A DNA stretch of 64,000 bases from Fusobacterium ulcerans ATCC 49185 (GTDB lineage Bacteria; Fusobacteriota; Fusobacteriia; Fusobacteriales; Fusobacteriaceae), in assembly GCF_900683735.1 (NCBI RefSeq), contig NZ_LR215979.1:2294001-2358000 (forward strand). Direction: 5' to 3'. The notes beneath the pieces are model-generated. The model did not search any database. It had not been told where the DNA came from and worked only from the letters and a program-made list of their open reading frames with translations. The first letter of the stretch is position 1. The number at the start of each line of letters is the position of its first letter. Positions 1 to 64,000 of the stretch are shown one piece after another. Position numbers and translations under genes: made by a program.

Positions 1-1
1 G

Positions 2-3000
2 TCCTATAAAAATATCAGAGCAAAGGAAAGTTCTGATGTCATTTTTTCTGGTGGAAAAGATAAAAAACCAATGAATTCAGCAGAAGTTTCATTGTATATA
101 GACAATACTGATTCTTTTCTCCCATTAGAAAATGAAGAGATAAAAGTAACTAGAAAACTTTATGCCACTGGTGATAATGAATACTATATAAATGATGTAA
201 AAACAAGATTAAAAGATATAGGAAACCTGTTTCTTGATACTGGAGTAGGTAAAAGTGCTTATTCTGTTATTGGACAGGGAAAAGTAGAACGTATTATTGG
301 TTCATCTTCAAAAGAGATAAAAGGAATTATTGAAGAAGCCGCTGGAATAAAAAAGTTTCAAATAAAAAAAAATGAAGCTGTAAAAAATCTCAGTAATGTA
401 GAACTTGAATTAGAAAAAATAGATTTAGTTTTAAGAGAAGTAAAAGAAAACAGAGATAGAGTGGAAAAACAAGCTGGAAAGGCTCAAGAATATCTTAATC
501 TCAAAGATGAAAGAGATAAACTGGCAAAGGGAATATACCTCAGTGAATTTAATGAGAAACAGACTCAATTAGATGATGGGGATGCTGTAAAGGAAAAGCT
601 TACATCTGAAGCTGCTGAACTGGAAATGGAATTTAATTCAATTGAAAACAGGCTTGATGAAATCGATAAAGAAAAGCTTGTACTGAAAAAAGAGATTGAA
701 GAATTAAGTGGAAAAAATCAGGAACTAAAAAGAGAGATTGAGCTTAAAGAAAGAGAAAAAGTAAGAATAAGCGAGAGAGTAGAAGGGTACAAAAGAGAAG
801 TCAGTGACAGACATGAAAGAATGACAAACAGCGACCTCAAAATATCTGAAAAATCAAAATCTCTTGATATGTTGGTTGAAGAAAGAGAAACGCTCAAGGA
901 AAAAATAGAAAAACTTTCAGAAGAAAATTTAAAATTTGAATCTCAGTTAAAAGAACTGGAAAATACAAAAAAAGAATTTGATCTGGGAATGGAACTTAAA
1001 AAGAAAAAAGTTATGGAGCTGGAACTAGAAAAACTAAAGCTTCTAAATGAAATAGAAAGTTCAAGTAGAAGAGTAAAAGGAAGCAACACTAAAATTACAA
1101 ATCTTAGAGAAGAACTTTCATCTTATGATATCAAATTAAATTCTGCTGTAACAGAACTAAGAAAAGCTGAAATTTCAAAAGCTGAAAAAGAGAAAAAACT
1201 TATTGAAATTGAAGAAAGAGGAACATTTCTAGAAGAAGAAATAAGCAAACTCAGCCAGAGAAGTAACAAGCTTTCTGAAATAGTGAGAACTGCTGAATAT
1301 GATGAAAAAAGACATTCTGCTAAACTCCAAGCTCTTGTGAGAATGGAAGAAAACAATGAAGGATTCTTCAAAGGGGTAAAAGAAGTACTTAACAGTAAAA
1401 TTATTGGGATAGAAGGTGTATTTATCTCCCTTGTAACTATTCCAGAAAAATTAGAAAAGGCGATTGAAGCTGGAATTCCAGGAAATATACAGGATATTGT
1501 TGTAGATACTGGAGATACAGCTAAAAAAGCAATCAATTTTCTTAAAGAAAGAAAAGCTGGAAGAGCTTCATTCCTTGCTCTTGATACCATCAAAGTCCCT
1601 GTAAAAAGAGAGATAAAAATAAATATTCCTGGAGTAATAGGAAGAGCTGCTGAACTGGTCACAGCTGATGAAAGATACAAAAGTGTAGTTGAATTTGTTC
1701 TTGGAAATCTCCTTATAGTTGAAAATCTGGATACAGCATTAAAAATAGTTAAAAACAATATGTTTATGGGAAATGTAGTAACTCTTTCTGGAGAGCTTAT
1801 GAGTTCAAGAGGAAGAATAACTGGAGGGGATTCTGGCAATTCTACAGCTAGTCAGATATTTGAAAGAAAGAAAGAGATAAGAATCCTTAAAGAAACTGTT
1901 GAAAAACTTACCAGCACCATAAAAAATGCTTCTACTGAACAAAATGAAATAAGTAAAAATCTTGAAAATTTTGAAAATGAAATAGATAAGATAGATTCTT
2001 TAGAAGATGGAGTCAGAAAACAACTTAAACTTGCAGAGGAACTATATAATGACTATATTTTGAAAAAAGAAAGAATAGAAAAAGACAGAAGAGTTGTGAA
2101 GGTAGAACTGGAAGAAGAAGAGAAATACAGTCAGGAATTTGAAAAAAGAATAAACAGTTCTAAAGATGAAAGAGAAAGAGTTGATCAGGTTATTGCTGAA
2201 ATCAAAGCTGATGAAGAGCATGAAACTGAAAAGATCAGGGAAATAAATACTGCTATTGAAAAGAAAAAAGAAGAGTTTTCAGATGTAAGAATTCTCTTTA
2301 TGAATAGTCAGGATAGACTTGGACAACTGGACAGAGAAGAGGAAAGGGAAAAGAAAGAGTATGAGTTCCTTGTAGATGAAAAAAGAAATATGGAAGAAAA
2401 GACTGCTTTTCTTGAAAATGAAATAATTTCTCTGGAAGAAAAAGAAAAAATATTAAAAACAGAAATTGAAGAAAGAATAAATAAATATGAAAGCGAAAAT
2501 ACAGAAGTTCAAGAGAGAAAAGTAAAAAATGAAGCTCTTACAGAAGAGGAAAGAACTCTTAACAAAAAAAGAAAAGAAACTGAAAGTTATCTCCTTCATA
2601 AAAGAGATAGCCTCAACAGAGTAGAAGAAAGTCTGGAGAGAACTAAAATTGATTTAGAAAGACTGAAAGATATTCTTAGTACTCTTGAAGAAGTAGAAGC
2701 TATAGAAGTTGAAGAAGAAAAACTGAAAGAGTTAAAAGACAGATTAAAAACTCTGGATAACAGATTAAAAAATTTCCAAGCTGTAAATCTATTAGCAATA
2801 GAAGAATTTAAAGAGTTAAACAACAAGTATATTTTTCTTACTACTCAAAAAGATGATCTTGTTAAAGGAAAAGATATATTAATGGAACTAATCAAGGAAA
2901 TTGATGATACTATTCACGAAAAATTCTTCACTGCTTACAAAGAGATAGATGCTAACTTTAATCAGATGTGTATGGAAACTCTTAATAACTCTGAAGGAAA

Positions 3001-3367
3001 ACTTCTGGTTATTAATCCTGAAAATTTTGATGAATGTGGTGTTGAAATATTTGTAAAATTCAAAAATAAAAAAAGACAGACACTATCTCTTCTTTCTGGA
3101 GGAGAAAAATCTATGGTAGCCATAGCATTCATAATGTCTATTTTTATGTACAAACCTAGTCCATTTACATTTCTTGATGAAATAGAAGCTGCTTTGGATG
3201 AAAAAAATACCAGAAAACTTATTGGAAAATTAAAGGAATTTACTGAAAAATCTCAGTTTATTCTTATTACACATAACAAGGACACTATGAGAGAATCAGA
3301 ATCTATATTTGGAGTAACTATGAATAAAGAGATAGGTATCTCTAAAATAGTTCCTGTTAAATTCTAA
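2..3367 (+). CDS. smc: Chromosome partition protein SMC (5' end outside window)
   Basis: ATPase of the SMC condensin complex, which compacts and segregates the chromosome. The reading frame is open from the left edge (the frame at base 2 reads SYKNIRAKESSDVIFSGG, a conserved SMC N-terminal stretch), so the internal ATG at 71 is not the start and the Walker A region lies outside the window. Visible parts in order are a long Glu/Lys-rich coiled coil, a hinge domain at about bases 1350-1850 with its glycine-rich end (RGRITGGDSG), a second coiled coil, the ABC signature LSLLSGGEKS (about base 3090) and the Walker B/D-loop FTFLDEIEAALDEKN (about base 3165). The length suits a bacterial SMC. It ends with TAA at 3365-3367. 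Family assignment is secure. Confidence 0.97.
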   Translation, partial: SYKNIRAKESSDVIFSGGKDKKPMNSAEVSLYIDNTDSFLPLENEEIKVTRKLYATGDNEYYINDVKTRLKDIGNLFLDTGVGKSAYSVIGQGKVERIIGSSSKEIKGIIEEAAGIKKFQIKKNEAVKNLSNVELELEKIDLVLREVKENRDRVEKQAGKAQEYLNLKDERDKLAKGIYLSEFNEKQTQLDDGDAVKEKLTSEAAELEMEFNSIENRLDEIDKEKLVLKKEIEELSGKNQELKREIELKEREKVRISERVEGYKREVSDRHERMTNSDLKISEKSKSLDMLVEERETLKEKIEKLSEENLKFESQLKELENTKKEFDLGMELKKKKVMELELEKLKLLNEIESSSRRVKGSNTKITNLREELSSYDIKLNSAVTELRKAEISKAEKEKKLIEIEERGTFLEEEISKLSQRSNKLSEIVRTAEYDEKRHSAKLQALVRMEENNEGFFKGVKEVLNSKIIGIEGVFISLVTIPEKLEKAIEAGIPGNIQDIVVDTGDTAKKAINFLKERKAGRASFLALDTIKVPVKREIKINIPGVIGRAAELVTADERYKSVVEFVLGNLLIVENLDTALKIVKNNMFMGNVVTLSGELMSSRGRITGGDSGNSTASQIFERKKEIRILKETVEKLTSTIKNASTEQNEISKNLENFENEIDKIDSLEDGVRKQLKLAEELYNDYILKKERIEKDRRVVKVELEEEEKYSQEFEKRINSSKDERERVDQVIAEIKADEEHETEKIREINTAIEKKKEEFSDVRILFMNSQDRLGQLDREEEREKKEYEFLVDEKRNMEEKTAFLENEIISLEEKEKILKTEIEERINKYESENTEVQERKVKNEALTEEERTLNKKRKETESYLLHKRDSLNRVEESLERTKIDLERLKDILSTLEEVEAIEVEEEKLKELKDRLKTLDNRLKNFQAVNLLAIEEFKELNNKYIFLTTQKDDLVKGKDILMELIKEIDDTIHEKFFTAYKEIDANFNQMCMETLNNSEGKLLVINPENFDECGVEIFVKFKNKKRQTLSLLSGGEKSMVAIAFIMSIFMYKPSPFTFLDEIEAALDEKNTRKLIGKLKEFTEKSQFILITHNKDTMRESESIFGVTMNKEIGISKIVPVKF

Positions 3368-3512
3368 GAATTGCTTTTTAAATTTAATAAGAAAACATAA
3401 AAAAGCGTGAAATTCACAAATAGAAGTTAGATTAATATAATGAAATTGAATGTTGAATAGTCGAGTTCCTTGAATATAAAACACTTCTTAGTTTTCTCTA
3501 ATAAATAACTAA

Positions 3513-3550
3513 AAAATAGGACTTCACATTTTGTGAAAGTCCTATTTTTT
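3513..3550 (+). terminator. Rho-independent terminator after smc
   Basis: The arms ATAGGACTTCAC and GTGAAAGTCCTAT (one bulged A) flank an ATTTT loop and are followed by six T. It lies 145 bases after the smc stop and just before the first 81-bp repeat copy. Confidence 0.85.
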
Positions 3551-3625
3551 ATCTATATATTAAAACATCTTGGGGAAAGATTTATAAGATAATAATATCA
3601 AGCCATTATGTCATTTGTGTTACAA
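3545..3625 (+). repeat. 81-bp intergenic direct repeat, copy 1
   Basis: This segment, running from the T-run of the smc terminator to TTACAA, recurs almost base for base at 5206-5286 in the same orientation. I count two differences. Both copies begin in the T-run of a terminator, and together they bracket the HD-domain gene. The segment contains the small hairpin ATCTT-GGGGA-AAGAT but no open reading frame. Its function is unknown. Confidence 0.9.
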
Positions 3626-3719
3626 CTATATTAAAAAACTATTCAATATTAAATTATTAGCTTTTGAGAAAAAATAAAGTTATAATATATTATAAGTATA
3701 TATCAAAGAAAGGAGAATT

Positions 3720-5165
3720 ATGGGAAATAAAGTAATTAAAGATTTAATACACAGTTATATAACAATAGATATTGATGTTCAAAAAATAGTGGATACTCCG
3801 TCTTTTCAAAGATTGAAAAGAATAAAACAGCTTACTTGTGAATATCTTTTCCCTTCTCTCAATCATACAAGGTATGAACACTCTCTTGGAGTAATGAAAC
3901 TAGCTTGTGATTTTTTTGATTCTTTGAATAAAGATATGGAAAGATTTGGAATATCTAAAAAACAAATAGAAAATTATAGATTCCATATAAAATTTGCTGC
4001 CCTTCTCCATGATGTAGGACATGCTCCCCTTTCTCATTTAGGAGAATCTTTTTATGATAAGGAAGAAATTTACAAGTCATTAATTGAAAACCTTTCAGAT
4101 GAAAAAGAAGCTGATAGAATATTTAAAGATAAAAAGGGAAATATTGTAGGAAGCCCTCATGAATTAATGTCATGTCTTTGTATTATAAGAAAATTAAACC
4201 CTACTCTTACAGAAATAAATCCCAATATAAATATGGAATTAATATGCAGAATAATAATAGGCAACCAGTATCATGATAAAAATTTATGGTTGGAAAATAT
4301 TCTCGTGGAAATAGTCAACTCTAAAACAATAGATGTAGATAAGCTTGATTATTTAATCAGAGATAATCATATGAGTGGATACATAGCTCCTAGAATAGAT
4401 ATTGAAAGACTTTTTTCATGTACTTTCATAGGTGAAGATAAAAAATTAAAATATAGTTCTAAAGCTATCCCTGCTATGCAGTCTGTTGTCGATTCAAGAG
4501 ATTTGCTCTATCTTTGGGTATATAACCACCATATCTCTGTTTACACTGAATTTATCATAAGAGATATACTTGGTCATTTTATGAAGCTTTATGATGAGCA
4601 GAGAGGAACATTTCCTGAAGAAATGAATAAAAAAGATTTCTTTTCAACTGAGGCAGTAATAGATAATCTAGTAATAGATGATGATATTTATTCTCATTTA
4701 AGAAAAGCATATTTAGCTTCTCTCAATGGAAAAACTGTTGAATACACTTCTATTGTTATGAAGCAGCTAATGGAAAGAAAATTTTTAAAACCTTTATGGA
4801 AGACTATTTATGAATATGAATGTCTAGAAGATGAGCTTGAACTGGAAAAGCTGGTAACAGACAGATTGGATAAGATATTAAAAGATAATGAAAAAATAAA
4901 AAAAATAGTTGGAGAAATTGGAGAAACTCTTAGTTTAAAAAAAGGAGAGATATTTATAATAACAAGATACAATAAATTCTATCATGCTGTATCTGAAGCT
5001 AAGATATATGTATCTCTTAATGGTGAAGACAAGCTTCTCTCTGATCTTCTTCCACAGAAAAGTTTCAAAAGATTCAGTAATATCTCATTTTATATATTTG
5101 GTCCTGGAGAGAAGAAAGAAGAGATTAAAAAGTTATTCTTAAAAATAATAAAAGAAGAATTATAA
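3720..5165 (+). CDS. HD-superfamily phosphohydrolase (dGTPase/YwfO-like)
   Basis: A 481-residue metal-dependent phosphohydrolase of the HD superfamily. The metal ligands are in the expected order: NHTRYEHS (His49/His54), LLHDVGHAP (His97-Asp98) and a distal Asp in VDKLDYLIRD (about residues 205-215). The layout resembles dGTP triphosphohydrolase-like proteins such as Bacillus YwfO, so a nucleotide is the likely substrate, but this cannot be read from sequence. AAAGGAG precedes ATG 3720 at good spacing, and TATAAT at 3681 may be its -10 box. It is monocistronic, with a terminator on each side and an 81-bp direct repeat on each flank, which might mark it as an inserted or duplicated unit. Confidence 0.85.
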   Translation: MGNKVIKDLIHSYITIDIDVQKIVDTPSFQRLKRIKQLTCEYLFPSLNHTRYEHSLGVMKLACDFFDSLNKDMERFGISKKQIENYRFHIKFAALLHDVGHAPLSHLGESFYDKEEIYKSLIENLSDEKEADRIFKDKKGNIVGSPHELMSCLCIIRKLNPTLTEINPNINMELICRIIIGNQYHDKNLWLENILVEIVNSKTIDVDKLDYLIRDNHMSGYIAPRIDIERLFSCTFIGEDKKLKYSSKAIPAMQSVVDSRDLLYLWVYNHHISVYTEFIIRDILGHFMKLYDEQRGTFPEEMNKKDFFSTEAVIDNLVIDDDIYSHLRKAYLASLNGKTVEYTSIVMKQLMERKFLKPLWKTIYEYECLEDELELEKLVTDRLDKILKDNEKIKKIVGEIGETLSLKKGEIFIITRYNKFYHAVSEAKIYVSLNGEDKLLSDLLPQKSFKRFSNISFYIFGPGEKKEEIKKLFLKIIKEEL

Positions 5166-5176
5166 TCTAAATAAAA

Positions 5177-5211
5177 AAATCTCTCTAAATTTAATTAGGG
5201 AGATTTTTTTT
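5177..5211 (+). terminator. Terminator after HD-domain gene
   Basis: The arms AAATCTCTCT and AGGGAGATTT (one G-T pair) enclose a 10-base loop and run into eight T. It begins 12 bases after the stop codon. Confidence 0.85.
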
Positions 5212-5286
5212 ATCTATATATTAAAACATCTTGGGGAAAGATTTATAAAATAATAATACCAAGCCATTATGTCATTTGTGTTACAA
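5206..5286 (+). repeat. 81-bp intergenic direct repeat, copy 2
   Basis: Second copy of the element at 3545-3625, in the same orientation and again starting in the T-run of a terminator. The two differences from copy 1 lie in the AAGATAATAATATC stretch. It has no coding potential. Confidence 0.9.
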
Positions 5287-5547
5287 AGAAAAAAATAATA
5301 ATTCATAATAAATTTTATTAAAAAAATTATTAAAAATATTTAATCTTTATAAATAAAAATATATTTGACTAGATTCAGTAGTCATTTTAATAACTCAAGA
5401 TATTTTAAGCTTGATAATCTTGACATTTTTTATCTAATATTTTTTTCTGTCTATAAAGGAATTAAATAATTTTTTAGTAAATAATTAAATATATTTAATA
5501 TTTATAAGGTATAATAAGTTCTATTTATACAACTAAGGAGGAATCAT

Positions 5548-6789
5548 ATGTTTAATGACATACTTTTAACAGATAACATTAGTTTTATTTTAGTTTTTTT
5601 AGGAGGAATATTTTCTTTCTTTTCTCCCTGCATTATTCCGCTCCTTCCTGTTTATATGAGTTACCTTTCAGGAAATACTGCTACAACAGACGATCAGGGA
5701 AATATTTCTTATAATCAGAAAAAAGTATTTACACATACTATATTTTTTATCCTTGGAATATCTGCTGCTTTTTTTATTTTAGGACTTTCCTTTTCAAAGT
5801 TAGGAGGATTCTTTAATACTAACAGAATTCTTTTTACTAGAATAAGCGGTGTACTTATCCTCCTTCTAGGATTATTTCAAATAGGACTATTAAAAAATAA
5901 TTTCATGGAAAGAGAGCATAAAATAGATTTTGAAGCTAAAAAAATAAATCCATTGATTGCTTTTATAATAGGTTTTACATTTAGTTTTGCATGGACACCA
6001 TGTATAGGTCCAGTATTATCTACTGTTCTTATTATGGCATCTGGAGCTAAAACTGCCTTTTTAGGAAATATGCTTATATCAGTTTACAGTTTAGGATTTA
6101 TTATTCCATTTTTACTTTTAGGGATATTTACAACTAAAGTTCTAAATTTCTTAAAAGCAAAAAAATCTTTCTTAAAATACAGTATAAAAATTAGTGGAGC
6201 TATTCTGATAATAATTGGAATTATGACTTTGAGTGGATTTAACTTTAATGTATTTGCAGCTGGACAGCAGTCCCAAAATACAGAATATGCTGCAAAAACT
6301 GAAGAGCCAGCTAAACCTGCTCAGGAAGAAAAACTTCCAGCTTATGATTTTCAGTTAAAAGACCAATATGGAAATACTCATACTCTTTCAGACTATAAAG
6401 GAAAAGTGGTATTTCTTAACTTCTGGGCTACATGGTGTCCTCCTTGCAGAGCAGAAATGCCTCATATAGAAGAAATATACAAAGAATATGGATACAATAA
6501 AAACGATGTAGTAATATTAGGAGCAGCAAGTCCAACAACTGCTGAAAATCCTTCTCCCCAAGATGAATCAGAAGAAAAAATAAAAGCTTTTCTTACTAAA
6601 AATAATTATACATTTCCAGTAGTATTTGATGTAAAAGGAGAAATATTCAGAAATTACTATATAAGTGCTTTTCCTACTACTTTTATGATAGATAAAGATG
6701 GAAACATAATGGGATATGTAGCAGGTGCTCTTTCTAAAGAAAATATGAAAAAAATAATTGAAATGACATTAAATAACGAAAAAAAATAA
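5548..6789 (+). CDS. CcdA-type membrane thiol transporter fused to TlpA-like thioredoxin
   Basis: A 413-residue fusion. Residues 1 to about 235 form a CcdA/DsbD-type six-helix domain with the paired cysteine motifs FFSPCIIPLLP (near residue 28) and FAWTPCIGP (near residue 150), which carry electrons across the membrane. After a Pro/Glu-rich linker, residues about 265-413 form a thioredoxin/TlpA domain with FWATWCPPCRAEMP (near residue 295). By analogy with DsbD, it probably moves reducing power from cytoplasmic thioredoxin to extracytoplasmic proteins, for example methionine-sulfoxide repair or thiol reduction. The fused order with a C-terminal TlpA domain is known in anaerobes. The start is fixed by AAGGAGGA ahead of ATG 5548. 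The next gene, a nitroreductase-family protein, is 81 bases downstream with its own ribosome site. Confidence 0.88.
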   Translation: MFNDILLTDNISFILVFLGGIFSFFSPCIIPLLPVYMSYLSGNTATTDDQGNISYNQKKVFTHTIFFILGISAAFFILGLSFSKLGGFFNTNRILFTRISGVLILLLGLFQIGLLKNNFMEREHKIDFEAKKINPLIAFIIGFTFSFAWTPCIGPVLSTVLIMASGAKTAFLGNMLISVYSLGFIIPFLLLGIFTTKVLNFLKAKKSFLKYSIKISGAILIIIGIMTLSGFNFNVFAAGQQSQNTEYAAKTEEPAKPAQEEKLPAYDFQLKDQYGNTHTLSDYKGKVVFLNFWATWCPPCRAEMPHIEEIYKEYGYNKNDVVILGAASPTTAENPSPQDESEEKIKAFLTKNNYTFPVVFDVKGEIFRNYYISAFPTTFMIDKDGNIMGYVAGALSKENMKKIIEMTLNNEKK

Positions 6790-6870
6790 GATAAAAAAAA
6801 GAAATAATAGTTTCTACTTGAATAATGTAATATACAAATTTTAAGTTAATGCATTAAAAGGAGGACTATT

Positions 6871-7470
6871 ATGAACAATAAAAGCTTTATGGATGTGTTG
6901 AAAAGCAGAAGAACTATATATACTCTGTCTAAAGAAACAACTATTCCTAATGAAAAAATAGAAGAAATAATAAAAGATGCAGTGAAACATGTTCCATCTG
7001 CATTTAATAATCAAAGTGCAAGAGTTATAATACTTTATGGGGAAAACCACAAAAAATTATGGGAAATTGTTATGAATACTCTTCGTAAAGTAGTCCCAGC
7101 TGGAAATTTTGAAACAACTGAAAATAAGATTAAAGGATTAGCTAATTCTTATGGAACAGTTCTTTTCTTTGACTCTACTAGAACAACAAAAGAACTTATG
7201 GAGAAATTCCCTTTATATAGAGATAATTTTCCAGTATGGGCTGAACAAGCTAATGGAATGCTACAGTTTGCTATATGGTCACTGCTTGCTGAACAAGGAT
7301 TAGGAGCAAGTCTTCAACATTACAATCCTTTGATTGATGAAGAAGTTAAAACTGTATTTGAAATCCCTAAATCATGGAAGCTTATAGCACAAATGCCTTT
7401 TGGAAAACCAACAGCTCCTGCAATTGGAAAAGAATTCCTTCCAATAGAAAAAAGAGTTATAGTATTATAA
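6871..7470 (+). CDS. Nitroreductase-family flavoprotein
   Basis: A 199-residue protein of the FMN-dependent nitroreductase superfamily, in the subgroup close to yeast Hbn1/Frm2. The N-terminal SRRTIYTLS matches the usual SRRS.R FMN-phosphate motif, VPSAFNNQSARVIIL is the conserved FMN-binding segment, and EQGLGASLQHYNP is typical of the dimer/FMN region. It would reduce nitro compounds, quinones or similar electrophiles using NAD(P)H; the substrate is not readable. AAAGGAGG lies before ATG 6871. A strong terminator directly follows, so the transcript ends here. Confidence 0.85.
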   Translation: MNNKSFMDVLKSRRTIYTLSKETTIPNEKIEEIIKDAVKHVPSAFNNQSARVIILYGENHKKLWEIVMNTLRKVVPAGNFETTENKIKGLANSYGTVLFFDSTRTTKELMEKFPLYRDNFPVWAEQANGMLQFAIWSLLAEQGLGASLQHYNPLIDEEVKTVFEIPKSWKLIAQMPFGKPTAPAIGKEFLPIEKRVIVL

Positions 7471-7484
7471 AGTACTAACATTAT

Positions 7485-7517
7485 GAGACGAAATGAATTA
7501 TTTCGTCTCTTTTTTTT
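7485..7517 (+). terminator. Strong terminator after nitroreductase gene
   Basis: A perfect 10-bp stem, GAGACGAAAT with ATTTCGTCTC, around the loop GAATT, followed by eight T. Confidence 0.95.
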
Positions 7518-7518
7518 A

Positions 7519-7547
7519 TTGTCAAAGTATGAAATTTAAGCTATAAT
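7519..7547 (+). promoter_or_regulatory. Promoter of the flavin reductase gene
   Basis: TTGTCA at 7519-7524 and TATAAT at 7542-7547 are separated by exactly 17 bases; a second TATAAT overlaps at 7548-7553. It lies immediately after the upstream terminator and 38 bases before the start codon. Confidence 0.8.
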
Positions 7548-7585
7548 TATAATAGTGAAACAAAATATCTTGGAGGAGGACAAAT

Positions 7586-9349
7586 ATGAACAAAAAAAGA
7601 ATTTTATCTCTTATATTATGTGTAGCTTTAAGTATTTCAGCTTTTGGAGTTGAATTCAAAGAGGGAACATATATAGGAGAGGCTAAAGGATACAGAGGGG
7701 AGGTAAAAGTAGAAGTAAAAACTTCTAAAAATAAAATTGAGAAAGTAAAAGTAATAAAAAATACTGATACTCCTATAATCTCTGAATCAGCAGCAAAAAA
7801 AGTTCCTGAACAAATAGTAAAATATCAATCTCTAAGAGTAGATGGAGTATCTGGTGCTACTGGTACAAGCAGAGCCCTTACTTCAGCTGTAAGAAATGCT
7901 CTTAAAAATTCTGGAGCTGATCTTAAAGAATTAAATAAAAAACCTGTTATAGAAGCTAAAAAATTAGCTAAAGAAACTCAAAACAAAGATGTAGTTGTAG
8001 TTGGAGCAGGAGGAGCAGGTCTTGTTGCTGCTATCGAGGCTAAAAACAATGGTGCTCAAAATGTCATTGTAATTGAGAAAATGGCTTTTGCTGGAGGAAA
8101 TACTCTTATATCTGGTGGAGAATATGCTGCACCTAACAACTGGGTACAAGTTAAAAAAGGATTAAAAGATAGTAATGATATTTTTTACAATGATATATTA
8201 AAAGGTGGAGATCATGAGGGAGATCCTAAATTAGTAAGAGTTTTAGCCGATAATGCCCTAAGTGGTGCTGAATGGCTTAAGGACTATATCAACATGACTT
8301 TTGAAGATAGACAGATGTTCTTTGGTGGGCACTCTGTAGAAAGAAGCCTTGTTCCTCAAGGAGCTACTGGAGTTGAAATGATATCTAAGCTTCTTGCTAA
8401 AGCTGAAGAATTAAATATTCCTATACTATATGAAACTCCTGCTACAGAACTTATAGTTGATAAGGGAAGAGTTACAGGAGTAAAGGCAGTAGATGAAGAT
8501 AAAGAATATACATTCCTCGCTAAAAATGGAGTTATCCTAGCTACTGGTGGATTTGGTTCTAATCTTGAAATGAGAGTTAAATACAATAAAGATGTAGATG
8601 AAAATATTCTTTCTACAAACACAGTTGGAATAACTGGTGACGGAATAACTATGGCTGAAAAAATAGGTGCCCAGCTTGAAGATATGCCATTCATCCAAAC
8701 TTACCCTACTTGCGACCCTATAAGTGGAGCTCTTCTTTATTTTGGTGATGTAAGACTTATTGGTGGAAGTATTCTTATCAACCAAGAGGGAAAACGTTTT
8801 GTTGAAGAATTAGAAAGAAGAGATGTTATCTCTATGGCAATAAAAAATCAAACTGGAAATGCTGCTTACCAATTCTGTGATGAAGCACAAGTAAAAATAA
8901 GTGGAGTAGCTGAACATCATGAGGATGAAATGAATTACCTATTTAATAATAAACTTTTAGTGAAAGCTGATACTATAAAAGAAGCTGCTGATTTCTTTGG
9001 AATAGATGCTGCTGAACTTGAAAAAACTGTAGCAAAATATAATCAATATGCTAAAGATGGAAAAGATTTAGAATTTAATAAAAGAGGAAAACTTACTCCA
9101 TTTGAAGCAAAAGGACCTTTCTATATTATGAAAGCTGTCCCTGCTGTACATCACACAATGGGTGGAGTAAAAATTGATGAAAATGCAAGAGTTATCAATA
9201 CTAAAGGGGAAGTAATAAAAGGACTTTATGGAGCTGGAGAGGTTACTGGAGATATTCATGGTACCAATCGTCTAGGTAGTGACGCAATTGCTGATATTAC
9301 AGTATTTGGAAGAATTGCAGGACAAAATGTAGTTAAAGATAATAAATAA
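7586..9349 (+). CDS. Exported flavin reductase with FMN-binding and FAD (fumarate-reductase-like) domains
   Basis: A 587-residue protein. Residues 1 to about 21 are a classic signal peptide (KKR then a hydrophobic stretch ending SISAFG). Residues about 24-115 form an FMN-binding domain with the flavinylation motif DGVSGATGTSRA (Thr92 is the expected covalent FMN site, normally attached by ApbE). From residue 135, VVVVGAGGAGLVAA opens an FAD_binding_2 domain like soluble fumarate, urocanate or methacrylate reductases, and it ends with YGAGEVTGDIHGTNRLG. It would act outside the inner membrane as a terminal reductase of an unsaturated organic acid. There are no haem CxxCH motifs, so electrons must arrive by another route. 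GGAGGAGG precedes ATG 7586. The exact acceptor is unknown. Confidence 0.88.
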   Translation: MNKKRILSLILCVALSISAFGVEFKEGTYIGEAKGYRGEVKVEVKTSKNKIEKVKVIKNTDTPIISESAAKKVPEQIVKYQSLRVDGVSGATGTSRALTSAVRNALKNSGADLKELNKKPVIEAKKLAKETQNKDVVVVGAGGAGLVAAIEAKNNGAQNVIVIEKMAFAGGNTLISGGEYAAPNNWVQVKKGLKDSNDIFYNDILKGGDHEGDPKLVRVLADNALSGAEWLKDYINMTFEDRQMFFGGHSVERSLVPQGATGVEMISKLLAKAEELNIPILYETPATELIVDKGRVTGVKAVDEDKEYTFLAKNGVILATGGFGSNLEMRVKYNKDVDENILSTNTVGITGDGITMAEKIGAQLEDMPFIQTYPTCDPISGALLYFGDVRLIGGSILINQEGKRFVEELERRDVISMAIKNQTGNAAYQFCDEAQVKISGVAEHHEDEMNYLFNNKLLVKADTIKEAADFFGIDAAELEKTVAKYNQYAKDGKDLEFNKRGKLTPFEAKGPFYIMKAVPAVHHTMGGVKIDENARVINTKGEVIKGLYGAGEVTGDIHGTNRLGSDAIADITVFGRIAGQNVVKDNK

Positions 9350-9368
9350 AAATTCAATATAAATAATT

Positions 9369-9466
9369 AAGAATGACCTGAAATTATATTAAGTAAATGA
9401 CTAAAAAATTAGATTAAGTTTTAGAAGTTATTTATATATTCTTTTCAAAAGGTCATTCTTTTTTTA
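9369..9466 (+). terminator. Possible long-armed terminator after flavin reductase gene
   Basis: AAGAATGACCT (9369-9379) pairs perfectly with AGGTCATTCTT (9450-9460), followed by a T-run. The intervening 70 bases are AT-rich and may fold locally. The perfect 11-bp pairing and T-tract support termination, but the long loop lowers certainty. Confidence 0.55.
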
Positions 9467-9525
9467 TTGAATTTATTTTTCTAAATATTTTTTTAAAAAA
9501 ATAGATTTTTTCATTACAATTGCTA

Positions 9526-9554
9526 TTGATATTATACAGTTTTTAAAGTATAAT
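9526..9554 (+). promoter_or_regulatory. Promoter of the trmB-malQ-glg operon
   Basis: TTGATA (9526-9531) and TATAAT (9549-9554) are 17 bases apart, a near-consensus sigma-70 promoter. Transcription should begin near 9561, just before the palindrome at 9567-9588. It probably drives the regulator and the whole glycogen operon, because no later gap exceeds 30 bases. Confidence 0.8.
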
Positions 9555-9566
9555 TAAATTAAGAAT

Positions 9567-9588
9567 AGTAGTACATAAATGTACTACT
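9567..9588. promoter_or_regulatory. Palindromic operator upstream of trmB-type gene
   Basis: A perfect inverted repeat: arm AGTAGTACAT, spacer AA, arm ATGTACTACT. It starts 12 bases after the -10 box, where a bound dimer would block initiation or early elongation. Its position before a regulator gene that heads the operon suggests autoregulation in response to a sugar. TrmB proteins of archaea also bind short palindromes, but this sequence is not one I can match to a published site. Confidence 0.65.
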
Positions 9589-9609
9589 TAAATATAGAGG
9601 GAGGAAGTT

Positions 9610-10395
9610 ATGCAGGATGTAGTAGACAAACTTATGAATTTCGGTTTCACAAGAACAGAAGCTGTAGTCTATATAACCTTGCTTAAATCAGGAAAAACAA
9701 ATGGTTATAAAATGGCTAAAGAACTAAATCTCTCAAGATCCACTGTTTATCAGGCTTTAGAGTCTTTATATAAAAATGGATATGTTTTTATGATTCCTAA
9801 TGGTAGTAAAGAATATGAAGCAAAAGAGCCTGAGATAATTTTTGAAGAAATAGAAAAGAAATTTCATAAAAATGCTGAAAGTATAAAACAACAACTTAAA
9901 AATATAGAAAGACCTTTAAAAAAAGATTATTATCTAAGAATAGAAGGCTATGAAAATATTCTACATACTCTTCACAGTATTATTAAAGATGCTGAAAAAG
10001 AAATATATCTGAATACAGATTTCAATCTTGAAATTATGGAATCTGATTTAAAGGAAGCAGCTAAAAGAGGAGTAAGAATTATTATATTTTCTTTTAATAA
10101 ATTAGAAGATATTGGAGAAAATATAGAATATTATCATAAGACTGAATTAAAAGAAACTCATAAAAATCCAAAAAGAATTATGATGGTAACTGATTTATGC
10201 AATAGTTTTGTAGTGACTAATACTGGTGATAAAATGATAGGCACTCTCACAGATAATGAAGTCTATGTACAGATAATCTCAGAACATATACACAGTGACA
10301 TCTATATGGCAAGATTAGCTAAAATATATGAAAAATCTTTTGAAAAGAAAATTAGTATAAACAGCCTTCATGAAAAGAAAAACTTTATTCAGTAA
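9610..10395 (+). CDS. TrmB-family transcriptional regulator of the glycogen operon
   Basis: A 261-residue regulator. Residues about 8-75 are a TrmB winged helix-turn-helix (FTRTEAVVYITLL, then KMAKELNLSRSTVYQALESL as recognition region), followed by a short coiled segment (about 85-105) and a C-terminal effector-like domain with a PLD-like fold typical of TrmB proteins (YENILHTLHSIIKDAEKEI). TrmB proteins sense sugars, often maltose or glucose. GAGGGAGG precedes ATG 9610. It is the first gene of a tightly packed run into malQ (11-base gap) and is preceded by a clear promoter and palindrome. Control of maltodextrin/glycogen metabolism is inferred from this position. Confidence 0.85.
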   Translation: MQDVVDKLMNFGFTRTEAVVYITLLKSGKTNGYKMAKELNLSRSTVYQALESLYKNGYVFMIPNGSKEYEAKEPEIIFEEIEKKFHKNAESIKQQLKNIERPLKKDYYLRIEGYENILHTLHSIIKDAEKEIYLNTDFNLEIMESDLKEAAKRGVRIIIFSFNKLEDIGENIEYYHKTELKETHKNPKRIMMVTDLCNSFVVTNTGDKMIGTLTDNEVYVQIISEHIHSDIYMARLAKIYEKSFEKKISINSLHEKKNFIQ

Positions 10396-10406
10396 CAGGG
10401 GGAAAA

Positions 10407-11921
10407 ATGTTTAAAAGAAGCAGTGGTATATTAATGCATATAACTTCTCTTCCAAGTGAATATGGAATAGGAGATTTTGGAAAAAAAGCATATGAATTTG
10501 TAGATTTTCTTGAAAAATCTAAACAGAAATTATGGCAGATACTCCCAATGGGTCCTACAGGATACGGGGATTCACCTTATCAGTCTTTCTCAGCTTTTGC
10601 AGGTAATCCTTATTTCATAGATTTAGAAGAATTTATAGAGCTTGGATACATAGATCATAATGACCTCTTGCCTTTAAGAGAAATAAACTATGAAGATAAT
10701 CTTGATTATGAACAGGTAAATGAAAGAAAAACTAAACTTTTAAAAAATATTTTTGAGATTTTCTGGAAAAAAACAGAAAAAAATGATGAAATAGAGGAAG
10801 ACTTCAAAAAATTTAAAACAAAAAATGCTTACTGGCTGGACAACTATGTTTTGTATATGGCATTAAAAGAAAAATTTTCTGGAAAGTCATGGCAAAACTG
10901 GCCTAAATGTTATAAATATAGAAATTTAAAAAAATTTGAAAAAAATGATGAAAATTTGAAAAAAAATATGGATTATTTTTCTTTTGTGCAATATACTTTC
11001 TATAAACAATGGTTTAAGTTAAAATCTTATGCTAATTCCAAAGGAATTTGCATAATTGGAGATATTCCTATCTTTGTAGCAACAGACAGTGCTGATACTT
11101 GGAGTGAATCAAAAATATTCCAATTTGATAAATATAAAAAACCAAAAAGAGTTTCAGGATGTCCTCCAGACTATTTTAGCAAAGATGGTCAACTGTGGGG
11201 AAATGTATTGTATGATTGGAAATATCTTAAAAAAACAAATTATGACTGGTGGATAAAAAGAATAGCTTACTGTTTTGAAATATATGATATTGTCAGAATA
11301 GATCATTTCAGAGGATTTGAAGCTTATTGGAGTATTCCGTCAAAAGATACTACTGCTGTAAGAGGACACTGGGAAAAAGGTCCTGGAATGGATTTTTTCA
11401 GAACTGTTGAAAGAAGATTAGGAAAGCTTCCAATAATAGCTGAAGACCTTGGCCTTCTTACTGAAAGAGTAAAGAAGCTTTTAAAGAGAAGCGGCTTTCC
11501 TGGAATGAAAGTACTTGAATTTGCTTTTGATTCAGAAAACAGCGACTATCTACCACATAAATATGAAGAAAATTGTGTAGCATATACAGGAACCCATGAT
11601 AACAATACTGTGACTGGATGGTATGAAACTATCTCTCCTGAAATTAAACATTATTGTGATGAGTATTTAAAAAATTATCTCAGTAAATTTGGGAGTGATT
11701 ACTGGCTTCCTATTAATCTTAGATTTATTGATGCAATATGGGCATCAAAAGCTAATATAGCTATAGCTCAAATGCAGGACTTTATTGGTTTAGGAGAAGA
11801 AGGAAGGATGAATGCTCCATCTACATTAGGAAAAAATTGGAAATGGAGGCTCAATGAAAAATATATTACAGATGAATTATGTAATAATATAAAGACAATA
11901 ACTAGAAAATTTAAAAGATAG
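10407..11921 (+). CDS. malQ: 4-alpha-glucanotransferase (amylomaltase)
   Basis: GH77 enzyme that disproportionates maltodextrins, feeding longer chains to glycogen phosphorylase and releasing glucose. At 504 residues it has the compact length of bacterial MalQ. It opens with the family hallmark RSSGILMHITSLPS and GYGDSPYQSFSAFAGNPY. The catalytic residues are present: nucleophile Asp299 in RIDHFRGFEAYW, acid/base Glu346 in IAEDLGLLT, and the transition-state Asp in THDNNTVTGWY. The ribosome site GGGGG lies seven bases before ATG 10407. It is second in the operon, 23 bases before glgP. Confidence 0.96.
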   Translation: MFKRSSGILMHITSLPSEYGIGDFGKKAYEFVDFLEKSKQKLWQILPMGPTGYGDSPYQSFSAFAGNPYFIDLEEFIELGYIDHNDLLPLREINYEDNLDYEQVNERKTKLLKNIFEIFWKKTEKNDEIEEDFKKFKTKNAYWLDNYVLYMALKEKFSGKSWQNWPKCYKYRNLKKFEKNDENLKKNMDYFSFVQYTFYKQWFKLKSYANSKGICIIGDIPIFVATDSADTWSESKIFQFDKYKKPKRVSGCPPDYFSKDGQLWGNVLYDWKYLKKTNYDWWIKRIAYCFEIYDIVRIDHFRGFEAYWSIPSKDTTAVRGHWEKGPGMDFFRTVERRLGKLPIIAEDLGLLTERVKKLLKRSGFPGMKVLEFAFDSENSDYLPHKYEENCVAYTGTHDNNTVTGWYETISPEIKHYCDEYLKNYLSKFGSDYWLPINLRFIDAIWASKANIAIAQMQDFIGLGEEGRMNAPSTLGKNWKWRLNEKYITDELCNNIKTITRKFKR

Positions 11922-11944
11922 ACAAATTATTAAAGGGAGAAAAT

Positions 11945-14326
11945 ATGAAAATTGAAAAAAATGAGTTAAAGAAACAAATTGAAAAATATGTAAAGATAAG
12001 TTTTGGTAAAGATATAACTGAAGCTAATGAATTTGAAATTTATAGAGCTTTAGGACAGGCTATTATGGAAGAAATCGCTGAAGACTGGTATGAAACAAAA
12101 AAACTTTATTCTCAAAAAAAACAGGCTTTTTACCTTTCAGCAGAATTTCTTATGGGTAGAGCATTAGGAAATAATCTTATTAATCTTGGATTATTAGGTG
12201 AAGTCAAAGAAGTATTGGCAGAATATGGTATTGATTATAATAAAATAGAAGATGAAGAAGAAGATTCTGCTTTAGGAAATGGTGGATTAGGAAGACTTGC
12301 TGCTTGTTTTTTAGATTCTCTTGCTACTCTTAATCTTCCTGGACAAGGATATGGTATCAGATATAGAAATGGTATCTTTAACCAATCATTTAAAGATGGA
12401 TATCAGGTAGAAAAACCTGAAACATGGCTTAAATATGGGGATGTATGGTCTGTTGAAAGACCAGCTGATGAAGTTATAGTAAGTTTTGGAGATGAAAATG
12501 TAAGAGCAGTTCCATATGATATGCCAATAATAGGTTATGGAACTAAAAATATAAATACTTTAAGGCTATGGGAAGCTCATTCTATAATAGACCTTGATCT
12601 TGGAAAATTCAATCAACAGGATTATCTTCATGCTACTCAGGAAAAAACTAGAGCAGAAGATATATCAAGAGTTCTTTATCCAAATGACTCAACTGATGAA
12701 GGGAAAAAATTAAGATTAAAACAACAGTATTTCTTTGTATCTGCATCATTGCAGGATATTTTAAGAAAATTTAAAAAAATACATGGAAGAAATTTTGATA
12801 AATTTGCTGAATTTACAGCAATTCAATTAAATGATACTCACCCTGTTATAGCTATTCCAGAATTAATGAGATTACTTTTAGATGTTGAGGGAGTGTCTTG
12901 GGAAAAGGCATGGGGAATAGTTGAAAAAACTTTCTCATATACTAACCATACTATATTGGCTGAGGCACTTGAAAAATGGTGGGTAGGACTTTATGAGCAA
13001 GTTGTTCCAAGAGTATATCAAATAACTCAGGGAATAAATGATCAACTAAAAGGATTCCTTGCTGAAAAGTTTCCTAATGATCCAGCTAGACAAGGAAGAA
13101 TGGCTATTATACAAGGAAATATGATTCATATGGCATGGCTTGCTATATATGGAAGTCATACAATAAATGGAGTTGCTGCTCTTCATACAGAAATTCTTAA
13201 AAAGAAAGAATTAAAAGATTGGTATGAAATATACCCTGAAAGATTCCAAAATAAAACTAATGGTATAACACAAAGAAGATGGCTTCTTCAATCAAATCCA
13301 CAACTGGCAAAGCTTATAACTGAACTCCTTGGAGATAAATGGATTACTGATTTAAGCCAGTTAAAAAGATTAGAAGAATATGTTGAAGATGAAGGAATTT
13401 TAAGAAGAATTTTAGAAATCAAACACGAGAAAAAAATAGAATTAGTTAATTATTTGAGAGAAACTCAAGGGATAGAAATTAATCCAAATTCTATATTTGA
13501 TATGCAGATAAAAAGACTTCATGAATATAAAAGACAGCTTTTAAATATATTCCATGTTATAGGTCTATATCATAAATTAAAATTAAATCCATCTATGGAA
13601 TTTAATCCAGTTACTTATATCTATGGAGCAAAGGCTGCTCCAGGGTATCTTATGGCTAAAGGTATAATCAGACTCATCAATGAAGTTGCTCAGGTCGTAA
13701 ACAGAGATCCTGATATAAATGGAAAATTAAAAATAGTATTTGTTGAAAACTATAGAGTATCAGTAGCAGAAAAATTATTCCCAGCAGCAGATATTTCTGA
13801 ACAGATATCTACAGCAGGAAAAGAAGCTTCTGGAACTGGAAATATGAAATTTATGCTGAATGGTGCTTTAACTATTGGAACTCTAGATGGAGCTAATGTG
13901 GAAATAGTAGAAGAAGCAGGAATAGAAAATAACTATATTTTTGGATTAAAAGTTAATGAAATAGAAGAAATGAGAACAAAGGGATATGATCCTCATGTTC
14001 CATATAACAATATTCAAGGATTAAAAAGAATAGTTGATTCACTGATTGATGGTACTTTCAACGATCTTGGAACTGGAATCTATGGAAATATTCATAGATC
14101 TCTTATGGAAAATGCTCCTTGGCAACAAGCTGACCAATACTTTGTATTAGAGGATTTTGAATCTTACAGAAAAGCTCAAAAGACTATTAATAAAGAATAC
14201 AGAGATAGAATGGGATGGGCTAAAAAACAGCTTATGAATATTGCTAATGCAGGAAAATTCTCATCTGACAGAACTATAAAGGAATATGCAGATGAAATAT
14301 GGCATATAGAACCAGCTAAATTATAA
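11945..14326 (+). CDS. glgP: Glycogen/maltodextrin phosphorylase
   Basis: GT35 enzyme that releases glucose-1-phosphate from alpha-1,4-glucan ends. At 793 residues it is typical of the family. EDSALGNGGLGRLAACFLDS and the PLP-lysine motif EASGTGNMKFMLNGAL are visible; Lys635 should form the Schiff base with pyridoxal phosphate. IQLNDTHPVIAIPELMR is another phosphorylase signature. AAAGGGAG precedes ATG 11945. It sits in the operon between malQ and glgB, so degradation and synthesis enzymes are co-transcribed, as in other anaerobes that cycle glycogen. Confidence 0.96.
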   Translation: MKIEKNELKKQIEKYVKISFGKDITEANEFEIYRALGQAIMEEIAEDWYETKKLYSQKKQAFYLSAEFLMGRALGNNLINLGLLGEVKEVLAEYGIDYNKIEDEEEDSALGNGGLGRLAACFLDSLATLNLPGQGYGIRYRNGIFNQSFKDGYQVEKPETWLKYGDVWSVERPADEVIVSFGDENVRAVPYDMPIIGYGTKNINTLRLWEAHSIIDLDLGKFNQQDYLHATQEKTRAEDISRVLYPNDSTDEGKKLRLKQQYFFVSASLQDILRKFKKIHGRNFDKFAEFTAIQLNDTHPVIAIPELMRLLLDVEGVSWEKAWGIVEKTFSYTNHTILAEALEKWWVGLYEQVVPRVYQITQGINDQLKGFLAEKFPNDPARQGRMAIIQGNMIHMAWLAIYGSHTINGVAALHTEILKKKELKDWYEIYPERFQNKTNGITQRRWLLQSNPQLAKLITELLGDKWITDLSQLKRLEEYVEDEGILRRILEIKHEKKIELVNYLRETQGIEINPNSIFDMQIKRLHEYKRQLLNIFHVIGLYHKLKLNPSMEFNPVTYIYGAKAAPGYLMAKGIIRLINEVAQVVNRDPDINGKLKIVFVENYRVSVAEKLFPAADISEQISTAGKEASGTGNMKFMLNGALTIGTLDGANVEIVEEAGIENNYIFGLKVNEIEEMRTKGYDPHVPYNNIQGLKRIVDSLIDGTFNDLGTGIYGNIHRSLMENAPWQQADQYFVLEDFESYRKAQKTINKEYRDRMGWAKKQLMNIANAGKFSSDRTIKEYADEIWHIEPAKL

Positions 14327-14372
14327 ACTGGTTCATGTAACATCTTTGTTATCAAGGAGGTGGCGTTTTAAA

Positions 14373-16343
14373 ATGGAGAGAGAACTAGATGTGTATCTTT
14401 TTCATAGAGGAGAACACAGAGAAGTATATAACTATATGGGAGCACATTTAAATAAAAATTCAGTTATATTCAGAGTATGGGCCCCTCATGCTAAATCAGT
14501 TGCTGTTGTTGGAGATTTCAATGAATGGACTGGTTATAACCATATGATGAAAAGAATAAATAATGAAGGCATATGGGAACTTGAAATACCAAATCTTAAA
14601 AAACTGGAAAAATATAAATATAGAGTAGAAGGTGCTGATGGAAGAGTGGAAATGAAAGCTGATCCTTATGCCTTTTATTCTGAAATGAGACCTAATACAG
14701 CTTCTATTATCTATGATATTCCTAAATTCAAGTGGGCAGATAAAAGATGGCTGAATAAAAGAACTACTGGATTAGATAAACCAATTAATATATATGAAGT
14801 GCATTTAGGTTCTTGGAAGAGAGGAATCCATGGAGAATGGCTGAACTATAAAGATTCTGCTATTATGCTTGCTGAATATCTAAAAGAAATGAACTATACT
14901 CACATTGAGATAATGCCTATAAATGAATATCCTCTTGATGCTTCTTGGGGATATCAGGCTACTGGATATTACTCAGTTACAAGCAGATATGGAACGCCAG
15001 AAGACTTTATGTTTCTTGTAAACCTTATGCATAAAAATAATATTGGAGTCATTTTAGACTGGGTGCCTGGACATTTCTGTAAAGATGCTCATGGACTCTA
15101 TAGATTTGATGGAACTCCAACTTATGAGTATTTAGATTCAAGAATTGGAGAAAATAAAGAATGGGGTACTTGCAACTTTGATGTTACAAGAAATGAAGTT
15201 AAAAGTTTTTTAATATCTAACCTTACTTACTGGTTCAAAGAATTCCATATAGATGGTGTAAGAATGGATGCAGTAGCTAATATGCTCTACCTATCATATG
15301 GAAAAGATGGAGAAGATGATTTAAGAAATAAATATGGTGGAAAAGAAAATCTAGGTGCTGTGGATTTCTTTAAAGAATTAAATTCTGTTGTGCATGATGA
15401 TTTCCCAGATGTTCTTGTAATAGCAGAAGACTCTACTGCATGGCCTAATGTTACTAAACACCCTATTGATGGTGGACTTGGATTTGACAGCAAATGGAAT
15501 ATGGGATGGATGAATGATACACTTAAATATTTTAGTATAGATCCTATATTCAGATATCAACATCATGGAAAGCTGACTTTCTCATTTATGTATGCTTTCT
15601 CTGAAAATTATGTACTCCCTCTATCACATGATGAAGTAGTACATGGTAAAAAATCAATAATTGAAAAAATGCCTGGATATTATGAAGATAAACTAGCTCA
15701 TACTAGATCTCTTTATTCTTATCAAATAGCTCATCCTGGAAAAAAATTAAATTTTATGGGAAATGAATTTGCTCATGGGCTTGAATGGAGATTTTATGAA
15801 TCTCTTGAATGGCATCTATTAGAGCAAAATACTGGAAATAAAGAAGTACAGGCTTATGTAAAAGCTTTAAATACACTTTATCTTGAAGATAAATCTCTAT
15901 GGGAAGACAGCTGGGATACATTTGAATGGATAGAACATGAAAATTATACTGAAAATATGCTTGCCTTTCTAAGAAAAACAAAAGATTTCAAAGAACATTT
16001 AATAGTAGTCTTTAACTTTTCTGGTGAAGACAGAAAAAAATACAAAATTGGAGTACCAGAAAATAAAATATATAATGTTATCCTAAACAGTGATGACAAA
16101 AAATTTGGTGGAAAGGGAACTGCTAAAAAGAAAACATACAAACCTATTGACAAGAGCTGGAACTATAGAGAACAGCATATAGAATTGGATATCCCTAGAA
16201 ACACAGTAATTTTTTTAAAAACTGAAAAGGTTGAAAAGAAAAAAGGAGGAGTAAAGGGAAAAGGGAATGGGAAAGAAGCAGTAATAGAAACAACTGTAAC
16301 AAAATCATCAACTAAAAAAGAAAATAAAAAGTTAGCCAAATAG
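14373..16343 (+). CDS. glgB: 1,4-alpha-glucan branching enzyme
   Basis: Forms alpha-1,6 branches in glycogen. Start choice: the frame is open from TTG 14346, but AAGGAGGTGG at 14354-14363 lies inside that extension and correctly precedes ATG 14373, giving 656 residues. An N-terminal CBM48 module (VIFRVWAPHAKSVAVVGDFNEW) is followed by the GH13 barrel with YEVHLGSWKRG, nucleophile Asp299 in GVRMDAVANML, acid/base Glu352 in VIAEDSTAWP, and LPLSHDEVVHGK. The short form lacks the second N-terminal module of E. coli GlgB. Unusual is a Lys-rich tail of about 45 residues after the final beta domain, probably disordered. Confidence 0.95.
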   Translation: MERELDVYLFHRGEHREVYNYMGAHLNKNSVIFRVWAPHAKSVAVVGDFNEWTGYNHMMKRINNEGIWELEIPNLKKLEKYKYRVEGADGRVEMKADPYAFYSEMRPNTASIIYDIPKFKWADKRWLNKRTTGLDKPINIYEVHLGSWKRGIHGEWLNYKDSAIMLAEYLKEMNYTHIEIMPINEYPLDASWGYQATGYYSVTSRYGTPEDFMFLVNLMHKNNIGVILDWVPGHFCKDAHGLYRFDGTPTYEYLDSRIGENKEWGTCNFDVTRNEVKSFLISNLTYWFKEFHIDGVRMDAVANMLYLSYGKDGEDDLRNKYGGKENLGAVDFFKELNSVVHDDFPDVLVIAEDSTAWPNVTKHPIDGGLGFDSKWNMGWMNDTLKYFSIDPIFRYQHHGKLTFSFMYAFSENYVLPLSHDEVVHGKKSIIEKMPGYYEDKLAHTRSLYSYQIAHPGKKLNFMGNEFAHGLEWRFYESLEWHLLEQNTGNKEVQAYVKALNTLYLEDKSLWEDSWDTFEWIEHENYTENMLAFLRKTKDFKEHLIVVFNFSGEDRKKYKIGVPENKIYNVILNSDDKKFGGKGTAKKKTYKPIDKSWNYREQHIELDIPRNTVIFLKTEKVEKKKGGVKGKGNGKEAVIETTVTKSSTKKENKKLAK

Positions 16344-16370
16344 TATTACATCAAATATTAGGAGGAAGTT

Positions 16371-17516
16371 ATGAAGAAAAAACAAATAATAGCTATGATA
16401 CTGGCTGGAGGACAAGGAAGCCGTTTATTAGATTTAACTGAAAAAATAGCTAAACCTGGAGTTCCATTTGGTGGAAAATATAGAATCATAGACTTTACTT
16501 TAAGTAATTGTTCTAACTCTGGAATAGATACAGTAGGAATACTTACTCAATATGAACCTCATATCCTTAATGATCACATTGGAAGAGGATCACCTTGGGA
16601 CTTAGATAGAATGGATGGAGGGGTAACTGTACTGCAGCCTCATACTAAAAAAAATGATGAAGGTGGATGGTATAAGGGAACTGCCAATGCTATCTATCAA
16701 AATATTCCATTTATAGATAAATATGATCCTGAAAATGTTTTAATTCTTTCAGGAGATCATATATATAAAATGGATTACGAAAAAATGCTTAAATTCCACA
16801 AAGAAAAAGATGCTGATGTAACTATTGGGGTATTTAACGTTCCAATGAAAGATGCTCCAAGCTTCGGTATTATGAATGCTAATGAAGATTATTCAATATA
16901 TGAGTTTGAAGAAAAACCAAAACAGCCAAAGAGTACTCTTGCATCAATGGGAATTTATATTTTTAAATGGAGTGTATTAAAAGATTATCTCCTTGAAGAT
17001 GAAAGAGATCCTGCTTCAAGCAATGACTTTGGTAAAAATATAATACCTAATCTACTAAATGATCATAAAAGATTGTTTGCATATCCGTTTGAAGGATACT
17101 GGAAAGATGTTGGAACTATTGAAAGTTTCTGGGATGCTCATATGGATCTTTTAAAACCAGATAATGAATTAAATATTTTTGATAAAGACTGGAAAATCAA
17201 TACTCGTCAAGGAATTTATCCTCCTCTGTATGTAAGTGATGATGCTGTAATTACAACTTCACTGGTTGACAAAGGTTGCGAGATAGAAGGTGTAGTTAAA
17301 AATTCTGTCATTTTCCCTGGTGTAAAAATTGGAAAAAATAGTAAAGTCATCAATTCTGTAATAATGCAGGATACAGTTATTGAAGAAAATGTTATTATAA
17401 ACAAAGCAATTATAGCTGATGAAGTAGTTATCAAGAAAAATACAGTTATTGGAGATGATACTGAAATTGCTGTTATTGGTCATGGAAGAATAATAAAAAG
17501 CGAAGTTATAAAATAA
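16371..17516 (+). CDS. glgC: Glucose-1-phosphate adenylyltransferase, catalytic subunit
   Basis: Makes ADP-glucose from ATP and glucose-1-phosphate, the committed step of glycogen synthesis. The 381-residue protein has an intact nucleotidyltransferase motif ([20 protein letters not shown]), the metal-binding [13 protein letters not shown], and the substrate motif [10 protein letters not shown]. The C-terminal third is a left-handed beta-helix with hexapeptide repeats. GGAGG precedes ATG 16371. Together with the adjacent glgD it probably forms a heteromeric enzyme, as in Bacillus. Confidence 0.96.
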
Positions 17517-17535
17517 GCTTACAAGGGAGGACTTT

Positions 17536-18705
17536 ATGCTAAATAATTATATGGCTATAATATTTTTAGCCGAATCTCTAGATAATATCAGATCTCTTAC
17601 TAAAATGAGACCTCTGGCATCTGTTCCAGTAGGTGGAACTTATAGAATAATAGATTTTGCTTTATCAAACTTGGTTAATGCTGGAATAAGAAATGTTGGT
17701 ATTTTTGGTGGAAATGAAGATATGAATTCACTTACTGACCATATTGGTAGAGGTACAGAATGGGATTTAGATAGAAAAAAAGATGGTATATTCATTTTCA
17801 AACAAATGGCTGACTCTACTTATTCAACTAATGTAAAAAGAGTTAAAAAGAATATGGAATATTTCTTCCGTAGCAAACAACAAAATGTAGTTATATTAAG
17901 TTCTCATATGGTATGTAATATTGATATTGCTGATGTTGTAAAAAAACATGAAGAAAGTGGAAAAGATGTTACTCTTGTATATAAAAAAGTAGACAATGCA
18001 AATGAAAGATTTGATAATTGTGACAGTGTAAAAGTTGGAGAAAATGGGGAAATATTAGGAATTGGACAAAATCTTTTCTTTAAAAAAGATGAAAATATTT
18101 CTATGGAAACTTTCATTATAAAAAAAGAACTTCTGATAAAATTAATATGTGATGGAATTCAAGATGGAGCTTATTACACAGTAAAAGATCTTATCTCTAG
18201 AAATGTAGCTAGATTAAGCATAAATGGCTATGAATTTAAAGGATATTTGGCTTGTATAAATTCAACTAAAGAATATTTCGATTTCAATATGGATCTTCTG
18301 AACAAAGAAACTAGAGATGATATATTTAATAAAGATGGAAGAAAAATATATACTAAAACAAAAGATACTCCCCCATCAATGTTTAAAGAAAAAGCTGAAA
18401 TAGTAAATTCGGTTATAGCTAATGGATGTATTTTAGGTGGAAAAGTTAAAAACTCTATTTTAGCTAGAGGAGCTACAGTTGAAGAGGGAGCTATAGTTGA
18501 AGATAGTATTCTTTTACAAGATAGTGTTGTTAAATCTGGAGCTGTATTGAAAAATATAATTGTAGATAAAAATAATGTAATCAAATGTAATGAAAGACTA
18601 AGTGCTTCTAGAAATTACCCTTTAGTTATTGAAAAGAGCATCAAATGGGATAAAGAACACTACAGAGATCTTTTAGAATATCTAAAAGGTAAGGGTAGAG
18701 ATTAG
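17536..18705 (+). CDS. glgD: GlgD, regulatory-type subunit of ADP-glucose pyrophosphorylase
   Basis: A 389-residue paralogue of GlgC. It keeps the fold (GGTYRIIDFALSNLVNAGIRNVGIF and C-terminal hexapeptide repeats) but has lost catalytic features. The GGxGxRL loop is replaced by LAESLDNIRSLTKMRP, and the metal-binding GD pair by SSHMVCNIDI. This matches GlgD of Firmicutes, which modulates GlgC rather than catalysing. GGGAGG precedes ATG 17536; the gap to glgC is 19 bases. Confidence 0.93.
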   Translation: MLNNYMAIIFLAESLDNIRSLTKMRPLASVPVGGTYRIIDFALSNLVNAGIRNVGIFGGNEDMNSLTDHIGRGTEWDLDRKKDGIFIFKQMADSTYSTNVKRVKKNMEYFFRSKQQNVVILSSHMVCNIDIADVVKKHEESGKDVTLVYKKVDNANERFDNCDSVKVGENGEILGIGQNLFFKKDENISMETFIIKKELLIKLICDGIQDGAYYTVKDLISRNVARLSINGYEFKGYLACINSTKEYFDFNMDLLNKETRDDIFNKDGRKIYTKTKDTPPSMFKEKAEIVNSVIANGCILGGKVKNSILARGATVEEGAIVEDSILLQDSVVKSGAVLKNIIVDKNNVIKCNERLSASRNYPLVIEKSIKWDKEHYRDLLEYLKGKGRD

Positions 18706-18728
18706 TTCTTCATAAAGGAGTGATGAAG

Positions 18729-20108
18729 ATGAAAGTACTTTTTGCAGCAGGAGAAGCATGGCCTTTTGTTAAAACAGGAGGTCTTGGTGATGTAGCTTAC
18801 TCACTGCCAAAAGCATTAAAAAAAGAAAAAATAGATGTGAGGGTAATATTGCCTAAATATAGTGCTATTCCTGATAAATATAAGGAAATGATGCAGCATT
18901 TAGGAGATAAACAGATATGGGTGGCTCATCATAATGAATATGTAGGAATAGATTATTGTGAACTTGATGGTATAACTTACTATTTTGTTGATAATGAAAG
19001 ATACTTTAATAGAAGCAGAATCTATGGTGAAGGTGATGACTGTGAAAGATTTGCATTCTTTTCTAAAGCCATCATAGAAACATTCTATATCACAGGATTT
19101 GAACCAGATATAATCCACTGTAACGACTGGCACACTGGATTGGTTCCTATCTACTTAAAAGAAAGAGGAATGTATAATATAAAAACTATTTTCACTATTC
19201 ACAATTTAAGATTTCAAGGTTTCTTCTATAATGATGTAATAGAAAAAACTTTAGAAATAGATAGAGGAAGATATTTTGTTGAAGATGGAATCAAATATTA
19301 TGATATGATTTCTTTCTTAAAAGGTGGAGTTGTATATTCTGACTACATCACTACTGTGAGCAATTCATATGCTGAAGAGATAAAAACTCCTGAACTTGGT
19401 GAAGGATTAGATGGCCTATTCAGAAAATTTGATTATAAACTGAAAGGTATTGTTAATGGAATAGATGGAACTGTATATAAGCTTCCTAGAAAAGGAAAGA
19501 AAAGATTGAAGTCTGAACTTCAAGAAAGCTTAGGCCTTAATCAGGATCCTGATGCTCCTTTAGTTTCTATTATCACTAGATTAGACAGACAAAAGGGAAT
19601 AGATCTGATTATAGACAGCTTTGACAGATTAATGAAATTAGGTATCCAGTTTGTCCTTCTTGGAAATGGAGAGCCTAAATATGAAGATTTCTTTAAATGG
19701 AAAGAAAGACAGTACCCTGGAAGAGTCTGCTCATATATTGGATTTAATCAGCCTTTATCTATGGAGATATACAGTGGATCAGATATGTTTCTGATGCCTT
19801 CTATCTTTGAACCTTGCGGCCTTTCTCAAATGATTGCTATGAGATACAGCTGTGTTCCTATTGTTAGAGAAACAGGTGGATTAAAAGATACAGTCACTCC
19901 TTACAATGAATATACTGGAGAAGGAGATGGATTTGGTTTTAAAAATATAAGCAGTGATGAATTATACAAAACTCTGGAATACGCAATTTCTATTTATAAA
20001 GACAAAGATAAGTGGGAAAAAATTGTAAAAAGTGCTAAAGCTAGAGATAATAATTGGAATACATCTGCTAAAAAATATATTTCACTTTATAACGAAATTA
20101 CAAAATAG
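18729..20108 (+). CDS. glgA: Glycogen synthase (ADP-glucose)
   Basis: GT5 enzyme that extends alpha-1,4-glucan from ADP-glucose. Start choice: GTG 18720 and ATG 18723 are too close to the AAAGGAG site (18714-18720), so ATG 18729 fits best and gives 459 residues starting MKVLFAAGEAWPF. The ADP-glucose motif KTGGLGDVAYSLPKAL, the IHCNDWHTG motif and the C-terminal EPCGLSQMIAMRY (E-x7-E type) are intact. It is the last gene of the operon and ends at a terminator shared with the convergent rfbB. Confidence 0.96.
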   Translation: MKVLFAAGEAWPFVKTGGLGDVAYSLPKALKKEKIDVRVILPKYSAIPDKYKEMMQHLGDKQIWVAHHNEYVGIDYCELDGITYYFVDNERYFNRSRIYGEGDDCERFAFFSKAIIETFYITGFEPDIIHCNDWHTGLVPIYLKERGMYNIKTIFTIHNLRFQGFFYNDVIEKTLEIDRGRYFVEDGIKYYDMISFLKGGVVYSDYITTVSNSYAEEIKTPELGEGLDGLFRKFDYKLKGIVNGIDGTVYKLPRKGKKRLKSELQESLGLNQDPDAPLVSIITRLDRQKGIDLIIDSFDRLMKLGIQFVLLGNGEPKYEDFFKWKERQYPGRVCSYIGFNQPLSMEIYSGSDMFLMPSIFEPCGLSQMIAMRYSCVPIVRETGGLKDTVTPYNEYTGEGDGFGFKNISSDELYKTLEYAISIYKDKDKWEKIVKSAKARDNNWNTSAKKYISLYNEITK

Positions 20109-20111
20109 GAG

Positions 20112-20146
20112 AAAAGGGAGAATACTTACAAGTAAACTCCCTTTTT
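20112..20146. terminator. Bidirectional terminator between glgA and rfbB
   Basis: AAAAGGGAG (20112-20120) pairs with CTCCCTTTT (20137-20145); the loop can form a further short stem. T-tracts lie on both outer sides. It separates the convergent glycogen and O-antigen operons, and begins three bases after the glgA stop and ends two bases before the rfbB stop. Confidence 0.85.
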
Positions 20147-20147
20147 A

Positions 20148-21308
20148 TTATTTACTCAAAATTTTCTCTATCCATTCCTGATTATCCAAATACCATCTTA
20201 TTGTCTTTTCTATTCCTTCATCAAAAGATGTTTCTGGATACCACCCTAATTCTGTTACTATCTTCTCTGGATCTATTGCATATCTTGCATCATGACCCAG
20301 TCTATCCTGTACATAGCTTATCAAATCATATGATATATTTTCTACATCAGTTTTTAATACCTTTCTGTACTCTGGTTCCTCTTTCATTATCTTAGCTATA
20401 GTATCTATTGTTAGTTTTACTATATTTATATTCTTTTCTTCATTAAAACCGCCAATATTATACACTTCCCCTAATCTTCCACTATTTATTACCATATCCA
20501 CTGCTTTATTATGGTCTTTTACATAAAGCCAGTCTCTTACATTGCTTCCATCTCCATATACTGGCAGTTTCTTGCCTTCCAGTATATTTTTTATAATAAG
20601 TGGTATCAGCTTTTCTGGAAACTGATATGGTCCATAGTTATTTGAACATCTTGTTATATTCATTGGAAATTTATATGTTTCTGCATATGCTCTTACTATC
20701 ATATCGCTTGATGTTTTTGAGGCTGAATATGGTGATCTAGGATCCAATGGTGTTTCCTCTGTAAAGAATTTATCTCCATATGTTTTCAGATTCTTTCTTC
20801 CTTCTGCTACTTTCTTTACTCTATTATCAAGCACAAGCTCTTTTGCTTCTGTATAGTCCTTTGATAATGAACCATATACTTCATCTGTAGATATATGCAG
20901 AAATTTCTTTCCTTCTTTATATACAGGGTATCCATTTCCATCTTTTCCTATAATCCAGAATTTCTTAGATACTTCCAACAGATTTTGTGTTCCCAATATA
21001 TTTGTTTCCAAGAATATCTGTGGATTTGATATACTTCTGTCTACATGAGATTCTGCTGCAAAATTTACTACATAGTCTATTTCATATCTGGAAAATATAT
21101 CTTCCACCAATTCTCTGTTACAAATATCTCCTTTTACAAAGTCTATCTTTTTAGAGTCTATTTCCTCTTGTATATTTTCTATATTTCCTGCATAAGTAAG
21201 TTTATCCAGAACTACTATTCTTATTTCTTCTTCATATTTTTCAAGTATATATTTTACAAAGTTTGTTCCTATGAAGCCTGCTGCCCCTGTTACAAGATAT
21301 GTCTTCAT
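20148..21308 (-). CDS. rfbB: dTDP-glucose 4,6-dehydratase, copy 1
   Basis: Converts dTDP-glucose to dTDP-4-keto-6-deoxyglucose. Start choice: ATG 21308 (MKTYLVTGAAGFIG) is preceded by AGGAG; the frame extends five codons upstream but into the end of rfbA. The 386 residues are somewhat longer than typical RfbB because of an insert around TEAKELVLDNRVKKVAEG. The NAD motif TGAAGFIG, the active-site STDEVYGS and YSASKTSSD (Tyr-x3-Lys) are intact. It is the last gene of the O-antigen operon. The gene at 49592-50752 is a near-identical second copy, with a run of more than 300 identical bases in the middle. Confidence 0.95.
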   Translation of the reverse strand: MKTYLVTGAAGFIGTNFVKYILEKYEEEIRIVVLDKLTYAGNIENIQEEIDSKKIDFVKGDICNRELVEDIFSRYEIDYVVNFAAESHVDRSISNPQIFLETNILGTQNLLEVSKKFWIIGKDGNGYPVYKEGKKFLHISTDEVYGSLSKDYTEAKELVLDNRVKKVAEGRKNLKTYGDKFFTEETPLDPRSPYSASKTSSDMIVRAYAETYKFPMNITRCSNNYGPYQFPEKLIPLIIKNILEGKKLPVYGDGSNVRDWLYVKDHNKAVDMVINSGRLGEVYNIGGFNEEKNINIVKLTIDTIAKIMKEEPEYRKVLKTDVENISYDLISYVQDRLGHDARYAIDPEKIVTELGWYPETSFDEGIEKTIRWYLDNQEWIEKILSK

Positions 21309-21309
21309 C

Positions 21310-22179
21310 TTATATCTCCTCACTTATTTCCATTAGATATTTTCCATATTCTGTTTTTAATAATGGTTCTGCAAGCTCTACTAATTCTTTCTTAGTTATC
21401 CATCCATTTTTGTATGCTATCTCTTCTATACAAGCTACATAATTCCCTTGTCTATCCTGAATAGTTTCTATAAAATTAGAAGCATGAAGTAAATTTTTGT
21501 GAGTTCCTGTATCAAGCCAAGCAAAACCTCTTCCTAAAAGATTAACTTTTAAATTTCCTTCCATTAAATACAATTTATTTAAATCTGTTATTTCTAATTC
21601 TCCTCTTTTACCTGGTTTTAATCCTTTAGCTTTTTCTATTACTGTATTATCATAAAAATAAAGCCCTGGTATTGCATATTTTGATTTTGGTTTTTCTGGC
21701 TTTTCTTCTAAAGATAGAACATTTCTATTATCATCAAATTCTACTACTCCATATTCTTTTGGATTTTTTACTAGATATCCAAAAATCTCTGCCCCAATTT
21801 TTAATTTTGCTGATTCTCTAATTACTGGTGAAAAAGCTTGTCCAAAAAATAGGTTATCTCCTAATATTAAAGCTACATTATCATTTCCTATAAATTTTTC
21901 TCCTATTATAAAAGCTTCTGCTAATCCATTTGGCTTATATTGAACAGCATATTCTATATTTATTCCAATTTTCTTTCCATCCCCTAATAGTTCTCTAAAA
22001 CACTCTATATCTCTTGGAGTTGAAATTAAAAGTATTTCTTTTATTCCTGCCAGCATCAAAACTGATAGTGGATAATAGATCATAGGTTTATCATATACTG
22101 GAAGTATTTGTTTTGAAACACTTCTAGTTAATGGATGAAGTCTTGTTCCACTTCCTCCTGCTAATATTATTCCTTTCAT
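21310..22179 (-). CDS. rfbA: Glucose-1-phosphate thymidylyltransferase
   Basis: Makes dTDP-glucose, the precursor for both dTDP-Qui4NFo and dTDP-rhamnose. The 289-residue length is standard. The N-terminal [13 protein letters not shown] binds d[22 protein letters not shown] and [12 protein letters not shown] are family hallmarks. It overlaps the upstream formyltransferase by four bases (ATGA) and ends one base before rfbB begins. It is the only rfbA in the window, so the second cluster's rfbB and rfbCD depend on it or on a copy elsewhere. Confidence 0.96.
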
Positions 22180-22904
22180 TTTTTCTCCTCTTTTTCTAAA
22201 AATAATTGTACATAGACTTTTTCATTATCTGTTATAAAATATGCATTTTTATACTCTCCATGAGATAAAGCCCTTAATTTATCTATTGCTTCTCTCATAG
22301 TAATTTTCTCATCTAAATCAATCTCACACAATTTTTTAAAATCATTTAAAGTGTTTATATTTCCTTCTTCTACTTTAAATCCTTCAATATTTTTTGTCAA
22401 AATATCATAAAGATTTTTTTCAAGAAGTTCTATTTCCTTATTTTGAATTCTGTTATATAATGATAGAGAGGTATCCCAATCATACATATTTACTTTTTCT
22501 TGAAATAATATTTTTCCATGATCTAAATATTCATCCATATAATGTATAGTTACTCCACAATCTAGCTTATTTAATATTGAAAATACTTGAGGAAACCATC
22601 CCCTATTATAAGGGTTAAGTCCTGGATGAATATTTATACATTTTAAAGCATTTACAAGTTTAGCTGGAAATATCTGCTTGCAATGTAAAGAAAATACCAT
22701 ATCATAATTTTTTATTATATCTTCAACTTCTTCTTTCACATTTATAGCTTTGAATATTTCTGAATCTAAATATTTTTCCTTCATACTAGTATTTTTTGAA
22801 GAGTATCTAAATGAAAATTTAAAATTTTTGTATTTTTCATTTTTTATTATTAGTAAAAAATTTTGAAAAATATACTCATTATCTGTTATAACTAATATCT
22901 TCAT
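22176..22904 (-). CDS. Sugar N-formyltransferase (VioF/QdtF-like)
   Basis: A 242-residue formyltransferase-fold protein. The motif [20 protein letters not shown], with His in the catalytic position, and the later Asp in [15 protein letters not shown] match the Asn-His-Asp arrangement of N10-formyltetrahydrofolate-dependent sugar formyltransferases. The N-terminal [15 protein letters not shown] resembles VioF. It lies between an aminotransferase and rfbA/rfbB, with four-base overlaps on both sides, so the likely reaction is formylation of dTDP-4-amino-4,6-dideoxyglucose to dTDP-Qui4NFo. The substrate is inferred from context. Confidence 0.78.
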
Positions 22905-24022
22905 CCTTTTTTTATCTCCTTCAATGTTTTACAAATATATTTAACCTCTTCTAAAGTTAAATCTCCATACATTGGAAGGGTCATTACTCTATCAGAGATA
23001 TATTCAGCATTTGGTAAGTTTATATCTTTATATTTTTCCCTGTAACATTCAAAGTTGTTTATTAAAGGATAAAAATACTTTCTAGTAAAAATATTATAAT
23101 CTTTTAACCTTTCAAATACTTCATCTCTCGTTTTTCCATAAACTTTCTCATCAATTATTATTGGAAAATAAGCATAATTATGTCTTATCCCTTTTATGTC
23201 CTCTAAATATCTTATTCCTTCTATATTCTTTAGAAGTTCTCTATATTTTTCTACTAATTTTTTTCTTTTTAAAATTTCACTATCAACATACTTTAAATTT
23301 ACAAGTCCCATAGCCGCCTGAAATTCATTAAGTTTAGCATTCCCTCCATTTTGTATAACCTCTTCAGGACCTGTTATTCCAAAATTCTTCTCTAATCTAA
23401 AAAGACTTGAATAGTTATCATTATTATATGTTAATGCTCCTCCTTCAATTGTACTATATACCTTTGTTGCATGAAGACTGAACATTGAAACATCTCCATA
23501 ATTCCCTATTCCTTTTCCATTTATTTCTACTCCAAATGTATGAGCAGCATCATATATCACTTTTAAATTATATTTTTTAGCTATTTTCTCTATTTCTTCA
23601 ACATTACATGGATTTCCATAGACATGTACTGGAATTATTGCACTTGTTTTTTCTGTAATAAGCTCTTCTATTTTAGATGTATCTATTGTAAAGTTTTTCA
23701 TTTCTATGTCGCAAAAAACTGGAGTTAACCCACATCTAGTTATAGCATGAGTAGTTGAAGCAAAAGTATATGGAGTTGTGATTACTTCTCCAGTAAGTTT
23801 CAGAGCTCTTATAGCCATCTCTAATGCTAAATGTCCATTACTACATAAAGTTATATTTTCAACATTTAAATATTGTTTCATATTTTCTTTTAATGTTTCA
23901 TGTTTTATTCCCATATTTGTAAGCCAATAAGTATTCCATATTTCTTTTATTTCTTCACAATATTCTTCATATGGGGGTAAAAAAGATTTCGTTACCATTA
24001 TTTTTTTATCTAGCTTATCCAT
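22901..24022 (-). CDS. DegT-family sugar aminotransferase (VioA-like)
   Basis: A 373-residue PLP-dependent aminotransferase of the DegT/DnrJ/EryC1 family. Visible are VITTPYTFASTTHAI, VIYDAAHTFGV (Asp binding the PLP ring nitrogen) and SLHATKVYSTIEGGAL, with Lys187 as the expected Schiff-base lysine. TPYTFASTTHA and the neighbours rfbA, rfbB and a VioF-like formyltransferase point to dTDP-4-keto-6-deoxyglucose 4-aminotransferase giving dTDP-Qui4N. The start overlaps nothing upstream; wzx ends two bases earlier. A different 4-amino sugar (Fuc4N) is possible. Confidence 0.82.
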   Translation of the reverse strand: MDKLDKKIMVTKSFLPPYEEYCEEIKEIWNTYWLTNMGIKHETLKENMKQYLNVENITLCSNGHLALEMAIRALKLTGEVITTPYTFASTTHAITRCGLTPVFCDIEMKNFTIDTSKIEELITEKTSAIIPVHVYGNPCNVEEIEKIAKKYNLKVIYDAAHTFGVEINGKGIGNYGDVSMFSLHATKVYSTIEGGALTYNNDNYSSLFRLEKNFGITGPEEVIQNGGNAKLNEFQAAMGLVNLKYVDSEILKRKKLVEKYRELLKNIEGIRYLEDIKGIRHNYAYFPIIIDEKVYGKTRDEVFERLKDYNIFTRKYFYPLINNFECYREKYKDINLPNAEYISDRVMTLPMYGDLTLEEVKYICKTLKEIKKG

Positions 24023-24023
24023 T

Positions 24024-25460
24024 TCAATCTTTCCTCCTTAATTTATTAAAAACTTTATTTAGTATATACAAGATTATTTCTTCTTTTAAAAAAATTAAAA
24101 TAAGAAAATATATAATTCCTCCACCTAAAATACTCAATACTAATGTTTGATTATTATTAAAATATTGCTTTATTATTTCTATAAAAAAAGCCATAATAAT
24201 ACCTGAAATTATATATTTATACAACGAATTAGTTAATAAATTTATCTTTATTTTTCTTTTCAATACAATTATTAGAATAATAGTTCCTACTGTTTCAGCA
24301 GCCACAGTAGCAACAGAAACTCCTATATCAAAAAATTTTGGAATTAAAACTATACTTAACAATACATTAATTATTGCCATTCCCATTTGAATTATAGTTC
24401 CTATTTTTTCCATACCAGCTGGAACAATTCCCTGTAAATAACCCCAAGTGTTTAAAGTCACTATTAAAATTAATGGACTTAATATAATTAAAGGCTTTTG
24501 AGCTGGTAAAAACTCTGTTCCACCTAAAAAAAGATTTAATTCTTTAGATAAAAATATAAATCCTATCATTAATGGAATAGATAAAATATAACCAAAATTT
24601 AATGATTTTTTTAATAAAATAAAATATTCATTTTTATCATTAGTATAATAATAAGAAATTCTTGGAATTAAAACTGTTGAAACAGATCCAGTTATTGTAA
24701 CTCCAACTAGTTGCAGTTGTCTCGCTCTACTAAAAAAAGCTACTTTTTCTGGTGTACTAAAAATCCCTAATATTATTCCACCCAACAATGTATATACACT
24801 AATAACAAGAGAGGATAAAAAAAATACTTTCAAACCATTATAATGTCTTTTGAAACTTAAATTTTTAAATTTTAATTTAACAAATTTTCTTGAATAAAAA
24901 AAACTCCAGACATTTCCTAAACTTTGTCCCAAAGCTATAAGAAGTGCATATAAATAATAGTCTTCTGATTTCTTTATTAAAAAAATTATTAATATAAGAG
25001 TTATCATTTTAATTATAATGTTTCTCAGTGAAAGAACTTTATAATCTTCTATCCCACTAAAAAACCAATCTATGTTAAAAGAATTTATTAACAAAATAAT
25101 TCCCATAATAAAAAATATACTTTTATTATATTTTAATTCCTGTATCCCTAAAAGAACCAAAAAATATAATATGAAAACGATTAAAGAAAAAAAAGCTTTT
25201 ATTATTAATAATTCAGAAAAAATGTTATTAATTTCTTTTTCATTTTCTCTGTGTTGAGCTATTTCTCTTATCCCATATGTTGGAACTCCTATCATAGCAA
25301 ATATTAATAAAAAATTAATTATTGATTGAGAGTAGTTAATCATTCCTATATTTTTGACTCCTAATATTTTTGAAATATAACTAGCAGTTATTAAAGGATA
25401 AGCTATATTAAATCCTACTAATAAAAAGTTGTAAAAAATATTTTTTGATATTGATTTCAT
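24024..25460 (-). CDS. wzx: O-antigen flippase Wzx
   Basis: A 478-residue polysaccharide-transporter family protein with about twelve to fourteen hydrophobic helices. It opens MKSISKNIFYNFLLVGFNIAYPLITASYISKILG style, with the GMINYSQSIINF region typical of RfbX/Wzx. It should move the undecaprenyl-diphosphate-linked repeat unit to the outer face of the inner membrane. It is paired in the operon with a wzy-like gene two genes upstream. The 147-base gap before it, towards 25608, is AT-rich without a clear signal. Confidence 0.88.
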   Translation of the reverse strand: MKSISKNIFYNFLLVGFNIAYPLITASYISKILGVKNIGMINYSQSIINFLLIFAMIGVPTYGIREIAQHRENEKEINNIFSELLIIKAFFSLIVFILYFLVLLGIQELKYNKSIFFIMGIILLINSFNIDWFFSGIEDYKVLSLRNIIIKMITLILIIFLIKKSEDYYLYALLIALGQSLGNVWSFFYSRKFVKLKFKNLSFKRHYNGLKVFFLSSLVISVYTLLGGIILGIFSTPEKVAFFSRARQLQLVGVTITGSVSTVLIPRISYYYTNDKNEYFILLKKSLNFGYILSIPLMIGFIFLSKELNLFLGGTEFLPAQKPLIILSPLILIVTLNTWGYLQGIVPAGMEKIGTIIQMGMAIINVLLSIVLIPKFFDIGVSVATVAAETVGTIILIIVLKRKIKINLLTNSLYKYIISGIIMAFFIEIIKQYFNNNQTLVLSILGGGIIYFLILIFLKEEIILYILNKVFNKLRRKD

Positions 25461-25607
25461 TTATCTTCCTTTTAATTTAATTAAAAATTAGTTTCTTTTT
25501 ATATTGTAATGATATTAACTATTTTGATTTTTAAAAAGATCTCTTTCCTATTCTTTACATAACTAAAATCTTTTCTATATATATAACAATAGTTAATTTT
25601 AAGTTTT

Positions 25608-26579
25608 TTATAACTTTTTTTTCAAAAATTTTAAAATAAACCTTAGCTTTTTCATTAAATTAGTTATATATAATTTATCTAAAATATGATGTAAATTAAA
25701 TATTTTAAAATATACATATCCTCTCTCTAAAAATTTAAATTTATGATATTTCTTTCTTTCTTTATAGACATAATCATCAAAAGAAATATTTTTTATTAAG
25801 TTAGGATTAAAGTCTTCTAATATTTGTTCTTCATAAATTTTATTTTTTCCAGAATGTTCTCCACTACCATCTACACCTATATTTTTGCTTAGAGTTTTAA
25901 TTGGAAAGACACAATATAATCCTTTTTGAAAAATATTCCAATCTATCCTAGAATCCATAGCTTTTATTAAACCATTTCTATCATCTATTAATATAGGTAA
26001 TGCATGATTTGCTCCTTGAAAAAATTTTATAACTTGCCTTTTATTTTTAAAAAATTCCATATATTTTTCTAAATTTAAATCTAATTCTTTCCATTTTTTT
26101 TTCCAAGTTGCCATTCCCCATGGGCAATAATAATTCCAAAGATATACTTCTGTCTTTAATTTAGGAAGGGAAAAATCAGGTGGAACATATGAACAAATTG
26201 CAAATATTTTATTATTTTCTTCATATAAATTTAAACTATTATTCATAAATTCTAAAAAATATTTTGATACAATAATATCATCTTCTAAAAAAATAATTTT
26301 ATCATGTTTTTCCAATATTTTTTCTATTGCTAATTTTGTAGATTCATAGGACCCTTTATTTTCATTAGATTTAAACAATATTATTTCTTTAAATCCATTT
26401 ATATTATCTATAAATTCTCTGATTTCTTTCACTTTTTTTTCATCTTTTTTACTATATGCAGCATCAGAAGCTATGTATAAAACAGATTCTTTTGCTAATG
26501 GATTTTTCTTTAAAGCTTCTATGGATTTTTCTAAATGTGCCTTTCTATCATAAACTGTTATTAAAATTGGCGCTAACAC
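25608..26579 (-). CDS. Glycosyltransferase, GNT-I-like fold
   Basis: A 323-residue transferase. It begins with GTG (complement of 26577-26579) preceded by AAGGAG at good spacing, and the start overlaps the end of the upstream wzy by 32 bases. PILITVYDRKAHLEKSI and KIIFLEDDIIVSKYFLEFMNNS (split across the metal-binding EDD) resemble GNT-I/GT13-related bacterial enzymes, and YYCPWGMATWKKKW is common in O-antigen-locus transferases of this type. It should add one residue of the repeat unit in the cytoplasm. Donor and acceptor are not readable. Confidence 0.68.
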   Translation of the reverse strand: MLAPILITVYDRKAHLEKSIEALKKNPLAKESVLYIASDAAYSKKDEKKVKEIREFIDNINGFKEIILFKSNENKGSYESTKLAIEKILEKHDKIIFLEDDIIVSKYFLEFMNNSLNLYEENNKIFAICSYVPPDFSLPKLKTEVYLWNYYCPWGMATWKKKWKELDLNLEKYMEFFKNKRQVIKFFQGANHALPILIDDRNGLIKAMDSRIDWNIFQKGLYCVFPIKTLSKNIGVDGSGEHSGKNKIYEEQILEDFNPNLIKNISFDDYVYKERKKYHKFKFLERGYVYFKIFNLHHILDKLYITNLMKKLRFILKFLKKKL

Positions 26580-27795
26580 TTTTTCTCCTTTCCAAAATCA
26601 TTATGTATATTATTAATGGTAAAATTGAAAAAAAATCTATATGTTTAAACCCGAATATACTTTGAATCATTAAATACTCTAAATAAGAGCTTATGGCAAT
26701 ATGATTCAAATTTCTAATTTCTAATTTTTTATAAAATATTCTATAAAAAATACCAAGTAGTAAATTAATTACTACTATTCCAAAATATCCAAAATCTTTA
26801 TATTGCCAATAAAATGCTGTAGCTAAAGCATTATAAAATTTAAAAAAACTGTTAGTATCTGACAACTGAACAAATTTCATTAATTCAGTCCCAACTTCTG
26901 ATAAACTACTATTTGAAATTTTAAATCCTATATATCTAAGCAGGAACTTTATTGGACCTATAATTCCTGAGAAAAGTAATTCTCCATTATAAAATTTATC
27001 ATTATTATGTTTTAACAAATAATCAAAATATGCAATTGCTCCACTATAATATGTTATTATGGTCATAAAAACTTTTTTTAAACTAGCTTGTCTAAAAAAA
27101 GTCATTACTAAAGTACATAAGATCAACAATAATATAAGCTTTATATTTTTTTTTATAATTTTAGCTTTAAATGAAAATATTCCAATAATTATTAGATAAG
27201 ATATGAATTCTCTTCCTCCACTTATTAAACAATATAATATTACATTAAAAAAAGATAAGACTAATATTTTTTTATTTTTTTCTAATAAACTTATTCCAAT
27301 TAAAAAATTTGTTAAACTTATAGTTCTAAATAGATTATATAAATGGGCATTTGCTGAGTTAGAAAATAACTTTAAATTTATTCCATCGAAACTTATTCCA
27401 TAAAATATAAATCTAACCATCCAATAATTGTCTGAGCTTTTAATTATCAATATCATTTTTATTAAATAAAATAAATTAATAATAATAAAACAACATTCTA
27501 TTAGCATCAATATTTTTATCTTTTTGATATTTAAATTTGGTTTTAATTTTCGGGGATTATTAATAAAAAAATATAATGGCAGATTGAACATTATTATGCC
27601 AGTATAAATATATATATATGTTTTTAATTCTATTTTATAAAATTGACCTATATTTAAATATGAAATTCCTAACCAAAATAGCCACCATATATTAAAAATA
27701 AAAATATAATTTTTTTCTAGTTTCTGTAAAAAAAAACTATTTATTGTAAAAATCACTAATATTAGCATTAGTAACATAAAAATAAGTTCATCCAT
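26548..27795 (-). CDS. wzy: O-antigen polymerase Wzy (predicted)
   Basis: A 415-residue integral membrane protein with about ten hydrophobic segments, very rich in Ile, Leu, Phe and Lys. SGGREFISYLIIIG is the kind of arginine motif seen in oligosaccharide repeat-unit polymerases, and a large hydrophilic loop lies in the C-terminal half. With wzx in the same operon, it most likely polymerises the repeat unit on the outer face of the membrane. Wzy proteins are poorly conserved, so this rests on topology and location. Confidence 0.75.
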   Translation of the reverse strand: MDELIFMLLMLILVIFTINSFFLQKLEKNYIFIFNIWWLFWLGISYLNIGQFYKIELKTYIYIYTGIIMFNLPLYFFINNPRKLKPNLNIKKIKILMLIECCFIIINLFYLIKMILIIKSSDNYWMVRFIFYGISFDGINLKLFSNSANAHLYNLFRTISLTNFLIGISLLEKNKKILVLSFFNVILYCLISGGREFISYLIIIGIFSFKAKIIKKNIKLILLLILCTLVMTFFRQASLKKVFMTIITYYSGAIAYFDYLLKHNNDKFYNGELLFSGIIGPIKFLLRYIGFKISNSSLSEVGTELMKFVQLSDTNSFFKFYNALATAFYWQYKDFGYFGIVVINLLLGIFYRIFYKKLEIRNLNHIAISSYLEYLMIQSIFGFKHIDFFSILPLIIYIMILERRKSVSANFNNSL

Positions 27796-27797
27796 TC

Positions 27798-29021
27798 TTA
27801 ATCCTTTTCATTACATATTTCTATATATTTTTTTATCAAATATTTGCTAGTTAATTTTTCACTTGGTTCTACTCTAGAAGACTTAAATAAGAAATATTCT
27901 AATCCTTTTACTAAATCTTCACTACTTTTATAATCGGCTAAATATCCATTAACTAAATGATTGATAATACTTTCAACACCTGTATTTTTAAATCCTATAG
28001 CTGGGGTACCACAAAATATACTTTCATTAAATGTTTGCCCAAAACTTTCTTCTAAAGATGGTCCAATAAAAACATCTGAAGAGTTATATAGTAAGGATAA
28101 TTCTAAGTCATTATTTATATTTCCATAATTTATAATTTTATATGGTATTTCTTTATCTAAAATAAATTTTGATCCAAAAATTATTAATTCTATATCCTTT
28201 CTATATCCTTTTTTATAAAAAGTCTTTAAGGCTTCTTTTAAATAATAATATCCCTTATATTCTGTTTTAGGATCAACTGCTCCAAATAAAATATATTTTT
28301 TATTATTTTCTAGATTTAATATTTCTCTAGCTAATTTTTTATCTATTTTTTTAAATATTGTTTCATCTAATACATTTTCTAATAATTCAATTTTTTTATT
28401 TTTAAAAACTAAACTTTTTTTAGCATTTTTTTCCATCCACTTACTAGGACAAATTATATTTAACTTATTCAAGTCCTTTAATATTTTTATTTTTGATCTT
28501 AATATTTTATAACTCAAGTCCTTGGTTTTTCTAGAGTTTAATATCCTACATTTTCCACAACCTGAAATATAATTTTCACATTCTAATTTTACATGACATC
28601 CACCTGTAAAAGGACCATTATCATGGCAGGTCCATATGATTTTTTTCTTTAATTTATATAATTTTTTTATAGAATTAATATTTAAAAATCCTCCATTTAC
28701 CCAATGTAAATGTATAATATCTGCTTCTTGAATTATTTTATGTTTTGAAATATCAATTCCTATTTTCCAAGAAGAAAATGGAAGTTTTAAATCCTTTTTG
28801 GCAAAAATTTTTAAATATATTTTCTCTAAATATAATCGCATATTTGAATATATGTATTTTTCAATTTTTCCAGGTTTTATTTGATATACAGTTTCATCAT
28901 TTACTAATTTTTTCTGAACAATCATTTTTGAATCTATATTATGTTTCAGTAACATTTTATGAAGCCTATATGGAGCATTTCCACTTGAGGTTACTACCAT
29001 TTGTATATGAACTATTTTCAT
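27798..29021 (-). CDS. GT4 glycosyltransferase (WcaC/WcaL-like)
   Basis: A 407-residue GT-B transferase. The cysteine-containing segment TCHDNGPFTGGCH, followed by YISGCGKCRIL, is characteristic of a GT4 subgroup in exopolysaccharide and O-antigen clusters. The C-terminal half carries the nucleotide-binding region with SLEESFGQTFNESIFCGTP (E-x7-E). It begins ATG 29021 (MKIVHIQMVVTSSGNAPYR) and ends two bases before wzy. The donor sugar is unknown; UDP-FucNAc or dTDP-Qui4NFo are candidates because both are made in this operon. Confidence 0.82.
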   Translation of the reverse strand: MKIVHIQMVVTSSGNAPYRLHKMLLKHNIDSKMIVQKKLVNDETVYQIKPGKIEKYIYSNMRLYLEKIYLKIFAKKDLKLPFSSWKIGIDISKHKIIQEADIIHLHWVNGGFLNINSIKKLYKLKKKIIWTCHDNGPFTGGCHVKLECENYISGCGKCRILNSRKTKDLSYKILRSKIKILKDLNKLNIICPSKWMEKNAKKSLVFKNKKIELLENVLDETIFKKIDKKLAREILNLENNKKYILFGAVDPKTEYKGYYYLKEALKTFYKKGYRKDIELIIFGSKFILDKEIPYKIINYGNINNDLELSLLYNSSDVFIGPSLEESFGQTFNESIFCGTPAIGFKNTGVESIINHLVNGYLADYKSSEDLVKGLEYFLFKSSRVEPSEKLTSKYLIKKYIEICNEKD

Positions 29022-29079
29022 TTTATTTCCTCATTTCAATAAAATTGCAAGTTATTATTTCTAAATATTATCTCATTTT

Positions 29080-30294
29080 TTAACTTTCAATAAATTCTTT
29101 AATTTTTTTTCCTTGTTCCTTATAAGATTTACTCAAAATAAATTTTCTAGCATTTTCTCCAATTTTTCTTCTTTTTGAGGTTTTCCAACTTAAAACTTCT
29201 AATATTTTTTTAGCTATTGTTTCTGGTAAATTATTTTCTAAACAAATTAAATGCTCTATATATTCATCAGGAAATCCACTTAATATTGTTGTTATTACTG
29301 GAGTTCCTGAAGCCATATACTCCATCATTTTTGAAGGAAAAGAATATTTTACATACTCATCTTCTTTTGACCGAGCATTAATTAAAAATGTTGCTTCTTT
29401 TTGAATTTTTAATATTTTTTCATTTTCTACAAATCCAAAGTATTTTATTCTTTTATCTCTCTCACAAATATTTTCTATTTCTTTTTCATAATTTCCTCTT
29501 CCATAAATATGAAGTTCTATATTTTCAACAGTTATATATTTAAAACTATCTATTATATTTTTTATTCCATATTTTTCTTCCAAAGTTCCAGTATAAACTA
29601 TATTCTTTATGTCAGAAATTACTTTTTTATCTTCCAAGTCTTTATTTTCATAAGAATTTAAATTAATAATTCCTTCAATTACCAAATATGGTTTTTGAGG
29701 GCAAAAGTCTTCTGCTAGTTCCTTTGTTAAGCTTATTACTTTATCAAATTTTCTCATAAAAAATTTTGATAATTTTAATTCAATTTTCCTTAATTTTGTT
29801 TTTATAGAACTATCTCTTTGATTTATAACAGAAGGAGGGTCTGTCCATATTGCTATAAGTTCTATCTTGTAAAATTTAGAAAAAATATATCCTAATATTA
29901 AATAGGGTATTGTTACTGAATAAACTATTACTGCTTTCTTATTTTTCTTTTTCTTAAATTCTTTAATTCCATAATAAAACCCAAAAAGTAACCTAGTTAT
30001 TATTTTAAAAACTGAAATATTAATAAATGGAATTTCTAAAATTTTTATTTTTTTTCTATTTAAGTTTATGTAATATTCTTTTTTACTAATACACTTTTCT
30101 TTATAATAAGGATAATCAGATACTGGTCTAGAACTTATGTATACTATTTCATTTTTTTCATTCTCAATTCCTTTAATTAAATTCCAAATAAACTTATCAG
30201 TTTGAATTGCTGGAAATTTATCATTCTGAAAAATTTTAACCATTTCTACTTTGGGAATTGCAAAAGTAAAGAACAAATATGATTCTTTTTCCAT
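29080..30294 (-). CDS. GT4 glycosyltransferase
   Basis: A 404-residue GT-B transferase. Start choice: ATG 30294 (MEKESYLFFTFAIPKVEM) begins one base after the fnlC stop; an upstream in-frame start would overlap fnlC by 26 bases. The C-terminal half shows VYTGTLEEKYGIKNI and the donor-binding SFPSKMMEYMASGTPVI, where Glu lies in the E-x7-E region. It is part of the - strand O-antigen operon between fnlC and the next GT4. The specific sugar is unknown. Confidence 0.82.
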   Translation of the reverse strand: MEKESYLFFTFAIPKVEMVKIFQNDKFPAIQTDKFIWNLIKGIENEKNEIVYISSRPVSDYPYYKEKCISKKEYYINLNRKKIKILEIPFINISVFKIITRLLFGFYYGIKEFKKKKNKKAVIVYSVTIPYLILGYIFSKFYKIELIAIWTDPPSVINQRDSSIKTKLRKIELKLSKFFMRKFDKVISLTKELAEDFCPQKPYLVIEGIINLNSYENKDLEDKKVISDIKNIVYTGTLEEKYGIKNIIDSFKYITVENIELHIYGRGNYEKEIENICERDKRIKYFGFVENEKILKIQKEATFLINARSKEDEYVKYSFPSKMMEYMASGTPVITTILSGFPDEYIEHLICLENNLPETIAKKILEVLSWKTSKRRKIGENARKFILSKSYKEQGKKIKEFIES

Positions 30295-30295
30295 A

Positions 30296-31420
30296 CTATT
30301 TTCCCCATATAACTTTATCAATTATTTTGTAGTAGCTTAGTATTATTCTCACTACCTTATCTGCTACATTTATATCTTTGTAATCTACTGGTAATTCATA
30401 CCTGTTATTTTCTTCAAAATATGTTCTTACCATGTCTATTGCCTGTATTATTTCTTCCCCTTCTATTCCACCTATTATCATATTCCCTTTATCTAATACT
30501 TCTGGTCTTTCTGTACTTGTTCTTATTAGTATTCCAGGAAAATTTAACATTGATGATTCTTCTGATAATGTTCCTGAATCTGATATCACTGCATATGCAT
30601 TCTTTTGCAGTTTGTTATATTCGAAAAATCCAAATGGTTTTAAATTTTTTACTAGAGGATTGAATTTAAAATTTCTTTCCTCTATTTTTTTCATACTTCT
30701 TGGATGTGTTGAATAAATTACTGGGATATTGTAATGTTCTGCTATCATATTTATTCCATTCATAAGTTTAAAGAAATTTTTCTCTATATCTATATTCTCT
30801 TCTCTGTGAGCACTTACAAGAATATATTTTCCTTTTTCTAATCCTAATTTCTCTAAAGGTCTGCTTTGATCTATTTTCTCCATATTTTTTATTAAAACCT
30901 CATGCATAGGAGATCCCGTTACATATATATGTTCTTTTCTAAATCCTTCTGATAAAAGATATCTTCTGCTGTGCTCTGTATAAGGTAGATTTATATCACT
31001 TATGTGATCTACTATTTTTCTATTTATTTCTTCAGGAACATTTTGGTCAAAACATCTATTTCCTGCTTCCATGTGAAATACTGGTATTTTTAATCTCTTT
31101 GCTGCCACTGCTGCAAGACATGAGTTTGTATCACCAAGTATAAGAAGTGCATTTGGCATCTCTTTTTCTAAAACTTCATAAGATTTTGCTATTATATTTC
31201 CTATTGTTTCTCCTAAATGTTTTCCTACAGAATTCAAATAATAATCTGGTTCTCTTAAACCTAATTCTTCAAAGAACACTTGATTCAATGTATAATCCCA
31301 GTTCTGTCCTGTATGAACCAATATATGTTCAAAATATTTATCACATGCTTTTATAACTTCCGAAAGTCTTATTATCTCTGGTCTTGTTCCTACTATTGTC
31401 ATTACTTTTATTTTTTTCAT
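30296..31420 (-). CDS. fnlC: UDP-GlcNAc 2-epimerase-like enzyme FnlC (CapG/WbjD)
   Basis: A 374-residue protein of the WecB 2-epimerase superfamily: TIVGTRPEIIRLSEVI, HTGQNWDYTLNQVF, HMEAGNRCFDQNVPEE and SDSGTLSEES are visible. WecB itself usually shows LCVMRD-type motifs; here the HTGQN..NQVFF and EAGNRCFDQ signatures match the FnlC/CapG/WbjD subgroup, which does the last C2 epimerisation to UDP-L-FucNAc. It directly follows fnlB (three-base gap) and fnlA, a complete set. Confidence 0.9.
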   Translation of the reverse strand: MKKIKVMTIVGTRPEIIRLSEVIKACDKYFEHILVHTGQNWDYTLNQVFFEELGLREPDYYLNSVGKHLGETIGNIIAKSYEVLEKEMPNALLILGDTNSCLAAVAAKRLKIPVFHMEAGNRCFDQNVPEEINRKIVDHISDINLPYTEHSRRYLLSEGFRKEHIYVTGSPMHEVLIKNMEKIDQSRPLEKLGLEKGKYILVSAHREENIDIEKNFFKLMNGINMIAEHYNIPVIYSTHPRSMKKIEERNFKFNPLVKNLKPFGFFEYNKLQKNAYAVISDSGTLSEESSMLNFPGILIRTSTERPEVLDKGNMIIGGIEGEEIIQAIDMVRTYFEENNRYELPVDYKDINVADKVVRIILSYYKIIDKVIWGK

Positions 31421-31423
31421 TCA

Positions 31424-32530
31424 TTACACCTCTAAGTAGTATGTATCTGGATTTTCTTTATCAAATAATTCATTTGCCCATATCACAAGTATCATTTCTC
31501 CAGTACCTGTATTTGTTATATTATGTGTATATCCAACTGGTATATCCACCACTTCTAATTTTTTATCCGATACAGGATATTCAATCACTTTATCACTGTA
31601 TATATTTCTAAATCTGATAACAGCTTCTCCCTTTATTACTAAAAATTTTTCATTTTTAGTATTATGATAGTGATTTCCTCTTGTTATTCCTGGTTTTGAA
31701 GTTGAAATTGAAAATTGTCCACTATCTATTGTTCTTAATACTTCAACAAAAGCTCCTCTATTATCTTTATGTTCTATAAGTTCATATGAAAAGTTATCTT
31801 CTGGAAGATATGATAAATAAGTTGAATATAGTGCTCTTTCAAATCCTTCTCCTACTTTTTCTATTACAAGAGTTTTTCTGTTATTTTTAAATGAATGGAT
31901 AAGATCTGAAATCTCTCCAAGAGTTTTACTATATACTATTGGCATCTCATAATATTCTTTAATTTCTTTCTGCTTCTGTAAATGAGAAACAAAAGTATTT
32001 ACAACATCATCTATATATACAAAATTTAATTTTATATTTCTATCTGATATAGCTATATCTATATTATTTGCTATATTGTGGCACCAAGTAGCAATTACAG
32101 AATTGTAATTTGGTCTGCACCACTTTCCAAAGACGTTTGGAAGTCTGTAAATATATATTTGCGCATGATTTTTTTTACTATATTCTCTTAGGAAAATTTC
32201 TCCTTCTAGCTTACTCTTTCCATAATCATTATCTTTCTCTGCCTGAATCGATGAAGTAACAAGAATTGGTATTTTTAATTCTTTTTTTTCTATTACATCT
32301 ACCAGTTCTTTTATGGTATCTCTATTTCCTTTATAGAATTCTTCTGGATTCTCTGGTCTGTTTATTCCTGCAAGATGAAAGATAAAATCTATTTTTTCTA
32401 TATATTCTTCAATTTCATCTATAGTATTTTCTTTATCAAATTGATGAATAACAATTCCTTCTATTCTAGATAATCTTTCCACAAGGTTTTTTCCTATAAA
32501 GCCTTTTGCTCCTGTTACAAGAACTTCCAT
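31424..32530 (-). CDS. fnlB: Bifunctional epimerase/reductase FnlB (CapF/WbjC)
   Basis: A 368-residue two-domain enzyme. The N-terminal Rossmann/SDR domain (VTGAKGFIGKNL, YGKSKLEGE as Tyr-x3-Lys, YRLPNVFGKWCRPNYNS) performs C4 reduction. The C-terminal cupin from about residue 245 (TRGNHYHNTKNEKF, with metal-binding His) does C3 epimerisation. This architecture is specific to CapF/FnlB, the second step to UDP-L-FucNAc. Two bases separate it from fnlA. Confidence 0.94.
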   Translation of the reverse strand: MEVLVTGAKGFIGKNLVERLSRIEGIVIHQFDKENTIDEIEEYIEKIDFIFHLAGINRPENPEEFYKGNRDTIKELVDVIEKKELKIPILVTSSIQAEKDNDYGKSKLEGEIFLREYSKKNHAQIYIYRLPNVFGKWCRPNYNSVIATWCHNIANNIDIAISDRNIKLNFVYIDDVVNTFVSHLQKQKEIKEYYEMPIVYSKTLGEISDLIHSFKNNRKTLVIEKVGEGFERALYSTYLSYLPEDNFSYELIEHKDNRGAFVEVLRTIDSGQFSISTSKPGITRGNHYHNTKNEKFLVIKGEAVIRFRNIYSDKVIEYPVSDKKLEVVDIPVGYTHNITNTGTGEMILVIWANELFDKENPDTYYLEV

Positions 32531-32532
32531 AG

Positions 32533-33558
32533 TTATTTCACCCCAAACTCTTTTAATTCATTCTGTATTTCATATAGGTCTAAAATCATCTTTTTTAATT
32601 CTTCTTCATTTAGTCTATATGTATTATGAGAATTATATTCATCAGCTTGAGTGATAACTTCCTGCCCATCTTCAAAATATTTTGAATAATTAAGATCTCT
32701 TCCATCTGCTGGAACTCTAAAGTATTCTCCCATATCTATTGCTCTTACTTTTTCTTCTTTAGTCATCAAAACCTCATAAAGCTTTTCTCCATGTCTTGTT
32801 CCTATTATTTTTACTTCATGTTCTGGTTTTCCTAATATATCTTTCATTGCATGAGCAAGAACTTCAATTGTTGCTGCTGGTGATTTTTGAATAAATAGAT
32901 CTCCATTCTTTCCATTTTTAAATGCAAACAATACTAAATCTACTGCCTGATCTAAACTCATCATAAATCTTGTCATACTTGGATCTGTTATTGTTATTGG
33001 TTTCCCATTTCTTACTTGATCTATAAATAAAGGAATAACTGAACCACGTGATGCCATTACATTTCCATATCTTGTAAGACATATTGTAGTTTCATCATCT
33101 TTTAAATTTCTTCCTTTCGCCACTATTACTTTCTCCATAAGAGCTTTTGACATTCCCATTGCATTTATTGGATAAGCTGCTTTATCTGTACTCAAACAAA
33201 CAACTTTCTTAACTTTTGATGCTATCGCTGCATTTAAAACATTTTCTGTTCCTAATACATTAGTATAAACAGCTTGTACTGGATAAAATTCACATGATGG
33301 TACCTGTTTAAGTGCTGCTGCATGAAATACAAAATCTACTCCTCTCATTACATCCATTACTGAGTTGTAGTCTCTTACATCACCTATATAGAACTTTAAC
33401 TTAGGGTTATTATATATTTTTCTCATATCATCCTGTTTCTTTTCATCTCTTGAAAAAATTCTTATTTCTCCAATGTCAGTTTTTAAAAATCTTCTAAGTA
33501 CAGCATTTCCAAATGATCCTGTTCCTCCTGTTATCAGTAAAACTTTGTCTTTAAACAT
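32533..33558 (-). CDS. fnlA: UDP-GlcNAc 4,6-dehydratase/5-epimerase FnlA (CapE/WbjB)
   Basis: A 341-residue SDR enzyme that converts UDP-GlcNAc to the 4-keto-6-deoxy-L-talo/manno intermediates. TGGTGSFGNAVLRRF binds NADP. The catalytic Met-x3-Lys in INAMGMSKALMEK replaces the usual Tyr, as in CapE/FlaA1 relatives. Also seen are STDKAAYP and TRYGNVMASRGSVIP. Followed by fnlB and fnlC it forms a complete UDP-L-FucNAc pathway. GGAG precedes ATG 33558. Confidence 0.94.
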   Translation of the reverse strand: MFKDKVLLITGGTGSFGNAVLRRFLKTDIGEIRIFSRDEKKQDDMRKIYNNPKLKFYIGDVRDYNSVMDVMRGVDFVFHAAALKQVPSCEFYPVQAVYTNVLGTENVLNAAIASKVKKVVCLSTDKAAYPINAMGMSKALMEKVIVAKGRNLKDDETTICLTRYGNVMASRGSVIPLFIDQVRNGKPITITDPSMTRFMMSLDQAVDLVLFAFKNGKNGDLFIQKSPAATIEVLAHAMKDILGKPEHEVKIIGTRHGEKLYEVLMTKEEKVRAIDMGEYFRVPADGRDLNYSKYFEDGQEVITQADEYNSHNTYRLNEEELKKMILDLYEIQNELKEFGVK

Positions 33559-33570
33559 AAATCTATCTCC

Positions 33571-34785
33571 TTAATCTTTTTTTATTATATTCATTATTGT
33601 TTTATATGCCTTATCTACTCCCAAGTATTCTTCATAATATCCTCTTCCATTATTTCCCAGTTGTTTTCTTAAATTTTCATCATTATATAAAATTAAGAAT
33701 TTTTCATATAAATCTTCAACATTTCCAGCCTCAGCAAAAATTCCTCCTCTTGCCTCTTCTTCAAGAAATTTTCCATAGTCTTCTGCTGAGCATTTATCTA
33801 AACTTGCTAAAATTGGAAGAGATAATTTAAAATAATCTGTTGTCTTTGATGGAAAATTTGGTACTGTAAATCTTTCATCAAGGCTTACAAGACCAATATT
33901 ACAAGCACTTGTAAATTTTTCATAGTCTTCTCTTGGCAGCTGCTCTATAAACCTAATATTTTTTAATCTCTTATCTATAGCTATTTTCTTTAATCTTTCT
34001 CTTTCTGACCCATTACCTACAAATATGAATTTCACATCTGGTAATTCTAAGCATTTTTCAACTAAAGATAATATATTTTCTAACTTTTGTGGTTTTCCCA
34101 TATTTCCACCAAATATAGCTATAAAATCTTCTTCTGAATATCCATATTTCTTTCTTATTTTTTCTTTATTTATCTCTAATTTAGGCTTTAGACATGCCCA
34201 ATTTTTTAATAATTTTATCTTATCTTTATCTAAATATTCATATTTTTCTTGTAAATATTTGATATTTCCATTTGACATACACCAAATTTGATCATATGCT
34301 AAAAACATTTTCTTTTCTTTTTGTTTAAAAAAATTAAATATTATGTTATTTTTTATTATTTCAATATCTTTTGCATTTTGTGGAAAAATATCCCATAAAA
34401 TTAAATGCGCTGGACATTTAAAATACTTTTTTAAAGGATTAATTAATGATGCATCTGATAAAAATGGTGTATGAGTTATTATTAAATCATATTTTTTATC
34501 TCCTAAATATTTTAAAATACCTCTTTTTAATTTAGGTATCATTGTTAATGTTGTTATTCCTTTTTCTATTTTATTGCCTACATTAAAATAGTTTCCAGTT
34601 TTAATTCTTAAAACTTTATATCCATTTTCAATTTTATATTCTGTCTCTCTTTTAAACTTTTTTTCTAAAATTGTTACTACAGTAATATCATTTCCATTTC
34701 TTGAAAATTCATCTGACAACTCCCTAGTTAAAGTTGAATCATTTTTACTTTCTGAATGTCTTAAATAAAGAAATAGTATATTCAT
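33571..34785 (-). CDS. GT4 glycosyltransferase, probable L-FucNAc transferase (WbuB-like)
   Basis: A 404-residue GT4 enzyme opening NILFLYLRHSESKNDSTLTREL and with AIFGGNMGKPQKLENIL and FTVPNFPSKTTDYFKLSLPI in the donor domain. WbuB-type proteins with this N-terminal region sit beside fnlABC in other O-antigen loci and are assigned L-FucNAc transfer. Here it lies immediately upstream of fnlA, supporting the same role. Its start shares a base with the stop of the preceding reductase gene. Confidence 0.78.
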   Translation of the reverse strand: MNILFLYLRHSESKNDSTLTRELSDEFSRNGNDITVVTILEKKFKRETEYKIENGYKVLRIKTGNYFNVGNKIEKGITTLTMIPKLKRGILKYLGDKKYDLIITHTPFLSDASLINPLKKYFKCPAHLILWDIFPQNAKDIEIIKNNIIFNFFKQKEKKMFLAYDQIWCMSNGNIKYLQEKYEYLDKDKIKLLKNWACLKPKLEINKEKIRKKYGYSEEDFIAIFGGNMGKPQKLENILSLVEKCLELPDVKFIFVGNGSERERLKKIAIDKRLKNIRFIEQLPREDYEKFTSACNIGLVSLDERFTVPNFPSKTTDYFKLSLPILASLDKCSAEDYGKFLEEEARGGIFAEAGNVEDLYEKFLILYNDENLRKQLGNNGRGYYEEYLGVDKAYKTIMNIIKKD

Positions 34786-35672
34786 CAGACCTCTCCAAGC
34801 ATATTCTTTATTCCTTTTTCATAGCTAATCAAAGGAATATATTCTAATTTTTCTCTTGTTTCACTATTATCAAATTGAAGACTTCCATACAGCCTAACCA
34901 TTATATTTGGCTTTACTTTAGTAAGTATCCAGAAAAATGGCTGTATCATTGGAACCTTTATTCTTTTTATTTTTAATCCTTCTTCTATTCCTTCTATCAT
35001 CTCTTTTAAAGATAGTGGCTTTTCATCTATAGGCAGAAAAATTCCTTCTTTTTCTTTATCTATCACCAAAGATGTCAAATAGAGGAGATTATCTATATTT
35101 ACAAAGCTTCTTCTATTCTTTGTATAATTAAAAGGCAAAACAGGAAGTTTTTTTACTAATTTTATTAGACTTTCCATATTTCCTTTTACTCCTTTTCCAT
35201 ATACCATTGGTGGTCTTATTACTGAAACTATAAAATTATCTGATTCTATTTCGCTTAATATTTTTTCTGCTTCCCATTTACTCTCTCCATATGGATCATT
35301 TATAGGGCTACATTTTGAATATTCATTAAGAACAAAATTATGATTGTATAAGTCGCCATCATATCCATAAACTTTCACTGTACTGTAAAAAACAAACTGT
35401 TTTACTTTGTTCTTTTTTGCTGCTTCTGCTATTTTTCTTGTCAGCTCTGTATTTATTTCAAAATATTTCTCTCTTGGCGCTCCATTCATCTGATGAACTA
35501 GAGCTGCTAAATGAAGTACTGTATCTACATCTTTAAATTCAATCTCTTCAGGTTTTACTTTTAATAAATCCACTGAAACTATATTATATTTATCTTTGTA
35601 TCTTTCTATAAAATTTGTTCCTATAAATCCTGAGGCTCCTGTTATCATAAGAGTCTTTTTCTTATTTTCCAT
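34785..35672 (-). CDS. NAD-dependent sugar 4-reductase/epimerase (WbpV/WreQ-like)
   Basis: A 295-residue extended SDR: ITGASGFIGTNFIE, LHLAALVHQM and YGESKWEAE (Tyr-x3-Lys). It lies between a WbpM-like 4,6-dehydratase and a PglC-type transferase. In Pseudomonas (WbpV) and Rhizobium (WreQ) such proteins reduce UDP-4-keto-6-deoxy-GlcNAc to UDP-D-QuiNAc. The same role is inferred here; UDP-D-FucNAc is the alternative, depending on C4 stereochemistry. The start overlaps the upstream stop as TAATG. Confidence 0.82.
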   Translation of the reverse strand: MENKKKTLMITGASGFIGTNFIERYKDKYNIVSVDLLKVKPEEIEFKDVDTVLHLAALVHQMNGAPREKYFEINTELTRKIAEAAKKNKVKQFVFYSTVKVYGYDGDLYNHNFVLNEYSKCSPINDPYGESKWEAEKILSEIESDNFIVSVIRPPMVYGKGVKGNMESLIKLVKKLPVLPFNYTKNRRSFVNIDNLLYLTSLVIDKEKEGIFLPIDEKPLSLKEMIEGIEEGLKIKRIKVPMIQPFFWILTKVKPNIMVRLYGSLQFDNSETREKLEYIPLISYEKGIKNMLGEV

Positions 35673-36352
35673 TAATACTCAACTCCTATTTTTTCTATTA
35701 ATTCATTCTTTTTATTTAAAAGTATTTCATCTTTTACTATCCATTGAATTTTTGCTTTATCTATTATCTTTAAGAATGTAGCTATTATCAAATAAACATC
35801 ATTCCAAAAGGTTCTATTTTCTACATAATACAGATTAAGCTCTATCTTATATGGCATTATCTGCTCTATATAGAATTTCTCTGGATCTGAAACCTGATTC
35901 ATCAGATACTCCTCATCAGAAAACACTATGCTAGCTGGAGATGATATTCCACTTCTTACTTTAAAAATACCTTTATCTCTTTCAGAATAATATTTTAATC
36001 TTCTTGGAAGTTCTGGTCTTGGGCCTATAAAGCTCATATCTCCAATAAGGATATTAAATAATTGTGGAAGTTCATCTATCTTTGTTTTTCTAATGAATTT
36101 TCCTATTGGTGTTATTGCGCTGCTGCTTCCCTTCACCTGTATTCCTTTAGCCTCTTTATCAAAATCTGTTCTCATGCTCCTAAATTTATATATAGTAAAT
36201 TCTCTTACTCCTAGTGTCAGTCTTTTCTGTTTAAATAATATTGGTCCAGAAGAAGTAAATTTTATAATTAATCCTGTTAATATCATCAAAGGCAAAAAGA
36301 ATATTATCCCTAAAATTGATGCTGTTATATCAAACACTCTTTTAAAAAACAT
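35672..36352 (-). CDS. PglC-type polyprenyl-phosphate sugar-1-phosphate transferase (initiating)
   Basis: A 226-residue monotopic phosphoglycosyltransferase. The N-terminal hydrophobic hairpin (VFDITASILGIIFFLPLMIL) is followed by FTIYKFRSMRTDFDKEA and the catalytic-region DELPQLFNILIGDMSFIGPRP. It transfers a sugar-1-phosphate from UDP-sugar to undecaprenyl phosphate, starting the repeat unit. The adjacent dehydratase and reductase suggest UDP-QuiNAc (or UDP-FucNAc) as donor. The short form lacks the extra N-terminal membrane domain of WcaJ/WbaP. Confidence 0.9.
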   Translation of the reverse strand: MFFKRVFDITASILGIIFFLPLMILTGLIIKFTSSGPILFKQKRLTLGVREFTIYKFRSMRTDFDKEAKGIQVKGSSSAITPIGKFIRKTKIDELPQLFNILIGDMSFIGPRPELPRRLKYYSERDKGIFKVRSGISSPASIVFSDEEYLMNQVSDPEKFYIEQIMPYKIELNLYYVENRTFWNDVYLIIATFLKIIDKAKIQWIVKDEILLNKKNELIEKIGVEY

Positions 36353-36401
36353 TTTCTACTTCCCCCAATTAACTATTCCTAATATATTAATTTTTAAATT
36401 A

Positions 36402-38555
36402 TTAATAACTTGCTTCTTTATATGAAACAACTAACTTTTTCATTATATCTTTGATTTCATCTATATTTGCATGTTGTCCTACTTCCCAGAGTTTTTCAAA
36501 GAATTGTGTTATATCAACTTCTCCATCTTCAATTTTTGTTATAAAGATTTTTTTATTCTCTGTTTTTATTGCTGAATTTATATCATAGAGAAGTTCTTCA
36601 AATAACTTTTCTCCTGGTCTAAGTCCTACTATATCTATTCCTACATCTGAGTTAGAAAGCTTTATCATTGTCTGGGCAAGATCATAAATTTTCACTGGTT
36701 TTCCCATATCAAGAATAAATATTTCTCCTCCATTTCCTAATGAACCTGCTTCTATTACCAGTTGTGCTGCTTCAGGTATAGTCATAAAATATCTTGTTAT
36801 ATCTTTATGAGTAAGAGTAAGGTTTTTCCCTTCCTCTAATAGATTTCTGAATATTGGAATAACTGATCCATTACTCCCTAATACATTTCCAAATCTTACT
36901 GCCATATATTTTGTATGTTTAGCAACCTTATTCATATGCTGAATTACAAGCTCACAAGCTCTTTTACTGGCTCCCATTACATTTGTTGGATTTACTGCTT
37001 TATCTGTTGAAATAAGAACCATTCTTTCAACTCCATATTTATCTGCGCACTCAGCTACATTTTTAGTTCCAAATATATTATTTTTTATCGCTTCCTCTGG
37101 ATTATGTTCCATCAGAGGTACATGCTTATGTGCTGCTGCATGGAATACTATATTTGGTCTATATTTTTCAAAAAGTATTTCCAGTTTTTTCTTTTCTCTT
37201 ACATTGCATATTTCTGATACAAGTTCAAGATTTGGATATTTTCTTTTAATTTCTAACTCTAAAAAATATATTGAATTTTCATTGATATCAATATTTATCA
37301 ACTGTTTAGGAGAATATCTAGCTATCTGTCTTGAAAGTTCAGAACCTATACTTCCTGCTCCGCCAGTTACAAAGATAACCTTTCCTTCAATTAATTTTCT
37401 AATATTTCCATCATTAATTACTATTTCATCTCTTCCCAACAAATCTTCTATTCTTACTTTTCTTAATTGAGATGCCAATTCTCTATTTTCTAGTATCTCT
37501 GCTATGGTTGGAACTGTTTTAATTTCCACATTTCCAACTGACTTAATTCTATCTACAATATTTCTCATATCTGAACTATGAAGAGAAGGCAGTGCTAAAA
37601 GAACTTCTGATACTTTTTCTCTCTTAATTATTTCCTCTAAATTTTCCTTATTTCCTAAAACTTTTATGTTATATATGTATGTGTCTTTTTTCTTTGGATC
37701 ATCATCTAAAAATCCAACTATATGATATGGAAATATTGGATTTGTCATTGATTCTTGAGCCAATATTGCTCCAGCTTCTCCTGCACCATATACTAAAACT
37801 CTTTCTTCTGGGATCAACCCTCTATTTTTACTTTTATAGAATCTTTTTAATCTAAATAAATATCTACAAAATAATTGAAATGAAATAGATAAAATCAATG
37901 AAACCAAAATTGTAGATACTGGATAATTGATTATTCTTGTATATATAATTATTAAAAAGACAATAGTCGATATACCATTTAGAAAAATAAGATTTAAAAC
38001 ATCCAATATATTTGTATAACTCCAACTTCTATCATTCATTCTTGTATAAAAATACCCAATCAAGAATATTCCTAAATAAGTGAAGAGATATTCTACCTCT
38101 AACTTTTCCTCCCAATCTAATCCATACTTTGATATAAAAGCTCCCATCATTCCAAAAATTATTCCTAATGAATCTATTCCAAATTTTATAAAACTTCGCT
38201 CATTTATTAATCTAGGTGTTTCATTTTTATTTTTTTCTTTAAATTTTAATATCAATCTATAAATAAATAACTGAAAAAGTGAAAATACTATAAATACTGT
38301 AAAAATGGAAAGAACTTTATAAAATAAAAAGAAAATTCCAAATATTAAGCTATTAATAAAAATTGTATTACAACTCACTTTTTCTTCATTAAAATTTAAA
38401 TTTCCTGTCATAAAATAGAAAAAAACTAAAATAATAAACAATCCATATACAGCAGTATTTATACTAAATCCTGTTATTCTAAGCATCATTTCATATACTA
38501 CAAACAACAAAATTATATATATTATCCCTGTAATACTTATTTTCTTTTTTTCCAT
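36402..38555 (-). CDS. Membrane UDP-GlcNAc 4,6-dehydratase (WbpM/CapD/FlaA1 family)
   Basis: A 717-residue protein. Residues 1 to about 245 hold several membrane segments, followed by a CoA-binding-like Rossmann domain (VLVYGAGEAGAILAQES) and a C-terminal SDR dehydratase domain (VIFVTGGAGSIGSELSRQ, STDKAVNPTNVMGASKR). The catalytic Tyr is replaced by Met in NVMGASK, as in WbpM. It makes UDP-4-keto-6-deoxy-GlcNAc. GGGAGGA precedes ATG 38555. It is the first gene of the - strand O-antigen operon; with the next two genes it likely supplies and attaches the first sugar. Confidence 0.93.
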   Translation of the reverse strand: MEKKKISITGIIYIILLFVVYEMMLRITGFSINTAVYGLFIILVFFYFMTGNLNFNEEKVSCNTIFINSLIFGIFFLFYKVLSIFTVFIVFSLFQLFIYRLILKFKEKNKNETPRLINERSFIKFGIDSLGIIFGMMGAFISKYGLDWEEKLEVEYLFTYLGIFLIGYFYTRMNDRSWSYTNILDVLNLIFLNGISTIVFLIIIYTRIINYPVSTILVSLILSISFQLFCRYLFRLKRFYKSKNRGLIPEERVLVYGAGEAGAILAQESMTNPIFPYHIVGFLDDDPKKKDTYIYNIKVLGNKENLEEIIKREKVSEVLLALPSLHSSDMRNIVDRIKSVGNVEIKTVPTIAEILENRELASQLRKVRIEDLLGRDEIVINDGNIRKLIEGKVIFVTGGAGSIGSELSRQIARYSPKQLINIDINENSIYFLELEIKRKYPNLELVSEICNVREKKKLEILFEKYRPNIVFHAAAHKHVPLMEHNPEEAIKNNIFGTKNVAECADKYGVERMVLISTDKAVNPTNVMGASKRACELVIQHMNKVAKHTKYMAVRFGNVLGSNGSVIPIFRNLLEEGKNLTLTHKDITRYFMTIPEAAQLVIEAGSLGNGGEIFILDMGKPVKIYDLAQTMIKLSNSDVGIDIVGLRPGEKLFEELLYDINSAIKTENKKIFITKIEDGEVDITQFFEKLWEVGQHANIDEIKDIMKKLVVSYKEASY

Positions 38556-38822
38556 TTTAAAATCCTCCCAAGACTTTTTACAACATTTTTTAATTCATTA
38601 TTATTTTCGTTATTTTAACTCTTTAAGCACAAAAATATAGTTTTCAAATTAAATTATACATCATTATTTATTTTTTTTCTATATTATTATACATTATTAT
38701 TTTAAATGATAACTTTAAAAATTAAGATAATATTCTTTAAAATTATAAATTTTATTGTTTTTATGATCTTATTTTTTTATAAAATTTAAATCAAATTTTG
38801 TTAATTGAAAAATAATATCTGT

Positions 38823-38850
38823 ATTCTAATTAATATTTATTGTTTGACAA
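38823..38850 (-). promoter_or_regulatory. Candidate promoter of the O-antigen operon
   Basis: On the - strand TTGTCA (38850-38845) and TAGAAT (38828-38823) are 16 bases apart, after the upstream terminator. It would give a leader of about 265 bases, long enough for attenuation or anti-termination, though no known element such as ops/JUMPstart is visible. Confidence 0.45.
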
Positions 38851-38907
38851 CATATTTTACGTTTTTTATATAATACAAATATGTTAATTATGTGTTTTAA
38901 AGAAACA

Positions 38908-38942
38908 AAAAAGAGACCACTTATAAAATATGATCTCTTTCT
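38908..38942 (-). terminator. Terminator between accessory LPS block and O-antigen operon
   Basis: On the - strand AAAGAGATCA and TGGTCTCTTT pair (one mismatch) and continue into six T. It would stop transcripts arriving from the GT2 gene at 39042. Confidence 0.75.
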
Positions 38943-39041
38943 TATTTAAATATAATTTTTATTGTTTTTCTTCTTTAATTCTATAACATATTTACAACAT
39001 ACTTTTATTTAAAAAAATTTTTTTCACTTTTTAATATTATT

Positions 39042-40084
39042 TTAATATTTTTTTATAAAATTTAAAGACTTTTTTATTTTCTTTTCAATTATTCTTCTAA
39101 ATATTTTTCTAGTGAGAACTTTATTCTTCCAATAAAATTTATTAAACAGAGATATTCTATAATACATAATAGTTTTTAATACTTCATTTACATCCATTCT
39201 AATTATTTCCAGCTCTTCTTTTGAATATTTTTCTTCAAAAATAGCTTTTAATTTCATTTCAAAATTTTTTGTCTCTAAAGAGAAATATCCATATTTTGAA
39301 TTTTATAACTCAACGTTTTATAATAAGTCATTAATAAATATATTCTAGTTTTTTTAAAATCATTATTTTCTATTCTACTCATAAATCTTTCTAAATACAT
39401 TACAATTTTTTTATACGCCTCTATTTCTTTTTCTTTATTTGGACTAGTTGTAGTACTTCCATCTCTATTTTGTCTATAATAATAATGAAATTTTTTTATA
39501 TATTTTACATTATTTGATATAATAAATGCTGTAAAATTAAATGAAGTATCTTCATATATGATTTTTTCTATAAATAATATATGATTTTCTTCCAAAAAGG
39601 TCTTTTTATATAATTTAGATGTAACCCCTCTAAATTTAAGTAATTGATTACTCCAAATCATACTTCCATTTCTTGTTTTTTTTTCATATATCTTTTCTGT
39701 TTTTTCATTCTTATTTAGATTGTCATATAAAATAAAATCAGAAAATACTATATCTGCATCTTCTGCATCTTTATATAAATCCTCTATCATTGTTAATTCA
39801 ATAAAATCATCTGGATCAATAAAAGAAATATACTCTCCTTTTGCTATTTTCATACCTGTATTTCTTGCTGATGAAACTCCCCCATTTTCTTTATTTATTA
39901 CAATCATTCTCTTATCAGATAAAAATCTCTCTATTTTTTTCATAGAATTATCTTGTGTTCCATCATTTACTATTATTATTTCTATTTCTTTCAATGTTTG
40001 ATTCACCACTGAATCTAAACATTCTTCAATATATTCTTCTACATTATATACAGGGATAATTACACTTACTTTTATTTTATTCAT
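39042..40084 (-). pseudogene. GT2 glycosyltransferase split by a frameshift
   Basis: The 5' part (40084-39275, 269 codons) is a GT2 transferase: VSVIIPVYNVEEYIEECL, IIVNDGTQDNS, GGVSSARNTG and the metal motif FIDPDDF. It stops at a TAG in the sequence CTTTAGAGAC. The next frame continues directly with LETKNFEMKLKAIFEEKY and runs to 39042 (MKLKAIFEEKYSKEEL and a Lys-rich end), so one missing base near 39276 would restore about 347 residues. The catalytic domain is in the intact part, so a shortened enzyme could still work. It overlaps the upstream ligase remnant by eight bases. It may be a real mutation or a sequencing error. Confidence 0.75.
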
Positions 40085-41244
40085 TGGTATTTTCTCCTCT
40101 TACTTTACACAAAGCTAATGCAAACATAAAGAATGCTAATTGATTAACTTTGCTAAAATAAATATTGCAATCTGTTAATCCAGTTAAATTCAAAAAAGCT
40201 AGTATACTAATAGAGAGATAAATCAATATTTTCTGGCTCTCTATTTGCGATGCCTTTAGTTTTTTTATAAATTCTAAAAGTAAAAAAATATTAAAAAAAA
40301 TATAAAATATTATTGCTCCTATACCTTGAGTCACAATTATTTCTAAAAAGTTATTATGAAGATGTGGATTTTTTTCCCAAGAAATTGCTCCCAATTCATG
40401 ATTGTTATAATAATAAAACCCCAATGCTTTAGATTTATTTTCTTTAAAATCATTAATTCCCTTTAGCCAAATTTTTATTCTTGTTTCTTTTTCTATGTTT
40501 TCCATTGATGTTAATCGCTTTACTCTATGTAGATATTTATTTATATGTGGTTCTTTAATAAAACAAATCCCTAAAATGAAAAAAATTATCAAATATTTAA
40601 ACTTTATTTTAAATTTTATTAAAAGTGTTGTTGCTATTATTAAAGGAATTACTAAAAGTGTTATTCGGCTATTTGTACTGATTAATACTAAAAAGATAAT
40701 ATAAAAATAACACTAGAAATAACTTTAGTAATAATTTTTTTTGAATATAGTAAAAAAAACTCATCAAAACATATATTCCAATTTCAATTGTTAATATTGT
40801 TGGCTCTGTTCTCATTTTTACTCTATAATATGGTGAAAAATTATTCAAATGCCATTCTTCCAGTCCTTTTATTGTAACTATTAATGAGCACAATATAAAA
40901 AGAATAAAAACCATTATAGTATTTTTCACTTAATTCTAATTGGGTTAAACATAAAAATAATATGTAATTATGAATTACTATTTTAAAAATAATTCAATAT
41001 TTAAACTTATAAAATCATTTTAAAAAACTTAGAGTTATAAAAATATATACCCAGCTATACTAATAACTAACCCCATAGATATTTTATTATATTTTTTTTT
41101 ATATAAACAAAAAAATATAGTTATCCCCATTAAAGCATAATCAACAACATATCTATCATTTCCTTTTCTAATTATAAAAAAAAGAAATATCATTGTTAGT
41201 ATACTTAATATTTCAGTATTCTTGTTTAATAAAAATTTTCTCAC
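40077..41244 (-). pseudogene. O-antigen ligase/polymerase-like gene, broken
   Basis: Three pieces of one membrane protein lie in order on the - strand: 41244-41035 (N-terminal helices, 69 codons), 40929-40669 (86 codons with GLEEWHLNNFSPYYRVKMR) and 40592-40077 (C-terminal part with HLHNNFLEIIVTQGIGA, the Wzy_C/WaaL region). The third frame extends upstream of 40592 as INTNSRITLLVIPLI, showing that a frameshift near 40700 joins pieces two and three. At least two further stops separate pieces one and two. A complete ligase of the same superfamily exists at 52237-53628. Non-functional unless the sequence is wrong. Confidence 0.78.
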
Positions 41245-41264
41245 TATTTATCCCCTCTACCATT

Positions 41265-42368
41265 TTATAGATTTAAAAGTTCTATGAAAGATTTTTCAAA
41301 TTCATCTACACTTATATTATTTATTTCTAAATTTGAATAATTTTCATCTCTTATATCATTTAGATTTTCTTTTTTCCCCTCTAATATTTTGACAAATTTT
41401 TCATTGTGAGCATATGGAACTTTCTTACTTCTAAATAGAGCTATTTGTTTTTTTCTTAAAGTATATCTAAAATTATATAAGCCTGAATCAAATCCAATAA
41501 AAATTTTTGCCTTTGCTACTATTTCTAAAACACTTTGTAAATTAGTTTTATTCACTAAATTTACTATATTCTCATTTGAACATAACTCAATTATTTTTTT
41601 TGAATATACTTCCTGAGATTTTCCTCCACCCACTAAATAAATTTTCTCTTCTGGGCAAATATCCACTATCTTTTTTATATATTCACTCATTTTATAGGGA
41701 TTACAAATTCTATTTTTATCTGTTGCTCCAACTCCAATTACAATACCTTCATTATAGAGAGAAGTACAAAACTTATCCTTTAAATTTGGTATTAATTCTT
41801 CTTTTTCTATTGGTTTATCAAATAAAAATTCTGCTATCTCTTTTAAAAAGTCAATCACATTTTTCTCTTCTTCATTAAAAATTTTTTTTGTTCTTAATTT
41901 TAAACTAGTTGTATAACAATTATTATTTTTTTTATCTTCTTCTTCTAAAGCTTCTATTCCCAATTTTTCTTTCGAATAAATATTCCTTATAAGATCATCA
42001 TTGCTCCATTCAAGATTGATAAAGTTCTTTATTCCAATTTTATTAATCTGATACATTTTTTTTATTCTTCTAATTAAATTATATCTTTCTTTTCTTGAAA
42101 TAGTAATAATTGGGAATTCTAAAACTTCTCCAAGAAAACCGTATTCTTCTCTTACTAAAAAAAATACATTATTATATTCATACTCTTCAATAATTTTTTC
42201 TATTAATTTACTTCTTATTACAATATCTCCCAATCCATCAGTCATTTTAACTATTATTTTTTGAGGGTCTTTAAAATTTCTTTTTAAAAAACAAAGAAAA
42301 AAATTTGTAAAAAATACATTTATTTCATCTCTTATATATGATTTTTTCAAAAAAAACTTCTTTTTCAT
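41265..42368 (-). CDS. GT9 (heptosyltransferase-like) glycosyltransferase
   Basis: A 367-residue GT9-family protein: KMTDGLGDIVIRSKLIE, IVIGVGATDKNRICNPYKM, IYLVGGGKSQE and FIGFDSGLYNFRYTLRKK. Start choice: ATG 42368 (MKKKFFLKKSYI) matches the paralogue at 55784-56860 and overlaps the upstream stop as ATGA; ATG 42377 is an alternative three codons earlier. It is intact although its upstream neighbours are broken. GT9 enzymes build LPS inner core; this one, with the usual acidic Asp missing near the N-terminus, may use another sugar. Confidence 0.8.
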   Translation of the reverse strand: MKKKFFLKKSYIRDEINVFFTNFFLCFLKRNFKDPQKIIVKMTDGLGDIVIRSKLIEKIIEEYEYNNVFFLVREEYGFLGEVLEFPIITISRKERYNLIRRIKKMYQINKIGIKNFINLEWSNDDLIRNIYSKEKLGIEALEEEDKKNNNCYTTSLKLRTKKIFNEEEKNVIDFLKEIAEFLFDKPIEKEELIPNLKDKFCTSLYNEGIVIGVGATDKNRICNPYKMSEYIKKIVDICPEEKIYLVGGGKSQEVYSKKIIELCSNENIVNLVNKTNLQSVLEIVAKAKIFIGFDSGLYNFRYTLRKKQIALFRSKKVPYAHNEKFVKILEGKKENLNDIRDENYSNLEINNISVDEFEKSFIELLNL

Positions 42369-43112
42369 ATTTTCCATCCTTTTTTTCTCAATTTTTTTTC
42401 TTCGATTTTAGTTGCTCTATAAATTTTAGCTTTTTTATTTTTCTTATAAGTAAAATTACATAGTATGAAAAATCCTTTTTTTTTTATAATATCTTTCCTC
42501 TACTTTATATTTTTTCTATTACCAATAAATCATTCTTCATTATAAAAGATCATTCCATCTCTTAAAATAAAAATACTTTTTCTTTTTCCCTTGAGTATCT
42601 ATTATTTTTATTCCATTTTTAGTTTTATAAAATTTGAAGTATTTAAATCTCCATGATATATTTTTCTTTATGTAATTTATTAATTATTTTCATTATCTTA
42701 TCTATATCTGCAATAGTTTTTATTGGCTCTCCATCTACACATTCCATTAATATGTAACTTTCTTTTATAAAAATCTTTTTCTTTACAATAACTAAAAATG
42801 GAACTGCATATTCTGTAATTCCTTCTTTTATTCTTTCTCTCACATTTATCAAAGTATTCAATGCCTCTCCATTTTTTTTATTAAAGTTTGTATTTTTCTT
42901 TGAGGTATTATAGTTTCTGATTTAGGTGATTTTAATATATACTTCTTTCCTTCTACTTCTATTTTTTTACTACATAATTTCTTTCTGTATTTTTGTAAAC
43001 TTCTAATTTTTCATACTGCTTATCAACTATTTTCTTTCCTAACTCTTTATAAAATATTTCTTTTTCTGGATAATATATATTATATTCTTTATACTTTTCA
43101 TTTTTTTATCAT
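42365..43112 (-). pseudogene. LPS core kinase-like gene, frameshifted copy A
   Basis: Nearly identical in DNA to the intact gene at 56916-57665, which encodes a 249-residue RfaY-like kinase. This copy has many 1-2 base length changes in T/A runs: for example two extra T near 42876, two near 42966, and one missing near 42545, 42635 and 42660. Only 42643-42861 remains as an open frame. The start (complement of 43110-43112) and stop (42365) are both recognisable. Confidence 0.85.
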
Positions 43113-43129
43113 CTTAATTATCCTCTGTT

Positions 43130-44304
43130 CTAAATTTCTTCTATTAATTTTTCATATTCTTTCATCACATTTTTACTGTCAAATTCTTTTACTCTCTCTT
43201 TTATTAAATTTTCATATTTTTTTAATTCTTGATTTTTTAAAATTTTTCTATACTATCAGCAAGTTCTTCTTCGTTTCCAACCTCAAATAAAATTCCACAT
43301 TTTCCTTCTTTTAAAATATCTCTTGGACCTACTGGGCATCTTGAAGAAATTACTACTTTTCCTGAATACCCTGCTTCAACTAATACTAATCCAAATCCCT
43401 CAAATTTTGAACTATGTATAAAAAATTAGAATTTTTTTCAGCCATACATATGGTTTTTCATTCTTCCTAATAAAAATACTAAATTTTCTAACTGATATTC
43501 TTTTATCCATTCTTCTATTATTTTTTAGAAGGTCCATCCCCTATAATATACAGCTTTTGTTCTATACCTTTATCTTTTAGTATTTTAAAACTCTTTAGAA
43601 GAGTATCATAATCTTTTGAATAACATCTAACCTTGATATGGCAATACAATAATCTTCTTCTAACATTTTTATCTGTTCTTTTGTCAGTTCACTTTTATCT
43701 TCCATCAGCTTCTCTATTCTTTCAAAATTAAACGGATTATATATTCTGTTGACTTTTCCTTTCAAAGTTGGATATATATTTTCTATTTCTTCTTTCATTT
43801 CATCGCATATAGCTACTACTCTGTCATATTTTTCTAATCTTTTCCCAAATCTTTTATCTTGCCTTTTTTTTCTTTAAATTAGGTATAGAATTATGAATCC
43901 ACACTATTTTCTTTTTGATGTCTAATTTTTCTATATACTTTGAAGCTCCTCCATCAAAATCTATTACGATATCTATTTCTCCAAGTTTTTAATATCTGCT
44001 GCATATTCTTATACATAATTCTATTTTTTTTTCCATCATCAAATTATACATCAACTTATACGCAATATTTTTCTTTCTTACTTTTATTTTTCTGTTTCTC
44101 TTATGAGTTTTTCTGGTTTTAGGAAAAATATTGTATATCTTTTGGTATATCTCTTTCAAATATATTTTTTTTTCCACAATCATCATCTATCACAAGATAA
44201 ATATCAAATTTTTCTTTATCAATAGTTTGAAGAACTTCTATTAAGACTCTTTCAAGTCCTCCCATTCTTAAACTTCCACTTCTGAATATGACTTTCTTTT
44301 TCAT
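43130..44304 (-). pseudogene. GT4 glycosyltransferase, frameshifted copy A
   Basis: DNA counterpart of the intact 395-codon gene 57683-58870. It begins MKKKVIFRSGSLRMGGLERV at 44304 but is broken at several homopolymers: missing T near 43535 and 43615, missing A near 43425 and 44125, two missing T near 43990, and two extra T near 43435. Surviving frames are 44304-44119, 44186-43989 and 43798-43595. It could not give a full protein as written. Confidence 0.85.
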
Positions 44305-45398
44305 TTATACCTTCCATTTTAATTTATCTATTATTTCTTTAATATCTCTTTTCATTTCTTCTTTATCAAAATCTTTTATCCATCTTCTGTCTTTACACTT
44401 TATTACATAACTCAATTCTGATTTTGGTGAAAAATATTCTATACTGTTTTCATTATCTGGAAATATTGAAATTACTGGTATATTATATGCTGAAGCTATA
44501 TGTACCACTCCAGTATCTACACTTACCAATATATTTGTGTATTTTATCATTGCTGCTGCTTCTAATATATCTTCTGTTTTTCACAAATTTTTATTCTCTC
44601 TTCATTCCACTTTTTATCTCTTTTTTTCTAATTCTTCATATTTATCTGGCAGCGCCATCACATATACAAATTTTTTTTCATTTATTTCTATAAGTTTTTA
44701 CAACTTTCTTTTTCACTTCTTCTATTGATAAATTTTTCTTTATATTTCCACCTGTATAATTAAAAATTATATTTATATTTTTTTAGGAAAATAATCCTTA
44801 TATTTTTCTTCTGTTTCTCCTAAAAATAATTCATATTTTCTATTCTCTACTTTCTTCCCTAATGCTTCTATTCCTGCTAAACTAATATCTCTCATATGAT
44901 TACTTTTTTTTTGTTTCTATATATCTATCAAAAAAAATAGTTAATTCATCTTTTTTATTCCATGTTTTTTTCTTCTCTAAATACTCCCACACTATATCTT
45001 GGTTTCATTATTTTCAAAGCAAATATGCTATAAAATCTTAATCCACTAGTAAAATCAAAATATAGATCATACTTTTTCCTTTTTAACAGTGCATCATACC
45101 AAGAAGATAAAATTCTTAATATTTTCACTCTATGTACAAATCTGCTTCCCCTTTTTGTTTCTATAACATTTAAGTAGGGACAATTTTTAAACAATGGTGT
45201 TACTATCTTATCTAGATAAACATCTATTTCTGCCTCTGGAAAAAAATCATGCAATTCTCTGATCAATGGTGTTTCACATACCATATCTCCTATTCTTCCA
45301 CCAGGAATTAATATTCTTCTTATACTTTTTAACTCTATATCTTTTTCTTTTTTCTTCATTCCTGCTAATCTTATAAAAAAACCTCTGCTCTTACTCAT
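44305..45398 (-). pseudogene. GT9 glycosyltransferase, frameshifted copy A
   Basis: DNA counterpart of the intact 362-codon gene 58871-59959. The N-terminal 145 codons (45398-44955) read identically to the intact copy (GGRIGDMVCETPLIREL) until an extra T near 44967 shifts the frame. The C-terminal 81 codons (44550-44305), with SVDTGVVHIASAYNIPVIS, are again open. Further indels fall near 44580, 44630, 44696 and 44780. Confidence 0.85.
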
Positions 45399-45484
45399 TC
45401 TCTTCTCCCATAATTTTAGAATATTTTTTTTATTATTTTCAATTTAGATATATCAAAGTTTTTCCCTCATTTTTATTCTATTTG

Positions 45485-46228
45485 TTATATAATTTTATTT
45501 ATCAAATGATGGCATTCTCTCTCAGATTCAGGTGGTATTTTTAAATAATCTCCATATACTTCTTTTAAATATGCATCATAATTATTTGGAACACTATATA
45601 ATTTCCCCTCAAACTCTAATTTTTTTAATGGATAAAAATCATCAAATGGCAAAAGTACTAAATTAAAATGTGCCTCTAATCCTCTTCCAACATATAAAGG
45701 GTTCTTATTCGAAATAATAAAATTTAAAAAGAATTTTTTTCTAAATACTTTTCTTAAAATCTGTGAACGCCAAAATTTAGAGATATTTTTTAAATTGAAT
45801 TTCTTTTTTCCTTTTTCATTTCTTTCGCTTGTTAAATTAATAAAGTATTTATCTATAAATTTCATTAATTTTATATTAGAATAATAATCAAAAGGAAAAA
45901 TATCTATAGCTATCTTCTTTTTTTCTAATTTATCATTAATAATATAATTTTTTTTACTAAATATATTTAAACTTCTATTTTTAAAAAATTTTATTGAAAT
46001 CTCAGGGTGGTCTTCATAATTTTTATAAATAGAGAGTAATTTATTATAATTTTTTCTATCCATCCCTATATCAATATCATCATCCCATGGAATAAAGCCT
46101 TTATGTCTTACTGCCCCTAATAAAGTTCCAAAATCTAACCAGTATTCTATTTCATTTTCATCGCAGATCTCTGCAAATTGATCTAACATTTTCTTTTCTA
46201 TCAGTTGCAGCTTTCTAAGTTCAGTCAT
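45485..46228 (-). CDS. LicD-family transferase 1
   Basis: A 247-residue LicD protein. IEYWLDFGTLLGAVRHKG with FIPWDDDIDIGMDR is the nucleotidyltransferase-fold core with its metal-binding Asp cluster, and VDIFPFDYYSN-like text (IAIDIFPFDYYSN) follows. LicD proteins transfer phosphocholine or related phospho-groups to surface glycans. GGAGGA precedes ATG 46228. It sits between GT9 genes where the intact B block has none, suggesting an insertion in block A. No licABC genes are in the window, so the transferred group is uncertain. Confidence 0.85.
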   Translation of the reverse strand: MTELRKLQLIEKKMLDQFAEICDENEIEYWLDFGTLLGAVRHKGFIPWDDDIDIGMDRKNYNKLLSIYKNYEDHPEISIKFFKNRSLNIFSKKNYIINDKLEKKKIAIDIFPFDYYSNIKLMKFIDKYFINLTSERNEKGKKKFNLKNISKFWRSQILRKVFRKKFFLNFIISNKNPLYVGRGLEAHFNLVLLPFDDFYPLKKLEFEGKLYSVPNNYDAYLKEVYGDYLKIPPESERECHHLINKII

Positions 46229-46266
46229 TTTTCCTCCAAAAATATTTATATATATTTTTATACTTT

Positions 46267-47382
46267 TTAAATATTCTCTATCTCTCTTTCAATCTCTCTT
46301 ATATCAAATCTATTGATATTTGCTTCTTCCCCATTTTTAACTTCAAAGTCTTTAGAAAATATTTGTACTGCTCCTCTATAATTAGGTGCCCATAAATATC
46401 TATTTACTTCATTTTCTACTCTATTATCTAACCTATAAATTCCTATCAATTTTCTTTTAAAAGCTGCTGCTATATGCACTATTGATGTATCTGGTGTTAT
46501 CACTAAGTCTGCTTTACTTATCAAATATGATGTCTCTATTATATTTTCTAATTCTGGAAAAATTACATCCTTTCCCAATTCTTTTATTATATTTTCAAGT
46601 TCTTTCTTTCTTTTTCCTTCTCCTATAAAAATCAAAATATTATTTTTATTTTTAAGAACTATCTTTCCTATTTTTAATATATTTTCTAGACTTATGTCCC
46701 TATGTTTACTCGCTGCAAATGGATTAAATACAATTATTTTTTTATGATTTATACTTTTTAATAAATCATTAACTTTATTCTTTTGCTTCTCAGTAAAAAA
46801 TAGTTCATAATTAATATTGATATCTGTTATTCCTATTTTTTCTAATATACCTCTATATATTTCAGTTATATGAATATATCCTTCTGGTTTTGAATATGAT
46901 ATATCAAACAAATTCCAATTTTCTTTATTTAATCCCATATTGAATCTTGCTTCAGATAAATTTATTAACATCATTTGATTTACTCTTAACATCTCTGAAA
47001 AATCTATTAACAAGTCATATTTTTCTTCTGATATTTTAGAAGCTAATTTTTTTATATTTTTTCTATCTTTTTTATATTCATATATTTTATCCACATTTGG
47101 ATTAGTTTCTATTATTGCTTTTGCTCCTTCTTTTGTTACTACTCCTATTTCTACATATGGATATCTTTTCTTTATCTCTCTAAACATCAGAGTATTTATT
47201 ACCATATCTCCTATTTTTCCATCATATCTTAAAAAAAGAACTTTTCTTATATTATTATTTTCAATAAAATTTCCTGATTTTATTTCTTCTTTGTTTAGTT
47301 TTCTATCCCAAATATATTTCCCTATTTTTAATCTTTTCTCTCTCATATAATCTTGAAATACTCTATTTATTTTTCTTAACAT
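46267..47382 (-). CDS. GT9 (heptosyltransferase-like) glycosyltransferase
   Basis: A 371-residue GT9 protein: RYDGKIGDMVINTLMFREI, VFNPFAASKHRD and ISKADLVITPDTSIVHIAAAF. It is a close paralogue of 59956-61092, differing mainly by conservative changes. AGGGGAG precedes ATG 47382. It is the first gene of the accessory - strand block after a 1-kb gene-free region, so a promoter probably lies in 47400-47700. It is intact, unlike the three genes that follow after licD. Confidence 0.85.
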   Translation of the reverse strand: MLRKINRVFQDYMREKRLKIGKYIWDRKLNKEEIKSGNFIENNNIRKVLFLRYDGKIGDMVINTLMFREIKKRYPYVEIGVVTKEGAKAIIETNPNVDKIYEYKKDRKNIKKLASKISEEKYDLLIDFSEMLRVNQMMLINLSEARFNMGLNKENWNLFDISYSKPEGYIHITEIYRGILEKIGITDININYELFFTEKQKNKVNDLLKSINHKKIIVFNPFAASKHRDISLENILKIGKIVLKNKNNILIFIGEGKRKKELENIIKELGKDVIFPELENIIETSYLISKADLVITPDTSIVHIAAAFKRKLIGIYRLDNRVENEVNRYLWAPNYRGAVQIFSKDFEVKNGEEANINRFDIREIEREIENI

Positions 47383-47455
47383 AAGCTCCCCTAAAAAAAA
47401 TTATATATTATTTTTATTTTTCTAATTTTATTCACTTTTAAAGATTATAAAATAT

Positions 47456-47690
47456 TTTTCAAATAAAATTATACATTATATAGTTATTTTTTTCTACTTT
47501 TAAAATTAATAAACTTTTTAAATTTGTTAATTATTATTCTTTAAAACAAAAATTTCATTTATAAAAATATTTCATTTTTATAAAAATAATAAACCATAAA
47601 AATCAATCATATTTCAATAATAACCTTTAAGATTAATTTTAAACTTTTTTGCAATATAATTATGTTAAAATTGTGTTTCAAAGAAATTCA
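47456..47690 (-). repeat. AT-rich inter-operon segment related to 38641-38900
   Basis: Shared anchors in the same order are TTTTCAAAT with AAATTATACA (47456 and 38641), TATTCTTTAAAA (about 47536 and 38731), and TATGTT..TGTGTTT-like text ending CAAAGAAA/TAAAGAAA (about 47660 and 38880). The end part, AAACTTTTT..GCAATATA..TATGTT, also recurs at 49485-49525. Spacing differs and the DNA is AT-rich, so homology is probable rather than certain. Each copy is upstream of a - strand transcription unit. Confidence 0.45.
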
Positions 47691-47773
47691 TATTCTTTTT
47701 TAAACTTATTCATTCTTTATTCATTTTAATTTTTGATTATTTTTATTTTTACTGAGTATATACCCTCTTTTTA

Positions 47774-48000
47774 GTTCTCTTTTATTTAAAAGGCGAACTT
47801 TTATTTTTTAGAACAATTTGTTTTAAAATTCAACTTTTAGAAAACGAATAAAATTAAGGAATAAAGGAAGTAGTGATGTAATATTTTACTATTTTTATTT
47901 ATAAATGTCAATTTTAATAAAATTAAATAGAGAATTCAATTCTATAAAAATAAGAATTTTAGACATAAATTGAACAGGACGTTATTAAATAAAAGAGAAC
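47774..48000. mobile_element. Possible MITE or IS remnant with 16-bp inverted repeats
   Basis: GTTCTCTTTTATTTAA (47774-47789) and its exact reverse complement TTAAATAAAAGAGAAC (47985-48000) flank 195 bases with no open frame. A perfect 16-bp pair at this distance is unlikely by chance even in AT-rich DNA. No clear target-site duplication is visible. Confidence 0.5.
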
Positions 48001-48189
48001 TTTTTTTTATTTTTATGTTTATTCTAAAAACAAAAATAAACTGGCTTTTCAGCCAATCTAATATAATTATTTCTGGATAGATATCAAAAAAAAAATATAT
48101 AATATTGTAAGATTTTTATTTCTAGAACTAATCATAAATATTCTAAAAATTTAAATTAGCGATAGTTAAATAATATCTTTAAAATAGTG

Positions 48190-48300
48190 ATGGTTATCTA
48201 ACTACAGTTAAATATTTGAAAATTAAAATTGAGTTTAATTTACTTGAAGAAAAGATTGAGTATTTAAGAATGGAGAATGAATTTTTTTAAAACTGAATAA
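48190..48300 (+). pseudogene. Possible remnant of an IS3-family OrfA
   Basis: One frame reads LLEEKIEYLRMENEFF before a frameshift, resembling the leucine-zipper end of IS3/IS150 OrfA (typically ...LRMENEFLKKL). The frame shifts at a run of seven T and nothing of OrfB follows. A trace only. Confidence 0.3.
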
Positions 48301-48360
48301 AATATTGAAATAATAAAAATTACATAGACTTTTACAGCAATGAAAAAATTCTCAAAAATT

Positions 48361-48401
48361 AAATGGCTTGAATCTGGTAGAATACCGTTTTCAAACCATT
48401 T
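48361..48401 (-). terminator. Terminator after licD 2
   Basis: A long interrupted stem: on the + strand AAATGG, TTGAA and GGTA pair in order with TACC, TTCAA and CCATTT, with small internal bulges. On the - strand it is followed by AATTTTT. It ends 15 bases past the licD stop at 48416. Confidence 0.8.
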
Positions 48402-48415
48402 AGTTAATCTATTTT

Positions 48416-49162
48416 TTATATAATTTTCTCAACTCCATGTGGAGAAATTCTCTCTTCTTTTGGTGGAAGCTCCATATAATTTCCATATATTTTTTCTAAA
48501 TACATGTGATAGTTTTTAGGAACCTTATAAAATGAACCTTCAAACTCTAATTCTTCTAATGGATAAAATTCATCTGTAGGTAAAAGCATAAGCTTAAAAT
48601 GTGAGTCAATACCACGGCCTACATATGAAGATTTCTGCTTTGAAGTTATCCAGTTTATAAAAAAATTTTTTCTAAAAATATTTCTCATAATTTGTGATCG
48701 AATAAATTTAAAAAAGTTTTGAAAATTATTTTTATAATTTCCATTTTTATTTTTTTTTTCACGAATTAATTCAATAAAATAATCATCAATAAATTTCACT
48801 AAAGAATAATTGGAATAATAATCAAAAGGTAAAATATCGATAGCTATTTTTTTTGTTTTTCCTTTTTTATTTATTATAAAATTACATTTATTTTCTAACT
48901 TTAAAAATTTTTTTCTATGAATTACTAAAGAAAAGTCTGGGTGGTTTTGATATTTTTTATAAATATTCAACAATTTATTATAATTTTTTCTATCCAGAGC
49001 TATATCTATATCATCATCCCAAGGAATAAAACCTTTATGTCTAACAGCACCTAGCAATGTTCCAAAATCTAACCAATATTCTATATTATTTTCTGTACAA
49101 ATTTTTACAAAATATTCTAACATTTCTTTCTCGATTGATTGTAATTTTTCTAGTTCTTTCAT
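48416..49162 (-). CDS. LicD-family transferase 2
   Basis: A 248-residue LicD protein, close paralogue of 45485-46228: IEYWLDFGTLLGAVRHKG, FIPWDDDIDIALDR, YVGRGIDSHFKL and LPTDEFYPLEELEFEG. GAGGGGAAAG precedes ATG 49162. It stands alone between a terminator on its 3' side and a remnant of rfbB upstream, so it may be a separate cassette. Group transferred unknown (phosphocholine is the family precedent). Confidence 0.85.
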   Translation of the reverse strand: MKELEKLQSIEKEMLEYFVKICTENNIEYWLDFGTLLGAVRHKGFIPWDDDIDIALDRKNYNKLLNIYKKYQNHPDFSLVIHRKKFLKLENKCNFIINKKGKTKKIAIDILPFDYYSNYSLVKFIDDYFIELIREKKNKNGNYKNNFQNFFKFIRSQIMRNIFRKNFFINWITSKQKSSYVGRGIDSHFKLMLLPTDEFYPLEELEFEGSFYKVPKNYHMYLEKIYGNYMELPPKEERISPHGVEKII

Positions 49163-49274
49163 TCTTTCCCCTCACTAATTGTTTTTCTTAAATTATGTAG
49201 ACTTACTTCTTTTACTATCTTTAAATTATAGATATCTTAATAAAAAATACCTTTCATTCTAAATAATTTTCTTT

Positions 49275-49415
49275 TCTCAAATACCACCTTATTGTTTTTT
49301 ATATTCCTTTATCAAATGATGTTTCTAAATACTCCTATATTTTATCTGAATCTATTGCATATCTCGCATCATGTCCTAATATATCCTGTACAAGAATTTA
49401 TCAAATCATATGATT
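49275..49415 (-). pseudogene. Remnant of a third rfbB (3' end only)
   Basis: Aligned with the 3' end of rfbB (20180-20356), the anchors AAATACCA.CTTATTGT, ATCAAA.GATGTTTCT, ATCTATTGCATATCT.GCAT and TATCCTGTACA...TTATCAAATCATATGAT appear in order, with an internal deletion of roughly 15-20 bases and scattered changes. It is clearly older than the near-identical copies 1 and 2. Confidence 0.85.
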
Positions 49416-49539
49416 ATTTCGCTCTATTTAAAAAAATAATTAATAAAAGACTAATTTAAATATTAATAATTATCTTTAAATTTAATTCTAAACTTTTTCA
49501 GCAATATATTTATGTTGAAATTATGTTTCCTAATACAAA

Positions 49540-49569
49540 AAAGAGAATGGCTTTTAAAGCAATCTCTTT
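49540..49569 (-). terminator. Terminator after rfbB copy 2
   Basis: AAAGAGA and TCTCTTT form the outer stem and GCTTT/AAAGC the inner stem; on the - strand it runs into six T. It begins 23 bases after the rfbB stop. Confidence 0.8.
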
Positions 49570-49591
49570 ACTTGTTTTTTATTTAATTTTA

Positions 49592-50752
49592 TTATTTACT
49601 TAAAACTTTTTCTACCCATCCTTGATTATCTAGATACCATCTTATTGTCTTTTCTATTCCTTCATCAAAAGATGTCTCTGGATACCACCCTAATTCTGTT
49701 ACTATCTTTTCTGGGTCTATTGCATATCTTGCATCATGACCCAGTCTATCCTGTACATAGCTTATCAAATCATATGATATATTTTCTACATCAGTTTTTA
49801 ATACCTTTCTGTACTCTGGTTCCTCTTTCATTATCTTAGCTATAGTATCTATTGTTAGTTTTACTATATTTATATTTTTTTCTTCATTAAAACCGCCAAT
49901 ATTATATACTTCCCCTAATCTTCCATTATTTATTACCATATCTACTGCTTTATTATGATCTTTTACATACAGCCAGTCTCTTACATTGCTTCCATCTCCA
50001 TATACTGGCAGTTTCTTGCCTTCCAGTATATTTTTTATAATAAGTGGTATCAGCTTTTCTGGAAACTGATATGGTCCATAGTTATTTGAACATCTTGTTA
50101 TATTCATTGGAAATTTATATGTTTCTGCATATGCTCTTACTATCATATCGCTTGATGTTTTTGAGGCTGAATATGGTGATCTAGGATCCAATGGTGTTTC
50201 CTCTGTAAAGAATTTATCTCCATATGTTTTCAGATTCTTTCTTCCTTCTGCTACTTTCTTTACTCTATTATCAAGCACAAGCTCTTTTGCTTCTGTATAG
50301 TCTTTTGAAAGTGAACCGTATACTTCATCTGTAGATATATGTAAAAATTTTTTTCCTTCTTTATACACAGGATATCCATTTTCATCTCTTCCTATACTCC
50401 AGAATTTCTTAGATGCTTCCAACAGGTTTTGTGTTCCCAATATATTTGTTTCCAAAAATATCTGAGGATTTGATATACTTCTGTCTACATGAGATTCTGC
50501 TGCAAAGTTTACTACATAGTCTATTTCATATCTGGAAAATATATCTTCCACCAATTCTCTATTGCAGATATCTCCTTTTACAAATTCTACTTTTTTAGAA
50601 TCTATTTCCTCTTGTATATTTTCAATATTTCCTGCATAAGTCAATTTATCTAAAACTATTATTTTTATTTTCTCTTTGTACTTTTCAAGCATATATTTTA
50701 CAAAATTTGTTCCTATGAAGCCTGCTGCCCCTGTTACAAGATATGTCTTCAT
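49592..50752 (-). CDS. rfbB: dTDP-glucose 4,6-dehydratase, copy 2
   Basis: 386 residues, almost identical to the product of 20148-21308: same TGAAGFIG, STDEVYGS and YSASKTSSD motifs. Differences cluster at the two ends (for example YMLEKYKEKIKII against YILEKYEEEIRIV; NQGWVEKVLSK against NQEWIEKILSK), while the middle shares a DNA run of over 300 bases. ATG 50752 directly follows the rfbCD stop, with GGGAGAG inside that gene's end. It is the last gene of the large core cluster, as copy 1 is last in the O-antigen operon. Here it supplies dTDP-rhamnose synthesis. Confidence 0.95.
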   Translation of the reverse strand: MKTYLVTGAAGFIGTNFVKYMLEKYKEKIKIIVLDKLTYAGNIENIQEEIDSKKVEFVKGDICNRELVEDIFSRYEIDYVVNFAAESHVDRSISNPQIFLETNILGTQNLLEASKKFWSIGRDENGYPVYKEGKKFLHISTDEVYGSLSKDYTEAKELVLDNRVKKVAEGRKNLKTYGDKFFTEETPLDPRSPYSASKTSSDMIVRAYAETYKFPMNITRCSNNYGPYQFPEKLIPLIIKNILEGKKLPVYGDGSNVRDWLYVKDHNKAVDMVINNGRLGEVYNIGGFNEEKNINIVKLTIDTIAKIMKEEPEYRKVLKTDVENISYDLISYVQDRLGHDARYAIDPEKIVTELGWYPETSFDEGIEKTIRWYLDNQGWVEKVLSK

Positions 50753-52180
50753 CTATATCTCTCCCTTTTCTTTCATTTCTTCTAAAAATCTATCTATCCC
50801 ACTTTTCCAATGTGGTATCTTTTTATTAATTATTTTTTCTATCTTACTACTATCTAACTTTGAGTATTCTGCCCTTTTTGCTGGTAATGGAAACTCTTCT
50901 GTCTTTGCTCTTTCAATTATTCCTTTCCAGCCTATTTTCTTTAATATATATTGGGCTTGTTCAAATTTAGAAGCTTCCCCATCATTTGATAGATGATACA
51001 ATCCATACTTATCTGTCTGAATAAGCTCCCATGAGTATTCTGCTAGATCTTTTGAATATGTTGGAGAGGATATTTGATCATCTACTATTCTTAATTTATC
51101 TTTTCCTTTGCTCCAATTTATTACCTGTTTACAGAAATTATTATTCCCCATTCCAAATACCCATGATGTCCTTATTACAAAACTTTTTTTATACTCAAGA
51201 GAATATTTTTCTCCTTCTAGCTTTGCTTTTGAATATGTTGATAATGGATTTGGAATATCTTCTTCTATATATGGTATTTCCTTCTCTCCATCAAATACAA
51301 AGTCTGTTGAATATGTTACAAACACTATATTTTTTTCTTTACATATCTCTGCTAGATACTTAGGTACATGAGAATTTAAAGCATAGCATTTCTCTGGTTC
51401 TTCTTCTGCTTTGTCTACATTGTTATATGCAGCGCAGTTTATTATTATTGTAAAATCATTGTTATCTACAAACTCTTTTACTTTCTCTTTGTTAGTTACA
51501 TCTAATTCTCTATAATCAGTAGCTGTATATTTTATTCCTATTTTATCAAAAAACTTTTGAAAATCCTGACCTAGCTGTCCATCTGCTCCTATAAGCAATA
51601 CATTTTCTCCAATATATTTTTCTGTGTACTCCTTAAAAGATTGATGCTTTTTATCTTTTTCTGATAAAACTATATCCTTTTCTTTTAATCCATATTTTTC
51701 AAAATTCCAATTGATATTTATATCTTTATCATTCCACATTATTCCTGAATCATATTGAGATGCATAAAATTCATCACATTTATATTCTATTTCTGTATCA
51801 TCTTCCAATGCTAAAAAACCATGAGCAAAACCTTTTGCTATATACAACATCTTTTTATTTTCTGCACTTAACTCAGTTCCACACCATTTTCCATATGTAC
51901 TGCTACCTTTTCTTATATCAACTACAATATCAAATATTCTCCCTTTTATTACTCTTATAAGTTTTGCTTGAGAATGCTTATTTTGAAAATGAAGTCCTCT
52001 AAGAGTACCTTTTTTAGATTTAGAATGATTATCTTGTATAAAATTTGTTGTTACTCCTATTTTTTCAAATTCAGTTTTATTATATGACTCAAGAAAAAAG
52101 CCTCTATTATCTCCAAATACTAAAGGTTCGATTATATATATTCCTTGTAAGTTTGTTTCTAGTTTTTTTAATTTATTCAT
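50753..52180 (-). CDS. rfbCD: RfbC-RfbD fusion: dTDP-rhamnose 3,5-epimerase and reductase
   Basis: A 475-residue fusion of two consecutive enzymes. Residues 1-190 are RfbC (FGDNRGFFLESYN, GTLRGLHFQ with catalytic His, KGFAHGFLALED). Residues about 193-475 are RfbD (NVLLIGADGQLGQDFQ, INCAAYNNVDKAEEEP, YSTDFVFDGE, YSKAKLEGE, RTSWVFG). Together they turn dTDP-4-keto-6-deoxyglucose into dTDP-L-rhamnose. The adjacent rfbB supplies the substrate, but rfbA is only in the other operon. The join is in frame with a short linker and no sign of a recent frameshift. Confidence 0.95.
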   Translation of the reverse strand: MNKLKKLETNLQGIYIIEPLVFGDNRGFFLESYNKTEFEKIGVTTNFIQDNHSKSKKGTLRGLHFQNKHSQAKLIRVIKGRIFDIVVDIRKGSSTYGKWCGTELSAENKKMLYIAKGFAHGFLALEDDTEIEYKCDEFYASQYDSGIMWNDKDININWNFEKYGLKEKDIVLSEKDKKHQSFKEYTEKYIGENVLLIGADGQLGQDFQKFFDKIGIKYTATDYRELDVTNKEKVKEFVDNNDFTIIINCAAYNNVDKAEEEPEKCYALNSHVPKYLAEICKEKNIVFVTYSTDFVFDGEKEIPYIEEDIPNPLSTYSKAKLEGEKYSLEYKKSFVIRTSWVFGMGNNNFCKQVINWSKGKDKLRIVDDQISSPTYSKDLAEYSWELIQTDKYGLYHLSNDGEASKFEQAQYILKKIGWKGIIERAKTEEFPLPAKRAEYSKLDSSKIEKIINKKIPHWKSGIDRFLEEMKEKGEI

Positions 52181-52236
52181 TAAAATATCTCCATATTTTC
52201 TTATTTTTATTCAATTATATCATATTAAAAAAATAT

Positions 52237-53628
52237 TTATTCAATTTTAAAAATATTTTTGAATTTCCTTTTTATAATTTGACTTAGAAATTCAATACCA
52301 TTATCATGAAATTGAAAAAGATTAAAAAACCACAGCAATACTATATAATATGGTATTCCTTCATTGTGTCTTGTCCATAAACTCCAAGACATTCCAGAAG
52401 CTAAAAAAGAAATTGAAGATACTAAAATTTGTAAAATTTCATTACTTTTAGTAATAAAATATTGTCTGCATATATCTATTGGTATCATTATTCCTAGAAA
52501 AAAAACAATAAATACTCCCAATATTCCATATTCTGCTAAAAAATCTATAAAAATATTATGTGTATCTGGAAATGTTTTAAGATAAATTTCTTTCGTTATT
52601 TTGATCTCATTATCGTTTTTTAAATATTTATTAGGATTAAAATCTGTATTTGAATATTCAATAAAATATTTTTGAGTATTTCCTCTACCACTACCAAATA
52701 TAAAGTTATTTTTAAAAGTATATATTCCTGCATCTATTAGGTAATAACGACTTCTTGTAGAAAAATCATTTATTTTCAAAAAGCATTCTCCTATTTTTGG
52801 TGAAAATTGTAATCCTGAAATAATAATAAATAACAAAATTCCAGATACTATAATTCCTTTCCAACCCCTATTTAATATTATTCCTATTGCTATTCCTATT
52901 ATTATTCCTCCAAGTGCTCCTCGTGCTCCAGCTTTTAATATGATCCAAATTCCTACAATAAAAGACATTAAGTTTATAAATTTTAAATATTTATTTTTCT
53001 CTAAAAATATTGAAAAAAAGGTATATGGAACTACTACTGAAAGAACTGATATTAAGTTACCTTTCATTTCATATACTCTCATTGTATTTATAACCTTAAA
53101 AAAAAGTCCAAATATAGTTAAAGGAAATATTTTCTTACATATAAATAATAAAATTTCATCTTTTATAAAAAGTATATTTAAAGAAAATGGAATTAATAAA
53201 TAAATACTCTCTTTATAAAAAATTTTTAAACTTTCTATATTTCCTGGAGATAAATAACTCCATAATAATCCAATAAAAAACCATGTTGCTAGAATTATAG
53301 ATAATTTACATAGTTTAAAATCAATTTTTTTATAATTACGAAATAAATTAATAATAGCTAAAAATAATAGAAACCTTATACTTTCATTTCTCATATTCCC
53401 ATATTCATATATTAAGCTTACAAAAAATTTATAAAAAGCTCCTTGTTCAAACAAATTTATAATTTCTATTCCAGTTATATCTTTTTTCCTATAAATAAAA
53501 TAACTTAAAGGAATTATTCCCAGTAATAATAATCCCTTGGTTCCAAATACTAGAATCAATAAAAATATAATCATTGAATATTTTAAAAATTTATCTTTAT
53601 TTTTTAAATTGATTTCAAATAATCTCAT
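52237..53628 (-). CDS. O-antigen ligase/polymerase (WaaL/Wzy superfamily)
   Basis: A 463-residue membrane protein with about eleven hydrophobic segments and a large extracytoplasmic loop containing FPDTHNIFIDFLAEYGILG, the conserved His region of the Wzy_C/O-antigen ligase family. Start choice: ATG 53628; the frame also opens at TTG 53640 but lacks a ribosome site there. It overlaps the upstream GT2 by 14 bases. Because a Wzy is already in the O-antigen operon and this gene is in the core cluster, ligation of O-antigen to lipid A-core (WaaL role) is the better guess. Confidence 0.8.
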   Translation of the reverse strand: MRLFEINLKNKDKFLKYSMIIFLLILVFGTKGLLLLGIIPLSYFIYRKKDITGIEIINLFEQGAFYKFFVSLIYEYGNMRNESIRFLLFLAIINLFRNYKKIDFKLCKLSIILATWFFIGLLWSYLSPGNIESLKIFYKESIYLLIPFSLNILFIKDEILLFICKKIFPLTIFGLFFKVINTMRVYEMKGNLISVLSVVVPYTFFSIFLEKNKYLKFINLMSFIVGIWIILKAGARGALGGIIIGIAIGIILNRGWKGIIVSGILLFIIISGLQFSPKIGECFLKINDFSTRSRYYLIDAGIYTFKNNFIFGSGRGNTQKYFIEYSNTDFNPNKYLKNDNEIKITKEIYLKTFPDTHNIFIDFLAEYGILGVFIVFFLGIMIPIDICRQYFITKSNEILQILVSSISFLASGMSWSLWTRHNEGIPYYIVLLWFFNLFQFHDNGIEFLSQIIKRKFKNIFKIE

Positions 53629-54544
53629 TATTAAATCCAACCTTTTTTAATTTCAAATATCTTATTTTAGTTTTTAATCTTATTTCTTTGTTAAAAACTA
53701 TTTTTTTTATTTTTAAAAAATTCTCTATATTTTTCCTTAATTCTTCTATTTCTATATTTTTTAATTTTTTATTATATTCTCTTATTAAGTAAACATAGTT
53801 TTCTAAAATATATTTTATAAAATAAATATCCTGTTTCTTATTTCTTTTTATTAGTTCTTCATAAACTTTTAAAGTATTCAAATAATAATATTCTTTTTTT
53901 TCATTAGAAAGACTGTTTTCTCTTTGATTATAATTATATAGTGAAATAGATATTTTTTTTACTTTTTGGCACCTTAATAAATATTCATAAATAAAAAGAT
54001 AATCTTCTGCCCCTTTTAGTTCTGGAAATTTTAAATTATTCTTTATAATTATTTCTCTTTTAAAAACTTTATTCCATACAGCCGTATTAATATTATTTCT
54101 AAATATTTCATTTTCTATATTTTTATCAAATATTTCATCTTTTTGAAATCTTAAATCTACTGTCAATTTTTCTGCAAAAATCCAATTAAATCCAAAAATC
54201 AACATATCAAACCCTTTTATATTACTGAAAATTGTTTCAATAGTATTTTTTTCTATCCAGTCATCTCCATCAATAAAAAATATATATTTTCCTTTAGCTT
54301 TATTCGCTGCTAAATTTCTGACACTACTCAATCCTTCATTTTTTTTTGTTACTATTTCTGCTTTTAATCCTTTCTTTAAGAATTCTTCACATATTTTTAA
54401 AGACTCATCTGTTGAGCCATCATTAATCAATAAAATTTCATAATCATTTTTTACACTCTGATTTAATAAACTTTCTAAGCATTTAGGAAGATATTTTTCT
54501 ATATTATATATTGCTACTGCTATAGTTAAATTAATTTCTTTCAT
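53615..54544 (-). CDS. GT2 glycosyltransferase
   Basis: A 309-residue GT-A transferase: LTIAVAIYNIEKYLPKCL, LLINDGSTDESLKI, EGLSSVRNLAANKAKG and the metal motif FFIDGDDWIE. C-terminal lysine-rich helices may touch the membrane. The start overlaps the end of the upstream GT4 by 14 bases and its own end overlaps the ligase gene, so the three are translated together. Donor sugar unknown; dTDP-rhamnose is a candidate because rfbCD and rfbB follow. Confidence 0.85.
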   Translation of the reverse strand: MKEINLTIAVAIYNIEKYLPKCLESLLNQSVKNDYEILLINDGSTDESLKICEEFLKKGLKAEIVTKKNEGLSSVRNLAANKAKGKYIFFIDGDDWIEKNTIETIFSNIKGFDMLIFGFNWIFAEKLTVDLRFQKDEIFDKNIENEIFRNNINTAVWNKVFKREIIIKNNLKFPELKGAEDYLFIYEYLLRCQKVKKISISLYNYNQRENSLSNEKKEYYYLNTLKVYEELIKRNKKQDIYFIKYILENYVYLIREYNKKLKNIEIEELRKNIENFLKIKKIVFNKEIRLKTKIRYLKLKKVGFNNEII

Positions 54545-55706
54545 TTTTTACTCCATTTTTTATAAGTTTTCTTCCCTCTTCTATAAATTTAAAAAGATTA
54601 TGATTTTCCTTTATCTTATTCACAGATTCTAGAATTTCAAGTTTATTATAATTATCAAAACAATATTTTAACCCATTTTGAAACTCTTCTAATTTATCAA
54701 ATCCATCTCCTAAAACTGTTCCTGTAAAATATCCATTATTCTTAGTTATATCATCTGGATTTTGACAACTTAATATTTTTAATCCATATGATATTGCTTC
54801 TAAAAAAGAAACTGGTATTGCTTCATGTATTGATGTATTTACAAGTACTTTAGCTTCTTTTAGTAATTTTTCTTTTTGTTCTCCTGAAACATGCCCCATA
54901 AATTTCAAATTTTCTATTCCTTTATATTTTTCTAATATTTCATTTATTTCATTACCTTGTCCACAAACATAGAATGTTTTTTCTGGAAAAAATTTTGCTA
55001 ATTCAAAATATATCCATGGTCTCTTTACTGAAGTTAATCTTCCTAAAAATACAACTGAATCTTTTTTTAAATTAAAATCAATGTTATTTTGTATTTCTAC
55101 TGGATTTGAAAAATATTTTATTTTAACATTTTTAGGCAACTTGTAGAGATCTATTGCTTTTTTCTTTAAATATTTTCCTTGAGATATTAATATAAGTCTA
55201 TTTTCCATATTTAGTTTATTTAATAATTTTTGTATTTTTTCTTCCCATTTAGAATAATAATTTAAATAACTATTATATTCATTTGATAATGTAACACTTT
55301 TTATCTCTTCCCAATCATACCTAGGTCTAGGATCCTGAATCCAAAGTATTAATTTTTTGCTTTCTTCTCTTTTCAAAACTTCATAAGCTATTTTGCTCAT
55401 TTCTATGCTCATATATATATCAAATTTTTGTTCTTTAAAAAATTTTTTTACTTTTGATAAATATATGAAATCAATATCAAATTTACTAGACCAATTTTTA
55501 GGTAAATAGTGTATTTTTATTCCATCTCTTATTATTGTTTTTGATTCTTTTTTTGAATTGCTGCCTATTATAACTTCTATTTCTATATCTTCTGAAGGTA
55601 AATATTTAGTAATATATTCCTTAGCTAGAATCCCATATCCTCCAAACCCACCTAAATCTTTATCATAAAATTCTTCAACTAAAAGTCCAACTTTTATTTT
55701 TTTCAT
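54531..55706 (-). CDS. GT4 glycosyltransferase
   Basis: A 391-residue GT-B transferase. KVGLLVEEFYDKDLGGFGGYG opens the acceptor domain, VVFLGRLTSVKRPWIYFELA the donor domain, and HEAIPVSFLEAISYGLKIL carries the E-x7-E-type motif. GGGAG-like sequence precedes ATG 55706. It belongs to the - strand core operon between a GT9 and a GT2. Confidence 0.85.
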   Translation of the reverse strand: MKKIKVGLLVEEFYDKDLGGFGGYGILAKEYITKYLPSEDIEIEVIIGSNSKKESKTIIRDGIKIHYLPKNWSSKFDIDFIYLSKVKKFFKEQKFDIYMSIEMSKIAYEVLKREESKKLILWIQDPRPRYDWEEIKSVTLSNEYNSYLNYYSKWEEKIQKLLNKLNMENRLILISQGKYLKKKAIDLYKLPKNVKIKYFSNPVEIQNNIDFNLKKDSVVFLGRLTSVKRPWIYFELAKFFPEKTFYVCGQGNEINEILEKYKGIENLKFMGHVSGEQKEKLLKEAKVLVNTSIHEAIPVSFLEAISYGLKILSCQNPDDITKNNGYFTGTVLGDGFDKLEEFQNGLKYCFDNYNKLEILESVNKIKENHNLFKFIEEGRKLIKNGVKNERN

Positions 55707-55783
55707 TTTTTCCCTCTATTTATATTTTTTATTATTATATTTTTCTATTTTCCTTATCATTCTTTATCATTTAAATGATTTCA

Positions 55784-56860
55784 TTAATATTCTTTAATTT
55801 CTTCCAAAGCTTTTTTAAAACTTTTTATAGATATATTATTTATTTCTTTATTTGGATAATTTTTATCTTCAAAATCATCCATTCTTTCTTTTTCTGGTCC
55901 TAAAATTTTTACCCAATCTGCTTCATGTTTAAATGGATTATTTAAATCTTTAAATAATGCTATTGTTTTTTTTCTTGATGAATAACTATAGTTATACAAA
56001 CCTGAATCAAATCCTATAAATAATCTAGAATCTGCAATTATTTCAAATACTTCTTTTAAATTTGTTTTATTCACCAAATTTATTATTTTAATTCCTTTTA
56101 AACTTTCCATTAAATATTCTGCATATTCTAACTGTAATTTACCGTTTCCTACTAAATATATTTCTTCTTCTGGAAATTCCTTTTTTATTTCTTTTATATA
56201 TTCTAACATCCTATATGGACTACATACTTTTTCTCTTGAAGTTGATCCTACTGCTATAACTATTCCTTCATTTTTTAAATTTGTATTTATTTTTAAATCT
56301 GGAATTAATTCGTCTTCCCTCAATTTTTTTTCAAGTATACCTTCTCCTATAGTCCTTATTTGACTTAATATTTTTTCAGTTCTATTTAACTCAATTACTT
56401 TTGTATAAAATTTATTATAAATTCTCACTGCTGGGTCTGTATCTAAAATTCCTATTCTTTCCTTAGATATTATATTCCCTACTACACTATCATTTGCATA
56501 TTCAAGATTAACAAATATTTTTATTCCTAATCTATTTATTTCTAAAAACTTTCTTATTCTTTTTAATAAATTATATTTTTCCACTTTTGAAATTCCTATT
56601 ACCTTATAATCTAATATTTCTCCTAATTGTTTATAGTTTTCTTGCATTAAAAAATAGACTTTATCTTTTCCAAATTTTTCTATTAATTTTTCTGATAATC
56701 TACTTCTTATTACTATGTCTCCTATTCCATCGGAAATTTTTATCAAAATTTTTTCTGGATTCTTTTTCTTTATAAAAAATAAAATTAAAAAAAATCTTGT
56801 TATATACATATTCAACAGATTTTTTATATATGACTTCTTCAAATAGTATTTTTTCTTCAC
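55784..56860 (-). CDS. GT9 (heptosyltransferase-like) glycosyltransferase
   Basis: A 358-residue GT9 protein: KISDGIGDIVIRSRLSE, IVIAVGSTSREKVCSPYRM, IYLVGNGKLQ and FIGFDSGLYNYSYSSRKK. Paralogue of 41265-42368 at clearly lower identity than the flanking 3-kb duplication. It lies directly downstream of the kinase gene, the same order as in block A. Probably adds a heptose or hexose to the LPS core. Confidence 0.82.
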   Translation of the reverse strand: MKKKYYLKKSYIKNLLNMYITRFFLILFFIKKKNPEKILIKISDGIGDIVIRSRLSEKLIEKFGKDKVYFLMQENYKQLGEILDYKVIGISKVEKYNLLKRIRKFLEINRLGIKIFVNLEYANDSVVGNIISKERIGILDTDPAVRIYNKFYTKVIELNRTEKILSQIRTIGEGILEKKLREDELIPDLKINTNLKNEGIVIAVGSTSREKVCSPYRMLEYIKEIKKEFPEEEIYLVGNGKLQLEYAEYLMESLKGIKIINLVNKTNLKEVFEIIADSRLFIGFDSGLYNYSYSSRKKTIALFKDLNNPFKHEADWVKILGPEKERMDDFEDKNYPNKEINNISIKSFKKALEEIKEY

Positions 56861-56915
56861 CTATATCTTCCATTCCTTTAATCTTTTATTGCTTCTTTCA
56901 GAGAAATTAGTCATT

Positions 56916-57665
56916 TTATATCCTCCATCCTTTTTTTCTCAATTCTTTCTTTTTAGATTTTATCCATTCTATAAATTTTAGTTTTTTTATTTTTCTTATA
57001 AGTAAAATTACATAGTATGAAAAATCCTTGTTTTTTTTATAATATCTTTCTTCTACTTTATATTCTTTTTCTATTACCAATAAATCATTCTTCATTATAA
57101 AAAGATCATTCCATCTCTTAAAATAAAAATACTTTTCCTTTTTCCCTTGAGTATCTATTATTTTTATTCCATTTTTAGTTTTTATAAAATTTGAAGTATT
57201 TAAATCTCCATGATATATTTTTTCTTTATGTAATTTATTAATTATTTTCATTATCTTATCTATATCTGCAATAGTTTTTATTGGCTCTCCATCTACACAT
57301 TCCATTAATATGTAACTTTCTTTTATAAAAATCTTTTTCTTTACAATAACTAAAAATGGAACTGCATATTCTGTAATTCCTTCTTTTATTCTTTCTCTCA
57401 CATTTATCAAAGTATTCAATGCCTCTCCATTTTTTATTAAAGTTTGTATTTTTCTTTGAGGTATTATAGTTTCTGATTTAGGTGATTTTAATATATACTT
57501 CTTTCCTTCTACTTCTATTTTTACTACATAATTTCTTTCTGTATTTTTGTAAACTTCTAATTTTTCATACTGCTTATCAACTATTTTCTTTCCTAACTCT
57601 TTATAAAATATTTCTTTTTCTGGATAATATATATTATATTCTTTATACTTTTCATTTTTTATCAT
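56916..57665 (-). CDS. LPS core kinase-like protein (RfaY family)
   Basis: A 249-residue protein-kinase-fold enzyme. ILMECVDGEPIKTI is the hinge-like region, KIYHGDLNTSNFIK the catalytic loop (His-Gly-Asp, Asn) and IKIIDTQGK the metal-binding DxxG/DTQ region. RfaY/WaaY phosphorylates heptose II of the LPS core. The C-terminal Lys-rich region suggests association with the membrane. Intact counterpart of the broken gene at 42365-43112. It starts 17 bases after the GT4 stop. Confidence 0.83.
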   Translation of the reverse strand: MIKNEKYKEYNIYYPEKEIFYKELGKKIVDKQYEKLEVYKNTERNYVVKIEVEGKKYILKSPKSETIIPQRKIQTLIKNGEALNTLINVRERIKEGITEYAVPFLVIVKKKIFIKESYILMECVDGEPIKTIADIDKIMKIINKLHKEKIYHGDLNTSNFIKTKNGIKIIDTQGKKEKYFYFKRWNDLFIMKNDLLVIEKEYKVEERYYKKNKDFSYYVILLIRKIKKLKFIEWIKSKKKELRKKGWRI

Positions 57666-57682
57666 CTTAATTATCCTCTGTT

Positions 57683-58870
57683 CTAAATTTCTTCTATTAA
57701 TTTTTCATATTCTTTCATCACATTTTTACTGTCAAATTCTTTTACTCTCTCTTTTATTAAATTTTCATATTCTTTTTTTAATTCTTGATTTTTTAAAATT
57801 TTCTCTATACTATCAGCAAGTTCTTCTTCATTTCCAACCTCAAATAAAATTCCACATTTTCCTTCTTTTAAAATATCTCTTGGACCTACTGGGCATCTTG
57901 AAGAAATTACTACTTTTCCTGAATACCCTGCTTCAACTAATACTAATCCAAATCCCTCAAATTTTGAACTATGTATAAAAAAATTAGAATTTTTCAGCCA
58001 TACATATGGGTTTTTCATTCTTCCTAATAAAAATACTAAATTTTCTAACTGATATTCTTTTATCCATTCTTCTATTATTTTTTTAGAAGGTCCATCCCCT
58101 ATAATATACAGCTTTTGTTCTATACCTTTATCTTTTAGTATTTTAAAACTCTTTAGAAGAGTATCATAATCTTTTTGAATAACATCTAACCTTGATATGG
58201 CAATACAATAATCTTCTTCTAACATTTTTATCTGTTCTTTTGTCAGTTCACTTTTATCTTCCATCAGCTTCTCTATTCTTTCAAAATTAAACGGATTATA
58301 TATTCTGTTGACTTTTCCTTTCAAAGTTGGATATATATTTTCTATTTCTTCTTTCATTTCATCGCATATAGCTACTACTCTGTCATATTTTTCTAATCTT
58401 TTCCCAAATCTTTTTATCTTGCCTTCTTTTTTCTTTAAATTAGGTATAGAATTATGAATCCACACTATTTTCTTTTTGATGTCTAATTTTTCTATATACT
58501 TTGAAGCTCCTCCATCAAAATCTATTACGATATCTATTTCTCCAAGTTTTTTTAATATCTGCTGCATATTCTTATACATAATTCTATTTTCTTTTTCCAT
58601 CATCAAATTATACATCAACTTATACGCAATATTTTTCTTTCTTACTTTATATTTTTCTGTTTCTCTTATGAGTTTTTCTGGTTTTAGGAAAAAATATTGT
58701 ATATCTTTTGGTATATCTCTTTCAAATATATTTTCTTTTCCACAATCATCATCTATCACAAGATAAATATCAAATTTTTCTTTATCAATAGTTTGAAGAA
58801 CTTCTATTAAGACTCTTTCAAGTCCTCCCATTCTTAAACTTCCACTTCTGAATATGACTTTCTTTTTCAT
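57683..58870 (-). CDS. GT4 glycosyltransferase
   Basis: A 395-residue GT-B transferase: RSGSLRMGGLERVLIEVL (N-terminal glycine loop), VWIHNSIPNLKKK, AISRLDVIQKDYDTLLKSF, LYIIGDGPSKK and SSKFEGFGLVLVEAGYSGK (E-x7-E). A WaaG-like or polysaccharide GT4 role in the LPS core is likely. It ends 17 bases before the kinase gene and starts immediately after the GT9 stop. The N-terminal methionine-lysine start (MKKKVIFRSG) is shared with broken copy A. Confidence 0.88.
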   Translation of the reverse strand: MKKKVIFRSGSLRMGGLERVLIEVLQTIDKEKFDIYLVIDDDCGKENIFERDIPKDIQYFFLKPEKLIRETEKYKVRKKNIAYKLMYNLMMEKENRIMYKNMQQILKKLGEIDIVIDFDGGASKYIEKLDIKKKIVWIHNSIPNLKKKEGKIKRFGKRLEKYDRVVAICDEMKEEIENIYPTLKGKVNRIYNPFNFERIEKLMEDKSELTKEQIKMLEEDYCIAISRLDVIQKDYDTLLKSFKILKDKGIEQKLYIIGDGPSKKIIEEWIKEYQLENLVFLLGRMKNPYVWLKNSNFFIHSSKFEGFGLVLVEAGYSGKVVISSRCPVGPRDILKEGKCGILFEVGNEEELADSIEKILKNQELKKEYENLIKERVKEFDSKNVMKEYEKLIEEI

Positions 58871-59959
58871 TTATACCTTCCATTTTAATTTATCTATTAT
58901 TTCTTTAATATCTCTTTTCATTTCTTCTTTATCAAAATCTTTTATCCATCTTCTGTCTTTACACTTTATTACATAACTCAATTCTGATTTTGGTGAAAAA
59001 TATTCTATACTGTTTTCATTATCTGGAAATATTGAAATTACTGGTATATTATATGCTGAAGCTATATGTACCACTCCAGTATCTACACTTACCAATATAT
59101 TTGTGTATTTTATCATTGCTGCTGCTTCTAATATATCTTCTGTTTTTTCACAAATTTTTATTCTCTCTTCATTCCACTTTTTTATCTCTTTTTCTAATTC
59201 TTCATATTTATCTGGCAGCGCCATCACATATACAATTATTTTTTCATTTATTTCTATAAGTTTTTTACAACTTTCTTTCACTTCTTCTATTGATAAATTT
59301 TTCTTTATATTTCCACCTGTATAATTAAAAATTATATTTATATTTTCTTTAGGAAAATAATCCTTATACTTTTCTTCTGTTTCTCCTAAAAATAATTCAT
59401 ATTTTCTATTCTCTACTTTCTTCCCTAATGCTTCTATTCCTGCTAAACTAATATCTCTCATATGATTACTTTTTTTTGTTTCTATATATCTATCAAAAAT
59501 AGTTAATTCATCTTTTTTTATTCCATGTTTTTCTTCTCTAAATACTCCCACACTATATCTTGGTTTCATTATTTTCAAAGCAAATATGCTATAAAATCTT
59601 AATCCACTAGTAAAATCAAAATATAGATCATACTTTTTCCTTTTTAACAGTGCATCATACCAAGAAGATAAAATTCTTAATATTTTCACTCTATGTACAA
59701 ATCTGCTTCCCCTTTTTGTTTCTATAACATTTAAGTAGGGACAATTTTTAAACAATGGTGTTACTATCTTATCTAGATAAACATCTATTTCTGCCTCTGG
59801 AAAAAAATCATGCAATTCTCTGATCAATGGTGTTTCACATACCATATCTCCTATTCTTCCACCAGGAATTAATATTCTTCTTATACTTTTTAACTCTATA
59901 TCTTTTTCTTTTTTCTTCATTCCTGCTAATCTTATAAAAAAACCTCTGCTTTTACTCAT
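58871..59959 (-). CDS. GT9 (heptosyltransferase-like) glycosyltransferase
   Basis: A 362-residue GT9 protein: ILIPGGRIGDMVCETPLIREL, IIFNYTGGNIKKNLSIEEV, and NILVSVDTGVVHIASAYNIP, the typical DTGxxHxA donor motif. AGGAGA precedes ATG 59959, which overlaps the end of the upstream GT9 by four bases. Intact counterpart of 44305-45398. Likely adds heptose or a related sugar to the core. Confidence 0.86.
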   Translation of the reverse strand: MSKSRGFFIRLAGMKKKEKDIELKSIRRILIPGGRIGDMVCETPLIRELHDFFPEAEIDVYLDKIVTPLFKNCPYLNVIETKRGSRFVHRVKILRILSSWYDALLKRKKYDLYFDFTSGLRFYSIFALKIMKPRYSVGVFREEKHGIKKDELTIFDRYIETKKSNHMRDISLAGIEALGKKVENRKYELFLGETEEKYKDYFPKENINIIFNYTGGNIKKNLSIEEVKESCKKLIEINEKIIVYVMALPDKYEELEKEIKKWNEERIKICEKTEDILEAAAMIKYTNILVSVDTGVVHIASAYNIPVISIFPDNENSIEYFSPKSELSYVIKCKDRRWIKDFDKEEMKRDIKEIIDKLKWKV

Positions 59960-61092
59960 ATTTTCTCCTGCTTCCTAAGATATTTTCTTACCTCATTTTC
60001 AAGTTCTTGCATATCAAATTTATTTATATCTGCTTCTTCTCCATTTTTTACTTCCAAATCTTTAGAAAATATTTGTACAGATCCTTCATAATTAGGTGCC
60101 CATAAATATCTATTTATTTCATTTTCTTTTTTATTATCCAATCTATAAATTGCTATCAATTTTCTTTTAAAAGCTGCTGCTATATGTACTATTGATGTAT
60201 CTGGTGTTATTACTAAATCAGCTTTGCTTATTAAATATGATGTCTCCATTATATTTTCTAATTCTGGAAAAACTGCTTCTTTTCCTAATTCTTTTATTAC
60301 ATTTTCAAGTTCTTTCTTTCTTATTTTTTCTCCTATAAAAATCAAAATATTATTTTCATCTTCAAGAACTATTTTTCCTATTTTTAATATGTTTTCTAAA
60401 TTTAGGTCTCTATGTTTACTTGCTGCAAATGGATTAAATACAATTATTTTTTTATGATTTATACTTTTTAATAAATCATTAACTTTACCCTTTTGCTCCT
60501 CAGTAAAAAATAACTCATAATTAATATTGATATCTGTTATTCCTATTTTTTCTAATATACCTCTATATATTTCAGTTATATGAACATATCCTTCTGGTTT
60601 TGAATATGATATATCAAATAGACTCCACTCTTCTTTATTTAATCCCATATTAAATCTTGCTCTACACAAATTTATTAACATCATTTGATTTACTCTCAAT
60701 ACTTCTGAAAAATCTATTACTAAATCATATTTTTCTTCTGTTATTTTAGAAGCTAATTTTTTTATACTTTTTCTATCTTTTTGATATTCATATATTTTAT
60801 CTACATTTGGATTATTTTCTATTATTGCTCTTGCTCCACCTTTCGTTACTACTCCTATTTTTATATGTGGATACTTTTTCTTTATTTCTCTAAACATCAA
60901 GGTATTTATTACCATATCTCCTATTTTTCCATCATATCTCATAAATAATATTTTTTTTATATTATTATTTTCAATAAAATTTCCTGATTTTATCTCTTCT
61001 TTATCCTTTTTTTTATCATATAAATATCTTCCTATCTTCAATCTTTTCTCTCTCATGCAATCTTGAAATACTCTATTTATTTTCTTCAACAT
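59956..61092 (-). CDS. GT9 (heptosyltransferase-like) glycosyltransferase
   Basis: A 378-residue GT9 protein: MRYDGKIGDMVINTLMFREI, VFNPFAASKHRDLNLENI and ITPDTSIVHIAAAFKRK. Start choice: ATG 61092 with GGGAGAG before it; the in-frame TTG 61107 lies upstream of that site. Close paralogue of 46267-47382. A TATAAT on the - strand (61156-61151) may belong to its promoter, as a terminator lies just upstream (61242-61279). Confidence 0.86.
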   Translation of the reverse strand: MLKKINRVFQDCMREKRLKIGRYLYDKKKDKEEIKSGNFIENNNIKKILFMRYDGKIGDMVINTLMFREIKKKYPHIKIGVVTKGGARAIIENNPNVDKIYEYQKDRKSIKKLASKITEEKYDLVIDFSEVLRVNQMMLINLCRARFNMGLNKEEWSLFDISYSKPEGYVHITEIYRGILEKIGITDININYELFFTEEQKGKVNDLLKSINHKKIIVFNPFAASKHRDLNLENILKIGKIVLEDENNILIFIGEKIRKKELENVIKELGKEAVFPELENIMETSYLISKADLVITPDTSIVHIAAAFKRKLIAIYRLDNKKENEINRYLWAPNYEGSVQIFSKDLEVKNGEEADINKFDMQELENEVRKYLRKQEKI

Positions 61093-61174
61093 AAATTTCT
61101 CTCCCAATTTTCATTTAACCCAAAAATATTTTTCAACATTCTTACACACAATTATATCATATATTGATCACTTT

Positions 61175-61310
61175 AATAATATATTTTTATCTAAAAACCA
61201 GAAAAATTTTCATTTTTTATTATATTTAGCTTTGACATAAAAAAATAACTATCCCTCAATTTTGAAGTATAGTTATTTTTGTAGTTCCTATTTATTTTTA
61301 ATTTTTTCTT
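61175..61310 (-). repeat. 3' module repeat, copy 1
   Basis: Resembles 62046-62180 over about 130 bases: TCTAAAAACC.GAAAA, then AAAAATAACTAT.CCTCAA.TTTGAAGTATAGTTATTT and TGTAGTTCCTATTTATTTTT in order. It spans the terminator and the last codons of a kinase gene here, and of licD in the other copy. Confidence 0.85.
61242..61279 (-). terminator. Terminator after kinase gene 61288-61845
   Basis: A perfect stem of at least 11 bp: AAAATAACTAT with ATAGTTATTTT, 16-base loop, with T-runs on the - strand side. Confidence 0.85.
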
Positions 61311-61845
61311 TTATTTGCTGATATATTTTCTCACCATTAAAATATTCATTCATTCTATTTAAAATTTCTTCTCTTCCTTTTAATTCTCTTTTTAATCTCT
61401 TCATCATTGGTTTTCTTCTAAATCTAGTAAGAAAATCTTTTCTATAGTCTTCTAAATCTATTGCATATATTTCTCCATTAGAAACTATAAAATTACCAAA
61501 GTTAAAGTCTCCAAAATATACTCCTAATTCTATAATTTTAGTTACCGTTTCTATATATTTCTCTATTAATGTCTTTACATATCTCTTATCATTATTATTT
61601 ATAATCTCATCCATTAAACTTTTACCTTCTATTTCTTTGGTTACTACTATATATTTTGAATATTTTAATACTTCAAAAGTTTTTATTCCATTTTTATTAA
61701 ATATATCAGTAATATATTTAATATTTTCTCCTGGATATCTCCTTAATTTAAAAAAATACTTTAATTGTTTTTTTAATCTAGGTTTTATTATTTTAGTATA
61801 TGTCTTCTTTTTTGCACTATAAATAACTACATCCTTTTCTCTCAT
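61288..61845 (-). CDS. Small LPS kinase-like protein 1
   Basis: A 185-residue protein related to LPS core kinases (RfaY/Kdo-kinase-like). VVTKEIEGKSLMDEI is the hinge region; VYFGDFNFGNFIV holds the catalytic Asp and Asn but has Phe/Tyr where many family members have His; IYAIDLEDY provides the second metal-binding Asp. The C-terminal tail is Lys/Arg-rich. It is close to 62950-63528 and flanked by its own terminator. The substrate is unknown; a core sugar is expected from context. Confidence 0.72.
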   Translation of the reverse strand: MREKDVVIYSAKKKTYTKIIKPRLKKQLKYFFKLRRYPGENIKYITDIFNKNGIKTFEVLKYSKYIVVTKEIEGKSLMDEIINNNDKRYVKTLIEKYIETVTKIIELGVYFGDFNFGNFIVSNGEIYAIDLEDYRKDFLTRFRRKPMMKRLKRELKGREEILNRMNEYFNGEKIYQQIKEKIKNK

Positions 61846-62154
61846 TTTTTCTTTCCCTCATTATTTTTTATAGATTTTATTTAAAATTTAATATTTCTTT
61901 CTATATTTAAATTAAGATTATATTACAAATATTGAAATTAAATATTTATTAATTAAAATTACTATATTTATATTTAATTACTTTCTTAAACCCAAATATA
62001 TAACCAGATAATTTTATAATTTAAATCTAAAAAAGTCAATTACCTTTTTTAGTCTAAAAACCTGAAAATTTTTATTTTTTTACAGGTTTACTTTAGAAAT
62101 AAAAAAAATAACTATTCCTCAACTTTGAAGTATAGTTATTTCTGTAGTTCCTAT
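61846..62154. other. Gap between kinase 1 and licD 3
   Basis: 309 bases with no gene. It contains a hairpin (AAACCTG 62058-62064 with CAGGTTT 62083-62089), the licD 3 terminator and the second copy of the 3' module repeat. The remaining AT-rich DNA near 61860-62030 may hold the promoter of kinase 1, but no clear pair of boxes stands out. Confidence 0.55.
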
Positions 62155-62180
62155 TTATTTTTCAATTTTTATTATATCTT
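62046..62180 (-). repeat. 3' module repeat, copy 2
   Basis: Partner of 61175-61310 in the same orientation, covering the end of licD 3 and its terminator. The extra CAGGTTT arm makes an additional hairpin not complete in copy 1. Confidence 0.85.
62105..62140 (-). terminator. Terminator after licD 3
   Basis: AAATAACTAT and ATAGTTATTT form a perfect 10-bp stem with a 16-base loop, flanked by A/T runs; nearly the same as 61242-61279. Confidence 0.85.
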
Positions 62181-62892
62181 TAATATGTTTATGATGTAAA
62201 GGTTTAGGATTTTCAGGTGGAGTCATATAGTCACCATATAATAATGTAAGAAAATTATCATAATCTTTTGGTGCTTTATATTTTCTGTCTTCAAATTCAA
62301 TTTCTGTTAAAGGAAAGAACTTTTCTACAGGATTCAATTTAATTTTAAATCCAGTTTCCACTCCTCTTCCTATATATGGTCCTTTAGTTTTTGAAATAAA
62401 TCTTTTTTTAAAAAAGCCATTTGATAATATTTTTAAATGTATCTCTCTTTTAAAATGAGTTTTCCATTTTCTCCATAGAGAGCTTCTATCTTTACTTAAT
62501 TCTAAATATCCATTCAGAAAATTTACTTTTTCTACATCATCATAATAATCTAAAGGAAAGATATCAATATCAATTTCTGATTTACTTCCATCTTCATTTA
62601 ATATATAGTGATTATTATCTTTCAATTTATAGAAAGCTCCTCTTTTATATGTTTCTAAAGAAAATCTTCCATTATTTGTATATTTATCATATATCTTTAA
62701 AAATTTTTTATAATCCTCTCTAGGCATTCCCAAGTCAACATCATCATCCCATGGAATAAATCCTTTATGTCTTGCCGCACCTAATAAAGTTCCAAAGTCT
62801 AATATATATTCAAGATTATTTTCTTCACATATTTTCACAAAAAAATCTAAACAATCTTTTTCTACTAACTGTAATTTTCTTAATTTATCCAT
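62155..62892 (-). CDS. LicD-family transferase 3
   Basis: A 245-residue LicD protein: LEYILDFGTLLGAARHKG, FIPWDDDVDLGMPRED, IDIDIFPLDYYDD and YIGRGVETGFKI. Start choice: ATG 62892 has GGAGGA six bases upstream; the in-frame extension to 62922 has none. More distant from the other two LicD proteins than they are from each other. It lies between two small kinase-like genes, a pairing that suggests both act on the same phosphorylated core structure. Confidence 0.86.
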   Translation of the reverse strand: MDKLRKLQLVEKDCLDFFVKICEENNLEYILDFGTLLGAARHKGFIPWDDDVDLGMPREDYKKFLKIYDKYTNNGRFSLETYKRGAFYKLKDNNHYILNEDGSKSEIDIDIFPLDYYDDVEKVNFLNGYLELSKDRSSLWRKWKTHFKREIHLKILSNGFFKKRFISKTKGPYIGRGVETGFKIKLNPVEKFFPLTEIEFEDRKYKAPKDYDNFLTLLYGDYMTPPENPKPLHHKHIKDIIKIEK

Positions 62893-62949
62893 AATTTCCT
62901 CCAAGTTTATTATAACTATCAAGAAAATTATATCATATTTAAAATATAT

Positions 62950-63528
62950 TTACTTATTTTTTTCTACTCTTTCTCTTATCTTTTCATAAGTTTCTTTTCC
63001 GTTTAAATATTCATTCATTTTCTCAAGAATTTCTCCACTTTCTAAAAGTTGTCTTTTCAATCTCTTCATAGTAGATTTTTTTCTAAACTTAGTAAGAAAA
63101 TCTTTTCTGTAATCTTCTAAGTCTATTGCATATATCTCTCCATTGGAAACTATGAAATTATTAAAATTAAAATCCCCATAATACACATCCAAATTTATAA
63201 TCTTAGAAACTATGTCAATAAATTTATTTATTAAGATTTGAACTTTTTCTTTATTTTTAATTGTCAATATTTCATCCATTAAACTTCTGCCTTCTATTTC
63301 GCTAGTTATTACTGAATATTTTGAATATTCAAGCACATTAAAGGTTCTAATCCCATTTTTTTGAAATAGTTCAGCAATATATTTTATATTTTCTCCAGGA
63401 TATTTTCTTAAACCTAAAATACATTTTATTTTCTTTTTCCATTTTAATTTTATTGTCTTAGTATATGTTTTTGCTTCAGTATCATATACAACCTTTCTTA
63501 AAACTCCATCAATTATAATTTTCTGCAT
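62950..63528 (-). CDS. Small LPS kinase-like protein 2
   Basis: A 192-residue paralogue of 61288-61845. VITSEIEGRSLMDEI, VYYGDFNFNNFIV (catalytic Asp, Asn; Tyr in place of His) and IYAIDLEDYRKDFLTKFRKK are aligned with it. GGGGGAAAG precedes ATG 63528. It is the first gene of the - strand core cluster, divergent from the + strand diacylglycerol-kinase-like gene 126 bases away. Confidence 0.72.
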   Translation of the reverse strand: MQKIIIDGVLRKVVYDTEAKTYTKTIKLKWKKKIKCILGLRKYPGENIKYIAELFQKNGIRTFNVLEYSKYSVITSEIEGRSLMDEILTIKNKEKVQILINKFIDIVSKIINLDVYYGDFNFNNFIVSNGEIYAIDLEDYRKDFLTKFRKKSTMKRLKRQLLESGEILEKMNEYLNGKETYEKIRERVEKNK

Positions 63529-63654
63529 CTTTCCCCCATGTATTTTTTATTAAAATCTTTATATTTTCAAACTTTTATAGCTAGAATTTTTCTGCTATAT
63601 CTGTTAAACTAAAATTATATAATAAACATTAAAAGTTAAAAAAGGAGTTCTACT

Positions 63655-64000
63655 ATGAAAAAAGTTAAATTTATTTACAACCCCTTTTCAGGTGAAAATG
63701 AAATTTTAAAACATCTTGATACTATTATTCACCTTTACCAACAACAATCTCTAGAAATAGTCCCATTTAGAATAAGTATGAACACTCCATTGGAAAATGC
63801 CTTCACAACCTTAGATGAAAGTTATGATCATATTTTAGCTGCTGGTGGAGATGGTACTATCAATCAAGTTGTAAATATTATAAAGAACAAAAATATTGAT
63901 CTGCCACTTGCTATCCTTCCTGTTGGAACAGCAAATGACTTTGCTAAACATATCGGAATGTCTTCTAATATTGAAGATTCATGTAAAAAAATATTAAAAG
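63655..64000 (+). CDS. Diacylglycerol kinase-family protein (3' end outside window)
   Basis: The first 115 codons are visible: VKFIYNPFSGENEI, the phosphate-binding AAGGDGTINQVVN and LPLAILPVGTANDFAKH, all hallmarks of the DagK/YegS lipid kinase catalytic domain. AAAGGAG precedes ATG 63655, and TATAAT at 63618-63623 is a likely -10 box. It would phosphorylate diacylglycerol or a related lipid. The frame is open to the window edge. Confidence 0.93.
   Translation, partial: MKKVKFIYNPFSGENEILKHLDTIIHLYQQQSLEIVPFRISMNTPLENAFTTLDESYDHILAAGGDGTINQVVNIIKNKNIDLPLAILPVGTANDFAKHIGMSSNIEDSCKKILK

Follow-up and report, generated by a model that had tools for sequence, protein, structure and literature searches.

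A recently homogenized lipopolysaccharide gene block in Fusobacterium ulcerans, with frame breaks in one copy that very probably stem from uncorrected homopolymer errors

The genome of Fusobacterium ulcerans ATCC 49185 is a single contig of 3,839,419 bp, and its bases 2,294,001–2,358,000, a stretch of 64,000 nucleotides hereafter called the window, include a lipopolysaccharide (LPS)/O-antigen gene cluster with GT9 and GT4 glycosyltransferases, a WaaY-like kinase, LicD proteins and rml genes, as assigned by Pfam. A block of three of these genes (kinase, GT4 and GT9) occurs twice, as block A (42394–45398) and block B (56945–59959), which are separated by 14.5 kb and are about 98% identical according to self-BLAST and pairwise alignment, in agreement with the near-perfect duplication described by the first-pass annotation. 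The core that is free of ordinary divergence spans 42431–45389 in A and 56983–59950 in B. The genes of both copies and their neighbors lie on the reverse strand. In copy B, the ORF list shows all three frames open, namely a WaaY-family kinase (56916–57665) and a GT9 (58871–59959), both identified by Pfam, and a GT4 glycosyltransferase (57683–58870) identified by Pfam and protein search. In copy A, by contrast, the kinase, the GT4 and most of the GT9 are broken as deposited. The WaaY-like LPS core kinase gene (42370–43118) was traced by alignment to the intact copy B, for which Pfam gives WaaY, and to three related genomes; the GT4-type glycosyltransferase gene (43134–44306) by stop-ridden matches to the copy B protein and by run-length differences; and the heptosyltransferase-like GT9 gene (44305–45398) by the ORF list and alignment, with its first approximately 147 codons (44955–45398) open and the remainder broken. 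To the left of copy A lies an intact GT9 gene (41265–42377), which is the same neighbor in G001 and G003, and to its right an intact LicD-family gene (45485–46228), found at the same position in G003. The comparison genomes, which belong to the same genus and are the nearest relatives compared, are G001 (3.30 Mb), F. varium Fv113-g1 (G002) and G003 (3.54 Mb). A search for further carriers of the GT4 gene across genome contigs returned distant relatives only.

The differences between the two copies are highly uneven in kind. Across the 2,959-bp core, a homopolymer-compressed alignment yields a single ordinary substitution, at position 43273, as opposed to about 37 event sites, and all but a few of the remaining differences are T or A runs of altered length, lost bases that had interrupted T runs, or C/T shifts at run edges. 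With MAFFT, copy A shows 29 gap events from 42403 to 44966, of which 20 are deletions and 9 are insertions. The first-pass annotation had spoken of more than fifteen length changes of 1–2 bases, nearly all in T or A runs, with few substitutions; the gap count goes beyond the former figure, and the compressed alignment bears out the latter point. The chance of alteration grows with run length (Fisher P ~2e-34), from 2 of 67 T3, 3 of 38 T4 and 9 of 39 T5 runs to 8 of 11 T6, 3 of 4 T7 and both of the two T8 runs, so that 13 of the 17 T runs of at least six bases are altered in A. Differences that are mostly in homopolymer length, and that increase with the length of the run, are what uncorrected consensus errors are expected to produce. 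A runs are altered as well as T runs, the T bias following composition, and a strand-specific mechanism was rejected on these grounds. In addition, several runs in copy A that are only 3–6 bases long have changed by 2–3 bases. Slippage would not delete C from TTTTCTTTT-like stretches, nor would it change short runs by 2–3 bases, and real decay is expected to add substitutions alongside indels. The right-hand 423 bp of copy A (44967–45389) are identical to B, including their homopolymers, among them ten runs of at least five bases. Under evenly spread events such a clean end has P ~0.003, for a stretch chosen post hoc, and a corresponding clean zone is missing at the left end of A. The clean stretch adjoins unique sequence, in keeping with correction by reads or read pairs that had an anchor in this flank.

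Comparison with the related genomes places these breaks in copy A. At the run sites, a six-way kinase gene alignment shows B equal to G001, G002 and G003 and A alone differing, and at the sites inspected B agrees with the related genomes. When the indels between A and B were polarized, which was scored solely where G001 and G003 agree, copy A was found to carry 24 lineage-specific indels over about 2.9 kb, 23 of them of 1–2 bases, and no such indel was seen in copy B. The control stretches, two in number and polarized with G002 and G003, contain 2 indels in about 6.3 kb and 5 in about 6.0 kb, with one indel of 1–2 bases in each. One copy is therefore clean and the other deviant when polarized by relatives, as would be expected of consensus errors. 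Lineage-specific substitutions number 83 in A and 67 in B, and the excess in A includes mis-called run positions. A pseudogene in neutral decay would be expected to show more substitutions than indels, spread over codon positions, a pattern that the single ordinary substitution in the core of A does not resemble.

The gene order at A (GT2, polymerase-like, GT9, kinase, GT4, GT9, LicD, GT9) is that of G003, and G001 shares its left part. It could be supposed that A is not real, and that the assembler placed block B a second time, in a poor-quality version, at this locus, since the core of A otherwise equals B and its consensus is poor. This is highly improbable, as the flanks and gene order of A match those of G003, the left junction is also present in G001, and the end of the kinase gene nearest the neighboring GT9 carries A-type, G001-like sequence rather than B-type sequence. 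Judged by synteny, locus A is genuine. A and B have similar counts of lineage-specific substitutions and are distinguished by a single ordinary substitution, so that they separated recently and were made identical after the divergence from G001. Beyond the block, identity falls to about 65% in the left flank and 89% in the right flank, and such diverged flanks around a near-identical core point to conversion of a tract of about 3 kb between two old paralogous loci, and not to a fresh tandem duplication. Both features expected of a recent duplication or gene conversion, that is, shared lineage-specific substitutions and diverged flanks, are thus present, and A and B were most likely homogenized by gene conversion.

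In F. varium Fv113-g1 (AP017968, PMC5720691), the equivalent locus contains the same genes in two nearby blocks, parts of which are homogenized to more than 99%, as is the case here. The frames of its duplicates, unlike those of A and B, are open, and one segment of 2,239 bp is 99.8% identical with five substitutions and no gap. A second homogenized segment of 1,139 bp is 99.2% identical, and the two GT4 genes are still diverged. Real near-identical duplicates in Fv113-g1 thus differ by substitutions without indels, and provide a model for genuine duplicates in this group. The LPS blocks of Fv113-g1 are homogenized patchily, with identities of 99.8%, 99.2% and 91% in neighboring segments, and this patchwork, together with the diverged GT4 genes, suggests repeated gene conversion between paralogous glycan loci.

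The run-length signature extends beyond the repeat. One such deletion lies at 42403, just outside the identical block, and a single-copy patch (40690–41046, reverse strand) within the gene of an O-antigen polymerase/ligase-like membrane protein (40080–41256) shows several T-run shortenings that are specific to the source genome in comparison with G001 and G003, five of which were detected in a three-way polarized scan. No second copy of this polymerase-like gene was found in the genome. The GT2 gene has one run event, at 39279, and the GT9 at 41265–42377, which lies between two damaged stretches, is clean despite its many long A/T runs. The presence of the signature in single-copy sequence implies either that short-read support was absent beyond the repeat, or that the neighboring genes are truly decaying. 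It speaks against a mechanism acting on the repeat only, while the more general explanation by uncorrected consensus errors is not affected. Across the polymerase-like gene, substitutions of its own lineage fall 14/12/30 on the three codon positions, and this preference for third positions indicates selection on the gene up to very recent times at least; within the damaged patch they fall 6/4/4, too few to be informative. Calls of the polymerase-like and GT2 genes as pseudogenes are, on these comparisons, likewise doubtful.

These observations bear on the alternative that A, together with the neighboring polymerase and GT2 genes, consists of genuine pseudogenes of very recent origin, the redundant locus having been released from selection and having rapidly gained slippage indels in A/T runs. 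The clustering of the breaks in adjacent genes of one locus (39279, 40690–41046 and 42403–44966), the open frames in the rest of the window with the GT9 at 41265–42377 retained, and the provision of an intact kinase, GT4 and GT9 by locus B would all be in keeping with such decay. We nevertheless consider it unlikely, since one ordinary substitution stands against about 37 run-related events, ordinary slippage accounts neither for the loss of interrupting C, G or A bases nor for the changes of 2–3 bases in short runs, own-lineage substitutions of the polymerase gene are still biased to third positions, the real duplicates of Fv113-g1 show substitutions without gaps, and mutS and mutL are intact. 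The last point rests on full-length open frames of 878 codons for mutS and 643 codons for mutL, on which basis a mismatch-repair mutator was also rejected.

Genome-wide context was drawn from samples, comprising matched loci, the rRNA operons, and 400 kb taken from 20 places. The rRNA operons, seven in number and 5 kb long each, hold few long A/T runs and show no run-length signature, and the differences among them are mainly substitutions and spacer differences; general polishing failure in all repeats was rejected accordingly. ISL3 transposases were sought as a further repeat control, and none were found. Coding stretches of 14–15% GC elsewhere in the window have open frames, and dropout from low GC alone was rejected, as equally AT-rich coding sequence is open. 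None of the ORF-free stretches in the sampled 400 kb equals the 2.55 kb of copy A. The longest one sampled is 1.66 kb and another is 1.3 kb; one of the two crosses the end/start of the Fv113-g1 record, and the other is partially repeated at further places in the genomes. Both align over their full length with G003 and G002, and neither resembles a damaged gene. As far as the sample shows, the damage therefore appears to be local.

Taken together, the duplication is real and recent, and the indels of copy A are very probably homopolymer consensus errors that were missed by short-read correction, and not biology. Copy A is thus most probably a real, recently homogenized second gene set (WaaY-like kinase, GT4 and GT9), the frames of which are hidden by these errors. 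The pattern of changes, their polarity, their absence from B and from the control stretches, the intact mutS and mutL, and the synteny of locus A were observed here, and the history of sequencing and polishing is inferred. The kinase-GT4-GT9 blocks at the two loci would first have been made identical, most likely through gene conversion, after which a long-read consensus, or another weak in homopolymers, would have left errors in A. Accurate reads from both copies would then probably have been placed on the error-free B, leaving A without reads. In a repeat with one erroneous copy, reads have been described to prefer the error-free instance, so that none are left over the error (PMC8812927), and the published polishing failure resembles the present one in that homopolymer-length indels affect one repeat copy while the other is clean. 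It differs in that the signature here reaches single-copy sequence, and a local lack of short reads must be added; poor local short-read coverage would also account for the patch at 40690–41046. Against this explanation, the deletion at 42403 and the single-copy patch make a repeat-only mechanism incomplete, low GC by itself does not account for that patch, the rRNA operons lack the signature (although they have few long A/T runs), no clean zone at the left end of A matches that at the right, and the intact GT9 at 41265–42377 would also fit selective retention in a decaying locus.

The first-pass annotation had favored a poorly polished long-read consensus, and this reading gains support from the restriction of the changes to A, from the retention in A of the lineage substitutions of B, and from the intact mutS and mutL. 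Between the two possibilities it had left, an intact but hidden gene set or fast decay, the relatives favor the former; the surveyed remainder of the genome has no such clusters, and the Fv113-g1 duplicates differ by substitutions. While its account of the consensus-error pattern stood, it had missed the single-copy signature next door and the clean end of A. A local process scrambling the lengths of A/T runs at A, such as retrocopying of slipped transcripts or localized error-prone repair, has very little probability; were it true, a silent, fast-decaying copy of an LPS block would lie beside an intact one. Automatic annotation would call the three LPS genes and the neighboring polymerase pseudogenes, and a truncated or phase-variable surface glycan would be inferred, although the sequence record, and not the organism, is the likelier source of the apparent breaks. 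The case clearly illustrates that, where indels in A/T runs cluster in a single repeat copy, the reads need to be consulted before genes are declared lost. Understood as uncorrected consensus errors, copy A is ordinary, locally uncorrected sequence over a real homogenized duplicate, and its biological interest is low.

Several further observations were made in the course of these comparisons. In G001, the frames of mutS, mutL, rmlB, GT9 and polymerase genes are split, and A8 and T7 runs are shortened, with A8 given as A7 in otherwise conserved genes; G001 appears to be an uncorrected long-read assembly, the 'pseudogenes' of which would be untrustworthy. Between a GT9 and a LicD gene, a stretch of 1 kb in the window (47401–48418) has no ORF of at least 130 codons, and its GC content falls to 11%. 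A remnant of about 140 bp of the 3' end of rmlB (49278–49419) lies beside a full rmlB (49592–50752), with another rmlB at 20151–21323, and is likely a scar of past recombination.
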